In this document: piece after piece, positions 1 through 64,000 of the stretch
Layout: every line of letters begins with the position of its first letter
Numbering within the stretch: position 1 is the first letter of the stretch
Source: a virus
Reading direction: 5' to 3' (one strand)
IMG/VR virus record: IMGVR_UViG_3300042261_002385
Span: 248,001-312,000 of that record
Length of the DNA stretch: 64,000 nucleotides
Program-made: the position numbers and the translations under genes
The notes under the pieces: generated by a model
Told to the model about the DNA's origin: nothing
The model's input: the letters and a program-made list of their open reading frames with translations, nothing else
The model's database searches: none

Positions 1-1292
1 TGACTTACTTACGACTGAATTCTCATAAATTATATGAACACGGACTTACAAAAGAAGACGTTCTTAAGATATGTCAAGAAAGATGGGGCTCAAAAACAAA
101 AATAGAAATTGGTTGGAATTCTGATTTACAGAAGGATATTTTGCATATTTTCAATAATGAAAATTGCTCTGATGAAGAGGTGAAAAGACTGACAATTGAA
201 GACAACAGAGGGTTTGAAGTTCCAATAAGAACATTAGCTGACGTTACGACTTGGAAAGAAGAAGCAATAAAAGATATTGGTGGAGAAGACGCTTTCAATC
301 AAGAGTATGGACTAAGATTTATCAATGCATCCAAATCACTTTTGAATGAAGCAATTATTGATGAACTACTCAAAAGTAAGAAAAACTATGTTTTTGAAGA
401 AATATCAGAATTTGATAAAAAGATTAAATTTAGTTACTCTGATTTAAAATTTGTCGATGATGATGAAATATTTATACCACTAAAAAGAAAAGAATACAAA
501 ATTGTTGTTTCTATTGATATTGCTGAAGGATTAGGACAGGATTATTCCGTTATTAATATTTTTAGAATAAGTAATAAACCTAAAGAGGTTATTGAAAGTC
601 AAAAAAATAACTACAAATCACTAGTTGACTTCTTTAGACTCGAACAAATAGGTATTTTCAGAAATAACATGATTTCAATTAAACAACTAGCTGAGATCCT
701 TTATTTAATTTGCTTTGAATATTTCAATCCAGAGAATGTCAAAGTTGTATTAGAGTTGAATAATTATGGAAATACTTTACTGGCTGAAATGCCACACGTA
801 TTTGACGGAAAAAACGACTATGGTTCATCCATCTTTGTAAGATACAAACACAGAGTAGATTCTACAGAAGAAAAAGTAGGTCTGAAAGTAGGAGAAAACA
901 AAAATCTTTTAGTAAAAGATTATCAAGATCTTATGTATTCTAGAGGATTTGCTATTAATAATGAAGACACAATTAGAGAAATAACAACCTTTGTGAAGCA
1001 TATTACTTCAGCCGGTAACACTAGATACGCAGCTGACGTCGGGCATGATGATTGTGTAATGACTATTGTGAATACAACTTCAATCTTTCAAAAAACAGAA
1101 TTTAAAGAGATGATTGATGAGTGGTCAAGCAAACACACAGATAAGGAAATGCTACAATTTATTAATCAGTGTATGAATAGTATTGATTTTGTAGAAGGTG
1201 TTGATTACGGTTCATTTTTAAGAGCAAAAAATTTAGCAAAACCTAAAACTGGAAAAACTGGCTTGGGAAATAATTGGTTTGGTATAGGTTAA
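1..1292 (+). CDS. Terminase large subunit, gp17-like (C-terminal part, cut by window edge)
   Basis: This is the DNA-packaging motor subunit. The reading frame is open from base 3 with no stop, so the gene begins outside the window and only the end of the ATPase part and the nuclease domain are seen. The nuclease domain has an RNase H-like first strand (SIDIAEGLGQDYS), a middle acidic strand (VVLELNNYGN) and a late GHDDCVM motif; the acidic residues would hold the metal ions that cut concatemeric DNA. In T4-like phages this enzyme fills the head through the portal, encoded here at 26.7-28.4 kb. A TTG at 141 is a possible internal start but the upstream coding makes it unlikely. It ends in a 4-base overlap with the convergent ClpS gene. 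Assignment rests on recognisable family motifs. Confidence 0.9.
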   Translation, partial: TYLRLNSHKLYEHGLTKEDVLKICQERWGSKTKIEIGWNSDLQKDILHIFNNENCSDEEVKRLTIEDNRGFEVPIRTLADVTTWKEEAIKDIGGEDAFNQEYGLRFINASKSLLNEAIIDELLKSKKNYVFEEISEFDKKIKFSYSDLKFVDDDEIFIPLKRKEYKIVVSIDIAEGLGQDYSVINIFRISNKPKEVIESQKNNYKSLVDFFRLEQIGIFRNNMISIKQLAEILYLICFEYFNPENVKVVLELNNYGNTLLAEMPHVFDGKNDYGSSIFVRYKHRVDSTEEKVGLKVGENKNLLVKDYQDLMYSRGFAINNEDTIREITTFVKHITSAGNTRYAADVGHDDCVMTIVNTTSIFQKTEFKEMIDEWSSKHTDKEMLQFINQCMNSIDFVEGVDYGSFLRAKNLAKPKTGKTGLGNNWFGIG

Positions 1293-1573
1293 GAATTCTC
1301 TTCCATGGTAACTGACAGACCAGCATTCTGAAGTTTTTCCTTCATAGTAGAAATAGTCTCGAAATCACCATACTTGACGTCACATTTTCCTTTAAAGTGA
1401 ACAATATGTGCACACTGATTAGCTTGTTCATATTCATGCCCGCAAACTTTCATCAAACAAGAGATAACCCAGTCAAAGGAGTTGAAATCATCATTATGTA
1501 AATCCAATCTATAAGGTTTTGAAAGAATTTCTTTTGCTTTACTTTGTGTTTTCTTTTTTGTAATAGTCGCCAT
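1289..1573 (-). CDS. clpS: ClpS-like adaptor of the Clp protease
   Basis: A 94-residue protein with the ClpS fold signature: a variable Lys-rich N-terminus (about 1-18), then PYRLDLHNDDF with the Asn-Asp-Asp triad (residues 27-29) that binds the free alpha-amino group of N-degron substrates, and HIVHFKG (His59), which matches the substrate-pocket His of bacterial ClpS. Cellular ClpS delivers proteins with destabilising N-terminal residues to ClpAP. A phage copy could redirect host proteolysis or speed turnover of phage or host proteins; which, is inference. It lies between the terminase and a HAD phosphatase gene. Length is normal for the family and the start ATG is clear. Host-type ClpS genes usually sit beside clpA, which is not in this window. 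Confidence 0.88.
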   Translation of the reverse strand: MATITKKKTQSKAKEILSKPYRLDLHNDDFNSFDWVISCLMKVCGHEYEQANQCAHIVHFKGKCDVKYGDFETISTMKEKLQNAGLSVTMEENS

Positions 1574-1594
1574 ATAACTTATATTTTATTTTAA

Positions 1595-2110
1595 TTAGAA
1601 AGTTTTTAAAGTCTTGTTTACTACATCAACAACAGTTACGGCACAGGATTGATTTTTTGCCCACTCTTCGAAATGTGGAAGATGGTCTTTTCTATCATCA
1701 TACATAACAAAATGTCTACAACCTGTTTTAATTATCATTTTCTCAAATAATTGTGTTTTAAATTTAAAAGTATCTCCTCCCCAGTTTAGATAGATTTCAT
1801 CAAATTCAAATCCATAATTTTTGAGAATTTTAATTACACCATCTCTCATACCTGGAACTGTATCTAACCTACCAGTGGCCAATATCAAATAACCAGTGGG
1901 GTCAGATTTTGCATCAATATATTTTTTATAAGTCCATTCGTTTTTAGGAGTATCAAATATGTTCATATCTAAAGTTTCTACTTTAGACCACCAACCTCTG
2001 TAAGGCCAAGGTTTTCCAGTTTTTTCTTCCCAAATTTTCATACCTGGTTCAGGTAACATAGTGTGTATAAGTGTATCGTCAAAGTCAAAACAATATAGAG
2101 TTTGGTGCAT
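1595..2110 (-). CDS. HAD-superfamily phosphatase (Swiss-army-knife RNA-repair HAD type)
   Basis: A 171-residue HAD-fold protein. The N-terminal motif CFDFDDTLIHT supplies the nucleophile Asp9 and acid/base Asp11; ILATGR is motif II and MYDDRKDHL near residue 138 gives the C-terminal acidic pair. The Trp-rich stretch after motif I (GKPWPYRGWWSKVE) is typical of the HAD group attached to Swiss-army-knife RNA repair proteins, where the phosphatase is thought to process nucleic-acid ends. The substrate here is unknown. It shares a divergent AT-rich promoter region (2111-2199) with the coiled-coil gene on the other strand. Confidence 0.72.
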   Translation of the reverse strand: MHQTLYCFDFDDTLIHTMLPEPGMKIWEEKTGKPWPYRGWWSKVETLDMNIFDTPKNEWTYKKYIDAKSDPTGYLILATGRLDTVPGMRDGVIKILKNYGFEFDEIYLNWGGDTFKFKTQLFEKMIIKTGCRHFVMYDDRKDHLPHFEEWAKNQSCAVTVVDVVNKTLKTF

Positions 2111-2199
2111 TGCAAATTTTATTTTTACAAATATATATAAAAAAAATTAATGTTAATAAGATTTAAAAAATTATATATAATTAAAAATTACACAATAAA

Positions 2200-2616
2200 A
2201 TGAATTTCAAAATTAATCTTCAAACAATCATAATGTTTATATTGTTAGGCTTTTCAATTTTATTCTTTTCTATGTGGTTTCTAAAAGGAACTGGATATAA
2301 AAAGGAATACAAAAAATTAGAACAAGAATTTCAAAAAATTCAGAAAATCAGAGACTCTCTACAAAAATTAAATATCAAATTGAAAGATGACTTTGATAAA
2401 AGAGAAATAGAAATAAAAAAGAGAGACAGTCTAATTAGGCTAGTCGAAAAAGAATTAATTAGAACTAAGCAAGAACTCAAAGAGGCGAAAAAGGATGTAG
2501 CAAAATGGCAATCCGACTATCAAAATACTAAGAAAAAGATTGAACAACTAAAAAAAGATCCTATAAAAAGAGAAGACGAAGAGTTAATGAAGTCTTTATC
2601 CGAAAAATTAAAATAA
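2200..2616 (+). CDS. Membrane-anchored coiled-coil protein, possible inner spanin
   Basis: A 138-residue protein with one N-terminal transmembrane segment (about residues 9-28, LQTIIMFILLGFSILFF) followed by a long charged coiled coil rich in Lys and Glu to the end. That is the layout of an inner-membrane spanin, anchored in the cytoplasmic membrane and reaching across the periplasm. The next gene starts 3 bases after the stop codon and encodes a secreted coiled-coil protein, which fits a spanin pair that fuses the membranes at lysis. No sequence motif proves this; a structural or chaperone role remains possible. Confidence 0.45.
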   Translation: MNFKINLQTIIMFILLGFSILFFSMWFLKGTGYKKEYKKLEQEFQKIQKIRDSLQKLNIKLKDDFDKREIEIKKRDSLIRLVEKELIRTKQELKEAKKDVAKWQSDYQNTKKKIEQLKKDPIKREDEELMKSLSEKLK

Positions 2617-2619
2617 TAT

Positions 2620-3117
2620 ATGAAATCAATTATCCTAACAACATTATTTATGTTACTCTCAATTGTCTGTATTGGACAGAATTATCCAAGAATTGAAAAA
2701 GACTCACTTGGTAACAAATTTGTAATCATGACATATGATCAGGCACAAAAAATAGATAATGCATTTGAACTTGTAGCTTTATTAGAAAAAGCAGGAGCCG
2801 AGTGTGATAGTCTAAGTCTTTCATACGTAAAAGTTATCAGTAAACTTGAAAAACAAGTCTCTCAGTTAGAAACCGATTTAAAACTTTACAAAGGACAAGT
2901 CATTGATAAAGACAATCAAATAGAGAATTTAACACAAAGACTTAAAAACACCGAAGATGATGCCAAACTTTGTAACGACCAAATATCAATTAGAGATAAA
3001 CAAATAGTATTGCTAAATGATGAAATTAAAAGCCTGAAAACGAAAAGAAATATAGCTTACGGAGTTGGTATAGGTGGAACAATATTAGGAATTTTAGTTG
3101 CTATATTAGTTCATTAA
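2620..3117 (+). CDS. Secreted coiled-coil protein with C-terminal membrane segment, possible spanin partner
   Basis: A 165-residue protein with a signal peptide (about 1-20, hydrophobic core then CIGQ, a cleavage context common in Bacteroidetes), a coiled coil over about residues 50-140 and a C-terminal hydrophobic segment (about 145-163, GVGIGGTILGILVAILV). There is no good lipobox, so it is probably not a lipoprotein. A protein anchored at both ends with a periplasmic coil resembles a one-piece spanin; with the preceding gene it may make a two-component lysis device. The two genes are translationally close, 3 bases apart. Function is inferred only from topology and neighbourhood. Confidence 0.42.
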   Translation: MKSIILTTLFMLLSIVCIGQNYPRIEKDSLGNKFVIMTYDQAQKIDNAFELVALLEKAGAECDSLSLSYVKVISKLEKQVSQLETDLKLYKGQVIDKDNQIENLTQRLKNTEDDAKLCNDQISIRDKQIVLLNDEIKSLKTKRNIAYGVGIGGTILGILVAILVH

Positions 3118-3140
3118 TGAAAAAAGTCATTTTTTTAATA

Positions 3141-3149
3141 TAATATATA
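3141..3149 (+). promoter_or_regulatory. Late-promoter-like TAATATATA motif
   Basis: TAATATATA lies about 25 bases before the ATG of the Gln-Gly repeat gene and matches the motif seen before many genes of this window. Confidence 0.45.
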
Positions 3150-3174
3150 CTTTACAAAAAAATCATAATTGAAA

Positions 3175-3816
3175 ATGAAACACATTAGAACATTTGAAAG
3201 TTATCGTATTAGAAAGAATAGAGAAGAAATTATCAAAGAATCTGTTCTTCAAGTAAACGATATCTATAAAGTTAAGACAATGATTGATATTCCACAGTCA
3301 TTAATCAATGCTTATGTGAAAAAAGTGAAAGATACTACAGGTAAAAATCTACGTCAATTTTTTGGTGATGTTGACATCGCTGAAGAAATTGTCAAATTCA
3401 TAAATATGAACAACTTAGACGTTGAGAAACTACCAGGAAACGCACTTATGGGTGGAGCACAAGGTCAAGGACAAAGTCAAGGACAAGCACAGGTTCAAAC
3501 TGACGCTGAAGCTCAGACACAATCACAAGGTCAAGAAGAAGGACAAGCACAAGGACAAGGTCAGGGACAAGCTCAGGGTCAGGGACAAGCACAAGGACAA
3601 GCTCAGGGTCAAGGACAAGCTCAGGGTCAAGGACAAGCTCAGGGTCAAGGACAAGCTCAGGGTCAAGGTCAAGCTCAGGGTCAAGGTCAAGCACAAGGAC
3701 AAGCTCAAGGACAAGCTAAAGAAGAAGAGTTTGAAGAACCACAAGGTCAAGCACAAGGTCAAGCACAAGCCCAGGGTGAAGAAGAAAAACTTCCAGAAGA
3801 AGAGGAAGAAGCTTAA
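3175..3816 (+). CDS. N-terminally tagged Gln-Gly repeat protein
   Basis: An unrecognised protein of about 213 residues. I chose the ATG at 3175 over the TTG at 3169 because it gives [10 protein letters not shown], the same opening as several other proteins here. A helical region of about 90 residues follows, then roughly 105 residues made almost only of Gln-Gly-Ala-Gln units, and an acidic tail ending in EEEEA. The repeat is low complexity and probably disordered. The shared N-terminal peptide may send it into the phage head (inference). A strong terminator follows directly at 3841. Open frames on the other strands are by-products of the repeat. Confidence 0.7.
3460..3780 (+). repeat. GGTCAAGGACAAGCTCAG-type tandem repeat
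   Basis: Short tandem units that encode Gly-Gln and Ala-Gln in the preceding gene. An 18-base unit (GGTCAAGGACAAGCTCAG) is repeated almost perfectly around 3600-3680. Copy number is likely to vary between related phages by slippage. Confidence 0.85.
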
Positions 3817-3840
3817 AAATTACTACAGATATACTTCAAA

Positions 3841-3866
3841 ACCCATCAGAAATGATGGGTTTTTTA
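3841..3866 (+). terminator. Rho-independent terminator
   Basis: Perfect 8-bp stem ACCCATCA / TGATGGGT with a GAAA loop followed by a run of T. It ends the plus-strand transcript of the Gln-Gly repeat gene. Confidence 0.9.
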
Positions 3867-3877
3867 TTTAATATATA
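3867..3877 (+). promoter_or_regulatory. Late-promoter-like TTTAATATATA motif
   Basis: The motif follows the terminator at once and lies only 4 bases before the ATG at 3882. If it is a -10-type late promoter, the transcript would start at or very near the start codon. Confidence 0.6.
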
Positions 3878-3881
3878 ATTT

Positions 3882-4496
3882 ATGAGATTTATTAAAACAT
3901 TTGAGGCATACAACGAAGATACTCTTATAATAGTAGATGTGCAAAAATCATTTAGGAAGTTTTTTTCAGAGATGTATCTTAATGAATTAAAAAAATACTC
4001 TAAAAACTTCAATAACGTTTATCAAATATGGGACAATCACATTGATGGAAAAAACGTAGATAAAGAATACCTTTATGATATAAATCCAACAATTCCTATT
4101 CACGATGACCTGTTTTATTTTCCCAACCAAAAAGATATAATTGAAAAACGATACAATTATAAAGTCGATGCGGATTTCTACAAAAAGATTTTAGATTCTG
4201 ATATTTACGAAGAGATTAGTAAAAAAGAAGAAGAGAAAACTCTTAAAAAGGGTGATGTCTTTCCAACAAAAGAAGGAACAATTATAACATTTATCAACAA
4301 TAATCATGTTTGGTTTCATTGCCCAAAGAAGTTATATGAACTACTCATAGAATTGAAAGGAAGAGATGTCGTAATAGTAGGTGGTGCAGATTCAGAATGT
4401 TTAGAAGATATAGTTACTACAGCCGAAAGTTTAGATGTTAAGATAAAAAGAAATTATAAATTTATTTACACAGCTTCAAGTTGTCCTATAAAATAG
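3882..4496 (+). CDS. Tagged cysteine-hydrolase (isochorismatase-like) protein
   Basis: A 204-residue protein. After the shared N-terminal peptide MRFIKTFEAY it has a strand and Asp motif (TLIIVDVQKSF, Asp19) like the first catalytic motif of isochorismatase-type cysteine hydrolases, and near the C-terminus VVIVGGADSECLED, where Cys sits where the nucleophile is expected after the glycine turn. Family members cleave amides such as nicotinamide or isochorismate. The Lys of the triad cannot be placed with certainty and the middle part (40-120) is divergent, so activity is uncertain. The N-terminal peptide suggests it could be a head-internal, injected protein (inference). It overlaps nothing and ends just before the convergent gp25-like gene. 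Confidence 0.6.
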   Translation: MRFIKTFEAYNEDTLIIVDVQKSFRKFFSEMYLNELKKYSKNFNNVYQIWDNHIDGKNVDKEYLYDINPTIPIHDDLFYFPNQKDIIEKRYNYKVDADFYKKILDSDIYEEISKKEEEKTLKKGDVFPTKEGTIITFINNNHVWFHCPKKLYELLIELKGRDVVIVGGADSECLEDIVTTAESLDVKIKRNYKFIYTASSCPIK

Positions 4497-4497
4497 A

Positions 4498-4872
4498 TTA
4501 AAATATAGCGGCATTCACTTCATACCCAGCTATAGTAAAATCAACGGTCATAAACTCTTCATGTTTCTCAGGGTGGTCAAAAAAATTAACCTCAACTGTA
4601 TACTCTATACCTTGAATTTCAGGTATGAATCGATTTATCTGTGATATGATATCAGATTGAACTGATTCAGCCGATAGACGAGTTTCATGAAGTAATTCAT
4701 ATAAATCAGCACCAAGACTTGGCTCTCCAAAAACTTCACCTTTGTTGGTAAAAATTATCATCTCGTATTTCTGAATGATTACTCTAATCACGTCATCCTC
4801 TATGAGATCTAAGTCTCTAAATCTTGGATGACCTGGATAACCTATATAAAAATCTATGAAACTATTTGCCAT
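4498..4872 (-). CDS. Baseplate wedge protein, gp25-like
   Basis: A 124-residue protein of the gp25 / phage lysozyme-like baseplate family. The diagnostic stretch is KGEVFGEPSLGADLYELL (about 46-63), equivalent to the conserved core in which a Gly-Glu turn is followed by a Pro-x-Phe/Leu-Gly-x-x-Leu segment. In T4-like tails gp25 joins gp6 and gp53 in the wedge and seeds sheath assembly. Length matches T4 gp25. Its start ATG is preceded on the minus strand by TATATAAG. The other wedge genes are not in this window. Confidence 0.85.
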   Translation of the reverse strand: MANSFIDFYIGYPGHPRFRDLDLIEDDVIRVIIQKYEMIIFTNKGEVFGEPSLGADLYELLHETRLSAESVQSDIISQINRFIPEIQGIEYTVEVNFFDHPEKHEEFMTVDFTIAGYEVNAAIF

Positions 4873-4883
4873 AGACTTATATA

Positions 4884-5849
4884 TTATATTAAATTATCTC
4901 TATATTTACCAATGACAGTCATAGCTAAGATGAGTGGGTCTGAAACTGATTCTAATTTTGAAGAATAGTCGGAAAGTATATAGTTGCACAAAAATAACTT
5001 TTCAATATCCTTACCATTTTCAATAGACCAATCTACAAAAGGCTTACCTAATAATTTAAATAAAACATCTATTTTCTCAGGTCCAAATATATTGTTTGTG
5101 AAGTGCCAAACTCTTTCATAGTCATAGCTATCATCATATAACATCTCATATAGTTCAGATTTGACTTTATTAGAAACAGAGGTATATTGACTTGATAAAT
5201 GTCCAGTAGATAAGAAATTTTGTAATTCTACCATGATACTTCTAAAATCTGGAAATTTTTTAGTAATTATCGATACTAAATCTTCCTTCGTAACACTAGC
5301 GTTTTCTGAAGTAAGAATTACATTTTTAATTCTTTTGAACATCTCTTGTTTTAGATATCTCTCTTCACTAGTGTCCAAACAATCAAAATTTATTTGAGGA
5401 ATTCGTGATTTTATACCATCTGATATTTTGTTGATATGATTGGTAGTAATTATAAATCTTACATTTTTGTTATACTTTTCAATAAAGGCTTTAAAGGCAT
5501 CTTGGAATTGAGCGGAAACTCTTTCAAACTCATCTAAGAAAATATACTTTACATCAGATTCAGTCTCCATCATAGGTGTATATTTACAAAAATCTTCAAT
5601 TTGGGTTCTTAATATATCAATAGAGGTGAAGAGGGATGAATTTAACTCAAGAAACGGCTTATCTTTTGTATACTTACCTATCAATATTCTAGCTAAACTT
5701 GTTTTTCCTGTTCCATAGTGGCCATAAAATATATAATTACCAGTAACTCCATTTTCAAAATGTTTTCTTATTCTAGGTAAGAGAACTATGTCATCTATAG
5801 ACTTTGGCCTCCATTTTTCCCATAAAAGTAATTGATTGATTGAACTCAT
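4884..5849 (-). CDS. Sliding-clamp loader AAA+ subunit, gp44-like
   Basis: An RFC-type AAA+ ATPase that opens the sliding clamp onto DNA. From the ATG at 5849 the protein begins MSSINQLLLWEKWRPKS, the normal opening of clamp loaders; an upstream TTG at 5876 would add nine residues unlike the family. Walker A is GHYGTGKTS (about 43-51), Walker B is YIFLDEFE and the arginine-finger motif appears as KSRIP rather than the usual SRC. In T4, clamp loading by gp44/62 also activates late transcription together with gp55, whose homologue lies 3 kb away. Length (321 residues) is normal. Confidence 0.9.
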   Translation of the reverse strand: MSSINQLLLWEKWRPKSIDDIVLLPRIRKHFENGVTGNYIFYGHYGTGKTSLARILIGKYTKDKPFLELNSSLFTSIDILRTQIEDFCKYTPMMETESDVKYIFLDEFERVSAQFQDAFKAFIEKYNKNVRFIITTNHINKISDGIKSRIPQINFDCLDTSEERYLKQEMFKRIKNVILTSENASVTKEDLVSIITKKFPDFRSIMVELQNFLSTGHLSSQYTSVSNKVKSELYEMLYDDSYDYERVWHFTNNIFGPEKIDVLFKLLGKPFVDWSIENGKDIEKLFLCNYILSDYSSKLESVSDPLILAMTVIGKYRDNLI

Positions 5850-5904
5850 AAAACTTATATCAAAAAAAGTCAACAAAGTTAAAAATAAATGTAAGAGATG
5901 ACTT

Positions 5905-5916
5905 TTTATATATAAT
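5905..5916 (+). promoter_or_regulatory. Late-promoter-like TTTATATATAAT motif
   Basis: Lies 2-3 bases before the ATG at 5919, preceded by TGACTTT. It faces the gp15-like gene and shares the intergenic space with the divergent gp44-like gene. Confidence 0.5.
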
Positions 5917-5918
5917 TT

Positions 5919-7112
5919 ATGATAGGAGAAAGATTTAATTTTGAAGATGTCTTCTTTAGAGATTTGACAGTTTGTGTTTTAGACACATTCGAGGGTCAAG
6001 TCAGATGGACAAATAGATTTTCATCAGGAGATGTTCCTGTAAACGTTCCATTCTACTACTCATTAACTGGTGATGAAAGGTTTTTACTTGATTCATTTGC
6101 TGATGATGTAGTTTCTGAGAATAGATTTGTCGAGCTAAACACTGATGAAATTCCAAGAGGTCACTTAACAATGACAGGATTCAACATCAAATCAGATGAA
6201 TTTGCTAATCCAAATGTTTGGCTGAGAATGGTCGTTGAAAACGAAATTGAAATCAGAAAAGTTTTAGCTAAAGTCAGAGCAATTCCAATAACTGTAAATT
6301 ACGAATTAACAATACTACTTTCAAGTGAAATTGATACATTTAAGTGCGCACAAGCAATAATGGATACAATGTGGATTTACAAGTTCATGTATTTTGAACA
6401 CAACTTCATGAATATCGACGCTGTTATCTTGATGCCAGATACTAATCAAATTGAAATGAGCAGAGAAAAAAATCTAACATCTGATAATAATATTAAATTA
6501 AAGGCATCATTTGAAGTTAGCACTTACTATCCAGCATTTAGAAAAGATAGAATAAGTATGACTGGTTATCCAAGACAATACGGAACAGGTATGTCTGATT
6601 TGAACGGATTTCCAGTTGACGGCGGTTTCAGTGACTTATTTCCACAACCAGGTATTCCGAGAGACAGGCCAGGTGCTGAGCCATGGAATTTTCCAAGTCC
6701 CTCATCTTTAGGAGCAGCAGGCAGTGTCGGCGGAACAGAAACAACAGATCAAGGAGGAGTAAGGACTTCTCCAGAGACTTCAGATGGAACAGATCCAAAC
6801 TATCCGGAAAATACAGGACCTGTATTTCCTGGGGCTCCGGTTCCACCAGGATATCCAATTGGAGCTACAACAAGTAGTTTCTTTGGCAGAAGCACAACTC
6901 TAGGTTCAGATCCATCTCAGAGAATAATTAATGGATCCTTTGCTAATGATCCAGACTATTATCTAATAGCCCCTAAAAGGACTAGATGGTTTAATAATAT
7001 TTTACAAGCTAGACAAAAGGCAGCCACTCCACCGAGTAATCCAAATGCTGGCAATCCTGCTCCTGGTAATAATGGCGGGTCTAACCCACCTACAAATCCC
7101 AATCCAATCTAA
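5919..7112 (+). CDS. Probable tail sheath stabiliser (gp15-like) with long Pro/Gly/Asn-rich tail
   Basis: The first 215 or so residues resemble T4 gp15, the protein that caps the tail and stabilises the sheath: a start on a strand (DVFFRDLTVCVLDTF), DVPVNVPFYYSLTGDERF, then IPITVNYELTILLSSEID, a helix with FEHNFMNIDAVI, and a final strand IKLKASFEVSTYYPAF. The T4 protein shows the same order (VPITY..., YELSI..., LTFEVNGWMYPP). Residues 220-397 are extra: a low-complexity region rich in Gly, Pro, Asn, Ser and Thr that T4 gp15 lacks. The match is from memory of the family pattern, so it needs a profile search. Confidence 0.6.
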   Translation: MIGERFNFEDVFFRDLTVCVLDTFEGQVRWTNRFSSGDVPVNVPFYYSLTGDERFLLDSFADDVVSENRFVELNTDEIPRGHLTMTGFNIKSDEFANPNVWLRMVVENEIEIRKVLAKVRAIPITVNYELTILLSSEIDTFKCAQAIMDTMWIYKFMYFEHNFMNIDAVILMPDTNQIEMSREKNLTSDNNIKLKASFEVSTYYPAFRKDRISMTGYPRQYGTGMSDLNGFPVDGGFSDLFPQPGIPRDRPGAEPWNFPSPSSLGAAGSVGGTETTDQGGVRTSPETSDGTDPNYPENTGPVFPGAPVPPGYPIGATTSSFFGRSTTLGSDPSQRIINGSFANDPDYYLIAPKRTRWFNNILQARQKAATPPSNPNAGNPAPGNNGGSNPPTNPNPI

Positions 7113-7143
7113 AAATAAAATGGTAAAAATTGACTTTTTTGTC

Positions 7144-7153
7144 TTAATATATA
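7144..7153 (+). promoter_or_regulatory. Late-promoter-like TTAATATATA motif
   Basis: Preceded by TTGACTTTTTTG and 30 bases before the ATG at 7184. Confidence 0.55.
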
Positions 7154-7183
7154 GTTTAATAAAGAAAAAAAAATATCATAAAT

Positions 7184-8467
7184 ATGAAGAATCTTAAACT
7201 CGAGTTGTTTAATTTCAGAAAGAATCTCTCCCTTGATCAAGAAGAGATTTCTACTATAGTAGAAGGTCACATGAATGCTTGCAACGATCATTCTGAAAAG
7301 ACTATCATCAATTCTCTTAATGAGAAACTTAAAGCCTATACATACGATAAGACTGTAAAATCTCTTTTAGAGTCATTAAATGATGATATGTCTAACTATG
7401 AGTTACTGTATGAATTGAAAAATCTATATAACGTATTAAACTCAAAAAATCAGGGTGAACTTTATCGCCAACCAATCAACGTTCTTCTACAAACAATTAA
7501 TTTAGAGAACGATCAAGATAGAATGTCTAAAGTTTTGAACGAATTAGCGGTTTATGACTGGGTTCCTGAAATTAAATTGTTTGTTCATAATTTAACTACA
7601 ACTCCTGAAAAAAGATCTAATCTTTTAAGTGGTGGTAAAGGTGAGTCAGTTTATTCACTTGTAGAATCTGTTGAAGACGGACACATTGCTTTGATTAGAG
7701 ATTCATGGTTTCTTTTAACTGAGAACTCAATTGAAAAAACTCTTCTTGAAACTCACGTAAAGGATGAAGAGGAACTTCTTAGCTTAAGAACTTTAGAAAC
7801 AGCTATGAAATACGCTTCAATCTCCGAAGATAGAATTAATTTCAGAATATCTGAATATTTAACTCTAGGTCTTTCAGTAGCTAAAAAAGGTGGAATATAC
7901 ATCAACGATGATGAGTTAAATGATGAGACAACCTTAGAGTCTTTATTTTCTTCTCCAATCGTTCCAATTGTAAACAAAAACTTTTATCCTGTTTTATTAG
8001 AAGTATCTAAAAATTTGGATAAATTCGTAGAGTTAGATGTTGTTAAAAGAATTGGAAATTTGATAAACCCTTATTTAGAGTGTTATGCATTCAATTACAA
8101 AAACAACACTTACTTATACAGATGTGATGAAAGATATGGTAACTCATTCTTTAAGTATGAATCAGCATTGGAATTAGTAAATGAAGTTAGAAACGAATTA
8201 AATTATGACCTAACTTATTTCTATGAGAATAAACTTTCAAAAGAATTAGTAGTTAAGAGAAAATTAGAGGATAAAGAAAGAGAAATTACTTTAAAACTTG
8301 AAGATGTAAACTTCAACATAGATAAAGTAAACGGTTCAATTCAATTAATAGGTGAATCAGAAGTCTTAACAACAGCTCTAAAAAATCTAAAGAAAAGAGC
8401 TAAAGTTCTTACAGCTGAATTAGATGGTGTAAAAGAACTTCAGTATAAAGAAAGAATTAAATTGTAA
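7184..8467 (+). CDS. Unrecognised 427-residue protein, possible virion protein
   Basis: I do not recognise the family. The protein is acidic and mainly alpha-helical by composition, with a C-terminal coiled-coil-like region (about 360-425, many Lys, Glu and Leu, including VKRKLEDKEREITLKLED). It has no signal peptide or membrane segment. The gene has its own promoter-like motif at 7144 and a strong terminator at 8487, so it is expressed as a single unit, a pattern that suits an abundant structural or internal protein. Its neighbours are a gp15-like tail gene and the late sigma factor. Codon use is like the neighbours. Confidence 0.75.
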   Translation: MKNLKLELFNFRKNLSLDQEEISTIVEGHMNACNDHSEKTIINSLNEKLKAYTYDKTVKSLLESLNDDMSNYELLYELKNLYNVLNSKNQGELYRQPINVLLQTINLENDQDRMSKVLNELAVYDWVPEIKLFVHNLTTTPEKRSNLLSGGKGESVYSLVESVEDGHIALIRDSWFLLTENSIEKTLLETHVKDEEELLSLRTLETAMKYASISEDRINFRISEYLTLGLSVAKKGGIYINDDELNDETTLESLFSSPIVPIVNKNFYPVLLEVSKNLDKFVELDVVKRIGNLINPYLECYAFNYKNNTYLYRCDERYGNSFFKYESALELVNEVRNELNYDLTYFYENKLSKELVVKRKLEDKEREITLKLEDVNFNIDKVNGSIQLIGESEVLTTALKNLKKRAKVLTAELDGVKELQYKERIKL

Positions 8468-8486
8468 ATACAATTTTTATAACAGA

Positions 8487-8512
8487 AACCCTCTTAATTA
8501 AGAGGGTTTTTT
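8487..8512 (+). terminator. Rho-independent terminator
   Basis: Perfect 22-base palindrome centred on TTAATTAA (stem AACCCTCTT / AAGAGGGTT) followed by TTTT, placed 20 bases after the stop of the 7184-8467 gene. Confidence 0.9.
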
Positions 8513-8534
8513 AATTTATAAACTTTTTTAGTAA

Positions 8535-8545
8535 ATTAATATATA
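8535..8545 (+). promoter_or_regulatory. Late-promoter-like ATTAATATATA motif
   Basis: Sits between the terminator of the previous gene and the gp55-like gene, about 54 bases before its start codon. Confidence 0.55.
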
Positions 8546-8547
8546 AC

Positions 8548-8589
8548 ATGAAAGTTAATAGCTTCAGAGTTTTACTCTCAAAAAAATAA
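8548..8589 (+). CDS. Possible 13-codon leader ORF before the gp55-like gene
   Basis: ATG at 8548 opens a 13-residue frame (MKVNSFRVLLSKK) that stops 9 bases before the sigma-factor start. It begins 2 bases after the promoter-like motif, so it would be translated only from a nearly leaderless mRNA. It could be a translational leader or chance; nothing else supports it. Confidence 0.2.
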   Translation: MKVNSFRVLLSKK

Positions 8590-8598
8590 GCTATATGA

Positions 8599-8964
8599 AT
8601 GTATTTAAATAACAAAGACCTCTACGTAGAGATAATCGTATCAAAAGCGCAAGGAAAACTAACAAGAAACGCAGAAAAAATGCTAGAGCTACTAGCTAAG
8701 AAAACAATCAAAAAAATGAGATACTGGTCAAACGACGATAAACTAGACTGCTATCAATCAGGTCTACTAGATATGTTCCAAAATTGGTATAATTTCAATG
8801 AAGAAAAATCAGTAAACGCCTTCGCTTACTTTACAGAGGTATTTAAAAGAGGAATAGCTAAGGGATTCAATGAATTATATAAGAAAAAGGGAGACAATGA
8901 TAATTTAATTAAACTATTATCAATAGAAGGAAGCAACGACGGCCAAGGACTCCATTCAATCTAA
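8599..8964 (+). CDS. Late-transcription sigma factor, gp55-like
   Basis: A 121-residue protein like T4 gp55, the small sigma factor that directs host RNA polymerase to late promoters. It carries a sigma region 2-like core: CYQSGLLDMFQNWYNFN followed by SVNAFAYFTEVFKRGIAKG, with the aromatic/basic residues expected to touch the -10 element. T4 gp55 is longer (185 residues), so part of the N-terminal region may be missing. The many TTAATATATA motifs in this window are good candidates for its target; T4 gp55 reads TATAAATA. T4 late transcription also needs the clamp and its loader; the loader gene is at 4.9-5.8 kb. The start ATG at 8599 gives MYLNNKDLYVE. Confidence 0.8.
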   Translation: MYLNNKDLYVEIIVSKAQGKLTRNAEKMLELLAKKTIKKMRYWSNDDKLDCYQSGLLDMFQNWYNFNEEKSVNAFAYFTEVFKRGIAKGFNELYKKKGDNDNLIKLLSIEGSNDGQGLHSI

Positions 8965-8981
8965 AATATAAAATAAATAAA

Positions 8982-9009
8982 AAAACCACTCTTATGAGTG
9001 GTTTTTTTA
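8982..9009 (+). terminator. Bidirectional terminator between gp55-like and glutamine synthetase genes
   Basis: Stem AAAACCACTC / GAGTGGTTTT with a TTAT loop, flanked by A-rich and T-rich arms, between two convergent genes; it can work on both strands. Confidence 0.88.
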
Positions 9010-9022
9010 TTAAGTAGGAATA

Positions 9023-10102
9023 CTAAACTGTTTCTTCTACAAGAACGGTGGTCAACATTCTATTAGAAACTAAATATGGATCACAATTGGAAGCTGGTCT
9101 TCTATCTTCAAAATAACCTCTACCATCAACTTGTGCTTGTGCTGGAATTCTAATAGAAGTATCTCGTGTGCTGTGACCATAGCTAAAATCATTAATTCCG
9201 GATGTTTCATGTGCACCGGTCAGTCTTTCTTCATTATGCAATCCATAGACTTCAATGTGTTGGATATGGTTGTTTTGTAATTTTTCCATAGATTTCATTA
9301 TTACATCAATACCACCAGATTGCCTCATATCTTTAGTTGAGAAATTTACGTGACAACCTGTGCCATTCCAATCACCTTTAATTGGCTTAGGATGTAAAGA
9401 TACATTCACATTGTGTCTTTCAGCGACTCTTCCTAAGATATATCTTGACATCCAAAGTTGGTCTGAACCATTTAGTGAAGTAACTGGACCAATTTGATAT
9501 TCCCATTGTCCCAATAATACTTCAGCATTTATACCTGAAATATCAAGTCCTATCTCAATACACTTATCCATGTGTTCTTCAACGATTTCACGTCCAATAA
9601 CTGTATCAGCTCCGATTCCACAATAATAGTCTCCTTGTGGACGAGGAACTATACCAGGTTCAAATCCTAGTGGTAAACCAATACCTTCACCAAAAGGTGT
9701 TAGTGGTTTGTGCGTAAGAGTATACTCTTGTTCCCAACCAAACCACGGAGAATCTGTCTTTGACAAACTATCAATTCCGAGTGATTTGACCGTCTCTTGT
9801 AGTTTTCTTCTGTTATTCGATTTGTGTGGTGTTCCATCTGGATTCAATACCTCACAAAGAACTAATTTATTAGGAATTCCTCTAAATGGATCATCACAAA
9901 CAAAGACAGGTTTCAGAAGACAATCTGTATTCTCGCCTTTACCTGCTTTAGCCTGTAAAGTTGAACTACCATCAAAAGACCACATTGAGTAATTTTCAAC
10001 ATTGTTATCTAATGAAGTCTCTTCAGAGACAATTTTTGTTTTACTTCTGAGTTGTTGGGGCTCAGACCCATCTAACCAAATATACTCTTGTTTAATTTTC
10101 AT
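9023..10102 (-). CDS. Glutamine synthetase, type II (GSII)
   Basis: A 359-residue enzyme that makes glutamine from glutamate, ammonia and ATP. The signatures of the GSII class are all present: SMWSFDGSSTLQA (beta-grasp end), the EQEYTL metal ligands, NAEVLLGQWEYQIGP, the DWNGTGCHVNFST nucleotide motif and RRPASNCDPYLV near the C-terminus. The length fits the short GSII class known from eukaryotes and some bacteria including Bacteroidetes. The catalytic motifs are intact, so it is likely active. It is a single-gene unit on the minus strand with an AAATATATAAAAT motif upstream. As a phage gene it is most simply an auxiliary metabolic gene that boosts glutamine for nucleotide synthesis or nitrogen capture. 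It was probably acquired from a host. Confidence 0.95.
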   Translation of the reverse strand: MKIKQEYIWLDGSEPQQLRSKTKIVSEETSLDNNVENYSMWSFDGSSTLQAKAGKGENTDCLLKPVFVCDDPFRGIPNKLVLCEVLNPDGTPHKSNNRRKLQETVKSLGIDSLSKTDSPWFGWEQEYTLTHKPLTPFGEGIGLPLGFEPGIVPRPQGDYYCGIGADTVIGREIVEEHMDKCIEIGLDISGINAEVLLGQWEYQIGPVTSLNGSDQLWMSRYILGRVAERHNVNVSLHPKPIKGDWNGTGCHVNFSTKDMRQSGGIDVIMKSMEKLQNNHIQHIEVYGLHNEERLTGAHETSGINDFSYGHSTRDTSIRIPAQAQVDGRGYFEDRRPASNCDPYLVSNRMLTTVLVEETV

Positions 10103-10176
10103 AAAGTGTTTTTTTTATTTTATATATTTTTGAAACAAAGTTGAGTTTGTTCCATATATTTGTAATAACAAAAATT

Positions 10177-10437
10177 ATGAACTTAGCACTAATACAACTT
10201 TGGGAAAACTTTGAAGACAACTCTCATCAATCTGATGGTTGTTCACTACATATTGATTTAACACATAGAGATAATTTCATTAAAAACGAAACTGATACTG
10301 AACTACCAGTTGGTCTTCCTTCAGAAGTTCACTTATCAGACTCACTCTGGAATATCCTACAGAATCAAGGTAGCATTAGATTATCCGAAATAGAAATGAA
10401 TAATTTAACTGGATTAACTGACATTACTTCATTATGA
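10177..10437 (+). CDS. Hypothetical 86-residue protein
   Basis: Not recognised. I start it at ATG 10177 (MNLALIQLWENFED) because the upstream TTG at 10141 would put the start in the glutamine synthetase promoter region. It is acidic with one His/Asp-rich stretch (DGCSLHIDLTHRD). It overlaps the next gene by ATGA, so the two are translationally coupled. Confidence 0.55.
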   Translation: MNLALIQLWENFEDNSHQSDGCSLHIDLTHRDNFIKNETDTELPVGLPSEVHLSDSLWNILQNQGSIRLSEIEMNNLTGLTDITSL

Positions 10438-10754
10438 TTCTAAAAATACTGTCGTTGTTTTTTTTACTAAACAATTTATACTACATCTTCAACTACAAAA
10501 GGTTAGACGAGCCTTTCAAAATGAGAGATGAGAATAAAAAATTAGATTTACTTCATTACATTCTTAAGGTTTTATATTTAGTATGGTTGTGTATACTAGT
10601 CTTTATACAACAATCTTTACTAATTTGGATACTAATCTCTATAATCACTTTAAGAATACCAATCTATTATACAAATAAACGGTCGTCAATTGTATATCAC
10701 AGATTAGTTCCAATACTAAACATTATTATTCTGATTCTTTATCTTTTTTCTTAA
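10434..10754 (+). CDS. Small multi-pass membrane protein
   Basis: A 106-residue hydrophobic protein with an N-terminal segment (about 2-19) and two or three further membrane helices (about 42-60, 63-77 and 88-105), broken by short basic loops (FNYKRLDEPFK, YYTNKRSS). Family unknown. It is coupled to the preceding gene through an ATGA overlap and ends in a 4-base overlap with the convergent gp4-like gene. Holin, superinfection-exclusion and host-membrane roles are all possible. Confidence 0.6.
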   Translation: MILKILSLFFLLNNLYYIFNYKRLDEPFKMRDENKKLDLLHYILKVLYLVWLCILVFIQQSLLIWILISIITLRIPIYYTNKRSSIVYHRLVPILNIIILILYLFS

Positions 10755-11278
10755 AGATTGAATTTTTTTAGATGGTCTTCTGTTATGATTATAAACTCAT
10801 ATCCCTTTAAACTACACCAATTTATCATAGTTTCCCACTTTTGCTTATTCTTATAAGCCATTTTTAAATCATATTCAAAGTTTTTGAGTTTTTTTCCTTT
10901 ATTCTCAGGAACTGTTAGTCTTCCTTCATTCAAAGCCAGAACCATATTATACTCTTTCATAGGTTTGACTTCGACTACGACTTGTTTTAAAACACCAGAC
11001 TCTAATCTCATCTCATAATAGAAATCAGGATAGTAACAGTGCTCTTTAACTTTAGTATCACCTTTATCAAAGTGTGTCATTTGATAAGGTATTCTCATAC
11101 ACTCAGCTCCCCATCTAGATATCTTTTCGTTATGGTCTAACCAAGTCATTATTTTCTTTTCCCAAGAACTTCTAAAATAAACTCCGCCATTACTGTTCAG
11201 TTTTAGAACTTTATCTTTATTTTTCGGAATATAATTACCTTGATTATAATTGCTGTTATTTGGTTTAGAATTCAACAT
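10751..11278 (-). CDS. Head completion nuclease, gp4-like
   Basis: A 175-residue protein of the T4 gp4 (gp50/65) head-completion family. It opens with a Pro/Lys/Asn-rich arm (YIPKNKDKVLKLN), then VYFRSSWEKKIMTWLDHN, a Trp motif typical of the family, SRWGAECMRIPY, YYPDFYYEM and VVVEVKP. PDF followed by EVK matches a PD-(D/E)xK nuclease core. In T4 the protein is needed to finish filled heads before tail joining. Length is slightly above the T4 protein. The start at 11278 overlaps the possible extended start of the divergent gene. Confidence 0.85.
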   Translation of the reverse strand: MLNSKPNNSNYNQGNYIPKNKDKVLKLNSNGGVYFRSSWEKKIMTWLDHNEKISRWGAECMRIPYQMTHFDKGDTKVKEHCYYPDFYYEMRLESGVLKQVVVEVKPMKEYNMVLALNEGRLTVPENKGKKLKNFEYDLKMAYKNKQKWETMINWCSLKGYEFIIITEDHLKKFNL

Positions 11279-11288
11279 AATACATAAT

Positions 11289-12041
11289 ATGATTTATTTT
11301 ATATATAAAATAAATCAGAATCTTATGGGGGAACTATACGAAAGACTTAAACTTAACAAACTTGTAAAAGCAAATGATATTCCAAACTATTTTAAACAAA
11401 ATTGTTTAGAATTTTATCAAAGATACTTCAAAACAGATGATTATGTAAAACTAACTCCTTTAAAAAATATAATTAAAGGTCAATTCTTTTTTTTTCACTA
11501 CTTAGATGATTCGAATTGGGTTAAATGGTCTCCTGTTTTCGTAGCAGATGTGAAACAATACGGAACTCAGACTATATTACTTTGTGTTAATTTTAATTTT
11601 TTACCACTTGAAGTAAGAGTTGCTATTTTTGACAAATATATTACAGAACAAGATTTTGAAAAGTGTGAAAGACTAAAAGGAAAACACTTCATCAAAGTTA
11701 AATTCGAACCAATGTATAATGAGTTAAAGAGGATGAGACTTGAATATTGTCTTATGGAATATAACGCTATTCAAATCGTCAAAGCTCATAGAATACATTT
11801 TTCACTTCTTCCACAATTCTTATATTCACAACATCCGAAAAATAAATATGATCCAAAAAAATTGATTCAAATTTGGAAAAAGAAGGCAGAAACGTCTGAA
11901 CAAAGAGACAACGAAATGTCACAGCTGACAATTGATGATTTGTATGATTTTAATAAAGATTTTACTCAAAAGTTTTCGGTCTTAGAAGGACATATAAAAA
12001 GAATTAGAGCAAGTATTGAAAAATACGGAGGTGGTCAATAA
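11289..12041 (+). CDS. Unrecognised protein, possible T4-like structural protein
   Basis: A protein of about 250 residues. Start choice is uncertain: ATG 11289 gives MIYFIYKINQN, ATG 11325 gives MGELYERLKLNK, and a frame from 11250 would run into the divergent gp4-like gene. The core FFFFHYLDDSNWVKWSPVFVAD followed by VNFNFLPLEVRVAIF resembles small proteins in T4-like marine phages, a strand pair with a 'Leu-Pro-x-x-x-Arg' turn, but I cannot name the family. The C-terminus is a charged helix. It overlaps the next gene by 7 bases in convergent orientation. Confidence 0.6.
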   Translation: MIYFIYKINQNLMGELYERLKLNKLVKANDIPNYFKQNCLEFYQRYFKTDDYVKLTPLKNIIKGQFFFFHYLDDSNWVKWSPVFVADVKQYGTQTILLCVNFNFLPLEVRVAIFDKYITEQDFEKCERLKGKHFIKVKFEPMYNELKRMRLEYCLMEYNAIQIVKAHRIHFSLLPQFLYSQHPKNKYDPKKLIQIWKKKAETSEQRDNEMSQLTIDDLYDFNKDFTQKFSVLEGHIKRIRASIEKYGGGQ

Positions 12042-12391
12042 AATAAGTTATCTAAATTTAAATCTCTATAGACTCTGCTAGTAATATCACCAAGATTTGA
12101 GTCTTGTAATTTATCTAAATTTTTAGAATTTGAATCAATTTCAAAGTCTTTCAAGTTATCTAAATTTTTGTTATACCACGAGTAGAAAAAGTCACAAGCA
12201 GTTTCAATAACTTCTTCATAAGAAACAGAGTCGGATAGGTGATAATTACAAAATAAAATCTTGATATCAAACGGAAATTGATTGTTAATACCATCATATT
12301 GTTGTATATCAAAATTTATCTCAAAGGATTTATTCCAGTTCAATATCGGATTAAAACCTAATTTTTCAATTCTATCTAAATGATCAATCAT
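12035..12391 (-). CDS. Hypothetical protein with short Asn-Leu-Asp repeats
   Basis: A 118-residue acidic protein that I do not recognise. The C-terminal third repeats the pattern Lys/Ser-Asn-Leu-Asp-x-Leu (KNLDNLKDFEID, KNLDKLQDSN, LNLDNLFY). It is the last of a minus-strand run (methylase, 83-residue protein, this gene) with an ATGA overlap to the gene before it. Confidence 0.6.
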   Translation of the reverse strand: MIDHLDRIEKLGFNPILNWNKSFEINFDIQQYDGINNQFPFDIKILFCNYHLSDSVSYEEVIETACDFFYSWYNKNLDNLKDFEIDSNSKNLDKLQDSNLGDITSRVYRDLNLDNLFY

Positions 12392-12639
12392 TTTTTAAAT
12401 ATTTTATTAAGCTTATACTCTCTTCTATCTTCTACTGTAGTTGGTTCAATGAGAAACTCACCATCACAAATTTTTATATTCCATTTGTTGCCAGTAATAC
12501 TATCACGTATAACAAGTTTCTCAACTACAACAGAACCATCAGACTCTACAACAAGTGAATTAGAACCAGCCGCAGATACTTTAAATAGATCGTCATCTAC
12601 AGAATAGATTACTGAATTATTTTTATATTTTGATGCCAT
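12388..12639 (-). CDS. Hypothetical small beta-rich protein
   Basis: An 83-residue protein with alternating strand-like segments (VIYSVDDDLFKVSAAG, SLVVESDGSVVVEKLVIRD) and a basic tail. The pattern resembles small fibre or decoration modules, but there is no clear family match. Its start overlaps the end of the adenine methylase gene by 17 bases and its stop overlaps the next start, so the three form one translational unit. Confidence 0.6.
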   Translation of the reverse strand: MASKYKNNSVIYSVDDDLFKVSAAGSNSLVVESDGSVVVEKLVIRDSITGNKWNIKICDGEFLIEPTTVEDRREYKLNKIFKK

Positions 12640-13567
12640 TGTCAGGATTATAATTCATAATTAGTAATTCTACACCTTTAGCTTGTTCTGTTTTCAAATC
12701 AGAATTATTTCCACCTTGAGCAGAACTTCTAAAAACTTCTTTTTCAGTCCATACGTATTTATCTTTAGGTAATAACTCTTCTAAAAGTGGAAAATAATAG
12801 TATGAAAGTGACCAACGACACTTAGTCGTTTTAAGTAGCTCAAGTAATCTTCTGTGAGAAGCAGGTCCAAAAACTCCATCTTTATCAGCTCCATACCAGA
12901 ATAATCTCTTCGCATCATCTTCACCTTTAGCCTCATCAAATCGAGCATAAGGTGGGTCTAAATATAGATAAGTATCTTCAGAATCATATTTATTGATTAA
13001 TTCTTCAAAATCAATATTTAAAAATTCAGTTATAGATTGAAGCTTTTGAGTATATTTGTTTTTCTTTAGTTTGTCAATAAGAACCTCTAATTTTAAACGG
13101 TCTTTATCTTTTTTATAACCATTAAAACCAGCTCCTCTTGGATATACAGAATTATGAGCTGATGTAATGAGAAAAGCATAAATAGCAGCTTTTTCAAAAT
13201 CTCCAATTTCAAAATTCATATCGTCTAGAAAGTCATTCTTTTGGTAATCTTTATAAATTCCTTTATAAAAATCCCATTTTTTAAGAGGATCTGTATCAGT
13301 TGTGAACAGCAATGTATTTTTAAGATTTTCTAAGTAAGGCAAGAATTTTTCAGGTTCAGACGCACACTTATATAAGTTCACCTGGTGACGATTTTTGTCA
13401 TTGTAAATGACTGTATCAAATTTTAGTCGATCGTCATCCATATACGTTCCCATTGAACCAGAGAAGGGTTCTAAATATGTTTTGATTCCTGTTTTAGGAA
13501 TTTTAGTATTGATTAATTCTTGAAACACTGAAGAACTTTTTCCTCCAAAATAACTTATTACTGCCAT
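12623..13567 (-). CDS. DNA adenine N6-methyltransferase, Dam (D12) type
   Basis: A 314-residue methylase. The AdoMet loop is SYFGGKSS near the N-terminus, followed by YLEPFSGSMG (motif I) and the catalytic DPPY tetrad in TYLYLDPPYARFD (about 196-208). The order is that of D12-class Dam-like enzymes, which convert adenine to N6-methyladenine. No restriction enzyme gene is near, so it is an orphan methylase; protecting phage DNA from host restriction is the likely role. It lies next to the NADAR gene, another candidate counter-defence gene. Confidence 0.9.
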   Translation of the reverse strand: MAVISYFGGKSSSVFQELINTKIPKTGIKTYLEPFSGSMGTYMDDDRLKFDTVIYNDKNRHQVNLYKCASEPEKFLPYLENLKNTLLFTTDTDPLKKWDFYKGIYKDYQKNDFLDDMNFEIGDFEKAAIYAFLITSAHNSVYPRGAGFNGYKKDKDRLKLEVLIDKLKKNKYTQKLQSITEFLNIDFEELINKYDSEDTYLYLDPPYARFDEAKGEDDAKRLFWYGADKDGVFGPASHRRLLELLKTTKCRWSLSYYYFPLLEELLPKDKYVWTEKEVFRSSAQGGNNSDLKTEQAKGVELLIMNYNPDNGIKI

Positions 13568-13573
13568 AGTATT

Positions 13574-14092
13574 TTATTTTAATTTATTTTTAATTTCTTC
13601 TTCTATAGAAGGTTTTACGTTTTGTTGAGAAAGTTCTGTTCTAATTCTCATTAGAATCTTACCTAAGTAATTTAATCCACCATTACCACACTTTGGACAA
13701 GAGCAAGAACCCCAGAAATTATCATGCCAATTATTACCTTCAATTAGTTGTAATTCGCCAGTTTCTAAGAGGTCTTGTGCCAGTTTTTGATTTTTAAACT
13801 TTTCTCTAATTCCCCACTCCATAAATCCAAGTTTTTTCTCTTCCCAATCACTTCTGACCTTAACGACTTTACCGACCTTTTTAGCATCTGACGGATCTTT
13901 GATTCTAGCGACTAATTCTCTAAAATCAGGCGCAGTATAATAAACACCATCGATAAACTGCATTCCAGTGACTTTTAGAGCAACGTAGTAGTGCTCAACA
14001 CTCGGATATGTAATACCTTTATGTTCTATTTCACAGGGATAAAAATTACTTAAGAAAACATATCGACCACGAAATGAATTGATATAACTCAT
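13574..14092 (-). CDS. NADAR (YbiA-like) family protein
   Basis: A 172-residue NADAR-domain protein. Typical features are the opening FRGRYVFLSNFYP, YPSVEHYYVALK, a helix with WEEKKLGFMEWGIREKF and NNWHDNFWG, then LGKILMRIRTEL. A CxCxxC insertion (GSCSCPKCGNG) precedes the last helix and may hold zinc. NADAR proteins act on ADP-ribose-type N-glycosidic bonds; some reverse ADP-ribosylation of guanine in DNA made by DarT toxins. A phage copy could therefore undo a DarT-type defence or take part in NAD-related chemistry; this is inference. Start ATG at 14092 is clear. Confidence 0.88.
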   Translation of the reverse strand: MSYINSFRGRYVFLSNFYPCEIEHKGITYPSVEHYYVALKVTGMQFIDGVYYTAPDFRELVARIKDPSDAKKVGKVVKVRSDWEEKKLGFMEWGIREKFKNQKLAQDLLETGELQLIEGNNWHDNFWGSCSCPKCGNGGLNYLGKILMRIRTELSQQNVKPSIEEEIKNKLK

Positions 14093-14121
14093 ACTAAATA
14101 TATCAAAGTATATTTAAAAGT

Positions 14122-14313
14122 TTAATAAATCTTCCAATCAGTGATGTGATAAACTCCTCTTTCATCTTGATAAACTTTATTATCATTTTCAAAGAAATCT
14201 GTTTTCAAAACATCATCAACTGTCTTATCAGAAGTTTCTGTCTCAAAATCTAATTCTGGTTCTAATATTTCTTGTTCATATTTGAAATCTTCATATAGCT
14301 TTATCCATTTCAT
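14122..14313 (-). CDS. Small N-terminally tagged acidic protein
   Basis: About 63 residues from the ATG at 14313 (MKWIKLYEDFKYEQE); a start two codons earlier also exists. The first ten residues belong to the peptide shared with other proteins of the window; the rest is acidic (many Glu and Asp) and ends YHITDWKIY. Unknown family. It lies 2-8 bases after the M28 peptidase gene in the same direction. Confidence 0.6.
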   Translation of the reverse strand: MKWIKLYEDFKYEQEILEPELDFETETSDKTVDDVLKTDFFENDNKVYQDERGVYHITDWKIY

Positions 14314-14321
14314 AGTCAATA

Positions 14322-15068
14322 TTAATTTTTAAGTATAGGAATTACAACTTCTTCTACAAATTGTTTCATATCTTCAACCGATATTGTATCTAAAGTGTCT
14401 TTTGGAGTATGACAGTTAAATAATAGTTTGAAATCTAAGTAGGTATTATCATCCCATTTGACAATTGATTCTTCTTTATTCTGAGTAGGAGGTAGTGGAT
14501 TTATAACAACCGAGTCTATACCATTTCTTCTGAAAGTAACGGAGTCGTTAAATGGTGTTTTAACAATTGGACAATCAAAAATAGATTTGATATGATTAGT
14601 TAGATTTCCAGGATAATCACCTATGAAAAAGTATTTTCCTCCTTTACCAGTAAGTTCTAAATTTAATACCCATTCGATATTTCCGAAAAATCCATCATTT
14701 ATCAATTCAGAACATCTTTGAGACCCTAAACCACCAACTTCTTCACCATCTAATAAAACAACTGTAATCTCAGGCATCAATTTTTTTATCATAATAGCAT
14801 TAATAACAGACGCTGAGTTATCATTTGCATTATCTATATCAGGATTCACGATATCATGATGAGCAACTACCATTCTACTTGAGTTACCACGTAAGACTAT
14901 ATTAAAACAATTTGATTTACCAGATTGAAATGTGTCTAATTTCCATTCTATTCCAATAGAGTCAAGTAAATTAGTAATGTATTGAACTCTTGGAGTAGGT
15001 TCTAAACCATTTTTATAAACATTACCGATATTTCTAATGGAGCAGAACTCATATATCTTATCATACAT
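14322..15068 (-). CDS. M28-like zinc aminopeptidase
   Basis: A metallopeptidase of about 249 residues. I start it at ATG 15068 (MYDKIYEFC); the frame stays open to 15158, but that stretch lies in the terminator and 3' end of the tmRNA-like gene. The M28 zinc ligands are visible: VVAHHDIVNPD (His70-71, Asp72), an Asp/Asn pair in NANDNSAS, the catalytic Glu pair in LLDGEEVGGLGSQ (109-110) and a late His in FNCHTPKDT. Family members remove N-terminal residues from peptides. There is no signal peptide, so it acts in the cytoplasm. A second peptidase of related type is encoded at 16.4-17.9 kb. Confidence 0.8.
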   Translation of the reverse strand: MYDKIYEFCSIRNIGNVYKNGLEPTPRVQYITNLLDSIGIEWKLDTFQSGKSNCFNIVLRGNSSRMVVAHHDIVNPDIDNANDNSASVINAIMIKKLMPEITVVLLDGEEVGGLGSQRCSELINDGFFGNIEWVLNLELTGKGGKYFFIGDYPGNLTNHIKSIFDCPIVKTPFNDSVTFRRNGIDSVVINPLPPTQNKEESIVKWDDNTYLDFKLLFNCHTPKDTLDTISVEDMKQFVEEVVIPILKN

Positions 15069-15078
15069 AGTGTATATA

Positions 15079-15105
15079 TAAAAAAACCCACTTAAAAAGT
15101 GGGTT
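15079..15105 (-). terminator. Terminator of the tmRNA-like gene
   Basis: On the minus strand a 9-bp stem (AACCCACTT / AAGTGGGTT) with a 3-base loop is followed by six T. It lies just after the 3' end of the tmRNA-like gene and before the peptidase start. Confidence 0.9.
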
Positions 15106-15111
15106 AATCTT

Positions 15112-15488
15112 TGTGGAGATGACGATGTACTGCCCATCGTGTCTTCCCTAGCTAACAATAATTATTCATTCACAGGCTTAGAAAGTTTCTCTAAACTTAC
15201 AAAGTAGTTAGTTGAACAACCCATCACTCTAACAATTCTGGTTTCACATTTTAAACTGTGTGATTCAGCTGGAGAATTTTTGCGATAAGCTTAAAAGATT
15301 AAACTACTGCTAGCTCTTCTACCTTAAGCATGTTGTTTTGTAGCGCCGCTACTAAATCTTCACGGGATGCTACTTCATTTGTTTTGCCATTTACGACTTT
15401 TGCCATCTAATTTATTAGTCGGTTACTTGACCATCCGACACCTGCATAATTACCACTACTCTATGAATCTATACTAAAAAACATCCCC
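15112..15488 (-). ncRNA. ssrA: tmRNA (SsrA)-like RNA with an unusually long tag
   Basis: About 377 bases with the layout of a one-piece tmRNA. The ends pair in a 7-bp acceptor stem (GGGGATG at 15488-15482 with CATCTCC at 15121-15115) that has the G3-U70 pair needed for alanylation; the 3' end reads CATCTCCACA. A long-range helix pairs GGTAATTAT..GCAGG (about 15454-15441) with CCTGT..ATAATTATT (15176-15157), as helix 2 does in bacterial tmRNA; the conserved CTAAGC-x-TGT sequence is present there. A GTCGG/CCGAC stem suits pseudoknot 1. The resume codon GCA is near nucleotide 86 (90 in E. coli). A 6-bp T-arm-like stem (ACGATG/CATCGT) is seen, but its 7-base loop GGCAGTA is not canonical. SmpB is not encoded in the window. 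Confidence 0.8.
15299..15403 (-). other. Predicted tag reading frame of the tmRNA
   Basis: From the resume codon GCA the frame runs 34 codons to TAA. It begins AKVVNGKTNE and ends KVEELAVV. Known tmRNA tags are mostly about 8-35 residues long and usually end in Ala-Ala, so this tag is long and has a Val-Val end. An ATG directly before GCA would also allow separate translation as a 35-residue protein. Confidence 0.55.
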
Positions 15489-15539
15489 ATAGTTTTATAA
15501 TTACAAATGTATATATAATATTTGAAAATATAAAAAAGT

Positions 15540-15806
15540 TTAGAAATTTTCAGAACCTTCTTCGAGTTCATACTCATCAGAATCTAAAGAATTTATAATA
15601 TTCTCAGCCTCTTCATAGGAATCATAATTAATCCAAAGAGAACCTTTACCAAATAATTCCTCAGCGTCAACCGCATCTTTATATGTTAAACCATCAGACA
15701 TCATTTTTGGTGTGAGAGCAAATATTCTAAAAGAATCACCAACTCTGTTTATAAAATATTTAACTTTATCGTTACTAAAATCTTCAAATAATTTAATGTA
15801 TTTCAT
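15540..15806 (-). CDS. Small N-terminally tagged protein
   Basis: An 88-residue protein that starts MKYIKLFEDF, one of the clearest copies of the shared N-terminal peptide; Leu-Phe-Glu at 6-8 fits a gp21-type cleavage site. The rest contains a short alpha/beta pattern (VKYFINRVGDSFRIFALTP) and an acidic tail. Family unknown. It is encoded just upstream (in minus sense) of the tmRNA-like gene. Confidence 0.65.
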   Translation of the reverse strand: MKYIKLFEDFSNDKVKYFINRVGDSFRIFALTPKMMSDGLTYKDAVDAEELFGKGSLWINYDSYEEAENIINSLDSDEYELEEGSENF

Positions 15807-15820
15807 ATTAGTTCTTTTTT

Positions 15821-16402
15821 TTAGAAAGGCATGTTATCATCATCTAATCCTTCATCTAAAGTAAAACCAAAAGTAAGGATTCCTCTATTATCTTTTGACT
15901 GCCACATTTCAAATTCTGAATCATATTGAGCCAATATATCTCTTTTTAATTTGTTAGCGACTTCAAAAACTTTAATTACATTTCTAAGAGTTTCTTTTTT
16001 ACCCATGTAAACCTCTATTAAAATTTCATCATTTTTACGAGCGGTCACTCTTACATCTGAAACTCCAGCATTTCTAAACATCTGTCTTAAAAGATAAGTT
16101 AAATGTTCGATATCATCATCTTGTTCATCTTCATATATGTCATATTCATCGTCATCATCGTCATCATCAAATTTAGGATTTGAAGATTTTCTGCCATATT
16201 TGTTATTATCATCATCGTCATCATACCAATCATCAAAATCTCCATAATCTTTAGTAGAGTCATCAGCATAATCATAATCATCATCATCATCAGGCCATCT
16301 AGCTTCGTTTTTCTTATTAGCCGGTAAATTATCATTAAGATGACTTAAGTCATCTTTTCTAATATTTTCTTTAAGATAGTCTAAAAAATTATTTATGTTC
16401 AT
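15821..16402 (-). CDS. Asp-rich acidic protein
   Basis: A 193-residue protein. Residues about 37-100 are almost only Asp, Tyr, Asn and Lys, with Asp runs such as DDDDDYDYADDS, and likely disordered. The C-terminal part (100-193) looks folded: a helix HLTYLLRQMFRNAG, strands VRVTARKNDEILIEVYMG, then another helix, and a strand with LTFGFTLDEG. The opening MNINNFLDYLKENI resembles the head-targeting type of amphipathic N-terminus. A DNA mimic or a head-internal protein are both possible; neither is shown. It overlaps the upstream peptidase gene by one base. Confidence 0.65.
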   Translation of the reverse strand: MNINNFLDYLKENIRKDDLSHLNDNLPANKKNEARWPDDDDDYDYADDSTKDYGDFDDWYDDDDDNNKYGRKSSNPKFDDDDDDDEYDIYEDEQDDDIEHLTYLLRQMFRNAGVSDVRVTARKNDEILIEVYMGKKETLRNVIKVFEVANKLKRDILAQYDSEFEMWQSKDNRGILTFGFTLDEGLDDDNMPF

Positions 16403-17934
16403 TATCTCAATTCTATTTTTAAGTAAGTTTCACTAAAGAAACAATCATCCGCTATTTTATATTTTGCTAAGATTGTTTGAACTCTTATCAATGCATCATA
16501 TATTTCAGCCATATCAGACTCTTCTAAGTCTAAACTTACAAATATTCTATCGTCACTACCAACTACTTTAACATCTATACCAAAAACATTTTTCTTAACT
16601 TCATTAATTAGTTCTTTGTGTTTTGCAAACAACTCTTGATTGTATCCGACTTTTCTTTTGACTGGAAGATTATTCCAATCAACTTTTATAGAAGCTTCGG
16701 CTAATTTTTTCAAATAAGTTATATTCTGCATTTCAGTTCCTCTATGTTCATTATAATATCCAACAGATATGTTCGTGCACTCAGCTATATCTTCCATTAG
16801 AGATGCTGAATCAGTATAAACTCCAGTCGTATCTAAAGAAAGATTTAAACCATTTTTGTTATATTCATCACAAAGAGCTTGTGCAAAATCATTTGAACAA
16901 CATTGTCTACCTAATTGGTGAGTAATAACTGACGTGGTTCTTCTTCTATCAAAAGAAACACAATATTTAACATCTGTCAAATAGTCACATTTATCATATA
17001 CAGATGAAAGTGCATTTGAACCAATTCCTCCTCTTTCTTCTCCAATGAAGAAGTAGTAGATACCAGGAACATTGTTAGCCATCATATAAAGCATTACTGT
17101 AGTTCCAGCTTTATCATCGGCTCCAAGTATACTTGAACCATCTGTATAAATTATTTCATCACCTGAACCAGTCTTGATTAGTCTAAATGAATATCCCTCT
17201 TCCTCAACCCTTCCATTTGCTTGAAATAAACGAGTTGTTTTTTGTTCTCTGTCTGCAGTGTCTAAGTGACAAGTAAACATTACCTTTTGTTTATCATTAC
17301 CAATAATCTTATAATAATTACCGACTCTATCTTGTTTTAAATCAGGTAAGAATTTAAGCACTTCTTTTTCATGTCTACAATCAGAAAAATGTGGGTAAGT
17401 TTTAGTAGTAAGTGAAAGAAAAGTTGCTTTAACATCCTTCGGATTGTAACTAAATTCAGGAACAACTATTCTTTGAGCGGACGTGGTATCTTCTTCACCA
17501 ATATTATCAGCTACGATTGCGTTATATTGATGGATAAATGATTTAATCTCATCTTCTGTTAGTAGACCGGGCCAGTAATATCTAAAAAATTTACCAATCT
17601 TCATATCATACTTTTTATCAGCTATTTTCACTTCAAAACAGTATGGTTTTTTTGAAATAGTGACATCACTAATTCCCAATCCATTAAAATATTTAGAACC
17701 CTCTTCTCCTAACCAAAGCATTTCAAAGGCAAGATAGTTGTCATTATCTTCCATATTTTTTAATACTTTACAGAGGTCTTTTGATAATTTTATTTTGATA
17801 CCAGTATCTTTTGTAGATGACTTTGTGTCAAAAATTTCTTCTTTTGATTTATAACCACCACCTGTGTAATTACGTTCACCTGGGAAAGATTGAGTTCCAG
17901 CTTCAAATAGTTGATTATATTTAAATAATTCCAT
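16402..17934 (-). CDS. M20/M28/M42-type zinc peptidase with N-terminal extension
   Basis: A 510-residue protein. The peptidase part carries VMFTCHLDTAD (His223, Asp225), LGADDKAGTTVML (bridging Asp about 273), FFIGEERGGIGS (catalytic Glu299-300), SFDRR (Asp329) and a late His in YYNEHRGTEMQ; these are the five positions of a two-zinc aminopeptidase. The first 200 residues are an extra domain of unknown type that opens MELFKYNQLFEAG, a weak form of the shared N-terminal peptide. No signal peptide is seen. It is first in a minus-strand run with the Asp-rich protein and has a promoter-like motif 4 bases before its ATG. The second such peptidase lies 1.3 kb away. Confidence 0.8.
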   Translation of the reverse strand: MELFKYNQLFEAGTQSFPGERNYTGGGYKSKEEIFDTKSSTKDTGIKIKLSKDLCKVLKNMEDNDNYLAFEMLWLGEEGSKYFNGLGISDVTISKKPYCFEVKIADKKYDMKIGKFFRYYWPGLLTEDEIKSFIHQYNAIVADNIGEEDTTSAQRIVVPEFSYNPKDVKATFLSLTTKTYPHFSDCRHEKEVLKFLPDLKQDRVGNYYKIIGNDKQKVMFTCHLDTADREQKTTRLFQANGRVEEEGYSFRLIKTGSGDEIIYTDGSSILGADDKAGTTVMLYMMANNVPGIYYFFIGEERGGIGSNALSSVYDKCDYLTDVKYCVSFDRRRTTSVITHQLGRQCCSNDFAQALCDEYNKNGLNLSLDTTGVYTDSASLMEDIAECTNISVGYYNEHRGTEMQNITYLKKLAEASIKVDWNNLPVKRKVGYNQELFAKHKELINEVKKNVFGIDVKVVGSDDRIFVSLDLEESDMAEIYDALIRVQTILAKYKIADDCFFSETYLKIELR

Positions 17935-17938
17935 AGAG

Positions 17939-17949
17939 TATATATTAAA
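17939..17949 (-). promoter_or_regulatory. Late-promoter-like TTTAATATATA motif
   Basis: Read on the minus strand; only 4 bases separate it from the ATG of the peptidase gene at 17934. Confidence 0.6.
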
Positions 17950-17950
17950 T

Positions 17951-18520
17951 TTAAATATGTATTATATTTCTATCTTTATTCTCTATGAATGCTCTACCCA
18001 CGGTCGGTTGATGAGATTCAATAAAAGCATCTTCTTCTTTGGTTCTATAACTTTTATTTTTTAGTTCTTTTATTTTATTTTCAACTTCGATTGGTGGATT
18101 AATACTCACCCTATCTTTGTAACACCAAACTATCTCAGCGAAATTGTTATCTTTGGCTTTGCTGTTCTTTTTAGCAATCTCTGCTGCTTTTTTTAGAATG
18201 TGGTCTGGAATAATATCATCTTTAATTGCTTTAACTAAAACGTGACTTCCCGGATATCCGGATGCATGTAACCAAATGTCCTGAACACTCGAAGCAACTC
18301 CTCCGATAGATTTAGCATATTTACCACAAAAATTACTAGTCAAAAAATGATTTGACTCTTTATTTCTACCCCAGTAAACATCATATGAATTATCAAGATT
18401 CAAATCGTCTATGATTTTTTTATGTTTTATATCAACACCACTCTTACTGAACTCTTTTAATTGACTGTTTATGAGATTTTCTTTTAATACAAAATCACTG
18501 TAATTTCTAGTTATCTTCAT
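17951..18520 (-). CDS. Stand-alone NFACT-R (DUF814) domain protein
   Basis: About 189 residues from ATG 18520 (MKITRNYSDF); the frame open upstream to 18547 runs into the promoter motif. The centre matches the NFACT-R domain of RqcH/NEMF: DIWLHASGYPGSHVLVK, a helix LKKAAEIAKKNSKAKDN and the strand FAEIVWCYKDRVS. In cells RqcH binds split large ribosomal subunits and adds C-terminal alanine tails to stalled chains. The NFACT-N, HhH and coiled-coil parts of RqcH are absent, so it is not a complete RqcH. It may bind tRNA or stalled ribosomes alone, or interfere with host RqcH. It lies near the tmRNA-like gene. Confidence 0.78.
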   Translation of the reverse strand: MKITRNYSDFVLKENLINSQLKEFSKSGVDIKHKKIIDDLNLDNSYDVYWGRNKESNHFLTSNFCGKYAKSIGGVASSVQDIWLHASGYPGSHVLVKAIKDDIIPDHILKKAAEIAKKNSKAKDNNFAEIVWCYKDRVSINPPIEVENKIKELKNKSYRTKEEDAFIESHQPTVGRAFIENKDRNIIHI

Positions 18521-18548
18521 AACATATATATAAATTATCTTAAACAAA

Positions 18549-18570
18549 AAACCCTCTAAAAAGAGGGTTT
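18549..18570 (-). terminator. Rho-independent terminator
   Basis: Stem AAACCCTCT / AGAGGGTTT with a short A-rich loop and T-run on the minus strand, after the 18593-19321 gene. Confidence 0.88.
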
Positions 18571-18592
18571 TATCTATTTAAGACTTTAAATA

Positions 18593-19321
18593 TTAACTCA
18601 AATTGAATACAAAACTTTCAAGTTGACCGAAGTTAGTAGCACTAACAGGAACAGTAATAGTCGTTACACCACCAGACCAAGTTCCACTATAATATGCAGT
18701 TGAATGTGTCCAAGCATTTGAAGGTGTGCCTGAACCTGAAGGTAGAATCTTTGCAATTTGGTTATTGTAGTAAGCTCCAGTTGAAGCGGGTGCTTGTATA
18801 ATAAGTGAATTACCACTTGTTGTTGCTGTAGCTCCAGTAGGTAATGCAACAATGTTAGCCGCTAAAGTAGCAACGGCAGTTTCTGCACTTTGAGTAGCTG
18901 AAAAAGTATATCCAAATGGTCCAAAAATATTCCAGTTTGATGCTGTTACAGAACCAGTACCGTGTGATCCCCAGACTTGTATTTTGACGTTTGTTGCGTG
19001 AGCTAGAAGAGCTCCTGAACCTCCTGTAGCTGTTCCACCGAATGTAAAAGTAGCGGTCGCTGGTGAAAAAGTAGGTGCTACACCATTCGCTCCAGTAAGG
19101 TTATTAGATGATGTTCCATTAACATTCGCTGAAAATGTAAAATTACCACTATCTTCAGTTAAAAATCGTCCATCTGTCAAAGATATAGTTCTAGATTCCG
19201 TGAATCCAGCAACTGTAAGAGATGTTTCACCTCTTAGTCTCAAAGCTGTAACATCAAAAGTGATGACATCAGTTGTGCTGTTATAACTAGCAGAGTTAAT
19301 GTTTATGTAAGGTCTTGACAT
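18593..19321 (-). CDS. Probable virion surface or decoration protein
   Basis: A 242-residue Ser/Thr/Gly/Ala-rich beta protein with few charged residues. Runs such as TATFTFGGTATGGSGA and WSGGVTTITVPVSATNFGQ suggest a beta-sandwich. It has its own promoter-like motif (AAATATATAAAAG about 20-30 bases upstream) and terminator and lies immediately downstream of the major capsid gene, so a head decoration protein (Hoc/Soc-like role) is the best guess; a fibre protein is the alternative. There is no sequence-level family match that I can name. Confidence 0.6.
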   Translation of the reverse strand: MSRPYININSASYNSTTDVITFDVTALRLRGETSLTVAGFTESRTISLTDGRFLTEDSGNFTFSANVNGTSSNNLTGANGVAPTFSPATATFTFGGTATGGSGALLAHATNVKIQVWGSHGTGSVTASNWNIFGPFGYTFSATQSAETAVATLAANIVALPTGATATTSGNSLIIQAPASTGAYYNNQIAKILPSGSGTPSNAWTHSTAYYSGTWSGGVTTITVPVSATNFGQLESFVFNLS

Positions 19322-19392
19322 AATATTTATTTTTTCTTTTATATATTTAGTTTCAAAAGTGATTTTTTTCTATTCTGAAAAGTTTTATAAAA

Positions 19393-19424
19393 AAAAAGAG
19401 TCCCAATTGGAACTCTTTTTTCAG
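19393..19424 (-). terminator. Terminator of the major capsid gene
   Basis: AAAAAGAGT and AACTCTTTTT arms around a CCAATTGG palindrome, T-rich on both strands, 12 bases after the capsid stop codon. Confidence 0.85.
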
Positions 19425-19435
19425 AACTTATTCTA

Positions 19436-21208
19436 TTAGTTCAAGTATTGATTACCATCAACAACTTTAATAGTCATAAATTGTTTTTGTGGATACCAAC
19501 CAACTTCAGTTACTGCATATCTAGATCTTAGTAACATTCTTGGTGCGAATGTTGCCTCAGAAATGATAGAGATTGATTGAGCCATCAAATAAGGAACGAA
19601 AATGATACCTGGTTGGTCAGGATTGTTCTTTCTACCAAGAACGATTCTGTTATCGTTATATCTCATATATGGGTCAACATAGATAGAAATATCACCGATA
19701 GAACCTACTGGGTAAAGTTGACCAGAAGCATTCATTTTAGCTTTAACTGGATTAATAGTATAACCAGAGATATCAGAAAGAGCTGCAGCAAGACCCCCGT
19801 TTGTGATAAGGTATTGAGCTGGACCTACACGACCTTCAGTAGCGATGTAGTTAGAAGCGTGAGCAATCTTAGTGATAAGTTTTCTTTGAACAGCGTGAGT
19901 TGTCTCACCACCGATACCACCACCTGCAGTTACATATGATGTATCTAAGTCAAAGATTGTTGGACTAGTAACTCCTGTGTAAGCAGCAGGACCAGAGTAA
20001 AGTGGAGCTGTAGTTCTGTTCAAATCACCCAATTCAAAGATTTTAGCAACGATTTGCTTAGAAATTGTTTGAGATAATTCGTTAACAAGAATTGATTCCA
20101 TTTTTTGAACGATATCCATACCTGTGTTAGCTTTGATATCTTCGATTTCAGTTCTTCTAAGAGCTGAAGATACTTCAATAGTACCTACTGCTACTGACTT
20201 AGAAGAAATTTTAGGACCGATAACTCCAGCATAACTGTTATCATCTGTGTCTCTATCCATTGGATAGTTACCATTGAAACCATCACCACCTTGAGTCCAG
20301 TTTGCAGAGAAACCAGGGATGTGATCTTCAAGAGCTGAAATCAACTCAATTGAAGCGAATCCACTGTTAATTGTAATTCCAGCTACACTTGTGATTTGAG
20401 AAATCATTGATTGTGTAGGGTTGAATGAGTTTCTATTTTGGTCAAAACTCCACATCGCAAGTGTTCCTGTAGTAGAAGTGTAAGGATTTGTTCCTGTATG
20501 AGCAGTGTTAGCTTGTCTGTAAGCTTTGAACATAGGGAAACCATCGATACGAGAGAAACCTAAGAACTCAACAATACCTTGTTTAGAAGCTGTTCCATTC
20601 AATGTAGTTGAAATAGTTGAACCTAAGTTATTTTGTCCTGTAGTTCCTAATGAGAAAAAGAATTGTCCATTTTGTAAACCACCAGAAGACTGAAGGATAG
20701 TAGCTCCGTTTCCAGTTTGCATAGCAGTTGCTAACGTAGATGATGTAGCACCAGCGTTTAATTTAAATACTTGTGGTCTTTCATCAGCGTCACCAGATTT
20801 AGTGTCGTCATAACGGAAATCTACATAAAGTAAATCGATTTTCGGACCTGGAGATGGCTTAACAGCAACAAGGTCAAGTCCGATAGTTTGAGCTGCGATT
20901 TTCATTGCAACTGGTAATAAGTTTTGACCAACATCACCAGAACCAGCAACACCACCTGAACCATATGAGAATGATGTAGCAGAGTTACCGTAAGGTGAAG
21001 TTTGACCAGCAAGTGTAGATGGTTGTGGAGATACAACACTACCCATACCTGATACGTTAGAAGCGTTAACGTAAGCGTTCTCGTTGATTGAGTGGAATTC
21101 AGCATATTCAGCCATCCATTCCATTCTATCACCAGTAACACCCATGTTTTCCAAAACTGGAGACCACTTCTTAATAGCTTTTGATTTGTCTATTCTAATG
21201 TGTGACAT
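19436..21208 (-). CDS. Major capsid protein, gp23-like
   Basis: A 590-residue T4 gp23-type capsid protein. The N-terminal 45 residues (ending WMAEYAEFHSINENAY) look like the scaffold-binding arm removed by the prohead protease, with MAE and YAE as candidate cut sites. Conserved family features follow: VAVKPSPGPKIDLLYVDFRYD, a mid-region with SKSVAVGTIEVSSALRRTEIEDIKANTGMD split by turns, and a C-terminal PYLMAQSISI...RYAVTEVGWYPQ part. T4 gp23 is about 520 residues, so this one has insertions, probably in the 90-330 region rich in Gly, Ser, Asn and Thr. It follows the protease-scaffold gene, the usual T4-like order. Confidence 0.93.
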   Translation of the reverse strand: MSHIRIDKSKAIKKWSPVLENMGVTGDRMEWMAEYAEFHSINENAYVNASNVSGMGSVVSPQPSTLAGQTSPYGNSATSFSYGSGGVAGSGDVGQNLLPVAMKIAAQTIGLDLVAVKPSPGPKIDLLYVDFRYDDTKSGDADERPQVFKLNAGATSSTLATAMQTGNGATILQSSGGLQNGQFFFSLGTTGQNNLGSTISTTLNGTASKQGIVEFLGFSRIDGFPMFKAYRQANTAHTGTNPYTSTTGTLAMWSFDQNRNSFNPTQSMISQITSVAGITINSGFASIELISALEDHIPGFSANWTQGGDGFNGNYPMDRDTDDNSYAGVIGPKISSKSVAVGTIEVSSALRRTEIEDIKANTGMDIVQKMESILVNELSQTISKQIVAKIFELGDLNRTTAPLYSGPAAYTGVTSPTIFDLDTSYVTAGGGIGGETTHAVQRKLITKIAHASNYIATEGRVGPAQYLITNGGLAAALSDISGYTINPVKAKMNASGQLYPVGSIGDISIYVDPYMRYNDNRIVLGRKNNPDQPGIIFVPYLMAQSISIISEATFAPRMLLRSRYAVTEVGWYPQKQFMTIKVVDGNQYLN

Positions 21209-21287
21209 AGTTTAATTTTATTTTTTTTTGTTATCTATATATAACCCTTTATTTGCCTTATTTTTAAAGGTGTGGATTTTTTATAGA

Positions 21288-23387
21288 TTAAATGTTTTTG
21301 AATCTTTCTAAAATTGCTTGAGCTTCTTTATCAGAAAGTTTATCCTCTTGGATAAGAGCTTCGTGAGAAACTAATTTTTTAGTAACAGATTCATTCTTTT
21401 TGAGATTTCTAGTCAACCAGAAATGCTCAACTTGTGATTCAGTCTTCAATACATCTTCTGGATAAAGTCTAGCTTGTGACAAGATAGATTTTTTAGAAGT
21501 GTCGTTCAACTGTTCCCAGATTGGCTTAACGTTTTCAGGCATCAATCTGATTACTCTTTCTTCAAGAGATTCATTCTTTGTAGACAGTGCTTCAGCAATC
21601 AATGTAAGAACTTCCTTCTGTGTAAAATAACTTCTTTCGTTTATGTGAAGTTTAACAGTTTCTTGTTCATCGTTAGATAATGCATAAAAGCTATCAACTT
21701 GTGACTTGTTTAAGAATTTTAAGAAATTCAAGTCAGTTGTTTCAGAAACTTTACGTTTTTTAGCTTCTTCAATTAATTTATTAATAGACTCAGATAATTC
21801 AGAATCATCGTGACCATGAACCTCATGAGATTCGTGTCCATATTTTTCTTCGTTGTCATCATCATTGTTTTCGTGAGAATAAGCTTCTTCGTCATGTGAA
21901 GCAGGAACTCCGTGATAATTTTCTTCATTATCATCATCGTTGTTGTGATTCTCTTCTTCGTGATTTTCAAAACCATAAGCTGATAGCGAAGCGAAAGCCT
22001 CTTCATCATGGTTTTCAAATAATTTACCACCTTTAGAATTTAATTTTTCAACAATCATTCCTTGATAAGAAATTGATCTATCAAGATTTTCAGCGATATA
22101 CTCAGAGTAGGCGATGTTATCATCTAAATGCTCCGCGATATACTCAGAGTAAGCGATGTTACCTTCAACATGCTCAGCTAAGTATTCAGAATACGCGATA
22201 GAGTTATCAACGTGCTCAGCTAAGTATTCAGAGTAAGCGATGTTTTTATCAAGATTCTCAGCAATATACTCAGAGTAAGCGATGTTTTTATCAAGATTCT
22301 CAGCAATATACTCAGAGTAAGCGATGTTCTTATCAAGGTTTTCTGCTAAGTATTCTGAGTAAGAAATGTTTTTGTCTAAGTTTTCAGCGATATACTCAGA
22401 ATAAGAGATATTCTTATCTAAGTTTTCAGCTAGATACTCAGAATATTCAATATTCTTATCTAAATTTTCAGCAACATACTCAGTATAGTTAATTGCTTTT
22501 TCAAGATTTTCTGCTAAATAGTCATTATGTTTAGCAAGTTTTTCAGTTGTGTTTCTAAGAGATTTGTTCTCATTAACAACAACTTGGATTTTTTCAGCTA
22601 AGTAGTCAAGATATTTAACTACTTGTGAATTAGTTGAGTTCAATTCTTCGTAGTATTCAAGTAATTGCTCTAATTTCTTAGGAGCCATATTACCTTTAGA
22701 AATTGCACTCTTAACTTCTTTTTTAGTTGAAGCAATCTCGTTTACTAAATACTTTGAATAATCAGTCAACTGTTTCTTAGTAACAAAGTCGTTTCTGTTC
22801 ATGTTGAATAATTCATTTATTTTTGACTCGTCGGACATTTCATATATCCTAAAGTTAGATTTTGGGTTTGTATAACCTAAAGACTCATTAAGTGTTTTTA
22901 CTGACATTTTTGCTGAAGCAAAACCTGGATCAGCTACAATGTCATATGTGAATAATTTTTTCAATGAAACAGATCCGTCAGATTCAGTGATACCAGCCGC
23001 TCTAGAAGAAACGAATACCGGACAACCATCATCAACTAATGCTTTCGCTTCTTTACCCCAATAAGTGCTAAGAAGTCTAATTTCACCAGCAACAATGTTT
23101 TGTTCTTTAAGATAGTTTGCTTTAGTGATAATGTGTGATGCTCTTGCTAAAGAAGTGTCAAAAACATCTGGGTGATCAAACTCACCATAAACAGCTCCTA
23201 AACTGTTCATTCTTTCATTCAACTCATCCAACGCTGGTAAGAATCTGTCTGCTGTATAGATACGTTCATTACGGTTTTTCACTCCAAATTCAGTGAAAGT
23301 TCCACCTAAAACGTAATCTTTTTTACCAGATGCATTTTCTCGTATTAGAGCATTCGTTGAATTTTCTACGATTAATACTGATTTCAT
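21288..23387 (-). CDS. Prohead core protease fused to scaffold (gp21/gp22-like) with 14-residue repeats
   Basis: A 699-residue fusion. Residues 1-170 are a gp21-type serine protease: GEFDHP (His72), VFVSSRAAG (Ser127/128) and TYDIVADPGFA (Asp149 region). Residues about 285-445 hold about eleven 14-residue repeats of the form Y-S-E-Y-I/L-A-E-N-L-D-K-N-I-A. An acidic His/Asp/Glu/Asn-rich stretch (about 455-535) and a helical C-terminal domain with Lys/Glu complete the scaffold part. Each repeat carries Ile/Leu-Ala-Glu, the type of site cut by T4 gp21, so the core could be chopped into peptides after maturation. In T4 the two functions are separate genes; fusions occur in other phages. It sits directly upstream of the capsid gene. 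Confidence 0.85.
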   Translation of the reverse strand: MKSVLIVENSTNALIRENASGKKDYVLGGTFTEFGVKNRNERIYTADRFLPALDELNERMNSLGAVYGEFDHPDVFDTSLARASHIITKANYLKEQNIVAGEIRLLSTYWGKEAKALVDDGCPVFVSSRAAGITESDGSVSLKKLFTYDIVADPGFASAKMSVKTLNESLGYTNPKSNFRIYEMSDESKINELFNMNRNDFVTKKQLTDYSKYLVNEIASTKKEVKSAISKGNMAPKKLEQLLEYYEELNSTNSQVVKYLDYLAEKIQVVVNENKSLRNTTEKLAKHNDYLAENLEKAINYTEYVAENLDKNIEYSEYLAENLDKNISYSEYIAENLDKNISYSEYLAENLDKNIAYSEYIAENLDKNIAYSEYIAENLDKNIAYSEYLAEHVDNSIAYSEYLAEHVEGNIAYSEYIAEHLDDNIAYSEYIAENLDRSISYQGMIVEKLNSKGGKLFENHDEEAFASLSAYGFENHEEENHNNDDDNEENYHGVPASHDEEAYSHENNDDDNEEKYGHESHEVHGHDDSELSESINKLIEEAKKRKVSETTDLNFLKFLNKSQVDSFYALSNDEQETVKLHINERSYFTQKEVLTLIAEALSTKNESLEERVIRLMPENVKPIWEQLNDTSKKSILSQARLYPEDVLKTESQVEHFWLTRNLKKNESVTKKLVSHEALIQEDKLSDKEAQAILERFKNI
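22075..22520 (-). repeat. 42-base tandem repeats in the scaffold domain
   Basis: About eleven imperfect 42-base units, each coding one 14-residue helix repeat. Some neighbouring units are nearly identical at DNA level (around 22220-22330), which points to recent duplication. Confidence 0.88.
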
Positions 23388-23435
23388 TCAAAAATAATTA
23401 TTTTTTACCTTTTACAGTTGGATTATATATTACAT

Positions 23436-23469
23436 AAAAAACCACCTAATTTACAAAGGTGGATTTTTT
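23436..23469. terminator. Bidirectional hairpin with no gene feeding it
   Basis: CCACCT / AGGTGG stem with A-run and T-run arms, so it can terminate on either strand. It lies in the divergent space between the protease gene and a plus-strand cassette, where no annotated gene is transcribed towards it. Confidence 0.6.
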
Positions 23470-23564
23470 ATAGTCGATTAAAACCTTTATCAATAATAAG
23501 TCATGTAGAATTAAGAGGAAGAGCTGGTTTTTTAATAAATAACCTAAAAAATAAGTGGTTTTTT

Positions 23565-23966
23565 ATGATTCTCACTAGAGAAATATCTATCAAAATAACA
23601 GAGTCCAATATGCAATACTATGAGGACTTAGGATATGACGTTTCAATTGGTGAAAATTTATTAATTCCAGTCGAACTAATGTCAAGAGGGTCTCATTACA
23701 AAATAAAATGTAAGTGTGATAGTTGTTCAATTGAGAAAGATGTGATTTTTAAAAATTATGTAAAATACGACAATGACTGGGGACAATACTACTGTAGAAA
23801 ATGTTCTGAGAAGAAAAGAAAGGATACTCTTCAGAGAAATTACGGAGTAGACTATCCTATTCAGAATAAAAAAGTTATGTCTAAAATGAAAAAAACACTT
23901 ATGAAAAAATATGGAGTAGACAATATCTCTAAGAGAGATATTAAACAAAACAATTCTCCTGAATAA
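23565..23966 (+). CDS. Homing-endonuclease-associated zinc-ribbon protein, probably truncated
   Basis: About 133 residues from ATG 23565; the frame back to TTG 23418 crosses the hairpin and is unlikely. The start ISIKITESNMQYYEDLGYD is followed by a zinc ribbon (KCKCDSCSIEKDV... YYCRKCSEKKR) and two copies of a Tyr-Gly-Val-Asp motif (RNYGVDYPIQNKK, KKYGVDNISKRD) that bind DNA in phage homing endonucleases. No nuclease domain (HNH or GIY-YIG) follows, so the protein is either a remnant or a DNA-binding module. It lies 7 bases before the RNase R gene, and the pair interrupts the head gene order. Confidence 0.7.
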   Translation: MILTREISIKITESNMQYYEDLGYDVSIGENLLIPVELMSRGSHYKIKCKCDSCSIEKDVIFKNYVKYDNDWGQYYCRKCSEKKRKDTLQRNYGVDYPIQNKKVMSKMKKTLMKKYGVDNISKRDIKQNNSPE

Positions 23967-23973
23967 AATTCCT

Positions 23974-25851
23974 ATGATACAAATATTAGAAGGAGAAAGA
24001 CACATCGGTCAGATTGATTTCTCCACAAATGGCCACGCGACTATCGTGGTTGGTGAAAAAAATCTTTTCATACATAAAAAGAATACTTTGAACGCATTAC
24101 ACTTAGATAAAGTAAAAATTGAAATATTTAAAGCAGAAAAAAAATTAGAAGCAAAAGTAATTGAAGTTATTTCAAGATTCAGAACAGAATTTGTTGGTAG
24201 AGTTCAAGTTGGAAAAAAGTCCACTTTTGTTATACCTGATAGTAACAAAATATCAGTAGACTTTTATATAAAAGGTGGATTAGTTGCCAATGATGGTCAA
24301 AAAGTTTTAGTTGAACTTACAAAATGGGAAGATTCAAAATCCCCTCAAGGTAAAATAAATAAAATTCTTGGTGATTCAGGTGAAAACGAAACAGAAATGA
24401 ACTCAATAATGTATGAGTATAATTTACCTGTTGAGTTTCCACAAGAAGTAATTAATGAATCCGAATTAATATCAGAAGTAATAACTGAAAAAGAAATCCA
24501 GAAAAGAAAAGATTTAAGAGATATAGTGACACTTACTATAGACCCAGTAGACGCTAGAGATTTTGATGATGCTCTTTCAATAAAATTAATTAACGAAAAT
24601 AAGATAGAAGTAGGCGTTCATATAGCAGATGTAAGTCACTACGTAAAAATCGGAACTAAACTAGATGACGAAGCTCTTAAAAGAGCAACATCAGTATATC
24701 TTGTTGATAGATGTGTCCCAATGTTACCAGAAAGATTAAGTAACGGAATATGCTCACTTAAACCAAATGAGGACAGATTAGCATTTTCTGTAATTTTTAC
24801 GTTAGATAAAGATGGTAGAGTCATAGAAGAATGGCATGGAAAAACAATTATTCATTCTAATAGAAGATTCACGTATGAAGAAGCTCAAGAAATAATTGAA
24901 GGTTCTGAAGGTGAATACAAAAGTGAAATTCTAACACTAAATCAGTTAGCTAAAAAAATAAGAAAAAAGAGAATAGGTGAAGGTTCAATAGAAATGGGTG
25001 GCATCGAAGTCCGTTTCAAATTAGCAGAGGATAATAAAAAACCAATCGGAGTCTACTTCAAGGAACAAAAAGAATCAAATAAACTTATTGAAGAGTTTAT
25101 GTTACTAGCTAACAAATCCGTGGCTAAACTACTCTCTAAAAATCAATGGCACAATGTATATAGAGTTCATGATACTCCAAACTACGATAAACTTCAACAA
25201 TTAGTGAATGTTTGTAATAACTTCGGATACAATGTAGAAGTAGAAGGTGAACCTGAAGACATTAAAAAGTCTCTTAATCAACTACTAAGAGACATCAAAG
25301 AAACTCCAGAAGAAAATATGATTCAAACATTAGTAACAAGATGTATGGCAAAAGCGACATATACAATTAACAATATAGGTCATTATGGACTTGGGTTCAC
25401 ACATTACTCTCATTTCACTAGTCCAATAAGGAGATACCCCGATTTAATCACACACAGGATTCTTTTTGATTTTCTAAACAAGGGAAAACAAGGTAATCCA
25501 ATAAAAATCGAAAAACAATCTAAATGGTGTTCTTCAAGAGAATTAATTGCAGCAAAAGCTCAAAGAGATTCTATTAAATATAAGCAAGCTGAATATCTGA
25601 TTGATAAAATCGGCCAAGTTTTTGATGGTGTAATTTCAGGAGTGACAGACTGGGGTATCTATGTTGAACTCTTAGAATCAAAGTGTGAAGGTATGATTAG
25701 ATTCAATTCTATCGGTAAGGTAAAAGTAGATTTAGAACAGTTTTTGGTGACTGATGAATTAGGTAACAAATTAAGACTTGGAGATTCAATAAAAATAGTT
25801 GTAAACTCAGTCGATTTAGAGAAAAAACAAATTGACTTTATTCCGTTCTAA
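23974..25851 (+). CDS. rnr: RNase R-type 3'-5' exoribonuclease
   Basis: A 625-residue RNB-family exonuclease that degrades RNA from the 3' end and can open structured RNA. Cold-shock-like OB folds occupy about 1-130. The RNB active site is intact: DPVDARDFDD gives Asp190, Asp196, Asp198 and Asp199 in the same spacing as the catalytic Asp residues of E. coli RNase R and RNase II. HFTSPIRRYPDL is the conserved late motif. An S1 domain (VFDGVISGVTDWGIYVELL) ends the protein. It lacks the N-terminal helix-turn-helix region of cellular RNase R (usually over 700 residues). In bacteria RNase R removes nonstop mRNA during trans-translation, which matters because a tmRNA-like gene lies at 15.1-15.5 kb. 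The stop overlaps the next start. Confidence 0.93.
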   Translation: MIQILEGERHIGQIDFSTNGHATIVVGEKNLFIHKKNTLNALHLDKVKIEIFKAEKKLEAKVIEVISRFRTEFVGRVQVGKKSTFVIPDSNKISVDFYIKGGLVANDGQKVLVELTKWEDSKSPQGKINKILGDSGENETEMNSIMYEYNLPVEFPQEVINESELISEVITEKEIQKRKDLRDIVTLTIDPVDARDFDDALSIKLINENKIEVGVHIADVSHYVKIGTKLDDEALKRATSVYLVDRCVPMLPERLSNGICSLKPNEDRLAFSVIFTLDKDGRVIEEWHGKTIIHSNRRFTYEEAQEIIEGSEGEYKSEILTLNQLAKKIRKKRIGEGSIEMGGIEVRFKLAEDNKKPIGVYFKEQKESNKLIEEFMLLANKSVAKLLSKNQWHNVYRVHDTPNYDKLQQLVNVCNNFGYNVEVEGEPEDIKKSLNQLLRDIKETPEENMIQTLVTRCMAKATYTINNIGHYGLGFTHYSHFTSPIRRYPDLITHRILFDFLNKGKQGNPIKIEKQSKWCSSRELIAAKAQRDSIKYKQAEYLIDKIGQVFDGVISGVTDWGIYVELLESKCEGMIRFNSIGKVKVDLEQFLVTDELGNKLRLGDSIKIVVNSVDLEKKQIDFIPF

Positions 25852-26279
25852 TGTCAAATGTATTTGAAATAGATTCATTAAATTCCAGAATAGATAACTA
25901 TGAAGATATTCTATCAAAATTTAGCAATTGGAAAAAGTATAAAAGAGAAATTAATCTAAGTCTTCTTTTAGAAGAAGGTAAAAAAATTCAATTTGACGTC
26001 GAAATAACAAATCAACAAAATGTATTTTATGTAAGTGTAATCGAAGATGACATATCATCTCTAAACAATGTGTGCGCAACAATCAACAAGTTTACTTTTA
26101 TAATTTGTAATAACAATGTCATCAAATTAAACGTATTGATAACCACGATAGATACTAAATGGGGCAAAATAATAAGAAATTTAATTGATTCTGGTATTGA
26201 ATTGAAACTAAACCAAAGTAAAAATATAAAAAATCAAGTAGATAAATTTTATTTTGAAATTCCAAAAGTAGCAGCATGA
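25851..26279 (+). CDS. Hypothetical protein coupled to RNase R
   Basis: A 142-residue protein, family unknown. Its ATG shares one base with the RNase R stop and its stop overlaps the next ATG, so it is translated with them. Prediction by eye: an N-terminal helix (SLNSRIDNYEDILSKF), then alternating strands and helices (IQFDVEITNQQNVFYVSVIED, FTFIICNNNVIKLNVLITT), an alpha/beta domain. An accessory factor for the nuclease is possible but not shown. Confidence 0.65.
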   Translation: MSNVFEIDSLNSRIDNYEDILSKFSNWKKYKREINLSLLLEEGKKIQFDVEITNQQNVFYVSVIEDDISSLNNVCATINKFTFIICNNNVIKLNVLITTIDTKWGKIIRNLIDSGIELKLNQSKNIKNQVDKFYFEIPKVAA

Positions 26280-26710
26280 AATTTTATAATTTAATTACAG
26301 AACACAATCAAGCTGAAATAGACAGACTAATAAGTAAAATGTCAAATACCGAGCTAGAAATAGTAAACTCAATCTATCGAGAATTTTCTTCTGTTGAATA
26401 CACAAACGAATTAGGTCTAGAATGTATGTTCGCTATACTAGATGAACATTTAGTAGATAAGATATCAACACTTTATAATTCATATAACTTAAAATTTAAA
26501 CTTTTAGACTTCACAGATAAAGTCAAATATGATGACCACTTCAAAATTGACTTTATAAATGAAAAAGGAAGGTCAGTGAAAAAAGATATTTTAGATTTAG
26601 TCAAGAAGTATAAATCAGACTGGATTTCAAAAGATGATGTGTTGGATAAAATTATTGAAAAGGGTATAGACTCCTTAACAGACTTCGATTTAGATATACT
26701 AAGCTCTTAG
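26276..26710 (+). CDS. Hypothetical protein, last gene of the RNase R cassette
   Basis: A 144-residue, mainly helical and acidic protein, unknown family. It starts in an ATGA overlap with the preceding gene and ends 4 bases into the convergent portal gene. The first residues MKFYNLITEHNQAE resemble the amphipathic N-termini seen on other small proteins here. The 23565-26710 genes form one plus-strand cassette inserted between the portal and protease genes. Confidence 0.62.
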   Translation: MKFYNLITEHNQAEIDRLISKMSNTELEIVNSIYREFSSVEYTNELGLECMFAILDEHLVDKISTLYNSYNLKFKLLDFTDKVKYDDHFKIDFINEKGRSVKKDILDLVKKYKSDWISKDDVLDKIIEKGIDSLTDFDLDILSS

Positions 26711-28371
26711 AACTCAAACTCACCTCCACCTTCAGCAGGAGCTTCTCCACCACCTTCAGCAGGAGCTTCGGCAGCTGGTGCCTCTTCAGCAGGAGCTTCT
26801 CCACCTTCAGCAGGAGCTTCTCCACCTTCAGCAGGAGCACCACCTTCAGCAGGAGCACCAGCCGCGGCCTGAGCCGCATCTTTAGCCCAATACTTTTGAT
26901 TTTCTGACTTTTCCTCAGGTGTAAGCTTGAAGACATGATCCATAATCCACTCAATGTGAAAGTAAGGCTTCTCACCATTCATAATACCAGTAAGTGTAGT
27001 AATTGCTTCTGCTCTTTTAGCCAAAGTATTAATCTTTTTCCACTCTTCGAAAATCTGGTTTGTGTAAAAGATAATGTCTACCGAGTTAATGAATACTTCA
27101 TCGTCTTTCAACTCAGGAAATTCAATTAACATCTGTAGTTTTAGTGGCTTAACGACCAACTCTTTGAAATTGGTTCTTAGTCTCATAATGAAATTATGAA
27201 ACTTGATCTCATCTCTGGTCATTTCAGCTGAATCTTGAATAAGATTACCACCACCAGATTCACCCTCAAAACGAGTAAGTGGAATTTTAGAGGCTCTTTT
27301 TAATGCTTGGTGAAACCACTTCAACATAGACTCTTCATTCAAGTCATGACCCTGTGGTCCAACTAGCTCCATTTGTGGAGTTCCGGCATCACCTTCTGGA
27401 AACCATATTTGTTTATTATAAGGTAAGTGCTTAGAACCATTAATTGATAAAGTTCCCAATGTATCATCCCATTCAACTTCTTCTGAGTAATCCTGAATCA
27501 ATTGACCAATTTGTTCCTCAGCTCTTTGACGAGATAAACCTTTTACAGGAATGACGAATTTCTGATAAATTGTAGCGTTAATAACGTTATACATAATTCT
27601 TGTTTGCTCAAGAATTTTTAATTGATTATATGGTTTAATCAAACCCTCAACATATGAAGTTTCTGAAAAATCATTTTGAGTTGAATAGGAAATAAATACA
27701 ATCTGTGAATCTAAGAATATTCTTCTTAACTGTGGATCCTCAGGAAATTGAATCCAAAGATGTCCAACGTTTGGCTCATAAGCTGGAACTAATGTTTCCG
27801 GACGCAATCTATTGAATCCTATGATGTTTTTCTTTTTATCATCATAGATAATCTCAACAGCAACGAATCCATCAACTAAAAAATCTTTCATCATTGACCA
27901 AGCAGTGATGTTGTCTGAAAATCCAAATTTATTATAAATCTTTTCAAAATATTCTTGATATTTATCTTGAATTTCTTGTGAATAATCATTTGGCAACGGT
28001 CTTGGTGAACAAAAGTCTCTTTCATCGTTGTATACAACACACTCATCAGATACAGAACTAACAAAATCTCTGATTTCATCTTTAATAGAATATTCTCTTA
28101 ATATTCTTCTTTTATCAGCGTAGGCTTTATCTAAATAGGGTATAGATTTTCTATTTAAAACAGAAGCAACAGCTCTTGATGAAAAGAAATCATACATTGA
28201 ACTACCTCTCGCTGAATATGGATCCTCGTTAATACCAACCCCAACTTGATTTCTTATGATCATATCATCATAATTCATCCCATAATTTGAAAGAGTTCTA
28301 AGAATTCTACTAAATAATCCTCTATTTTCTATTGCTGAGTTAAGACCAAGATTATTATTATTTTCAGCCAT
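26707..28371 (-). CDS. Portal protein, gp20-like, with Ala/Pro/Glu/Gly tail
   Basis: A 554-residue T4-type portal subunit; twelve copies form the DNA gate at one head corner. Family features include the start with YDDMIIRNQ, SDECVVYNDERDF, GFVAVEIIYDD and NIIGFNRLRPETL, a central PEGDAGTPQMELVGPQG and the stem region KWFHQALKRASKIPLTRF. The last 50 residues are a low-complexity repeat of Ala-Pro-Ala-Glu-Gly-Gly that T4 gp20 lacks; it may reach into the head or bind scaffold. The gene precedes hypotheticals and the glycosylation block in genome order but is transcribed on the minus strand with its own upstream motif at 28392. Confidence 0.93.
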   Translation of the reverse strand: MAENNNNLGLNSAIENRGLFSRILRTLSNYGMNYDDMIIRNQVGVGINEDPYSARGSSMYDFFSSRAVASVLNRKSIPYLDKAYADKRRILREYSIKDEIRDFVSSVSDECVVYNDERDFCSPRPLPNDYSQEIQDKYQEYFEKIYNKFGFSDNITAWSMMKDFLVDGFVAVEIIYDDKKKNIIGFNRLRPETLVPAYEPNVGHLWIQFPEDPQLRRIFLDSQIVFISYSTQNDFSETSYVEGLIKPYNQLKILEQTRIMYNVINATIYQKFVIPVKGLSRQRAEEQIGQLIQDYSEEVEWDDTLGTLSINGSKHLPYNKQIWFPEGDAGTPQMELVGPQGHDLNEESMLKWFHQALKRASKIPLTRFEGESGGGNLIQDSAEMTRDEIKFHNFIMRLRTNFKELVVKPLKLQMLIEFPELKDDEVFINSVDIIFYTNQIFEEWKKINTLAKRAEAITTLTGIMNGEKPYFHIEWIMDHVFKLTPEEKSENQKYWAKDAAQAAAGAPAEGGAPAEGGEAPAEGGEAPAEEAPAAEAPAEGGGEAPAEGGGEFEF

Positions 28372-28391
28372 TTTTTAGTTCAATTTGATTT

Positions 28392-28402
28392 TATATATTA
28401 AA
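28392..28402 (-). promoter_or_regulatory. Late-promoter-like TTTAATATATA motif
   Basis: Read on the minus strand, about 20 bases before the portal start codon. Confidence 0.6.
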
Positions 28403-28423
28403 TTTTAGATATTCCTCCAGAAT

Positions 28424-29071
28424 TTACTTTTTAAGAGCGATTGTAATCTCAGCTTGCTTATCACCATATCTATCCTCGGTTATATTTTTTTTGACATTGA
28501 AGTCAGAAAAATCTATACCTCTAAAAAGACCATTCCATTTTCTATCCGTGTAAGAACCATCTCCATACCCATTACAATTTACTGTAATTTTTAACTCTTC
28601 TTTATTTAGTTTTTTAACCATACCATTGACGAAGTCACTCTTTGCAGCAGATGTTCTTTTAGTCATTTCATTATATAACTTTTGAATCTTAAATAAATCA
28701 CCTTCTACTTTTGCATTTTGAATAAAACTAACTACAATATTATATTTAAATGACTGAGCAATTGATACTTGAACACTCTCTAATCTGTTTTTAAACGCAA
28801 TAAGTTCGTCTAAAAATTCCCAAAATCTTTCATCAATTATCATTTCGGTATAACCACCCATTGGTCCGGTTTTAAAATTACTTCTAAAAACAATGTTCAT
28901 TGAAGTAAAACCCTCATATTCACCTTCCGTGATTGTTCTTGGTTCTGTAAAAGAGTATTCTATTTCTAAATCTTTTATCGGAAGTAACATCTCATCTAAC
29001 TCTTCTTTAGAAAGGTCTGTGATGTCTTGAGATTCGTTAAGATGATGTAAAAACTTATGTAGATACTTCAT
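28424..29071 (-). CDS. Hypothetical protein (215 residues)
   Basis: Not recognised. It opens MKYLHKFLHHLNESQD, a weak relative of the shared N-terminal peptide, then has alternating strand and helix segments and a final strand region (DRYGDKQAEITIALKK). It overlaps the start codon region of the upstream gene by one base and is the last of a minus-strand run of three unknown or poorly known genes. Confidence 0.65.
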   Translation of the reverse strand: MKYLHKFLHHLNESQDITDLSKEELDEMLLPIKDLEIEYSFTEPRTITEGEYEGFTSMNIVFRSNFKTGPMGGYTEMIIDERFWEFLDELIAFKNRLESVQVSIAQSFKYNIVVSFIQNAKVEGDLFKIQKLYNEMTKRTSAAKSDFVNGMVKKLNKEELKITVNCNGYGDGSYTDRKWNGLFRGIDFSDFNVKKNITEDRYGDKQAEITIALKK

Positions 29072-29769
29072 TATTTGTTCTTAAGTTTTTTATCCAAAAC
29101 TTTTGCTATGTGGTCTCCGATGAAGAAGTGCATGTTTTTGAGTGTATCCGTTTCAAAAGTCTCAATATCATCCATAAATCTGAATTGATATTTATAAGTG
29201 TCTACTTCTTCTTTGTCGTGTTTATCTATTTTCCAGATAGATAACTCCATATCATAATTGTTATTAATATTTAATTTAAAATCAAATGTAGTTTTATCAC
29301 AAGGTGTAGTTTTAAACTTAGGTTGATACTCTACCTCAAAAACTGAATAGTCTGTAATTTTTGCCCGTCTCATATAATAGTTTAAGAACATCGAAGGTGC
29401 TTCGATAAAGTCAGATAGTATCTGTAAGTCTTGACCAAAGTTATTAGATTCAATAATATCTTCTATTTTAGTTTTTAGGTCTAAAACATTATCAAATTCC
29501 ATTTTATGATAGACACAATTTATATCAAATAGATAAATAAACGTATCTTCAATCAAATTCTTTTTTTCTAAATCGACTTTGAAAATGAATTTAGTGTGGA
29601 TAATAGATATATCTTCGGTCTCTAATCCCTGTATTGAGATTACCATTTTATAAAACTTCTCATCTGTTGAAAGTTCGTAAACAGTTTCAACAGATGAAGC
29701 CATTCCTTCATCTTCATCTTCAAATAATCCTTTAAAAACTTCTTGTATGTCTGAAATTTTAGTTTCCAT
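29071..29769 (-). CDS. Hypothetical protein (232 residues)
   Basis: An acidic alpha/beta protein rich in Asp, Phe and Ile with no motif that I can assign. The sequence has long strand-like segments (DISIIHTKFIFKVDLEKKN, CDKTTFDFKLNINNNYDMEL). It lies 1-2 bases from both neighbours, so it belongs to one operon with the nucleotidyltransferase and the 215-residue gene. Confidence 0.62.
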   Translation of the reverse strand: METKISDIQEVFKGLFEDEDEGMASSVETVYELSTDEKFYKMVISIQGLETEDISIIHTKFIFKVDLEKKNLIEDTFIYLFDINCVYHKMEFDNVLDLKTKIEDIIESNNFGQDLQILSDFIEAPSMFLNYYMRRAKITDYSVFEVEYQPKFKTTPCDKTTFDFKLNINNNYDMELSIWKIDKHDKEEVDTYKYQFRFMDDIETFETDTLKNMHFFIGDHIAKVLDKKLKNK

Positions 29770-29770
29770 A

Positions 29771-30535
29771 TTATTTAAATTGTTTATCGTATAGATTTCT
29801 CTTTAGTTCCATAACTTTACTTATGTAACCATTTCTTCTAAGGAGTTTAAATACTAAATTTCCAATAGAAAATTCACCACTTTCGGATTCTAAACCACTT
29901 TTTCTATAGTTTTTAATTTTCTGCCAAACCTTTTTGATTTTTGGTTCTAACTCATCATAGTCTTTTTCTTTTGATTCATCAATGATATCATCAATTACCA
30001 TAATTATTGTTTTGGATTTCTCTTTAATCATTCTTTCATCCGGTTTGAAGTCAACTTTTACTGGTTTCTTAACCCATTTATCATTTAGTAGAGAGTAAAC
30101 ACCTCCCATTTTACCATCTTTGATTTCTTCATGCATTATTTCATCATCTTGTATACATACTTCAACTTCATATCCTTTAATCTTAATATCATGTTGTTCG
30201 TTCCAGACTTTTTTTGCATAATCACAAAGTTTTTCGACTAAATCGTAGTCCTCATCAACTTCTTTAAAATCTATTGTGATGTGTAGGTCATAATCTGAAT
30301 ACTTCTCAGACCAATTGTAGTTACAAAGTGAACCACAAAGAACAATATCTTTGACTTCTGCTTGAATTTCAGTTCCATTGAAAAAATCTTGACCAATTTG
30401 TAACAGTTGCTCTCTGACTTCTTTGTCTAATTCAAAATTATCCCACAACTTCTCATTCAATTCTTTTTGAATCTTAAATGATTTAATTGGGGTGAATGTT
30501 CCTCTTCTAAACTCAAAAAATTTTTCCATTTTCAT
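29771..30535 (-). CDS. Nucleotidyltransferase-fold protein
   Basis: About 254 residues from ATG 30535 (MKMEKFFEFRRG); the longer frame to 30565 runs into the previous gene and the promoter motif. The polymerase-beta-type nucleotidyltransferase signature is GSLCNYNWSEKYSDYDLHI, where GS starts the helix and the two Asp are metal ligands; a third acidic position may be in GYEVEVCIQDDE. Such proteins add nucleotides to RNA, proteins or small molecules, or act in toxin-antitoxin pairs. No partner gene typical of a toxin system is seen next to it. The substrate is unknown. Confidence 0.7.
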   Translation of the reverse strand: MKMEKFFEFRRGTFTPIKSFKIQKELNEKLWDNFELDKEVREQLLQIGQDFFNGTEIQAEVKDIVLCGSLCNYNWSEKYSDYDLHITIDFKEVDEDYDLVEKLCDYAKKVWNEQHDIKIKGYEVEVCIQDDEIMHEEIKDGKMGGVYSLLNDKWVKKPVKVDFKPDERMIKEKSKTIIMVIDDIIDESKEKDYDELEPKIKKVWQKIKNYRKSGLESESGEFSIGNLVFKLLRRNGYISKVMELKRNLYDKQFK

Positions 30536-30546
30536 AATAAGTAAAG

Positions 30547-30557
30547 TATATATTAAA
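30547..30557 (-). promoter_or_regulatory. Late-promoter-like TTTAATATATA motif
   Basis: On the minus strand, overlapping the end of the glycosyltransferase gene and 11 bases before the nucleotidyltransferase ATG. Confidence 0.55.
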
Positions 30558-32865
30558 AACTCCACTCATTATTTGTTTCATATTGATTAAGAATACCAGA
30601 CTTTTCTATCTGTGAAATAACCATTTCAGCCGTTATTGATTTTGTGCATTCAAACTGTCTTTGAGTTCCTTTATGTGTAGGACACCAATTCCAATCTCCT
30701 GGATCCAATCTAAAGTCATTAAAGCAACCTGAACATTTTCCTTCTGAAGCATTTATTCTAATTACGCCATTTTGTGGCTCAGTATAGTTATAACTAAATC
30801 CTGAAATTAAAACAGTAGGTGTTTTTGTTGCCCAACTTAACCAACTTAATCCAGACCCTATACCAATAAATAAAGTAGACCTTTGCATATATTTAATGAC
30901 TTCTTCAATAGAAGATGTGTTGGCCTTTTTTGCTCCTTTAGGATGTTTGTTACCCATATAATCATCACCTTCTTTCGAAAGAATGATGACTTCATATCCC
31001 TGAGAAATAAAGTGATCAGTAATCTTTTGCCATCCATCTGGATTATTCCAATACTTAGTCTGTGCGGTTCCGTGTATACCAATTGTGATAATTTTCTCTC
31101 TTGTAATATTAGTATCTAAATTTAGTTTTGGTTTTATTTCAGTAAAATCTAATCCCAATATATCAGTAGCCGTTTTTTGCATCGGTTGAAGTCTAAAATT
31201 ATTCTTATGATGTGTAATTCTTACTTGTTCACCATCATAGAACCAACCTATTCTATAGACTCCTAAAACGTTTGGAACAGATTGTCCGGGTTTTATAAAA
31301 TTAATCTCTGGATAGCTATTTTCAAATAAATTATTCCAGAAAGTAGAGCAGAATACTTGACAATTCCACCTTTTTCTAAACTCATCAACGTAAGGTATCC
31401 AAGCTAGTGTGTCTCCAAGTGCCGATGATTCAAACGTTATCAAAACCCTTTGTCCAGTAAAATCCAACTCGTATTCAAATTTATCCTCGTCATTTTCCGC
31501 GACTATCTTCCAATGAACAAAATACTGCAAACTAGTTTTGGCCCACGAGTTGTTTTGTAGTTTTAAATCATAAACTATATTTTCGGTCGATTTATCGATA
31601 AACTTGACATCGTAGTCTTTTAGTGTGTTCCTCACTTCTAAAAAGGCGCCATCATGAAACAATACTGAAAAGTTTGGTTTTAATTTTTTGATTGATTTTT
31701 TGTTATCAATATTTTTATAGAAATTAATTAACTTATCTTTGAATGTATTTTCATTATTCTTTTTACAATCATTCATTTCAATTATTTGATTTATGTTGTC
31801 AGCAATATCAGACTCTTTGACACAATGAAAGAACAAAATATCATTTTTATCAAACGGAATGTGTGATTGACTATAGTGTCCCAATTTCCAATCATTCATA
31901 TCTAATAAAAAATCTCCGGTCAAATTTGGATGTTGATAGAAGAAATTTACATCTTTTTCATTTCTAACATTAAGTCCAACTGTAATTAAATTAGGTGGCA
32001 TTTGATTTTTCCACAACAAACAGTTAAGTAAAAGTTCGTCATGTAGAAATTCAGTTTTACGTATTGTTTGTATTTCATCAGAGAAACATACTTTCTTCCA
32101 CTCTTTAAACAATTCTAAATGTGAGGAATTGAAAATTACTAAAAAGGTTATGCCGTTAGGATATGGTTGTTTAAAATTATCAATATCAAACCCCATAAAA
32201 TTCGAAACTTGAGGACCGGGTATGTATATACCATTCGCGATTACGTAATCCCACCTTTGTTTCTGAATAATTGGACCCGGTGTGATTTGAGGTATATCGA
32301 ATAACTCATCTATATTAGGTCTAACTTGAATATCCGAATCTAAAAAGACAGCATTTTGAATTCCTCTTTCAATGACATCTATGAATACAGGTGCTTTCAT
32401 AAATTGCATATATTGTTGGTCTGAATCACCAGGAACATCGAATCTTATATTTGTCAAATTTTTATAATTTAACTTAGATTCATAATTGATGCTGTAATGT
32501 AAAATAGGTATATTTGAGTATTTTTGCAGACCATCTAATAACTTTGATGTTATTTCTTCATATTTATCGTTAGATATCAAAATAAAAGCCCTCTCGATAT
32601 TAGTAGACACAAAGTCATCCACAACTTTAATACCATTCTCATAAATTCTCAGCGTCATTTTGTGTGACATATCAACTTCATGAAAAGGAGATATCATCAT
32701 ACCAAATATCTTTTCTTCAAATGGTTCAAACTTAGCTTCTGTATCAATGATACATTGATAACTTACTCCAAAAAGTAAAATTTTAGTTGATACTTTTCTA
32801 TTTTCTAAATTTTTTATAGATAAAAAACCATCTTTTATGATATAGTTAAACAATCCTTTCTGCAT
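30553..32865 (-). CDS. Two-domain glycosyltransferase: GT-A domain plus TibC-like autotransporter heptosyltransferase
   Basis: A 770-residue fusion. The N-terminal half (to about 340) includes FLDSDIQVRPNIDELFD, a DxD-type metal motif of a GT-A glycosyltransferase. The C-terminal half (about 440-770) is a GT9/BAHT-like GT-B fold: LITFESSALGDTLAWIPYVDEF, TIGIHGTAQTKYWNNPDGW and FIGIGSGLSWLSWATKTP. It ends in the four-cysteine module of the TibC family, Cys711-x2-Cys714, Cys728 and Cys740 with GDWNWCPTHKGT and FECTKSIT; in TibC such a module binds iron and the enzyme adds heptose to Ser on autotransporter repeats. The natural targets here may be the Ser/Thr-rich phage fibres encoded next door. 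It overlaps the next gene by 20 bases. Confidence 0.85.
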   Translation of the reverse strand: MQKGLFNYIIKDGFLSIKNLENRKVSTKILLFGVSYQCIIDTEAKFEPFEEKIFGMMISPFHEVDMSHKMTLRIYENGIKVVDDFVSTNIERAFILISNDKYEEITSKLLDGLQKYSNIPILHYSINYESKLNYKNLTNIRFDVPGDSDQQYMQFMKAPVFIDVIERGIQNAVFLDSDIQVRPNIDELFDIPQITPGPIIQKQRWDYVIANGIYIPGPQVSNFMGFDIDNFKQPYPNGITFLVIFNSSHLELFKEWKKVCFSDEIQTIRKTEFLHDELLLNCLLWKNQMPPNLITVGLNVRNEKDVNFFYQHPNLTGDFLLDMNDWKLGHYSQSHIPFDKNDILFFHCVKESDIADNINQIIEMNDCKKNNENTFKDKLINFYKNIDNKKSIKKLKPNFSVLFHDGAFLEVRNTLKDYDVKFIDKSTENIVYDLKLQNNSWAKTSLQYFVHWKIVAENDEDKFEYELDFTGQRVLITFESSALGDTLAWIPYVDEFRKRWNCQVFCSTFWNNLFENSYPEINFIKPGQSVPNVLGVYRIGWFYDGEQVRITHHKNNFRLQPMQKTATDILGLDFTEIKPKLNLDTNITREKIITIGIHGTAQTKYWNNPDGWQKITDHFISQGYEVIILSKEGDDYMGNKHPKGAKKANTSSIEEVIKYMQRSTLFIGIGSGLSWLSWATKTPTVLISGFSYNYTEPQNGVIRINASEGKCSGCFNDFRLDPGDWNWCPTHKGTQRQFECTKSITAEMVISQIEKSGILNQYETNNEWSF

Positions 32866-34420
32866 AAATTATTCCCATTTTATTTTGTATTACATAATCT
32901 CCACATTTATCAGTCCACTTTGATAATTTGAATTTAAAATTATTTTTAGTCAATTTTTTTATTATTGACATTGCTTTGATACCATCATTATTATGAAATT
33001 CAATTATAAATCTTTTAATTTTTTTTAAATTATTATCGGTTATAGTTTCAAAGAAATCATATTCAGCTCCTTCTATGTCAACTTTCATTAAATCAATAAA
33101 TTCTTCGTCAATATAACTCTCTACTAAAGTATTAGGTGTTATAGACTCTACTGTAATTTTAGATCTTTGTATACTATTTCCATTTGCGTCTATTTCATAT
33201 AAAGAAGAAACAACTGAACCCTGACCAGGAGTTATCCAAAAGTCAACAGTTCCATCAGATGTGGTGATTGCCTTATCAATTATCTTAATCAGTGAGTTGC
33301 TATCCCACATTCTTTTAATTATTTTTGTATTATCAACATCAGCTTCTATCAGATAAGTTTTTATATCTCTTTCAATAAATGAAACAGCCGCCATACCATA
33401 ACAGGAACCGACGTCAACAAAATTTTTAATTTTAGTAATATCGAAATCAAATATACTATACATACTAAGGTCATTAAAGTCGGAAAATTCGTTGAATTTA
33501 ACTTCAGTGTCTTTGATTAATTTGAATTTTTTAGATAGTTTATATTTATAATCAAAATCTTTTACTAAAATATTTTTGACTATTGTTCTATCTTCTAAGT
33601 AAACCTCTAGATAAAAACCATTTATAGCCTTTTGAATATTATCTGGGTATGGTGGAAGTATCCAAAAAGTTACACCATCACTTAAGTTGAAAGATTGATT
33701 AATATAAATACATAAATCGGTATAGTAGTCAAAAATTCTCAAATGAACTTGCTTGTCTAAATTTGACTTTATATAAAATTTGTTATCGTCAAATGAATAC
33801 CAGAATTCAATCTGATTATAATCATAGAAAAGTTTATCAATTTTGTTAACTCCATAAAAGGTTTGCTTATCAGCGAACGCAAAGGTTTTGTGTAGTAAAT
33901 TTTTAGTCTTTAAATCATGCTCCCAACAATTTTCTAACACGGTATTTACAGAAAACATCTCATCAATAGTTCTATAAAAAGTAATATTCTCAAGTAGAAA
34001 ATTCACATTTGAATAAAAAGAATTTGTGCATATTACATTATTACCCCAATTACAAGAAACAAATTCATAATCTTTGATAATCCATTTTTTAAATTCTGAA
34101 ACATCAGATATTTCAATATCATATGAAACTTTGTAAGTAGAACCAATTTTTTGGTCTTTAAGGTGTTTTAGCGAAATTTCAATTAAATTACTTTCAGCCA
34201 CTCCATGAGAATACTTTCTATCATCTACTATATTTTTAGACTGATAGAAATAATAGTCACATAATTTTTGAAAATTACTATCAAGTGGCGAGTGAGATGC
34301 TAGTATCAAGTAGTAATCTTCTCTCGACAAAATCCTTAAGTTTTCTCGTAGTAGTTCTAATCCTTCACTTGAGTTGTGAAAGTAAGTTATAATAAATCCT
34401 ATTTTAGTATCTTTCTTCAT
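32846..34420 (-). CDS. Glycosyltransferase-like domain fused to FkbM-type methyltransferase
   Basis: A 524-residue protein. The C-terminal 210 residues are an FkbM-family SAM methyltransferase: NFVDVGSCYGMAAVSFIE (AdoMet loop), YLIEADVDNTKII, KAITTSDGTVDFWI and IDLMKVDIEGAEYDFFE. The first 230 residues (IGFIITYFHNSSEGLELLREN, SHGVAESNLIE) look like a divergent glycosyltransferase or glycan-processing domain, and a beta-rich stretch lies between. FkbM enzymes O-methylate sugars or polyketides, so the protein may cap a glycan made by the two overlapping genes. Overlaps of 20 and 17 bases tie the three genes into one operon. Confidence 0.75.
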   Translation of the reverse strand: MKKDTKIGFIITYFHNSSEGLELLRENLRILSREDYYLILASHSPLDSNFQKLCDYYFYQSKNIVDDRKYSHGVAESNLIEISLKHLKDQKIGSTYKVSYDIEISDVSEFKKWIIKDYEFVSCNWGNNVICTNSFYSNVNFLLENITFYRTIDEMFSVNTVLENCWEHDLKTKNLLHKTFAFADKQTFYGVNKIDKLFYDYNQIEFWYSFDDNKFYIKSNLDKQVHLRIFDYYTDLCIYINQSFNLSDGVTFWILPPYPDNIQKAINGFYLEVYLEDRTIVKNILVKDFDYKYKLSKKFKLIKDTEVKFNEFSDFNDLSMYSIFDFDITKIKNFVDVGSCYGMAAVSFIERDIKTYLIEADVDNTKIIKRMWDSNSLIKIIDKAITTSDGTVDFWITPGQGSVVSSLYEIDANGNSIQRSKITVESITPNTLVESYIDEEFIDLMKVDIEGAEYDFFETITDNNLKKIKRFIIEFHNNDGIKAMSIIKKLTKNNFKFKLSKWTDKCGDYVIQNKMGIIYAERIV

Positions 34421-36053
34421 GGTAAACTTTATCTAAAATTGAAAGACCAGCTGCTTGTTTAGTAATTGGTTTTTCAAATATTCCTGTTTTATACATATCT
34501 AACTTCTCAGCGAAAAGTAAATCTGTTACGTTCCACTTGCAACTTTGATACATTTTATCAATTATGTCGAATGAACGTCTTGGCACTAAATAAGCATGAG
34601 CTCCATAGAACTTATTTACTACCCAATATCCTTCTTTTTTATCTACAATATTAGTATTGTTGTGATATCCAAATGAAAACATTAATAAATTTTCGTTTTT
34701 ATTTAGAATATCAATTGCAAAATTCATTTTATCTATAAATTCTTGATAACTTACGTCTAAAATAGCATCACATTCGAATATCATAATGAAATCACTTTCA
34801 GAATTAACTCCTTGATAAAATGCTGACTTGTGAGCTAAATAACATCCATAATGACCAGGAGTCAACTTTCCGCCTGGTTCCATAGATATTTTGTCAGGAT
34901 ATTCACAGTTATCTGAAGGTGGTAATTCGGTATATCTTTTGTTAATACAGGTATTATATTCTATACCCCAATCAGGAAGTTTTGAAAGAGATATTAAAGA
35001 AGAAATTTCTCTATCAGAGTCAATATCAGTCAGCATATGATAAGCTGAAATTTTATGTTCTGGTATTTTACTAAAACTCTCTAAGACTACACTTTTAGTT
35101 TTCTCAACTACTGACATTTGTTTATTTTTATATGAGGTTGATAGAATCTGTTTAATTTTGTCGACATTTTCTTGTTTATCATCAGACATAAAACTGACAT
35201 TTTCATAAGTGAAGATGTCAGAATAGTTTGGTAACCACTTCATAAGAACAGGCAACTTGTAATTTAAAGCCTCACTTATACAAAGTGGTTTATTTTCTAA
35301 ATTTGATGTGAACAGAAACAAATCACATACAGTGTAGAACTTATAAACGTCACTTCTTTCACCCCAAACTTGACAGTTTTTAGGTTTAGTTTCCATTAGT
35401 GGTTTCCAATAATACTCAAAGTTTCCTGCTTGATTACCTAAAAAATGAAATTGATAATCATCACTAAACTCTTTAGCAATTTCAAATATTTCACTTTGAT
35501 TTTTTCCTTGTGTAAAAAGGCCAACATTCAATATGTGTTTTTTTGATGGATCTAAACCGAGCTCTGTTTGATAGATTTTCTTTAATTCATCACTATTAAT
35601 TGGATATTCGATTAAGTCAAAATCTGATTTTGGATTAAAATACTGAGAAAGATTATACTTAGAGACAAAATGTAGTTTATCTGGTGTTGTCAATTTTTCG
35701 AGAGGATTGAATAGAGTGCCGTGTGTGGTTTCACAAATCTTATAATTTGAATTATATAATTTTATCAATGAGTCATATGGAATAAATGTCTCTGGAAATT
35801 CTTCAAAGTGAATAACATCAGGATTAATTTCATCAACGATAGAAATAAATTTATCCTTATCATTAAGAGTAATTAGTTTATGACCAAGAAAGCTTTCTAT
35901 TTTATTTCTTTGAACAACAAGTTGACCTCCTGTTATATTATCCCACTCAATACACCAAATATCAAATTCGTCAATTAAAACTTCTATTTTTTTTAACAAA
36001 AATTGTGGTAAACCACCTGTTGATAAATGTGGAGTAATAAATAATAATCTCAT
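34404..36053 (-). CDS. GT4-GT25 fusion glycosyltransferase
   Basis: A 549-residue bifunctional enzyme. Residues 1-340 form a GT-B fold of the GT4 type: RLLFITPHLSTGGLPQFL, ILNVGLFTQGKNQSE, and SNLENKPLCISEALNYKLPV with the acidic EALN site. Residues 345-549 match the GT25 family: ISLSKLPDWGIEYN, LTPGHYGCYLAHKSAF, FIMIFECDAILD and GAHAYLVPRRSFDI. GT25 enzymes transfer galactose or glucose to LPS or collagen. It is the first gene of the three-gene glycosylation operon. Confidence 0.82.
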   Translation of the reverse strand: MRLLFITPHLSTGGLPQFLLKKIEVLIDEFDIWCIEWDNITGGQLVVQRNKIESFLGHKLITLNDKDKFISIVDEINPDVIHFEEFPETFIPYDSLIKLYNSNYKICETTHGTLFNPLEKLTTPDKLHFVSKYNLSQYFNPKSDFDLIEYPINSDELKKIYQTELGLDPSKKHILNVGLFTQGKNQSEIFEIAKEFSDDYQFHFLGNQAGNFEYYWKPLMETKPKNCQVWGERSDVYKFYTVCDLFLFTSNLENKPLCISEALNYKLPVLMKWLPNYSDIFTYENVSFMSDDKQENVDKIKQILSTSYKNKQMSVVEKTKSVVLESFSKIPEHKISAYHMLTDIDSDREISSLISLSKLPDWGIEYNTCINKRYTELPPSDNCEYPDKISMEPGGKLTPGHYGCYLAHKSAFYQGVNSESDFIMIFECDAILDVSYQEFIDKMNFAIDILNKNENLLMFSFGYHNNTNIVDKKEGYWVVNKFYGAHAYLVPRRSFDIIDKMYQSCKWNVTDLLFAEKLDMYKTGIFEKPITKQAAGLSILDKVYHEERY

Positions 36054-36103
36054 TAGTGAGTTTTATTTATTATAAATAAAAAAATTGACTTTGTTTAATT
36101 AAA

Positions 36104-36763
36104 TTAACTGACTGGTGTTCCATCACCTTCTGCTTTACCAGAGACCTTAATCCACTCACATCTTATTGGCGAAGAACCGACATTTGCGGTATATCCAGCA
36201 ATTATAATTCTATGGTCTTCACCACCCCAATTCGGAGAAGTGGTGGAAATTTCAGACATCGCTCCTGTGCTTGTGCTGTATGTTCCATTCTGACCAATTC
36301 TATTATATGTGAAAGGTTCTCCAAGATTACCATAGGCATAATGGTCATGTGTGGAAGCAGTCCCGTTTGCAAATCTCCAATCATAGTCAAAAACTTTTGT
36401 TCCGTCTCCAGAACCATCTGTTTCAACAATATGTAGCCTTCTAAGAATAAAAGAGTATGTAAGACTACTATTATCCGGTTTATTATTCATGCAATAACCA
36501 ATCAATTTGGCAGAATTTAAACTTGCAGATGTGTTTATAAACATACCTAAGTACCAAGGATCTACTGTTCCCGATTTTGTGCAAACTGATTCAACAGTGA
36601 CAACATCTCCACTTAAAAAAAATCCAGTTGGAACTAAAACAGAACCCAAAATAACCCATTCACCAGTGACTGATGATTGTGTCTGAGACGTTCCGGGACC
36701 GACATAATTGAAATACTGATATGATTCTCCTACACCAAAAGAGTTTAATACGTTAAATGACAT
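36104..36763 (-). CDS. Probable fibre-tip or fibre-associated beta protein 1
   Basis: A 219-residue protein rich in Ser, Thr, Gly and Tyr. The middle pattern (FFLSGDVVTVESVCTKSG, LGMFINTSASL, FILRRLHIVETDG) is shared with the next two genes, so the three are diverged tandem copies of one beta-sandwich module, maybe receptor-binding tips of the giant fibres. No family name can be given. Genes are 2-4 bases apart. Confidence 0.6.
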   Translation of the reverse strand: MSFNVLNSFGVGESYQYFNYVGPGTSQTQSSVTGEWVILGSVLVPTGFFLSGDVVTVESVCTKSGTVDPWYLGMFINTSASLNSAKLIGYCMNNKPDNSSLTYSFILRRLHIVETDGSGDGTKVFDYDWRFANGTASTHDHYAYGNLGEPFTYNRIGQNGTYSTSTGAMSEISTTSPNWGGEDHRIIIAGYTANVGSSPIRCEWIKVSGKAEGDGTPVS

Positions 36764-36766
36764 GAC

Positions 36767-37276
36767 TTACTTTCTATTTACATATATATATTGACCTCTA
36801 TCCCCCGTAACACCACCTCTTACAAAAAAATAACCAGCCACTGTCCAATCAATATTTACTGTTACTAATGCATTTATCATTTCAGAACCACTATTGTTTA
36901 GACTACTCATCTGAGTCAAATATGATTGAGCAGTAGCTCCTACAAATGACTGTGTAGGCGAAGCAATGTGTATAAATCTTGTTACGGGTTGAAATCCTGA
37001 ATTGCTTGTGCTTGAAGCATAATAAGCAACTACTACAGCGTTTGTAACACTTGTAGTTCCCGCATTCCAGTAACAAAATTTAGTACCAACACTATTCGTA
37101 TTTGCATCAGTTACTAAAAAAGATAACTCAACTGTATCTCCAACTCTAAACAAGTTTGGTGGAATATAAACTGAAATATATTCTATAGTAGTTCCACTAG
37201 CGGTGGTTCCTGGACTGGTTTGGACAGATACAGGATAAGAATAGGTAGCAAAGGTGTATGTGTTTACTCTTGACAT
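36767..37276 (-). CDS. Probable fibre-tip or fibre-associated beta protein 2
   Basis: A 169-residue relative of its neighbours: FRVGDTVELSFLVTDANTN, KFCYWNAGTTS, TRFIHIASPTQ, and a final NIDWTVAGYFFVRGG that matches NWTTTGYIILGG in the next protein. It is the shortest of the three. The role is inferred from position and similarity only. Confidence 0.6.
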   Translation of the reverse strand: MSRVNTYTFATYSYPVSVQTSPGTTASGTTIEYISVYIPPNLFRVGDTVELSFLVTDANTNSVGTKFCYWNAGTTSVTNAVVVAYYASSTSNSGFQPVTRFIHIASPTQSFVGATAQSYLTQMSSLNNSGSEMINALVTVNIDWTVAGYFFVRGGVTGDRGQYIYVNRK

Positions 37277-37277
37277 A

Positions 37278-37832
37278 TTAATTTGAAATTTGTAGAGAAA
37301 TAGATCTTAAAAAATCTGAAGAGGACGAGTTTTGACCACCAAGTATGATGTAACCGGTAGTAGTCCAGTTAACTGCTGTGTAAAATACTCCTCTTCCAGT
37401 AGCTCCGTGACCCTCTATAAGACCACCATTCAATGAAGGAACCATATCATTTAGAGCATTGACAGCTGGATTAAGTGTCATAGTTCCATTACCGCCGCCT
37501 GTGATGTTACTAATTGCAAGTCTTCTTTGAAATAAGAATGTAACAGCATTAGAACTTGTCGATCTGAAAAATCCAAGACTAGTCGGTGTGTCTAAATCAT
37601 CAGTATTATTCCAGTAAAGTTGCAAACTACAAGTTCCGTTAGTTCCTGTTTTTGTAGTCATTGCTGTGACAGTAAGGATCTCAGATGCTGTAAACACATT
37701 ATCAACCCTGACACTTGACAATTTATAAAAAGCGGTCGAACTGTTTGTAGCTCCGTTGACCGAAGCAGTTGCAACTACCTTTTTAACTTTCAATCTATCT
37801 GGAAATTTTTGTCCATTTATTCTATTTGGCAT
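37278..37832 (-). CDS. Probable fibre-tip or fibre-associated beta protein 3
   Basis: A 184-residue member of the tandem triplet: FTASEILTVTAMTTKTGT, LQLYWNNTDD, FLFQRRLAISNITGGGNG and VNWTTTGYIILGG. It directly follows the 1695-residue fibre in transcription order, 16 bases away, which supports a place at the fibre end or as its partner. Confidence 0.6.
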   Translation of the reverse strand: MPNRINGQKFPDRLKVKKVVATASVNGATNSSTAFYKLSSVRVDNVFTASEILTVTAMTTKTGTNGTCSLQLYWNNTDDLDTPTSLGFFRSTSSNAVTFLFQRRLAISNITGGGNGTMTLNPAVNALNDMVPSLNGGLIEGHGATGRGVFYTAVNWTTTGYIILGGQNSSSSDFLRSISLQISN

Positions 37833-37847
37833 TTTATTTCTTAAATT

Positions 37848-40800
37848 TTAAATTTCTATCCAAGTATTATCAGGACAGAAGTATATAGTATTACTAGATA
37901 TCGCAAAACCAACTATTCTAATTATATCAAGTGTTGCAGTAGGAGCAGATTGTGTCATCGAACCAGCGACTGTGGATAAGTAAATTGCTCCTCCAACAGT
38001 CCAAGACCAAGAAGTATTTTCTACATAACCTCTAAGTAGCATACCAGAACTAGGTGTAGCACCTAAAGCTAACGATATAAGACCAGTTGCCGAAGACGCC
38101 GCATCGGCATCCGTAGCAGCCCAAGTAGAAGTAGATGTAAAATAGTAGGTGCTAAATGTCGCAATCGAAGTAGCAGCATTACCAAATGTTACAATGTCAC
38201 CATAACCACCATTAGCACTTAATACTGTTAATGGATTGTGTGTGAACCTATATCCACCGGATACACTTACTGTTCCTGTTACACCAAGTGTATTACCATC
38301 AAATGTTAAATTCGATTCAACTGTTGCGTTAGGAGCAGTAGAATCTAAAGTTATAAGACCATTATTAGTAGTCCCGGTCAGTGATAATAATCCACTAGTT
38401 CCAGAGGTTCCATTGGCACCATTAACTACCCATGATAAAGTATATGTTCTTCCACTTGTCAGTGAGCCATTACCACTTACATATGTTACAGAAATATCAA
38501 AATAAGTTGTGTTATTTTGCATATTAGAAATTCGAAAATGACCAATAACACTATTACTTCCAACTTCAGTTATCTGTAAAGTAGTTCTGGTAACGTATGA
38601 ACTAGTAATAAGTAAATTCCACCAAGCATTATAATTAGTAGTGTTTGAGTAATCTGTTTGGTGCACTGAAACCTTAATAATAGAAGATATAGTACTGGAA
38701 TCAGTTCTAAAGTATGTAGCTCCTGGGTCAGACCAAGCGAGAGTTGAGTCATAAAACCATCTACCACTATTTGAACCGTCATTTCCAGTTCCGGAAGTTC
38801 CTGATGTTCCAGCGCCTGATGTTCCTGATGTTCCGGTGGTTCCGGAAGAACCGGAAGTTCCTGATGTTCCTGATGTTCCAGTGGTTCCGGAAGAACCGGA
38901 AGTTCCTGATGTTCCAGTGGTTCCGGAAGAACCGGAAGTTCCTGATGTTCCTGATGTTCCAGTGGTTCCGGAAGAACCGGAAGTTCCTGATGTTCCAGTG
39001 GTTCCGGAAGAACCGGAAGTTCCTGATGTTCCTGATGTTCCAGTGGTTCCGGAAGAACCGGAAGTTCCAGTTGTGCCAGAAGTTCCTCTTGTCCCAGAAG
39101 ATCCACTAGTGCCGGAAGATCCACTAGTGCCGGAAGATCCACTTGAACCAGAAGATCCACTTGAACCAGAAGATCCACTTGAACCAGAAGATCCACTTGA
39201 ACCTGAAGATCCACTTGTGCCGGATGTTCCAGCAGCTGAGTTAATTGTTAATATATTTCCATTTGAGTCAAATCCAAGAGCTCCAAGCGCGGAACCTGGG
39301 AAATTACTTACATTATTATAACTTGGTAGTTGTAATTGACCAGTGATGTGATTTATTTGTAAATCCACAGCACTTGAAGTTGTATCAGATCCTTTTAATA
39401 TTCTAAAAGAATTCTGATAATTATCAATAGAAGATGCAGTGTTATAAACACCACCTCCAGACTGAAGTGTGATTTGACCTCCCTCACCAGAACCTGATCT
39501 TGCTCCTAAAAATAAATTTGCTTCAGTAGATGTCGTAGTTGTTCCAATAGCGACTGAGATTGAATTCTGAGTCGAAGACTGAGTAACTGTCAAATATGTC
39601 GCACCAACAGCAGAGTTTACCGAACCGTCAGATAACAGGACACGAAGGTTTCCAGGATTCGAAATTGTGTTAAAACCAGTTCCAGATGTACCACTTGTAC
39701 CCGAGCTACCACTTGAACCAGAGCTACCACTTGAACCTGAAGATCCACTTGAACCAGAGCTACCACTTGTACCCGAGCTACCACTTGAACCAGAGCTACC
39801 ACTTGAACCTGAAGATCCACTTGAACCAGAGCTACCACTAGTGCCGGAAGTTCCACTTGTGCCAGAAGATCCACTTGAACCTGAAGATCCACTTGAACCA
39901 GAGCTACCACTAGTGCCGGAAGTTCCACTTGTGCCAGAAGATCCACTTGAACCTGAAGATCCACTTGAACCAGAGCTACCACTAGTCCCGGAAGTTCCAG
40001 AACTACCAGAAGTTCCAGATGAACCACTAGTGCCGGATGTTCCGGGAACTGAAGCTGTCCAGAATGCCAAACCTGTCGCATCGGACATTAATATGTAGTT
40101 TGCCTGAGCTCCGGTAGTTAACTTAATTTGAGAGGCTGTAATTCCATTAACTCTCAAATTAGAATAAGACGAAATAGTAATATCACCCTGAGTCGTTGCA
40201 GAATTATTAGTTGAAACAGCAGCAAACTCATCAGCTGATTCATCCCAAATAAATGCTTGAGTTGCTCCAGTTCCTCGATTCACCATAAATCCAGAGTCTA
40301 ATGTTGGTGACCCAGATTGAGTTGATGCTAAAAGTATCAACGGATCTTGAACAGTAAGATTTGTTGTGTTGACTGTTGTAGCCGTTCCACTTATAGTCAA
40401 ATTACCAGAGACAGTGACGTTACCAGTTACCGCTAGTGTTGTGCCATCAAAGGTTAGATTAGATTCAACAGTAGCGTTTGGAGCTGATCCATCTAAAGTT
40501 ATAACTCCATTATTTGTTGTTCCAGTTAGTGATAATAAACCGCTAGAACCGGAGGTTCCTCTTGTACCTGAGGATCCAGAGGAACCACTAGAACCGGATG
40601 TTCCAGAAGATCCACTAGAACCTGATGAACCGGAAGAACCACTTGAACCTGATGTTCCACTTGTTGCGGAAGTTCCAGATGAACCAGAAGAACCACTAGA
40701 ACCAGAAGTTCCAGAGGAACCACTAGAACCAGAAGATCCACTAGAACCGGATGTCCCAGAGGAACCACTAGAACCAGAAGATCCGCTAGAACCGGATGTC

Positions 40801-42935
40801 CCAGAGGAACCTGAGGTGCCAGAAGTACCATTTGGACCAGCCACATTAAAACTAACAAAACATAAATCGTTGTTAGTAAAATTCGCATCACTAATAACAT
40901 TATTTAGTGTAATAGTCCACCAACCAGTGTTATCAGTAGTAGCACTGAACTCATAAGTTTGAAACCAAGTCAGGTCTGTCTGTTTAGTTATCTTAATGAA
41001 TCCTCTTCTAGAAACAGAACCGTAGTTTGATAATGAATTAAAAAATCCTTGTAAATCATTACTGAAACTATCAAATCGATCAATATATAGTGACGTAGCA
41101 CTACCCATCGTCAAGTTGTTTAATCTAAATATACCAACTCCTGGATCCCCAGCAGTCGTTGTAGTGCTATAAGTATATTCGAAACTAGCGGAGTCTATAC
41201 CATTAGCACCAGAGCTTCCAGATGTGCCAGATGAACCAGATGTTCCTCTCGAACCAGAAGTGCCAGAAGAACCAGAAGTGCCAGAGGTACCGGAAGTTCC
41301 TGAAGAACCTGAGGTGCCGGATGATCCACTCGAACCAGAAGTTCCTGAAGAACCTGAGGTGCCGGAAGTTCCAGAGGTGCCGGAAGTTCCGGATGAACCA
41401 GAGGAACCACTTGATCCAGAAGAACCTGAAGATCCAGAAGAACCACTTGATCCAGAAGAACCTGAAGATCCAGAAGAACCACTTGATCCAGAGGTGCCAG
41501 AGGTGCCTGATGTTCCCGAGGAACCAGAGGTGCCGCTAGAACCCGAGGTACCTGATGATCCACTCGAACCAGAAGTGCCAGAAGAGCCTGAGGTGCCGCT
41601 AGAACCTGAAGTGCCACTAGTACCAGAAGATCCACTAGAGCCAGAGGAACCACTCGAACCGGAAGTTCCTGATGTTCCGGAAGTTCCGCTAGAACCAGAA
41701 GATCCAGAGGTCCCGGATGTTCCAGGGATAGAAGCTGTCCAAAATGCTAATCCTGTTGCATCAGACATTAGTATGTAGTTTGCTTGAGCACCAGTAGTTA
41801 TCTTTATTTGAGATGTTGTTATACCAGCAGCTCTGAAATTAGAATAAGCAGTTATAGTAACGTCGCCCTGTGTTGTCGCTGAATTGTTAGTAGTTATTAC
41901 AGAAAACTCATCAGCTGATTCATCCCAAATAAATGCTTGAGTTGCCCCGGTTCCTCGATTTATCATGAACCCAGAGTCCAATGTGGGTGCTCCTGATTGT
42001 GTAGATGCTAATAATATTATAGGGTCCTGAACTGTTAAATTAGTTGTGTTGACTGTTGTTGCCGTTCCACTTATAGTTAAATTACCAGAGACAGTGACGT
42101 TACCAGTTACCGCTAATGTCGAACCATCGAAAGTCAGATTCGACTCAACAGTAGCATTAGGAGCCGAACCATCTAAGGTTATTACACCATTATTAGTTGT
42201 TCCTGTCAAACTTAGAGATCCACTGGATCCAGATGTGCCACTAGATCCAGAAGAGCCGGAAGAACCAGATGTTCCAGAAGACCCGGAAGTTCCAGATGTA
42301 CCACTTGTGCCTGATGAACCGGATGTACCACTTGTTCCAGAAGACCCACTAGATCCAGAAGACCCGCTAGATCCTGAGGAACCACTTGTGCCTGATGAAC
42401 CACTTGTGCCTGATGAACCACTTGTGCCTGATGAACCGGATGTGCCACTTGAACCAGATGACCCAGTTGTACCACTTGTTCCAGAAGACCCGCTAGATCC
42501 TGAGGAACCACTTGTGCCTGATGAACCGGATGTACCGCTTGAACCAGATGATCCAGATGAGCCACTTGAACCTGATGATCCGGATGTACCACTAGTTCCA
42601 CTAATACCAGATACAACTGATAAAACCCAATTGGTTCCATTACTTTCTAATGTTATTGATTGATACTGTGTGAGAGTTTGTGTTAAAGATCCATCTATTG
42701 TTTGAGAAAGAACTGTATTTACCGTTATTGTGCCGGATCCGCTGTTTTTTACAACATATATTTTACCGGCTATACTAACAGCAGATGGCAACGTAACTGT
42801 AAAAGTTCCAGAGCAGTCAATAAAATAATCAGTATCGATTATAGTATATGTAGATGTCTTACTTACATATGGAAAAGTTATTCCACCTAAAGATACGAGA
42901 CCTCTTCTGGTCACAAATTCGTTTGTTCCTGCCAT
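37848..42935 (-). CDS. Giant collagen-like fibre protein (1695 residues)
   Basis: A long fibre. An N-terminal head of about 110 residues (TYTIIDTDYFIDCSGTFTVTLPS) is followed by blocks of Gly-Ser-Ser / Gly-Thr-Ser triplets, with Gly at every third position, alternating with globular modules. The recurring module (LTISGTATTVNTTNLTVQD, ILLASTQSG-x-PTLDSGFM, RGTGATQAFIWDESADEF, YILMSDATGLAFWTAS) occurs twice. A terminal domain begins LLSLTGTTNNGLITLDS and ends FCPDNTWIEI. Gly-x-y repeats with Ser/Thr but almost no Pro may form a triple helix or another Gly-rich helix. The Ser/Thr positions are potential glycosylation sites. It has a promoter-like motif at 42976-42986. Confidence 0.9.
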   Translation of the reverse strand: MAGTNEFVTRRGLVSLGGITFPYVSKTSTYTIIDTDYFIDCSGTFTVTLPSAVSIAGKIYVVKNSGSGTITVNTVLSQTIDGSLTQTLTQYQSITLESNGTNWVLSVVSGISGTSGTSGSSGSSGSSGSSGSSGTSGSSGTSGSSGSSGSSGTSGTTGSSGSSGTSGSSGTSGSSGTSGSSGTSGSSGSSGSSGSSGSSGTSGTSGSSGTSGTSGTSGSSGTSGSSGSSGSSGTSGSSGSLSLTGTTNNGVITLDGSAPNATVESNLTFDGSTLAVTGNVTVSGNLTISGTATTVNTTNLTVQDPIILLASTQSGAPTLDSGFMINRGTGATQAFIWDESADEFSVITTNNSATTQGDVTITAYSNFRAAGITTSQIKITTGAQANYILMSDATGLAFWTASIPGTSGTSGSSGSSGTSGTSGTSGSSGSSGSSGSSGTSGTSGSSGTSGSSGTSGSSGSSGTSGSSGTSGSSGTSGTSGTSGSSGSSGSSGSSGSSGSSGSSGSSGSSGSSGSSGTSGTSGTSGTSGSSGTSGSSGSSGTSGSSGTSGTSGTSGSSGTSGSRGTSGSSGTSGSSGANGIDSASFEYTYSTTTTAGDPGVGIFRLNNLTMGSATSLYIDRFDSFSNDLQGFFNSLSNYGSVSRRGFIKITKQTDLTWFQTYEFSATTDNTGWWTITLNNVISDANFTNNDLCFVSFNVAGPNGTSGTSGSSGTSGSSGSSGSSGSSGTSGSSGSSGSSGSSGTSGSSGSSGSSGTSATSGTSGSSGSSGSSGSSGSSGTSGSSGSSGSSGTRGTSGSSGLLSLTGTTNNGVITLDGSAPNATVESNLTFDGTTLAVTGNVTVSGNLTISGTATTVNTTNLTVQDPLILLASTQSGSPTLDSGFMVNRGTGATQAFIWDESADEFAAVSTNNSATTQGDITISSYSNLRVNGITASQIKLTTGAQANYILMSDATGLAFWTASVPGTSGTSGSSGTSGSSGTSGTSGSSGSSGSSGSSGSSGTSGTSGTSGSSGSSGSSGSSGSSGTSGTSGTSGSSGSSGSSGSSGSSGSSGSSGTSGSSGSSGSSGSSGSSGSSGSSGTSGTSGTGFNTISNPGNLRVLLSDGSVNSAVGATYLTVTQSSTQNSISVAIGTTTTSTEANLFLGARSGSGEGGQITLQSGGGVYNTASSIDNYQNSFRILKGSDTTSSAVDLQINHITGQLQLPSYNNVSNFPGSALGALGFDSNGNILTINSAAGTSGTSGSSGSSGSSGSSGSSGSSGSSGSSGSSGTSGSSGTSGSSGTRGTSGTTGTSGSSGTTGTSGTSGTSGSSGTTGTSGTSGSSGTTGTSGTSGTSGSSGTTGTSGTSGSSGTTGTSGTSGTSGSSGTTGTSGTSGAGTSGTSGTGNDGSNSGRWFYDSTLAWSDPGATYFRTDSSTISSIIKVSVHQTDYSNTTNYNAWWNLLITSSYVTRTTLQITEVGSNSVIGHFRISNMQNNTTYFDISVTYVSGNGSLTSGRTYTLSWVVNGANGTSGTSGLLSLTGTTNNGLITLDSTAPNATVESNLTFDGNTLGVTGTVSVSGGYRFTHNPLTVLSANGGYGDIVTFGNAATSIATFSTYYFTSTSTWAATDADAASSATGLISLALGATPSSGMLLRGYVENTSWSWTVGGAIYLSTVAGSMTQSAPTATLDIIRIVGFAISSNTIYFCPDNTWIEI
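38816..39075 (-). repeat. Near-perfect 36/45-base alternating tandem repeat
   Basis: Inside the fibre gene, DNA units of 36 and 45 bases alternate with almost no change; on the plus strand each contains GGTTCCGGAAGAACCGGAAG. They code GSSGTTGTSGTSG-type units. Elsewhere the fibre repeats use mixed codons, so this array is recent. Confidence 0.85.
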
Positions 42936-42975
42936 TTATACAATTCTTTTTTCACTTTCCAAAAGAAATCAACAT

Positions 42976-42986
42976 TATATATTAAT
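42976..42986 (-). promoter_or_regulatory. Late-promoter-like ATTAATATATA motif
   Basis: On the minus strand about 40 bases before the start of the 1695-residue fibre gene. Confidence 0.6.
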
Positions 42987-43032
42987 TTAGTAAGACCTAA
43001 AAAGACTTATATTAATTTTTTCTGATCAAATA

Positions 43033-46000
43033 TTAAATACTTCTTAGAATTGTTTTGACTATCCAACCAGATGCATCGGCTGATGCTTGTAAAACCGCAT
43101 AAGTTCCTGAAATAATAAACGAGAATGTCACACCATTAGTTGTGCCAATATCTAATGTTGAATTATCAGTGAATTTCAAGTTGCTGCCATTCCATATCGC
43201 CATCAAATTTCCAGATCTGGCATTTCCTCCACTTGATAAGGTGTAATCCACAAAGGCTCCTGTATACGAAGCTGTCGCGAAAGAATAAATTGAATTGTTA
43301 CCAGAACTAAGTGTTACTTTTTTAGTTGTGTAAAGAGAAGGAACTTGCGAGTCACCAATCAAAGTAACGTCTCCAATGGAAAACACTTGTCCTGCTGGTG
43401 TATTTATTGTAAGAGAATTACCACTTGGAGTTCCAGATATAGTCATAGAACCAGTCAAACTCAACAATTGAGTATTAGGATTAAAAGTAAAATTAGGCTG
43501 AGCAACTGCTGAATTTGTAGAAGATCCAGTAGCTGTCAATATTCTAAAGTCAAGTGGTTGTAGTATAGTATTAAATCCTGTTCCAGAGGAACCACTTGTA
43601 CCGGATGTTCCACTAGAACCAGAAGATCCACTAGAACCGGATGTTCCACTAGAACCAGAAGATCCACTCGTTCCGGAACTACCAGATGTTCCACTTGTGC
43701 CGGATGTTCCACTAGAACCAGAAGATCCACTAGAACCGGATGTTCCACTAGAACCAGAAGATCCACTCGTTCCGGAACTACCAGATGTTCCACTTGTGCC
43801 GGATGTTCCACTAGAACCAGAAGATCCACTAGTCCCGGAAGTTCCAGGAACTGAGGCTGTCCAGAATGCCAACCCTGTCGCATCGGACATCAATATGTAG
43901 TTTGCTTGAGCTCCGGTTGTTATCTTAATCTGGGATGCGGTCAGGCCATTCACTTGTAAATTTGAATAACTACTTATATTTACAACATTTGTAGTAGAAG
44001 AGTCATTTGTGCTTACAACTGCAAAAGATTTTGCTGATTCATCCCAGATAAATGCTTGAGTTGCTCCTGTTCCTCGATTTATCATAAAACCTGAATCTAA
44101 GGTAGGAGCACCAGATTGAGTTGAAGCTAACAAAATCAGTGAGTCTTCAACTGTCAAATTGGTTGTATTTACAGTTGTTGATGTTCCACTAATAGTCAAA
44201 TTACCAGAGACCGTAACATCACCAGTAACTGCTAGTGTTGAACCGTCAAATGTTAGATTAGTTTCAACCGTAGCATTTGGAGCTGATCCGTCTAAGGTTA
44301 TTACACCATTATTTGTTGTTCCAGTGAGTGATAATAAACCACTTGAACCCGAGGTTCCAGAAGAACCGGAAGTTCCGCCTGTACCAGAAGAGCCGGATGT
44401 TCCAGAAGAACCAGAAGTTCCAGAAGTTCCTGAAGAACCGGATGTTCCGGATGAACCGGATGTTCCGGATGAACCGGATGTTCCTGATGTGCCGGATGTT
44501 CCCGAAGAACCGGATGTGCCGGATGATCCTGAGGATCCACTTGAACCTGATGTTCCACGAGTTCCAGAGCTACCAGCGGTTCCAGCCGAACCACTTGTTC
44601 CGTCAACTCCACTAAATCCACTTGTTCCGGATGTTCCTGTTGTGCCAGAAGAACCGGTGGTTCCTGAAGAACCTGACGAACCACTTGAACCAGAAGTTCC
44701 GGACGAACCAGAAGTTCCTGATGTTCCCGAAGATCCACTTGAACCACTAGAACCTGAAGTTCCAGATGAACCAGAAGTTCCTGATGTTCCCGAAGATCCA
44801 CTTGAGCCAGATGACCCTGAAGTCCCAGATGAACCCGAAGTTCCACTTGAGCCAGATGAGCCTGAAGTTCCTGAGGATCCACTAGTCCCGGTAGAACCAG
44901 AAGTGCCTGAGGATCCACTTGAACCTGATGTTCCTGATGTTCCACTAGAACCAGAGGATCCACTTGTTCCAGAGGTGCCACTTGTTCCAGAGCTGCCCGC
45001 TGATCCACTTGTTCCAGTAGAACCAGAGGTGCCACTTGAACCAGAAGTTCCAGAACTACCAGAAGTTCCAGAAGATCCACTAGTGCCGGATGTTCCGGGA
45101 ACTGAAGCTGTCCAGAATGCCAAACCTGTCGCATCGGACATTAATATGTAGTTTGCCTGAGCCCCGGTTGTTATCTTAATCTGGGATGCAGTCAGACCAT
45201 TCACTTGTAAATTTGAATAACCAGAAATAGTAATTGGACTAGATGTTGAATTGTCATTTGTAGAAACAGCGGCAAAGGACTGAGCTGATTCATCCCAGAT
45301 GAAGGCTTGTGTCAAACCAGTTCCCCTTCTAACCATGAAACCAGAGTCTAACGTTGGTGAACCAGATTGAGTTGACGCCAACAAAATTATTGGATCCTCT
45401 ACAGTCAAGTTGACAGTATCTATTGTTGTAGTTGTCCCACTTATAGTTAAATCTCCAGTTGCAACAATATTACCAGTAACAGTTAGTGTCGAACCATCAA
45501 ATGTTAGATTAGATTCAACCGTAGCATTTGGAGCTGAACCATCTAAGGTTATTACACCATTATTTGTTGTTCCCGTAAGTGATAATAGACCACTTGAACC
45601 CGAGGTCCCTCTTGTTCCAGAAGTACCTGAGGATCCACTAGTGCCGGTAGATCCAGAAGTACCTGACGATCCACTAGAGCCGGACGAACCACTAGAGCCG
45701 GATGTTCCAGAAGTGCCTGAGGTGCCACTAGAACCGGATGTGCCTGAGGTGCCACTAGAACCGGATGTGCCTGAGGTGCCACTAGAACCGGATGTGCCTG
45801 AGGTGCCACTAGAACCAGACGTTCCAGATGAGCCACTAGAACCAGAAGTTCCAGAACTACCAGAACTACCAGAAGTTCCTGATGATCCACTGGAACCAGA
45901 GGATCCACTTGAACCACTAGATCCAGAAGTTCCAGTAGAACCACTAGAACCAGAAGTTCCGCTTGAACCAGAAGATCCACTAGATCCAGAAGTACCGGAG

Positions 46001-49000
46001 GTTCCGTTTGTCCCTGAAGTTCCGGACGTTCCTGAAGAACCAGAGCTACCAGAAGTTCCTGAGGTGCCACTTGTACCCGTAGATCCAGATGTTCCACTAC
46101 TACCTGCGGATCCGGATGTTCCAAAAGTTCCAGATGTTCCATCAACTCCACTAAGACCACTAGTTCCTGATGATCCACTCGTTCCAGTAGATCCACTCGT
46201 TCCAGCAGATCCACTTGTTCCTGAAGTTCCTGATGTTCCACGAGTCCCGGATGAACCGGAAGTTCCACTAGAACCAGATGTGCCGCTTGTTCCAGAAGTC
46301 CCGGCTGAACCGGAAGTTCCACTAGAACCAGATGATCCACTCGTTCCAGAGGTTCCAGGAACAGAAGATGTCCAAAATCCTAATCCGGTCGAGTCAGACA
46401 TTAATATGTAGTTTGCTTGAGCTCCAGTAGTAATTTTTATTTGAGATGTAGTCAATCCACCAACTTGTAAATTTGAATAATTTAAAATACTAAGGGTTGT
46501 ATTTGTTGAACTATCATTCGTAGAAATAGCGACAAAAGATTTTGCTGATTCATCCCAGATAAATGCTTGAGTCGCTCCTGTTCCGCGATTTATCATAAAT
46601 CCAGAGTCTAGTGTTGGTGTTCCAGATTGAGTTGATGCTAAAAGTATCAACGGATCTTGAACTGTCAAATTAGTAGTATTAACTGTTGTAGAGGTTCCTG
46701 ATATAATTAAATTACCAGAGACAGTAACGTCTCCTGTCACAGCTAGTGTATTACCATCAAATGTTAGATTAGATTCGACAGTTGCATTAGGAGCCGAACC
46801 ATCTAAAGTTATTACACCGTTGTTAGTTGTTCCGGTAAGTGATAGTAAACCACTTGAACCAGATGTGCCGCTAGATCCCGATGTTCCTGTTGTTCCAGAT
46901 GAACCAGAAGATCCGGACGAACCGGAAGATCCACTTGAACCAGATGAACCAGAAGATCCACTAGTTCCAGAAGATCCACTAGTTCCAGCCGAACCTGATG
47001 TCCCATCAACACCACTAAAACCACTTGAGCCCGAAGTGCCTGAACTTCCCGAGGTTCCAGTAGAACCGGAGGTTCCTCTTGTTCCTGATGTTCCACTAGA
47101 TCCTGATGTGCCACTAGATCCAGATGTGCCACTAGATCCAGAAAAGCCAGATGTTCCAGAAGTGCCAGCTGTTCCAGAAGTGCCTGTAGTTCCAGATGAT
47201 CCTGAAGATCCACTTGAACCAGAAGATCCACTGGTTCCCGAGCTACCGGTTGAACCTGACGTTCCAGATGATCCACTAGTTGCGGAAGTTCCACTGGTGC
47301 CTGAAGATCCAGATGACCCGCTAGTTCCGGATGATCCACTTGAACCTGATGTGCCAGAACTTCCCGAGGTTCCAGAAGATCCAGATGTTCCGCTAGTTCC
47401 AGAAGAACCAGATGTTCCACTAGATCCAGAAGAACCAGATGTTCCGCTAGTTCCAGATGAGCCGGATGTTCCACTTGAACCGGATGATCCAGAAGTTCCT
47501 GATGATCCGCTAGATCCGGACGTTCCACTAGAACCAGATGCTCCACTGGTTCCCGAGGTTCCACTAGAACCAGACGACCCACTAGAACCAGAGCTACCTG
47601 ATGAGCCAGATGTTCCAGTTGTTCCACTAGAACCGGATGTTCCACTAGTACCTGATGAACCAGATGTTCCACTGGTTCCAGGAGTTGAAGATGTCCAGAA
47701 TGCTAATCCTGTTGAATCAGACATAAGTATGTATCCAGACTGAGCACCGGTTGTCAGTTTAAGTTGGGAAGCGGTGAGACCATTTAGTCTCAAATTAGAG
47801 TAAGAAGAAATATTCACATTTCCATTTACTGTGTGGTCATCATTTGTTGAAATTAGAGCGAATGTGTCATCAGATTCATCCCAAATAAAGGCTTGTGTCA
47901 CTCCAGTGCCACGAACAAACATGAAACCTTCATCTAGGCTTGGTGATCCACTTTGACTGTGCCCCAATGCTATTATCGGATCACTTACTACTAAACTACT
48001 TGTGTTTACAACTGAGGCCGAACCTAATACTGAGAAAGAACCAGTAACTACTAAATTTCCACTAATATTTAAAGTTGAACCATCAAATGTCAAATTAGAC
48101 TCAGCATTAGCAGCATTGACTGTCCCATCGGAAGTAAGTATTCTATTATCACCAGGGTTAGAAACTGTATTGAATCCAGTTCCACTAGAACCAGATGTCC
48201 CACTTGAACCTGATGATCCACTAGATCCAGAAGTTCCAGATGATCCTATCGGCGCTGGCATAACTTGCCAGTAAGCACCGGATGCTGACCATCCTAAGTA
48301 AGACATATCACTAATACTAGAAGTAGCATAATTTAATACATCATGTAATTCACTTAACTCATATCCTGTTTCTGGTCTTATAAAAATTGAACCCACTGAC
48401 GCATGAACTCTTACTACCCAACCGACTAAATTAGAGTGTAAAGGAGCATCTAATGGATTTTGAGTATAAGTTCCCGGAGTCGTGGATAAGTAGATTGGTA
48501 AACCGGCGGTTAGTCCAATTGTATTTAAGTTATTTACTATTCCGAAGTCTGTAACAAAACCTTCATTACCAGCTGGTATTGTTTCAGTTACCATTCCTAA
48601 AACATTTTGAGTCGATTCATTAGAAGCCGATGCTAGTTTCACTGATGGTCTATTACCTTGTGCTCCACTTATATAAACTAAATCACCATCATTCAGAGTT
48701 GTTCCGGAATCGTTATAAACTAAAACAACATTTTCAGAACCTATCTGTAAATTAACATTTCCTCCTTTAAGCACGACAGATGGAACACCATTACCATCAT
48801 CCCATCTTATTTCACCAGCAACTTGAGCAGGAACCCCACTATAAGTAAATCCAGTATCGAATTTTATAGACCCGGTTATACCTAATTGACTATATTGGTT
48901 AAATGTAAGATTTGTTTGTGCAACTGCCGAATTAGTAGAAGAACCTGTTGCGGTCAATATTCTATAGTCGGCTGGTTGTAATATTGTATTAAAACCAGTT

Positions 49001-52000
49001 CCACTTGAGCCTGAGGTTCCACTAGTTCCACTAGAACCTGAAGAGCCTGAAGTTCCACTTGTGCCAGAAGAGCCTGAAGTTCCACTTGTGCCAGAAGATC
49101 CACTTGTGCCACTAGTTCCAGAAGATCCACTTGTGCCACTTGAACCGGACGAACCAGATGTTCCACTCGATCCAGATGATCCACTGCTTCCCGATGTTCC
49201 TGAAGTTCCACTTGAACCGGATGAACCAGAAGTTCCAGAGGAACCAGAGCTACCGGAAGTTCCACTAGAACCAGAAGAACCGGAAGTTCCACTAGAACCA
49301 GAAGTTCCAGAGGAACCAGAGCTACCGGAAGTTCCACTTGTTCCAAAAGAGCCTGAGGTTCCAGATGATCCACTAGAACCAGAAGTGCCGGACGAACCAC
49401 TTGATCCACTAGAACCAGATGATCCGGAGGAACCACTTGAACCAGATGTTCCACTAGAACCAGATGTTCCAGATGAACCTGAGGTTCCAGAATTCCCAGA
49501 AGATCCAGATGTTCCACTCTCACCAGAAGTTCCAGATACTCCCGAAATACCAGAAGATCCAGATGTTCCAAAAGAACCTGAGGTTCCTGACGATCCACTA
49601 GAACCAGAAGTGCCGGACGAACCGCTTGTTCCACTAGAACCAGATGATCCAGAGGAACCACTAGTTCCGCTAGAACCAGATGATCCACTAGAACCAGAAG
49701 TTCCACTTGTGCCTGGAATTGAAGAGGTCCAACTTGCTAAACCATTCGAATCAGATACCAGTATATAACCATTCTGAGCACCATCTGTTATTTTTATTTG
49801 AGATGTAGTCAAACCACCAACTTGTAGATTTGAATAGCCATTTATACTCACAATACCAGAAACATCCGAATCGTTCGTGCTAACGGCAGCGAATGACTTT
49901 GCAGATTCATCCCATATGAACGCCTGTGTCAAACCGGTTCCTCTTTTGACCATAAAACCTGAATCAAGAGTTGGAGAACCAGACTGAGTTGATGCTAGTA
50001 ATATAATAGAATCCTCAACTGTTAGGTTTACTGTGTTTACAGTAGTTGAAGTTCCACTTATCGTTAGATTACCAGACACAGTTAAATCCCCAGTGACTGA
50101 TAGTGTATTTCCATCAAATGTCAAATTTGATTCTACTGTAGCATTCGGAGCAGAACCATTCAAAGTTATCACTCCATTATCTGTTGTGCCACTAAGTGAC
50201 AACAAACCACTAGAACCAGAAGTTCCAGATGAACCACTTGAGCCAGATGAACCACTTGTTCCAGTAGAGCCGGACGAACCACTTGTTCCAGAAGATCCAG
50301 AAGATCCACTAGTCCCAGAGCTACCTGATGATCCACTTGTTCCAGAAGATCCAGAGGATCCGGATGTTCCACTTGAGCCAGAAGAACCACTTGAGCCAGA
50401 AGAACCACTTGTTCCAGCAGTTCCGGAAGTTCCACTAGAACCACTAGATCCAGAAGAACCACTAGATCCAGAGGATCCAGAGGATCCGGATGTTCCACTA
50501 GATCCAGATGATCCTGACGTTCCTGAACTTCCACTAGTTCCTGAACTACCGGATGTTCCACTAGTTCCGGAACTACCAGATGAACCACTAGTTCCGGATG
50601 TTCCACTAGTTCCGGAACTACCAGATGAACCACTAGATCCAGATGATCCAGATGATCCACTAGATCCAGATGATCCAGATGATCCACTAGATCCATCAAC
50701 TCCATCAATACCTGATAGACCTGAGGTTCCGCTTGAACCAGAGGTGCCTGAGCTACCAGAAGTACCACTAGATCCAGATGTGCCTCTAGTGCCCGATGAA
50801 CCGGATGTTCCGGAACTACCGGATGAACCACTTGTGCCTGATGAGCCGGATGTTCCACTTGTTCCGGAACTACCAGATGAACCGGATGTTCCACTAGAAC
50901 CAGAAGAACCACTTGTTCCGGAAGTTCCAGGAACTGAGGCTGTCCAGAATGCTAAACCTGTCGCATCGGACATTAATATGTAGTTTGCCTGAGCACCAGT
51001 CGTTATCTTAATTTGTGAGGTAGTCAAACCACCTACTTGTAAATTAGAGTAAGAGGATATATTAATAGAGTTAGCAGTAGCTGGATCATTCGTAGATACA
51101 GCAGCAAAGGACTGAGCTGATTCATCCCAAATAAAAGCCTGTGTGGATCCAGTGCCTCTTCTAACCATGAAACCCGAATCCAGTGTAGGAGAACCAGACT
51201 GTGTTGAAGCTAATAAAATTATTGGATCTTCAACCGTAAGGTTAATCGTATCAATAGTTGTAGTTGTTCCACTAATAGTCAAATTACCAGATACTGTAAC
51301 ATCACCAGTAACCGCTAGTGTTGATCCATCAAAGGTTAGATTAGATTCAACAGTAGCATTTGGAGCAGTCCCATCTAAGGTTATTACACCGTTGTTAGTT
51401 GTTCCAGTGAGTGATAATAAACCACTTGAACCCGAGGTTCCGGATGAACCACTTGTGCCTGAGCTACCACTAGAACCGCTTGTTCCAGAAGATCCACTTG
51501 AACCAGAAGAACCGGATGTGCCACTAGATCCAGATGTGCCAGATGTCCCGCTAGAACCCGAAGTTCCACTAGAACCGGATGTTCCACTTGTTCCAGATGT
51601 TCCTGAAGTTCCTTCAGTTCCTGAAGTGCCACTAGAACCGGAAGATCCACTAGAACCGGATGTTCCACTAGAACCGGAAGATCCACTAAGACCGGATGTT
51701 CCACTAGATCCAGAGGTTCCTTCAGTTCCTGACGTGCCACTAGATCCGGATGTTCCTGAAGATCCACTTGTTCCTGATGTGCCAGTCGAACCAGATGTTC
51801 CTGAAGATCCACTTGTTCCCGCGGTTCCACTTGTACCTGATGAACCTGAAGATCCAGAAGTTCCAGAAGTTCCGCTCTCTCCAGAAGTTCCAGACACACC
51901 AGATATACCGGACGTGCCTGATGAACCTGAAGATCCACTTGTTCCAGACGAACCTGAAGTTCCAGATGTGCTTGGAATTGAGGCCGTCCAACTTGCGTTA

Positions 52001-52200
52001 CCAACAAGGTCAGAAACTAAATAGTATCCATACTGTTGATTTCCGTCAATATATTGAAAAGTTCCGTTAACTACTAACTTTTGATTTGCATTATCCCAAC
52101 GTAAATTATTAAAATTCTCACTAACAACACTATTGGTGCCAAGAAAAAGAATCGAACCTTGCGAGGCACCTCGTATTTGTTTAATATTCATTTGAGCCAT
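43033..52200 (-). CDS. Giant collagen-like fibre protein (3055 residues)
   Basis: The largest protein here. After an N-terminal head (FLGTNSVVSENFNNLRW), stretches of Gly-Ser/Thr-Ser triplets alternate with six copies of the module ending TGLAFWTAS or a variant (five with ILLASTQSG, one diverged copy with IALGHSQSG). Other globular inserts are FNTILQPADYRILTATGSS and a domain with LVYISGAQGNRPSVKLAS and TAGLPIYLSTTPG. The C-terminal 120 residues (VTLSSGNNSIYSFATASY) differ from the rest and may attach or bind the receptor. The layout suggests a long fibre with evenly spaced knobs. Long antisense frames with Pro-Glu-Val are only the complement of the repeats. Confidence 0.92.
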   Translation of the reverse strand: MAQMNIKQIRGASQGSILFLGTNSVVSENFNNLRWDNANQKLVVNGTFQYIDGNQQYGYYLVSDLVGNASWTASIPSTSGTSGSSGTSGSSGSSGTSGISGVSGTSGESGTSGTSGSSGSSGTSGTAGTSGSSGTSGSTGTSGTSGSSGTSGSSGTSGTEGTSGSSGTSGLSGSSGSSGTSGSSGSSGSSGTSGTEGTSGTSGTSGTSGSSGTSGSSGTSGTSGSSGTSGSSGSSGSSGTSGSSGSSGTSGSSGTSGSSGLLSLTGTTNNGVITLDGTAPNATVESNLTFDGSTLAVTGDVTVSGNLTISGTTTTIDTINLTVEDPIILLASTQSGSPTLDSGFMVRRGTGSTQAFIWDESAQSFAAVSTNDPATANSINISSYSNLQVGGLTTSQIKITTGAQANYILMSDATGLAFWTASVPGTSGTSGSSGSSGTSGSSGSSGTSGTSGSSGTSGSSGSSGTSGSSGTRGTSGSSGTSGSSGTSGSSGTSGLSGIDGVDGSSGSSGSSGSSGSSGSSGSSGSSGSSGTSGTSGTSGSSGSSGTSGTSGSSGTSGSSGTSGSSGSSGTSGSSGSSGSSGSSGSSGSSGTSGTAGTSGSSGSSGSSGSSGTSGSSGSSGTSGSSGSSGTSGSSGSSGTSGSSGSTGTSGSSGSSGSSGTSGSSGLLSLSGTTDNGVITLNGSAPNATVESNLTFDGNTLSVTGDLTVSGNLTISGTSTTVNTVNLTVEDSIILLASTQSGSPTLDSGFMVKRGTGLTQAFIWDESAKSFAAVSTNDSDVSGIVSINGYSNLQVGGLTTSQIKITDGAQNGYILVSDSNGLASWTSSIPGTSGTSGSSGSSGSSGTSGSSGSSGSSGTSGSSGTSGSSGSSGTSGSFGTSGSSGISGVSGTSGESGTSGSSGNSGTSGSSGTSGSSGTSGSSGSSGSSGSSGSSGSSGTSGSSGSSGTSGSFGTSGTSGSSGSSGTSGSSGTSGSSGSSGTSGSSGSSGTSGSSGSSGTSGTSGSSGSSGSSGTSGSSGSSGTSGSSGTSGTSGSSGTSGTSGSSGTSGTSGSSGSSGTSGTSGSSGTGFNTILQPADYRILTATGSSTNSAVAQTNLTFNQYSQLGITGSIKFDTGFTYSGVPAQVAGEIRWDDGNGVPSVVLKGGNVNLQIGSENVVLVYNDSGTTLNDGDLVYISGAQGNRPSVKLASASNESTQNVLGMVTETIPAGNEGFVTDFGIVNNLNTIGLTAGLPIYLSTTPGTYTQNPLDAPLHSNLVGWVVRVHASVGSIFIRPETGYELSELHDVLNYATSSISDMSYLGWSASGAYWQVMPAPIGSSGTSGSSGSSGSSGTSGSSGTGFNTVSNPGDNRILTSDGTVNAANAESNLTFDGSTLNISGNLVVTGSFSVLGSASVVNTSSLVVSDPIIALGHSQSGSPSLDEGFMFVRGTGVTQAFIWDESDDTFALISTNDDHTVNGNVNISSYSNLRLNGLTASQLKLTTGAQSGYILMSDSTGLAFWTSSTPGTSGTSGSSGTSGTSGSSGTTGTSGSSGSSGSSGSSGSSGTSGTSGASGSSGTSGSSGSSGTSGSSGSSGTSGSSGTSGTSGSSGSSGTSGSSGTSGTSGSSGTSGSSGTSGSSGSSGTSGSSGSSGTSGTSATSGSSGTSGSTGSSGTSGSSGSSGSSGSSGTTGTSGTAGTSGTSGFSGSSGTSGSSGTSGSSGTSGTRGTSGSTGTSGSSGTSGSSGFSGVDGTSGSAGTSGSSGTSGSSGSSGSSGSSGSSGSSGSSGTTGTSGSSGTSGSSGLLSLTGTTNNGVITLDGSAPNATVESNLTFDGNTLAVTGDVTVSGNLIISGTSTTVNTTNLTVQDPLILLASTQSGTPTLDSGFMINRGTGATQAFIWDESAKSFVAISTNDSSTNTTLSILNYSNLQVGGLTTSQIKITTGAQANYILMSDSTGLGFWTSSVPGTSGTSGSSGSSGTSGSAGTSGTSGTSGSSGTSGSSGTRGTSGTSGTSGSAGTSGSTGTSGSSGTSGLSGVDGTSGTFGTSGSAGSSGTSGSTGTSGTSGTSGSSGSSGTSGTSGTNGTSGTSGSSGSSGSSGTSGSSGSTGTSGSSGSSGSSGSSGSSGTSGSSGSSGTSGSSGSSGTSGSSGTSGTSGSSGTSGTSGSSGTSGTSGSSGTSGTSGTSGSSGSSGSSGSSGTSGSTGTSGSSGTSGTRGTSGSSGLLSLTGTTNNGVITLDGSAPNATVESNLTFDGSTLTVTGNIVATGDLTISGTTTTIDTVNLTVEDPIILLASTQSGSPTLDSGFMVRRGTGLTQAFIWDESAQSFAAVSTNDNSTSSPITISGYSNLQVNGLTASQIKITTGAQANYILMSDATGLAFWTASVPGTSGTSGSSGTSGSSGTSGSSGTSGSTGTSGSAGSSGTSGTSGTSGSSGSSGTSGTSGSSGSSGTSGSTGTSGSSGTSGSSGSSGTSGSSGTSGSSGSSGSSGTSGTSGSSGTSGSSGSSGSSGTSGTSGSSGTSGSSGSSGSSGTTGSSGTTGTSGTSGFSGVDGTSGSAGTAGSSGTRGTSGSSGSSGSSGTSGSSGTSGTSGTSGSSGTSGSSGTSGSSGTSGTSGSSGTSGSSGTGGTSGSSGTSGSSGLLSLTGTTNNGVITLDGSAPNATVETNLTFDGSTLAVTGDVTVSGNLTISGTSTTVNTTNLTVEDSLILLASTQSGAPTLDSGFMINRGTGATQAFIWDESAKSFAVVSTNDSSTTNVVNISSYSNLQVNGLTASQIKITTGAQANYILMSDATGLAFWTASVPGTSGTSGSSGSSGTSGTSGTSGSSGTSGSSGSSGTSGSSGSSGSSGTSGTSGTSGSSGTSGSSGSSGTSGSSGSSGSSGTSGTSGSSGTGFNTILQPLDFRILTATGSSTNSAVAQPNFTFNPNTQLLSLTGSMTISGTPSGNSLTINTPAGQVFSIGDVTLIGDSQVPSLYTTKKVTLSSGNNSIYSFATASYTGAFVDYTLSSGGNARSGNLMAIWNGSNLKFTDNSTLDIGTTNGVTFSFIISGTYAVLQASADASGWIVKTILRSI
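43604..43830 (-). repeat. 99-base tandem repeat in the 3055-residue fibre gene
   Basis: The same 99-base sequence starts at 43604, 43703 and 43802 (last copy partial), almost without differences; it codes 33 residues of Gly-Ser/Thr-Ser triplets. Confidence 0.85.
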
Positions 52201-52308
52201 TAATGACTATATCTTTTTTACTTACTATATATAAAAAAAAGATTGTCTAAAATAATGGAGACTAGTCAAAACAAAATTATTTTGAACAAAAAAATTAGTC
52301 AATAAATT

Positions 52309-53733
52309 TTAATTTTCATAGACTATGATAACCTCATCATTGTTATCCAACTCGAATTTAGCTGTAAAACCATTCCAATATAGAGTATTGCCAGATGAAA
52401 CACTCCCTAAAACAAGAGCCGAAAGACCACCGTCGTTTGAGAAATAACAGTCTACATTTGAAAATGTGCCATCTCCTAACTTCTGTAACTGACCATTGAT
52501 AAAGACTTGAATTCTTGAATATTGATTGGGAGTTGATGTTATGGCTAAACCAGTTGTAGAATTATTACCCACAGTCACAGATGAGGTTCCATATTGGGAA
52601 ACTGGTGTTCCATTTATACCTAAAATATCTACACTAATTTGATTTCCATTGTGAGTTAAACCAGTTCCAACTATTGAATTGAAATCTAAAGAAACAGTAG
52701 GTCCAGATTTAGTGAGACCTAAACCAGCATTCAGAAGAATGTCTACCTCTGAACCAGAAAGACCTGCTGTCCACGTATCTGTTGATTCATTCCATATAAG
52801 TGCCGCTGTTGGTTGATTACCCCTAATCACTTCAATACCAGCATTCAAAAATGGAGAACCAGAAAACGTTGCATTTAAAGTTATGATATTATCCTCAATT
52901 AGTAGAGTTTCAGTTTGGATATACGATACGGTTCCGTTTACAATCAAACTACCATTTACTGTTAAAGAGTCTTGAAAAATTCGGTCTCCATCTATTGTAT
53001 CTTTTAATCTTAATAAATCATTTGAAATCTCTAATGAGTCAGAATTGACATTTACATCCAAACTATAACCGTTCGCGGTAAGACCGTTTCCAGGAATAAT
53101 GGTATTATCTATGATAATTTCATCTCCAGAGAAAGTAAGTCCACTATTCACACCTAAATTAACATCTAAAGTAATATAGTTTGCGGTTCCTCCTCCGGAT
53201 AAGCCATTTCCAGCTGTCACACCAGCTATAGTTCCACTTGAAGTAGAAACCCCTTTTGAACCAAGATATTTGTAAAATGAAATTTTAGGAGGTAAAACAC
53301 TTGTGACTCCAGATGGTAAAGTTCCATAAAATGTCAATAATCCAGCAGCAGTATCAACTAACCAATCACCATCACCAAAAGCAATTGATGTAGTTCCATC
53401 ATTCTTATATAAAGAGTAATTGTAAGTTCCATCACCGAAATTAAATGATATAGCATCAATTAAATTGGCACTGAAATAAGCTCGATTGTTAGAACCAGCC
53501 AAGTGAGTAAGGGTTTGTTTCTCAAAATATTGAACAACGCCAGACGAAGCACCCGAAACTAATGACGGTGCCGTAGTCGGTATTAAAGAACTTTCAGACC
53601 AAATTTGGTCACTAAAAATAATTTCTCTTCCAAGTTTCGGCTCTTCGAAGAAATCCCTAGATGTCAAAGTTTCTCCAGCTCCAAATGACTTTTTGAATAA
53701 TCTACTTGCTTGTTGTGACGCTGTTAATGCCAT
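52309..53733 (-). CDS. Fibre-associated structural protein with the shared fibre module
   Basis: A 474-residue protein that has no Gly-Ser-Ser array but contains a diverged copy of the fibre module (SLTVNGSLIVNGTVSYIQTE, NATFSGSPFLNAGIEVIRGN, AALIWNESTDTW). The N-terminus (LTASQQASRLFKKSFGAGET) is different from the giant fibres and may attach to the baseplate or to a proximal fibre. The C-terminus (QIQVFINGQLQKLGDG-like IQVFINGQLQ, FKLDNNDE-like end) is a small beta domain. It lies between two fibre genes in one minus-strand series. Confidence 0.75.
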   Translation of the reverse strand: MALTASQQASRLFKKSFGAGETLTSRDFFEEPKLGREIIFSDQIWSESSLIPTTAPSLVSGASSGVVQYFEKQTLTHLAGSNNRAYFSANLIDAISFNFGDGTYNYSLYKNDGTTSIAFGDGDWLVDTAAGLLTFYGTLPSGVTSVLPPKISFYKYLGSKGVSTSSGTIAGVTAGNGLSGGGTANYITLDVNLGVNSGLTFSGDEIIIDNTIIPGNGLTANGYSLDVNVNSDSLEISNDLLRLKDTIDGDRIFQDSLTVNGSLIVNGTVSYIQTETLLIEDNIITLNATFSGSPFLNAGIEVIRGNQPTAALIWNESTDTWTAGLSGSEVDILLNAGLGLTKSGPTVSLDFNSIVGTGLTHNGNQISVDILGINGTPVSQYGTSSVTVGNNSTTGLAITSTPNQYSRIQVFINGQLQKLGDGTFSNVDCYFSNDGGLSALVLGSVSSGNTLYWNGFTAKFELDNNDEVIIVYEN

Positions 53734-53749
53734 TTATTTCTTCTTTTTT

Positions 53750-56700
53750 TTAAACTATACTTGTCGCTGTTATCGAACTAAATTGTATTCCAGTTCCACT
53801 TCCAGTAATTCCTATTCTAACTATTATCGATCCAGAGTGCGTCACAGCTCCAAAAGTAATCCTTCTAGCTGTTGCAGTTGATGAAGCTACAACTACTGAT
53901 GCCACACCGTTACTCGTTGAACCTGGATTTCCTACTCCTGAGTAAGCACTATCACCATCAACCCAATAAGATGAACCTTCTATTTTGACCTCAACTAACA
54001 AATTTGTCACTCCGGTTGAAGTTGAAATACCAGAAGAACTGACAAAATTGAGAGTAAATGCACTATTGTTAGTGAATGTTCCAACGTTGAAAGTTGCCCA
54101 TCTTGTGCCAGATGCTGAAGAGTAATCCGGTCCACCAACAGAAGTGTAATTAACCGTTGGATATAAGTATATGCCGTTTCTTAATTGTAACTCCTCTGTA
54201 TAAGTTCCTACCAGAGATTGTGAAGAATCATATGATGCCGTGTAACCAGTAGCTGGATAACTACCTGATCCAGAGGTCTTTCTTGACGTTTCATTAGAAA
54301 CTGTATCTACTCTATGAGAGGTGCTTGTAAATGTTGTGTTAGAACCATAAGTTCCAATCGAGTTTCTACCTCTAACCGTGAAAAAGAACGATAAGTCGCT
54401 AAACTGACTCGCCTGAATTGCTCCAGATTTTCCAGTTACACTTCCAGTCTGACCATATGATGTAGGTATTGAATCAGGATCCCCAGTGGAACCAGCGATA
54501 TGACCAGCGTTAATTTGGTATACCGATGTAGCCGCGTAAAAGTAACTACTAACATTACTAACACTGAAACCTATAGATGTGACTGTTTGAGAAGTTGTTA
54601 ATGTAGGAACACCTGAAATATAAGATGTCATTGAAGGAACACTTGCTGTTATTGATGTAATAGATACAGTAAGTGGTGAATCAATATAATAACTGAATGT
54701 TTCTGGTGAGTCATTTCCTGGGTGAAACAATTGTAGTGTCCTCTGAGTGGAAGACGGTGTTATTGTTGGAAGTGTTCCAGCCAATGAGAAATCGATAATG
54801 CCTGTCCAGAAACCAGCTTGTCCTGATATTCCAGTATACGGATCCGTGCTAGCACTGTGTCTTATATTTCCTGTATTTTTAAGTGTAGTCGCTGTTCCAG
54901 CTAATGTGACAGTCTCTATTGTAACACTTTGATCTATTAAAGAGAACGTCAAACCTGAGGTATCAACTCTTGCACTTGAACCAGTAGAAACCGAATCAAC
55001 ATCTGTCAATGTAGGAGTTGTTGATGTATACATATTTGTAACTGTCGAACCTGAAGTCAGAGCTCGTGGTGAATATGAAGTATTTGTAAATGAAATAGAT
55101 GTAATTGCATTATTCCAGTTTGAAGGTGGTGTTGGAGCCAACAACAAAAACATTTCATTAAATCTATCAATAGCTGTTCCTATTGGTGTAGTTGGTGTGA
55201 AATCAGTAAATATTCCATCCGTATATGAGCCATCTTCTGCGTCTCCAATAACTCCTATACCACCAAGTGATATAGTTCCAACATCTGTTAAACGACCCTG
55301 TGAGTCGACTGTAAAGAAAGGAATAGATTGGGAATTACCATATGAACCAGCTGTCACTCCTGTGTTTGTCAATGTCACAGCATCTGAAGAAATCGTAATA
55401 CCTGTTCCTACATTAACATCCAATGTTATATAAGATGAAGTTCCACCACCTATTAATCCATCACCGGCTGTTACTCCAATTAAGTTTCCAGAACCCAAAC
55501 CACCAATTAATAAATCTACATAATTCTTATCAATTAAGGAATGGGTTACAAATCCAGCTGAGTAATCAGCCATATATACTAATCCTCTTCCATCAGCAAT
55601 AGCAACCAGACTAGTTGTTCCTAAAAGTGATAACTGACCTGAAGCAGATAAAGTTAGATCATTATCCGTTAATATTTGAGCAGATGTTGTCGAGTCAATA
55701 CTAAAAAAACCACTCAATACATCAAATACGGAAGAGGTAATAGTTATATTATCATAACCGGTAAGGGTTAAATCATAATTGTTACCAGATAAATCTAAAT
55801 TTTGACTTAGCGTTCCACCTATCTGAACATAATCAGAAACTATTTCCAAACCATTACCAACATTTATATCTAAAACTCCACCATTTTGAGTCAAACCATT
55901 TCCAGCACCAGCCACTGAATTAGACCACACAAATTTACCAGAGGAATCAACTGAAAGAAAGTATCCGGCTGTTGCTCCACCATTTGTTCCAGAATCTAAT
56001 TTAGAAGCAGTCAGAGATCCATCTTTCACAATAGCCGACACAGAAAGTCCATAAATTGTATTCTGAGTTGTAAAATCGATTGTTGATGAATCATTATAAG
56101 AAGAAGTTGCACCACCTCCTCCAGACAAACTGACTAAAGCTAAACTACCATAGTTTGAAAAGGTTCCACCTGTCAATAAAACCGAGCCATTAGCTATGAT
56201 CACTTGACCATAATTCACAAGAGTCCCAGAAATAGTCAAATCAGCATAGACCCAATATTGATAGTTCTGTGGTACTACAATATAATCCGTTGGTTCAATG
56301 ATATATTTAACATTAAATAAATCCTCATTTACAAAAGACCTATTCAGTTGAAAAAAGGTTCCGTCATAAACCATATTATACACTATACCAACTTCAATAT
56401 CAAAAGGATTAAAGTTTGTGAGTCCGGACACACTTGGTTTTTTTAACAGAACTGGACCGACTCCATTAATATTGACAGAAACCGTATTACCAATATTGGT
56501 TGAAGAGAACTTGGTCAGAAATATCATATCACTAACATAAGTGGAGAAAACCGGAGTTGAAGAACCGGAAAATGTAGCTCCATTAGATGTTCCTAATGTA
56601 ATATCTCTTATCTGACCTATTCTTTCTTTTGTCCAAGTTCCATAAGGAAATGGATAAGTCCCACCTTGTGTTTCATACCTGTATATTGCTCCATCTTCAT

Positions 56701-57181
56701 TATCAACTACCAATGACATACCATCAGTCGGAGTCGTAGAGTCCCATTGAGTGAGAACTGAGTTCCATTGAACTATTAAACCACTGTTTAGAGCAGACCA
56801 AGCACCCGCAGGACTACTCCCTACAATATACCTATCACCAGATGTAGGAGAACCAGGAGGAGAATTTTGAATAGAAATAACAGAATCAACCCACTCGTTA
56901 CCAGAACCACCACCAGAACCACTGAATTCAACCCAGTTGTTATTGTCCATAATCGATGTTGATGAATAATTATAAGTCAACTGATACGTTTTATCTTGAT
57001 TGATTACATAACACATCATACCCCACTCTCTTCTTTCGAATATGATGGCGTTTCTAGCTGTATTATCAGCCGCTGTATGTAATCCACCTTTGATTTCCTT
57101 CGCGTAAGCAGAGGCAATTGGATCATTTGTATCCACTGGTCTTATCGCTGATGAAACTAAAGTTCCTACATTTTTACTCAT
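53750..57181 (-). CDS. Large tail fibre / structural protein (1143 residues)
   Basis: A beta-rich Ser/Thr/Gly protein. The N-terminal part (TARNAIIFERREWGMMCYV, KTYQLTYNYSS) and the following SPPGSPTSGDRYIVGSSPAG with WNSVLTQWDSTTPTDG resemble the fibre domains used by many phages near the attachment end. A middle part includes DGSYTDGIFTDFTPTTPIG and NEMFLLLAP, a module known from large structural proteins of marine phages. The last 400 residues are beta repeats with low charge. It is 4 bases downstream of the 337-residue gene and 16 bases before the 474-residue gene. A role in a long fibre proximal part is inferred. Confidence 0.78.
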   Translation of the reverse strand: MSKNVGTLVSSAIRPVDTNDPIASAYAKEIKGGLHTAADNTARNAIIFERREWGMMCYVINQDKTYQLTYNYSSTSIMDNNNWVEFSGSGGGSGNEWVDSVISIQNSPPGSPTSGDRYIVGSSPAGAWSALNSGLIVQWNSVLTQWDSTTPTDGMSLVVDNEDGAIYRYETQGGTYPFPYGTWTKERIGQIRDITLGTSNGATFSGSSTPVFSTYVSDMIFLTKFSSTNIGNTVSVNINGVGPVLLKKPSVSGLTNFNPFDIEVGIVYNMVYDGTFFQLNRSFVNEDLFNVKYIIEPTDYIVVPQNYQYWVYADLTISGTLVNYGQVIIANGSVLLTGGTFSNYGSLALVSLSGGGGATSSYNDSSTIDFTTQNTIYGLSVSAIVKDGSLTASKLDSGTNGGATAGYFLSVDSSGKFVWSNSVAGAGNGLTQNGGVLDINVGNGLEIVSDYVQIGGTLSQNLDLSGNNYDLTLTGYDNITITSSVFDVLSGFFSIDSTTSAQILTDNDLTLSASGQLSLLGTTSLVAIADGRGLVYMADYSAGFVTHSLIDKNYVDLLIGGLGSGNLIGVTAGDGLIGGGTSSYITLDVNVGTGITISSDAVTLTNTGVTAGSYGNSQSIPFFTVDSQGRLTDVGTISLGGIGVIGDAEDGSYTDGIFTDFTPTTPIGTAIDRFNEMFLLLAPTPPSNWNNAITSISFTNTSYSPRALTSGSTVTNMYTSTTPTLTDVDSVSTGSSARVDTSGLTFSLIDQSVTIETVTLAGTATTLKNTGNIRHSASTDPYTGISGQAGFWTGIIDFSLAGTLPTITPSSTQRTLQLFHPGNDSPETFSYYIDSPLTVSITSITASVPSMTSYISGVPTLTTSQTVTSIGFSVSNVSSYFYAATSVYQINAGHIAGSTGDPDSIPTSYGQTGSVTGKSGAIQASQFSDLSFFFTVRGRNSIGTYGSNTTFTSTSHRVDTVSNETSRKTSGSGSYPATGYTASYDSSQSLVGTYTEELQLRNGIYLYPTVNYTSVGGPDYSSASGTRWATFNVGTFTNNSAFTLNFVSSSGISTSTGVTNLLVEVKIEGSSYWVDGDSAYSGVGNPGSTSNGVASVVVASSTATARRITFGAVTHSGSIIVRIGITGSGTGIQFSSITATSIV

Positions 57182-57185
57182 TCAT

Positions 57186-58199
57186 TTATCTTATTTCTAT
57201 ATCAACAGGTGAAAAATACCTGGTATTGCTCACCCAAACTTCATAATCTGTTCCACTAAAACCATAAACATTAGCCATTGGAGATGCGGTTCTCACATTC
57301 GAAAATGCAGTGCTGATGTTTCCATTTACTCTAAACACAGGAGAAGTAGCATCAGGTACTGTGCTTGGCCAAGCAAACAACAAATACTGACCCTGACCAT
57401 CAATATCTTTATAAATCTTCTCTTTAGTTACAGACAATTCATTCCCATACATCAAACCATTAGCACCAGCTCCATTCAACGATAAAATTGCACCATCTGT
57501 GCAAAGTGTAGCGACAGATGCAATTGAGCCAGGACTCTCAGTTAAATTTGGATTACTTATAGCCGTCAAATTGATTCGACCCCAGTAAATTCTATTCAAC
57601 CAGTAAAAAGACTGAGTAAAAGTGACAACATTACTACCATCATTCACACTGATAACAAAAGAACTACTCTGTGACACAGTCAACGGAGACACACTATGAG
57701 TAGAAGTCGTCGATTGAACGCCGGAGTAGGGAGGAAATATTTTAGGAACACCTGCTACTACTAGGGTCGCCGGAATCAACGAATCAGACCCAAGAGTAAC
57801 ACTATAATTAAGAGAAACCGACAACGGTGCACCAAACTCTCGATTCGACAAAGAGTTAATAAACGGAGATGGTGCTACATATGGGTAAAAAATCCGATCC
57901 AAGACATTTTGAATACTACCAGAGAAAGTAGAACCACTAGTAACCCCACCCACAGGTGTTTGATTAGTAGACGGAGTAGCGGAAGAATACTCTGTAGCAG
58001 CAGTGCCAGAAACAGCCAAACTAGCAGATAATCCATCGATTCGTTCCCATACTGTATAGGCCACATTTCTGACGTCAATAGCCTTAATACTACCAGAGGT
58101 ATTATCCAACAAACCTAACAAAAGTTCATCTAGAGTAGAGAATTCATAACTCAAAGAAGATGAAGCACCAGAAATACTATATGAACTTACCGTAGCCAT
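57186..58199 (-). CDS. Probable fibre or baseplate-connecting structural protein
   Basis: A 337-residue Ser/Thr-rich beta protein. Features include LDELLLGLLDNTSGSIKAID near the start, IQNVLDRIFYPYVAPSP, an immunoglobulin-like middle (SVSLNYSVTLGSD, FVISVNDGSNVVTFTQSFYW) and a C-terminal part GTDYEVWVSNTRYFSP. It is first in the transcription order of the fibre locus, with a promoter-like motif at 58217. The series of five genes from here to 43 kb probably builds the fibre from base to tip. No exact family known to me. Confidence 0.7.
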   Translation of the reverse strand: MATVSSYSISGASSSLSYEFSTLDELLLGLLDNTSGSIKAIDVRNVAYTVWERIDGLSASLAVSGTAATEYSSATPSTNQTPVGGVTSGSTFSGSIQNVLDRIFYPYVAPSPFINSLSNREFGAPLSVSLNYSVTLGSDSLIPATLVVAGVPKIFPPYSGVQSTTSTHSVSPLTVSQSSSFVISVNDGSNVVTFTQSFYWLNRIYWGRINLTAISNPNLTESPGSIASVATLCTDGAILSLNGAGANGLMYGNELSVTKEKIYKDIDGQGQYLLFAWPSTVPDATSPVFRVNGNISTAFSNVRTASPMANVYGFSGTDYEVWVSNTRYFSPVDIEIR

Positions 58200-58216
58200 T
58201 TAAAATATAATTTAGT

Positions 58217-58227
58217 TATATATTAAA
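58217..58227 (-). promoter_or_regulatory. Late-promoter-like TTTAATATATA motif
   Basis: On the minus strand, 18 bases before the first gene of the fibre locus. Confidence 0.6.
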
Positions 58228-58273
58228 TCCGAACGGCCAAAACTTAAGAAATTATATCATGATGTTTCATGAA

Positions 58274-58984
58274 TTAACAAACCCAAATGTGGTAACCTTT
58301 ATATTCCGTTTCAAATGACCAATCCTCACCCAAGCACTCACATATTAATTCATTTACCTTTTCTTGAACCAATAGTTTAGAAGAACTTAATCGAAATTTA
58401 TCTTCGTCAATCAACTTTTCTAATTTCAATTTCATCTCACCAGGTAATTCTATTTCCTTATTGGAAATTTCTTCAAACAAATAGTCTACTAAATTTTCTT
58501 TTATTATTTCTATTTCTTCTTCAGAGTAGATTACTATTTTCCAGTCGTCATTTTTCCAATCTTCTATTCTAAATTTGTGTTTATCTGAGTCAATAACATC
58601 AATTGCTCCAAGATTTATATCGAAATAGTCTGCTAATATTTTTTCCATTTTAATATCAGCCTTTTCGATACCTTTATATATACATTCTCTGATATTTGAG
58701 ATTTTCCACTCTGTAGACTCATACATTTTAAAAGACTCAAAAGTTATCACTCCATCTCTCTCCATATGCACTCTATCTTCGATTACATCTCTTAAAATTC
58801 TCTCAGAACCAACTATATCTTTAAGTTTATTTCTTTCTAAAAATTTATTAAATCTTTGGCCTCCGGGTTTCAAATATTCGATTAATCTTGAAGGTCTGAT
58901 TTTGTGACCATCAATATACTCATCAACTAATTGGTTAACTAGTTTGTAATATTGGTTAGCTTCTTCGCTATTAGTAATTGACAT
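58274..58984 (-). CDS. Hypothetical protein (236 residues)
   Basis: A charged, mainly helical protein that I do not recognise. It has many Glu, Asp, Lys and Ile, and ends ETEYKGYHIWVC with a free C-terminal cysteine. No membrane segment or signal peptide. It starts one base after the stop of the zinc-ribbon gene, so both are probably co-transcribed. Confidence 0.65.
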   Translation of the reverse strand: MSITNSEEANQYYKLVNQLVDEYIDGHKIRPSRLIEYLKPGGQRFNKFLERNKLKDIVGSERILRDVIEDRVHMERDGVITFESFKMYESTEWKISNIRECIYKGIEKADIKMEKILADYFDINLGAIDVIDSDKHKFRIEDWKNDDWKIVIYSEEEIEIIKENLVDYLFEEISNKEIELPGEMKLKLEKLIDEDKFRLSSSKLLVQEKVNELICECLGEDWSFETEYKGYHIWVC

Positions 58985-58985
58985 C

Positions 58986-59294
58986 TTAATTAATTGAATT
59001 TTTATTCAAAGTATGAAGGTCTAAAAAATCGTCCTCTTCTATTTCTCTTTCTACGCTTAAGCCTTCTATTTCATCATCATCTAAACGGTCCCCTACAGTT
59101 TCATACCATTCATCTTTGCTCAATTCTTCAATTGTTGAACTTTTACAGAATTTACAGTTATCAACCTCGTTGTTTAGAACTTTCCATAGAGCATCACAAT
59201 CATCACAGTGATAATATAGTGTCAAATCTGCTTTAGATGCTAATGGCAAAGTCTGGCTAAAATCAAAAGTCTCAAATTTCTTAATCCATCTCAT
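58986..59294 (-). CDS. Tagged zinc-ribbon protein
   Basis: A 102-residue protein. It opens MRWIKKFETF, a clear copy of the shared N-terminal peptide. A small zinc ribbon follows: YHCDDCDALW and NCKFCKS give two CxxC pairs 17-18 residues apart. The C-terminus is very acidic. A TATATATA-type motif lies a few bases before its ATG. It could be a small nucleic-acid-binding protein delivered in the head (inference). Confidence 0.68.
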   Translation of the reverse strand: MRWIKKFETFDFSQTLPLASKADLTLYYHCDDCDALWKVLNNEVDNCKFCKSSTIEELSKDEWYETVGDRLDDDEIEGLSVEREIEEDDFLDLHTLNKNSIN

Positions 59295-59351
59295 ACACTC
59301 TATATATAAAAATTAGTAATTCATTTTATTTTCAAAATTAGAGTTGACCTG

Positions 59352-59362
59352 ATTAATATATA
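59352..59362 (+). promoter_or_regulatory. Late-promoter-like ATTAATATATA motif
   Basis: TTGACC precedes it by 2 bases; the ATG at 59367 follows after 4 bases, so a transcript from it would be nearly leaderless. Confidence 0.6.
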
Positions 59363-59366
59363 CTTT

Positions 59367-60269
59367 ATGAATCTAAAACAACTAAAAGATTTCTACAATA
59401 AGAAGCCTGTTGAATTTGTTATTAAAGAACACTACGACTTAATTGAAGACAATGAGTATATTCCAAGATTTTCACTTAAGAATGTAAAAGATATTTCTAA
59501 TATTCCTATTAACAAACCGATTAAGTATTCCGATGATATAATGGCAAAAGCTATAAAATTTGGAATGATATTCTTAATCAACTATAAAGGTGAAGATGAT
59601 AAACATTTTGCTGGTCATGAGCGCGTAATTTACCCAATGGTTTTAGGTAGGAGTTCAAAAGGTAAAACTCTCTTAAGAGCTTGGCACTTAAACGGATGGT
59701 CTGTTTCACAAAAAAGACACATCAATAAGATTTGGAGACTATTTAGAACAGACAGAATTCTATCTATGACTTTCACTGGTTCGTTTTATAGACTTCCTCC
59801 TTCAGGTTATAATATGAATGATAAAGGTATGAGAGGTGGTTTTATAGCTAAGGCAGACTTTAATGAGATTAGAAGAAATCAACAGAACTTAGTTAATCAA
59901 AATAAGATTCAAAATAGAGAAGAAGTTACTATGGGTGACCAAGATAGGAAATTTGTTTCTATAAAAGTCAGTGAAACATCTACTATCTTAGATTTAACAA
60001 AAGCTATGGATAATGCCTATATCAACAATATAAAAGATATGGCTAACGTAAGATTATCTTTTCTTCGCAGCATCTATGGAAACAAATACATTGCTATATT
60101 AGGAGCCTTAGGGCAACCAGGCAACACCGTTAAAGTTTTCACAGATAAAGGAGTTCAAGTTGGTGTTTTTAAAGTATTAGATTCAATAACTGGTCAAGTG
60201 TTGAGAAGTATAAAGAACGTTAAAGGAAACACAATATACGACCTATACTTATTTGACTCTAAGGTATAA
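59367..60269 (+). CDS. WYL-like domain protein
   Basis: A 300-residue protein. The region about 70-150 resembles a WYL domain: FLINYKGEDD, ERVIYPMVLGRSSKGKTLLRAW and KIWRLFRTDRILSMTF, in the order 'I-x-Y ... R-x-I-x-P ... L-x-A-W ... W-R-x-F-R-x-D-R-I'. WYL domains bind small ligands or nucleic acid and occur in transcription and CRISPR regulators. There is no helix-turn-helix at the N-terminus that I can see. The C-terminal half is of unknown type with strands (NKYIAILGALGQPG, NTVKVFTDKGVQVG). It is a single-gene unit with a promoter-like motif and a terminator. Confidence 0.6.
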   Translation: MNLKQLKDFYNKKPVEFVIKEHYDLIEDNEYIPRFSLKNVKDISNIPINKPIKYSDDIMAKAIKFGMIFLINYKGEDDKHFAGHERVIYPMVLGRSSKGKTLLRAWHLNGWSVSQKRHINKIWRLFRTDRILSMTFTGSFYRLPPSGYNMNDKGMRGGFIAKADFNEIRRNQQNLVNQNKIQNREEVTMGDQDRKFVSIKVSETSTILDLTKAMDNAYINNIKDMANVRLSFLRSIYGNKYIAILGALGQPGNTVKVFTDKGVQVGVFKVLDSITGQVLRSIKNVKGNTIYDLYLFDSKV

Positions 60270-60270
60270 A

Positions 60271-60300
60271 AAAACCTCTCAATCTTGAGAGGTTTTATTT
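60271..60300 (+). terminator. Bidirectional terminator
   Basis: A 12-bp perfect stem (AAAACCTCTCAA / TTGAGAGGTTTT) with a two-base TC between arms, then a T-run, between convergent genes. Confidence 0.92.
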
Positions 60301-60313
60301 TTTTTATATCATA

Positions 60314-60913
60314 TTATTTAATATCACTAGACTCAATAAGTGTGTATGTGAACGAGTTTCCGTGAATATCTCTAGCTTTTCTACAGATTTTCATTAACGC
60401 TTCAAAGTCTGCTGATTTCTTGAAAACTTGACACCCTTCAGACCAGTTTTCAACATACGTTGAATCAGCACCAGCTTTATGTATATTAATACCAAAAACA
60501 CCTTCAGCAATTTTATTCTCATCATAATTCAAATCTTTGTTAGCATCCCTATAAACCTTAACATTTTTTAATTGTCTTAGAGCCTCATATTTACCTTGAT
60601 GCAAACCAATTCCATGTGAACCCCTATATTGACCTTCAACAAGTCTTGCAACACCAGCCGCATTGTGATATTCTAGAACTCCCTTTTTACCAGGATCAGT
60701 TGTTGCTGGCCAGCAGTGAAATTTCCACTCACCATTTTCTTTGTAAGATAAAGTAATACAATCATCAAAAGCATTTGTTACTTTTTGACCTGTTGATGAA
60801 TTTCTAATACCAATAATATTAACATCAAAACCCTTATTATTTATATCTTCAAAGTAGACATATCCTTTTGATTTGACCGCTACCTCAACTTGTTCTCTTG
60901 TATAACAACTCAT
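60314..60913 (-). CDS. Cell-wall enzyme candidate (L,D-transpeptidase-like)
   Basis: A 199-residue protein. The motif GINIHKAG followed by VENWSEGCQVFKK matches the His and Ser-x-Gly-Cys elements of YkuD-type L,D-transpeptidase folds (His ... Ser-x-Gly-Cys), found also in phage lysis proteins. The rest includes ITLSYKENGEWKFHCWPATTD, a beta region with His and Trp. No signal peptide is visible, so if it degrades peptidoglycan it needs a holin or is a virion enzyme. It may be the phage endolysin, as no other one is seen in the window. Confidence 0.5.
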   Translation of the reverse strand: MSCYTREQVEVAVKSKGYVYFEDINNKGFDVNIIGIRNSSTGQKVTNAFDDCITLSYKENGEWKFHCWPATTDPGKKGVLEYHNAAGVARLVEGQYRGSHGIGLHQGKYEALRQLKNVKVYRDANKDLNYDENKIAEGVFGINIHKAGADSTYVENWSEGCQVFKKSADFEALMKICRKARDIHGNSFTYTLIESSDIK

Positions 60914-60923
60914 ATTTTATAAT

Positions 60924-61637
60924 TTATTTTTTGAAATCTACGAAACTTTTTATTCCTCTCATCTCATCTTCTAAATCTTTGTTAGCTAAATGACCTTCAG
61001 TTTCTTCATGAGATGGCTCTTCATAATGTGTGTAATTGAGGTCTTCACTTGGAACATCGTGACCTGCAACAAAGTTAAAAACATGTTCAATGTTCTCAGC
61101 TGCTACAGAGATGTGGTCTGAAGCCCAATCGTGCTCAGACAACATGTTATCTAAAGTGTGCTCATCCATTTCTAGCATTTCATCTACTAATCTTTTGATA
61201 GTCTCTAAATTTGAGAAAAACATATAATTTTGAGTTTCTTGATGTTCTCTAAGTCTTTTAACTGTTCTAGATCTCTTGTAGTTTCTAGACTCACTTAGTA
61301 ATGCTTCATCGTTATTATAAGCATCCTGTTCCTCGTGATCCTTACACATAAGTCTCAATTCTTCATCTGAACACATCTCTAATTCATCTTCTGAGTAACC
61401 ACATCTGCAAAGGTAGTTACACATTGATTCTCTGTCCATAGAATTCATATTTTCGTTATGTGAATTCATATGAGAGTGATCATCGTGACTATCAGCCATA
61501 GTTCTACACATCATTTCTAACTCATCATCAGACTTGTCATGTAATTCATGCATGCTACAACCACATACATTACATAAGTATTTACACATCTCTTCTCTAT
61601 CTTGAGAATAAGATTCAAATTTTTTAATTAACCTCAT
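60924..61637 (-). CDS. Tagged Cys/His-rich protein with an internal duplication
   Basis: A 237-residue protein. It opens MRLIKKFESY, a clear copy of the shared peptide. Two related Cys-rich units follow: REEMCKYLCNVCGCSMHEL and RESMCNYLCRCGYSEDEL, each with a downstream DDELEMMC or DEELRLMC, separated by a His/Asn/Met-rich linker. They probably bind metal. The C-terminal part is acidic with many His. Unknown family. The gene has a promoter-like motif at 61657. A head-internal or injected metal-binding protein is one possibility. Confidence 0.68.
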   Translation of the reverse strand: MRLIKKFESYSQDREEMCKYLCNVCGCSMHELHDKSDDELEMMCRTMADSHDDHSHMNSHNENMNSMDRESMCNYLCRCGYSEDELEMCSDEELRLMCKDHEEQDAYNNDEALLSESRNYKRSRTVKRLREHQETQNYMFFSNLETIKRLVDEMLEMDEHTLDNMLSEHDWASDHISVAAENIEHVFNFVAGHDVPSEDLNYTHYEEPSHEETEGHLANKDLEDEMRGIKSFVDFKK

Positions 61638-61656
61638 ATTAAGTGTTATTTTTTAG

Positions 61657-61667
61657 TATATATTAAA
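61657..61667 (-). promoter_or_regulatory. Late-promoter-like TTTAATATATA motif
   Basis: On the minus strand about 19 bases before the ATG of the Cys/His-rich protein. Confidence 0.6.
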
Positions 61668-61669
61668 TT

Positions 61670-62815
61670 TTAAAATAAAATATTGACCACCTCAGGATAG
61701 TATTTTGTCATCTCAATATTTCTATCTTCGTATTTAATAACCGACAAAACATATCTCATAGCATTTAGTCTACCTATTTTTTTATCATTTGAATTTATTA
61801 TGACCCAAGGTGACAAAGCCGAAGAAGTTTGTTGAAACATTTGTCTTTTAAAGTTACCTATGATTTCCCATTTGTCTAAAACCTTAGCGTCGTTCGGAGA
61901 AAACTTCCAATATTTTAATGGGGATTTTTGTCTTAACTCAAATCTCTTTATTTGTTTATCCTGAGTAATAGAAAACCAAAACTTAATTAAAATAACACCA
62001 CTTCTTATTAGCTTTTCTTCCCAATCTACAACATTGTCCATAAAGTCTTCATACTGTTCTTCACTACAATATCCCATAGCTGGTTCTACTACTGCTCTAT
62101 TATACCAACTTCTATCAAAGAAAACAATTTCGCCAGATTTCGGTAAATGTTTTTCATATCTTTTGAACCAATTATTTTTTTCTTCTTCAGTTGGAACCCC
62201 AAGAGCGACAACTCTAAAACCATTTGGATTGAGATACTCAACAAACCTTTTTATTGTCGAACCTTTACCAGCAGCATCTCTACCCTCAAAAACTATCGCT
62301 ACCTTTTGACCGGTTTTTTTAACCCATTCTTGTAGTTTTAGTAATTCAACTTGTAGCTGATATTTCTCTGACTCATATTGTCTTCTACCAATTATTGATC
62401 CTTCACCTTCAAATTCATCAAAGTGGTCTTCTTTCTTACCCTGTTTGTGTATCTGGTCAATTCTCACACCAATAGAAACGTAGTAATCATCAAAAGCTTC
62501 TCTAACTTTTCTTTTAGTATTTCTTTTCTTTAGTTCTAAAAGTTGATTAATTTTACGAAGAAAAGCTTCAATATTCAATTCAGAGACAACTTCTTCAGTA
62601 AATTCATTAGTAAGTTCTCTAATAACAACTTTGACATCAATTGAGTCGAAATTCCTATACTCAACTTTGTTTGTTTCAAAATTATATATGATATTGGCTA
62701 AGATGTATGTTCTATATTCACCGAGTCTAAATATCAGATTTTGTTTCAAAGTCTCTAATGACTTCTCATCCATATCTTCAATCCAAATCTCCTCTAAAAT
62801 CTTTTTATAATTCAT
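61670..62815 (-). CDS. ppk2: Polyphosphate kinase 2 (PPK2)
   Basis: A 381-residue PPK2-family enzyme that transfers phosphate between polyphosphate and nucleotides (GDP/ADP to GTP/ATP, or NMP to NDP in some classes). The core is complete: VAIVFEGRDAAGKGS with Walker A at 178-186, FRVVALGVPTEEE, VFFDRSWYNRAVVEP with Walker B at 232-240, the lid region FWFSITQDKQIKRF and KYWKFSPNDAKVLDKW. About 110 extra N-terminal residues are helical and not part of the core. A phage enzyme could draw on host polyphosphate to make nucleotides or ATP late in infection. Probably acquired from a bacterium. Confidence 0.93.
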   Translation of the reverse strand: MNYKKILEEIWIEDMDEKSLETLKQNLIFRLGEYRTYILANIIYNFETNKVEYRNFDSIDVKVVIRELTNEFTEEVVSELNIEAFLRKINQLLELKKRNTKRKVREAFDDYYVSIGVRIDQIHKQGKKEDHFDEFEGEGSIIGRRQYESEKYQLQVELLKLQEWVKKTGQKVAIVFEGRDAAGKGSTIKRFVEYLNPNGFRVVALGVPTEEEKNNWFKRYEKHLPKSGEIVFFDRSWYNRAVVEPAMGYCSEEQYEDFMDNVVDWEEKLIRSGVILIKFWFSITQDKQIKRFELRQKSPLKYWKFSPNDAKVLDKWEIIGNFKRQMFQQTSSALSPWVIINSNDKKIGRLNAMRYVLSVIKYEDRNIEMTKYYPEVVNILF

Positions 62816-62984
62816 AAATAGATAAAAATGTTTATTTATATATTATTTTCAACAGTTGAAAAATGATAATAAAGACATTGACTTATTAATTTTCTGCTAA
62901 TTAAAAATTGACCTAAACAAATTATGTCATATCCGATAAAATATAAATGAAACTTTGCGTTTCAATACTAAATTAAACAACGTA

Positions 62985-63407
62985 ATGAACAAAGTAGATA
63001 AATTTCTAGAATTCTTCTTAGAACACATAGATGACCCAAGAATCTCAGTTTTCAAGAAAATGAAATATGGTCACAGATACTACTATATCAATTTTTATGT
63101 TGACGAAGACCCAACTTCTCAGAATAAACAAGCAGGAATTTTTCAATATAGAGACAATATGGAAATTGTCTTTGACAATAGAAATAATTGCATTGAGGTA
63201 TTCGGTGGTGAAGACAGTAACTCACTAATTATTGAGGATTTAGAATTACTTAAAAAGTGGTCTAATATATTAGAAGAAATAGTTTCTAAAAACCTGGAAG
63301 ATAGAGTAATAAATGTTTTTGAAAAAACTTTGAGCGAATGTTTTAATAAAAATCTACATAGAGAATTACAAATGAAAAAAATATTCAAACAAGATGAACG
63401 CTTATAA
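62985..63407 (+). CDS. Hypothetical protein (about 140 residues)
   Basis: I start it at ATG 62985 (MNKVDKFLEFFLEHIDD); a TTG at 62955 would add ten residues. Unknown family. An alpha/beta pattern is visible: a helix, strands HRYYYINFYVDED and NMEIVFDNRNNCIEVFG, then a long charged helix. The stop overlaps the start of the next gene by 14 bases, so the two are coupled. A 169-base region upstream holds AT-rich sequence with TTGACC and ATAAAATATAAATG but no clear copy of the late motif, so this may be a different promoter class. Confidence 0.6.
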   Translation: MNKVDKFLEFFLEHIDDPRISVFKKMKYGHRYYYINFYVDEDPTSQNKQAGIFQYRDNMEIVFDNRNNCIEVFGGEDSNSLIIEDLELLKKWSNILEEIVSKNLEDRVINVFEKTLSECFNKNLHRELQMKKIFKQDERL

Positions 63408-63888
63408 TCAGGAAGAAATTGATAGAATCAATAAAGTTAAAGATACTAATGATAAATTAGAAGAGTTTTTCAACGATAAAAGAGCAGAGTGGAATAAAAA
63501 TGTTGAGCCACTTTTCAAAATTATTCGTGTAGACTTGACAAATCCAACTTCTGCTAAAGACATTATGGAAGCTCAATCTTTAGCACTTTCCTATAGACAA
63601 GGTATTAACGAACAAATTAATTTCTTCTTAAATAAAAGAAGTAAAGAAACTACTAAAATTAAAAAACTAAGACAAGATAAGTTTATTTTTTACGCAACAG
63701 GATTCGGAGTCAAAACTAATTTAGGGGAAAAAGGAATTCTAATTGACGGACATTTGGCCGAAAATGACAGAAGTTTAGAACTCATCGAATCTTATATTGA
63801 ATTTCTAAGAGACACCGTTAAGAATTTAGAAAGCTTAAGTTACTCAATCAAAAATATGATTGAACTAATGAACTACTTAGGTCGTTAA
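63394..63888 (+). CDS. Possible UvsY-like recombination mediator
   Basis: A 164-residue helical protein. The order of features, a helix with SAKDIMEAQSLALSYRQG, then a basic helix with KETTKIKKLRQDKFIFYATG and a final helix pair with RSLELIESYIEFLRDTV, resembles T4 UvsY, which loads the UvsX recombinase on single-stranded DNA; UvsY has a similar basic helix followed by 'Tyr-x-Ser/Thr-Gly' and a late helix. The similarity is weak. It is coupled to the previous gene and overlaps the convergent gene at the right edge by 4 bases. Confidence 0.4.
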   Translation: MNAYNQEEIDRINKVKDTNDKLEEFFNDKRAEWNKNVEPLFKIIRVDLTNPTSAKDIMEAQSLALSYRQGINEQINFFLNKRSKETTKIKKLRQDKFIFYATGFGVKTNLGEKGILIDGHLAENDRSLELIESYIEFLRDTVKNLESLSYSIKNMIELMNYLGR

Positions 63889-64000
63889 TCAATCTTTTTA
63901 TTCCATTTAGTTTCGATTCCCATGTTTCTGAGAACTTGGTGACCACGAGAACAATCCATACATAACTGTTTATCACCATCGTAATCTTTAATAAGAATAT
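63885..64000 (-). CDS. Partial gene at the right edge, C-terminal end with a possible zinc motif
   Basis: Minus-strand frame open to the window edge; only the last 38 residues are seen. They contain QLCMDCSRGHQVLRNMG, with a CxxC-x3-H arrangement that may bind zinc, and end KWNKKID before a TAA. The gene begins outside the window and cannot be named. Confidence 0.6.
   Translation of the reverse strand, partial: ILIKDYDGDKQLCMDCSRGHQVLRNMGIETKWNKKID

Follow-up and report, generated by a model that had tools for sequence, protein, structure and literature searches.

Phage-encoded tmRNAs have been described in mycobacteriophages Bxz1 and Wildcat, Bacillus phage G, methylophage Melnitz and huge phages (PMC7162821, PMC4131195, PMC9004378), and in the huge phages, where the tmRNA was assigned by ARAGORN, SmpB has been reported as well (PMC7162821). 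The surveys that reported them were based on ARAGORN, on Rfam or on BLAST comparison with known tmRNAs, and a 2025 database comprises 97,179 tmRNAs, of which the 79 phage entries were obtained from RefSeq viruses mainly by means of ARAGORN and BLASTN (PMC11915505). Published tag lengths range from 8 to 35 (PMC3968760, PMC8012679), ClpX binds the LAA end of the tag (PMC3968760), and the T-loop of an ordinary tmRNA has modified uridines (PMC3968760). The alphaproteobacterial tmRNA (RF01849) stands apart from the one-piece form, being encoded by permuted, two-piece genes.

The gene described here lies on the minus strand of the window, i.e., the whole stretch of 64,000 nucleotides that was analysed, which corresponds to bases 248,001-312,000 of a 436,265-bp virus record, the genome of a giant phage of the Mahaphage clade. 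Like the earlier examples it is carried by a phage together with SmpB but, to judge from its sequence, it is a new tmRNA variant hidden from the standard tools, combining a long tag that bears hairpins, an altered T-loop and co-encoded SmpB, ClpC and ClpP. No paper describing this family was found, in a literature search of incomplete coverage. The earlier note had proposed that the phage encodes a tmRNA whose tag is long and non-standard, and on this point a covarying structure, a reading frame devoid of starts, a phage SmpB and homology to Mahaphage tmRNAs that Rfam does recognise all agree. The best explanation of the whole, to which we give a probability of roughly 0.87, would be a working phage tmRNA that acts with the phage SmpB and frees ribosomes, the tagged proteins probably passing to a phage ClpC-ClpP. 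The gene and its flanking signals are as follows.

15111..15488, minus strand: one-piece tmRNA gene, supported by 37 distinct full-length homologues and covariation
15488, minus strand: mature 5' end, G
15114, minus strand: discriminator A, followed by CAA; CCA is not encoded
15085..15105, minus strand: intrinsic terminator AACCCACTTTTTAAGTGGGTT, followed by a T-run
15504..15511, minus strand: candidate promoter element TACATTTG, located by sequence, with a putative promoter role

The terminator had already been noticed and is indeed present at 15105-15085. The element TACATTTG fits the -7 element of Bacteroidota, TAnnTTTG. In most members of the family the 3' CCA end is not encoded; four relatives (L069, L079, L080 and L087) do encode it (CTCCACCA), and the window copy differs from them at this place (CTCCACAA).

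The comparison with ARAGORN and Rfam that the earlier note had suggested gave no match by either program: on the window, ARAGORN reported no tmRNA and Rfam no family above its cut-off, and none of the Rfam tmRNA models appeared on the local stretch at E up to 5. With default settings ARAGORN detected 0/37 members of the family; at a 70% threshold it read the same 29-residue tag together with many implausible calls, and hence this result was not taken as evidence. The Rfam alpha_tmRNA model (RF01849) gave a weak match to one relative, L016 (22.8 bits, E 6.5e-5); the best relative thus reached 22.8 of 50 bits and stayed below the cut-off of a standard tmRNA model, which is a detection threshold and not a biological feature. 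Relatives were recovered by other means. Distant BLASTN located the element in the uncultured phages LR745206 (78%) and LR756502 (69%), of 634,780 and 642,428 bp, and in IMG/VR a 21-base T-arm probe, a second probe and a looser pattern matched 14, 23 and 58 contigs, respectively. From these, 37 distinct full-length members were collected, all phage-derived. In every full copy a distance of 362-382 nt separates the 5' acceptor from the 3' acceptor downstream of it, so that all of them are one-piece and the permuted two-piece layout (RF01849, RF04321; 3' half first) is absent. When one genome of each of 84,980 species was searched for a cellular source, the loose T-arm pattern gave four chance matches that had nothing of the remaining element, and the plasmid search returned a single unrelated match of 29 bases. 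One truncated copy was also seen (L002 117-571, minus strand), in which the 5' half with the acceptor, the D region and the PK1 region is gone while the tag and the 3' half are intact, as a result of a deletion or an assembly error.

The structure was derived from 12 sequences by RNAalifold, which gave the acceptor stem, the long helix 2, a stem at the PK1 position and the T arm; an H-type pseudoknot and one further stem were added by hand. Its elements in the window are listed below.

15482..15488, minus strand: acceptor stem, 5' strand, GGGGATG, with an invariant G3-U70
15115..15121, minus strand: acceptor stem, 3' strand, CATCTCC
15440..15467, minus strand: helix 2 with its inner extension, 5' strand
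15145..15177, minus strand: helix 2 with its inner extension, 3' strand
15418..15439, minus strand: stem at the PK1 position, GTCGG/CCGAC (helix 4), covarying
15340..15373, minus strand: covarying hairpin within the tag frame (helices 5 and 6), with C-G/G-C to A-U exchanges
15313..15329, minus strand: second covarying hairpin within the tag frame (helix 7)
15244..15268, minus strand: H-type pseudoknot downstream of the tag, CTG/CAG with TCAC/GTGA (helices 8 and 9), C-G to U-A in L003
15122..15140, minus strand: T arm ACGATG-GGCAGTA-CATCGT with a 6-bp stem, covarying, and a non-UUCRA loop GGCRGUA

Over the 12 sequences, 95.3% of the cells of this 74-pair structure are paired and 21 pairs are altered on both sides. 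Five pairing measures were compared with 500 shuffles, none of which equalled the structure in any one measure, and when the partners were shifted by 1-3 columns the pairing fell from 95% to 36-49%; the pairing therefore exceeds what is expected by chance. Folding of the window element as a single sequence gave z = -1.0, which is uninformative alone. The seven base-pair acceptor stem with the G3-U70 alanine identity pair, recognised from the window sequence alone, is borne out by the relatives: G3-U70 (alignment pair 6-389) is G-U in 12/12, and the stem holds one compensatory pair (8-387), which is A-U, G-U or G-C. The long-range helix 2 is likewise kept, its 24 pairs (helices 2 and 3) being about 98-100% paired; thus the acceptor and helix-2 pairs, on which the original proposal had been made to depend, are not lost among the relatives. 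As for the PK1-like stem, the first stem covaries, reading ATCGG/CCGAT in half the relatives, with A-U or G-C at its base; no conserved second stem was established. The hand-added helix 10 is weak in the 12-sequence alignment (67% paired). That the gene could be a decaying relic, used by neither host nor phage, might be argued from its being missed by the standard models and from the modest conservation of the tag; however, compensatory changes run across the helices and the frame is kept in 37 distinct sequences and among phages of 436 to 642 kb, and we regard decay as scarcely credible.

The T arm directly adjoins the acceptor strand. Its stem (helix 12) is 98.6% paired, with three pairs altered on both sides, and occurs as ACGAT/ATCGT, ACGTT/AACGT and ACCGG/CCGGT round a constant GGCRG loop. 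The canonical TpsiC loop (UUCRANN) is absent and GGCRGNN is found in all relatives, in agreement with the odd T-loop-like GGCAGTA read at the outset. GGCRGUA is without the modified uridines of ordinary tmRNA, a feature that counts against a working tmRNA. On the other hand, the Rfam consensus of the alphaproteobacterial tmRNA also has a seven-base T-loop, GGCgGUA, and therefore the canonical UUCRANN loop is not defining for tmRNA. An alphaproteobacterial origin based on this likeness was considered and found weak, as the T-loops of other Mahaphages are ordinary and their genes one-piece; since these phages carry UUCG- or UUCA-type loops, the likeness is probably due to convergence, which seems likelier than descent.

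The tag was defined by the context of its first codon. A mutational study (PMC2481249) describes U85 (-5) and A86 (-4) of the E. coli tmRNA as conserved and holds that it is mainly A86 that sets the resume codon. In the window family U(-5)A(-4) is found in 37/37 only if the tag starts at GGC, GGA or GAC (29, 7 and 1 sequences, respectively), and for this reason the tag would consist of the charged alanine followed by the 29 residues GKTNEVASREDLVAALQNNMLKVEELAVV.

15386..15388, minus strand: resume codon GGC, nt 101 of the RNA, preceded by GTAAAT with U at -5 and A at -4
15302..15388, minus strand: tag reading frame GKTNEVASREDLVAALQNNMLKVEELAVV, 29 codons, open in all relatives
15299..15301, minus strand: tag stop codon TAA

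This moves the resume codon away from the GCA at about nt 86 that had been put forward, a start excluded by one-base indels that relatives carry between GCA and the conserved frame. A start at GTA/TTA, two codons upstream of GGC, was also rejected: A(-4) is found there in only 33/37, as against UA(-5,-4) in 37/37. The stop codon, the frame and the ELAVV end given in the earlier note were right, and its count of 34 codons has to be reduced to 29. A tag of 29 residues is long yet within the published range. Family tags have 27-29 residues and, across these lengths, keep an ED-L/I-V core; where the tag has gained or lost bases it is always by 3 or 6 nt, and the frame is open in 37/37. As anticipated, the tag end is not Ala-Ala (0/37), the last residue being V in 23 and A in 14 of the 37, so that the C-terminus is hydrophobic; within the family the C-termini vary (TV, VA, LV, EA and others).

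Could the frame belong to an ordinary small protein gene, with an RNA structure that is regulatory or incidental? Most tags are shorter, and in the window copy an in-frame ATG closely precedes the frame. However, in 24/37 relatives the interval from the last in-frame stop to the tag contains no ATG, GTG or TTG, so that ordinary initiation cannot explain the frame and, barring non-standard initiation, a small gene is refuted; what is conserved is therefore not just a protein gene. In addition, the frame is surrounded by the acceptor, the T arm and helix 2, all of which covary, and relatives with 10-codon tags are recognised tmRNAs, which makes the small gene highly improbable. The pN/pS values (0.62 for the tag and 0.63 for another frame) do not discriminate, and are confounded by the hairpins of this region: the frame contains helices 5-7, and hence RNA and peptide constrain each other there.

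A second possibility is that the RNA is a decoy, which would titrate host SmpB or block host trans-translation without tagging, as has been proposed for the domain-only form of phage DS6A. There is a phage precedent for such an inhibitory tmRNA-like RNA (PMC4131195, PMC11915505), and the T-loop and tag are unusual; by contrast, the frame, its UA(-5,-4) context and its stop are kept in 37/37 with indels that preserve the frame, and the phage supplies its own SmpB. We consider a decoy very unlikely, and a ribosome-rescue function of the tmRNA very likely.

To place this tmRNA, the rest of the Mahaphage clade was reached via homologues of a prohead protease-like protein and of SmpB. Rfam found tmRNAs above cut-off in LR756500 (462 kb), LR756504 (636 kb), Lak-A1 and Lak-B2, at loci other than that of the window, with the tags GNNAEMRMAA, DNVNSFEQSILNELFAPVEMAVAA, DDEIDFRMAA and DDEIEFRMAA, in the same order. 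LR756501 (735 kb) gave a weak tmRNA match with a 33-residue tag ending in VEDLVLA; a group I intron (RF00028, 96 bits; L140 860-1091, minus strand) directly adjoins this match and apparently interrupts the T-loop region. The standard one-piece tmRNAs (RF00023; Lak, LR756504 and LR756500) share with the window family the gene order, acceptor, helix 2, TAAAY-G and a frame ended by a stop, and also the SmpB partner, except in LR756500, where neither SmpB nor a Clp unfoldase was found. The window family differs in being unseen by Rfam and ARAGORN and in its T arm, where a 6-bp stem bears GGCRGUA in place of a UUCRA-type loop; its tags have 27-29 residues, two covarying hairpins and a V/A end, whereas those of Lak and LR756500 have 10 residues and an MAA end. 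The tmRNA of LR756504 is intermediate, with a long tag, a 6-bp T-stem and a non-standard loop, yet an AVAA end. Given this intermediate and the resume context TAAAYGRY, common to the aligned Mahaphage tmRNA sequences, the window tmRNA can be assigned, by homology, to a diverged branch of a clade-wide Mahaphage tmRNA.

The protein partners of the tmRNA are encoded in the same phage genome, outside the window.

G000:C1:32176-34300: ClpC-like unfoldase without N domain
G000:C1:79293-79718: SmpB
G000:C1:326602-327129 and 385942-386466: two ClpP

The phage SmpB scores 171.9 bits against TIGR00086 (NCBIfam), whose equivalog cut-off is 119.1, and has the C-terminal tail GKKLYDKRQSIKERDIKREMQR, as aligned to solved SmpB. 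Both ClpP have GxAASM and the H and D catalytic motifs; a third ClpP-like protein near SmpB is weaker (93 bits) and was left out of account. The unfoldase (710 residues) resembles bacterial ClpC in its two AAA modules, UVR-type middle motif and VGF loop for ClpP, as the phage ClpP resemble theirs in the catalytic motifs, and a ClpC-ClpP complex of the phage is thus putative; bacterial ClpC, however, has an adaptor-binding N domain, which is absent here, the alignment of the phage protein with B. subtilis ClpC beginning at residue 146 of the latter. No ClpX above the TIGR00382 cut-off was found in the window phage. Like the RNA fold and the start-less frame, SmpB, ClpC and ClpP can be read directly from the genome, and the set of tmRNA, SmpB, ClpC and ClpP occurs in all four large records of the family (window phage, LR745206, LR756502 and a 476-kb IMG/VR record).

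Among the eight records searched, only Lak-B2 and LR756504 have a ClpX above the TIGR00382 cut-off. In Lak-A1 the ClpX (L118 1189-3258, minus strand) is a 689-aa protein with two separated ClpX stretches, which suggests a large in-frame insert, e.g., an intein. Phages with a ClpX are Lak, whose tags end in MAA, and LR756504 (VAA). LR756501 (VLA), LR756500 (MAA) and the window family, represented by its four large records (tags ending in V or A and in no case AA), have none, so that among these three ClpX-less lineages -AA was lost in two and kept in LR756500. This correlation comes from few, related lineages and two records may be incomplete; no ClpP was found in LR756501. The pattern would suit a tag that was freed from ClpX recognition and re-tuned, probably to ClpC-ClpP.

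In the reading that we prefer, a working tmRNA with its own SmpB, the RNA would be expressed and folded and charged with alanine via its G3-U acceptor, the phage SmpB would bind the charged tmRNA and stalled ribosomes would accept it. The ribosome would then switch to GGC at 15388, add Ala and GKTNEVASREDLVAALQNNMLKVEELAVV as a tag, and stop at TAA. Host ribosomes would in this way be freed during infection and unfinished proteins marked, the latter going to the phage ClpC-ClpP rather than to the host ClpXP, because the tag has no Ala-Ala and the phage genome has genes for two ClpP and for a ClpC devoid of the N domain, with no ClpX found. For the protease step taken alone, i.e., that the phage ClpC-ClpP reads the tag, we would put the chances close to even, though short of it. 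The re-routing of stalled proteins, suggested when the gene was first noticed, has indirect support from the phage ClpC and ClpP, the lack of ClpX and the correlation of tag ends in a few lineages. More tentatively, the components may form a self-contained, orthogonal tag-and-destroy pathway, in which a tmRNA with a remodelled T-loop works with the phage SmpB and the lengthened tag has co-evolved for an N-domain-less ClpC-ClpP and not for ClpX, while phages that keep ClpX keep Ala-Ala; this is somewhat less than an even bet.

The protease step could also be of little weight. A real tmRNA might mainly free ribosomes, its tag being a poor degron and the tagged proteins being stable or without a dedicated protease. 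The tag C-termini do drift, which is unexpected for a single strict degron, and according to a review cells owe their survival to rescue and not to degradation (PMC8012679); against this, no tag ends in a residue other than V or A, the ED-L/I-V core persists, and all the large records of the family encode both ClpC and ClpP. We consider this alternative, which concerns the protease step only, rather unlikely.

Some of the largest known phages thus carry a tmRNA lineage that is invisible to the survey tools, and the present counts of phage tmRNAs are therefore too low. Moreover, within one phage clade the T-loop, the tag length, the tag end and the Clp unfoldase change together, and this natural Mahaphage series makes the co-evolution of ssrA tag and protease testable. 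Ribosome rescue plus proteolysis would be among the extra functions that giant phages bring along.

The neighbourhood of the gene was compared across the relatives examined, as far as their contigs reach, and the order is kept: prohead protease-like protein, capsid protein, NFACT-R protein, two ORFs, tmRNA, NADAR and D12 methylase.

17951..18547, minus strand: 198-aa NFACT-R (RqcH-type) protein, upstream of the tmRNA and kept in relatives

Its NFACT-R domain (PF05670) scores 32.9 bits against a cut-off of 29.8, with an E of 3e-4 for RqcH, and the protein is possibly a second ribosome-quality-control element, a functional neighbour outside the tmRNA. The NADAR-domain protein beside the tmRNA locus (window 13574-14092, minus strand) is also kept in relatives. 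Directly after the tmRNA terminator lies a gene for an M28-type peptidase (window 14322-15068, minus strand), with no counterpart at the same place in the relatives checked. Elsewhere in the phage genome, 22 tRNA genes are gathered in a 20-kb stretch (G000:C1:60000-79900, L055), and among ten of their 3' ends an encoded CCA is missing in nearly all.
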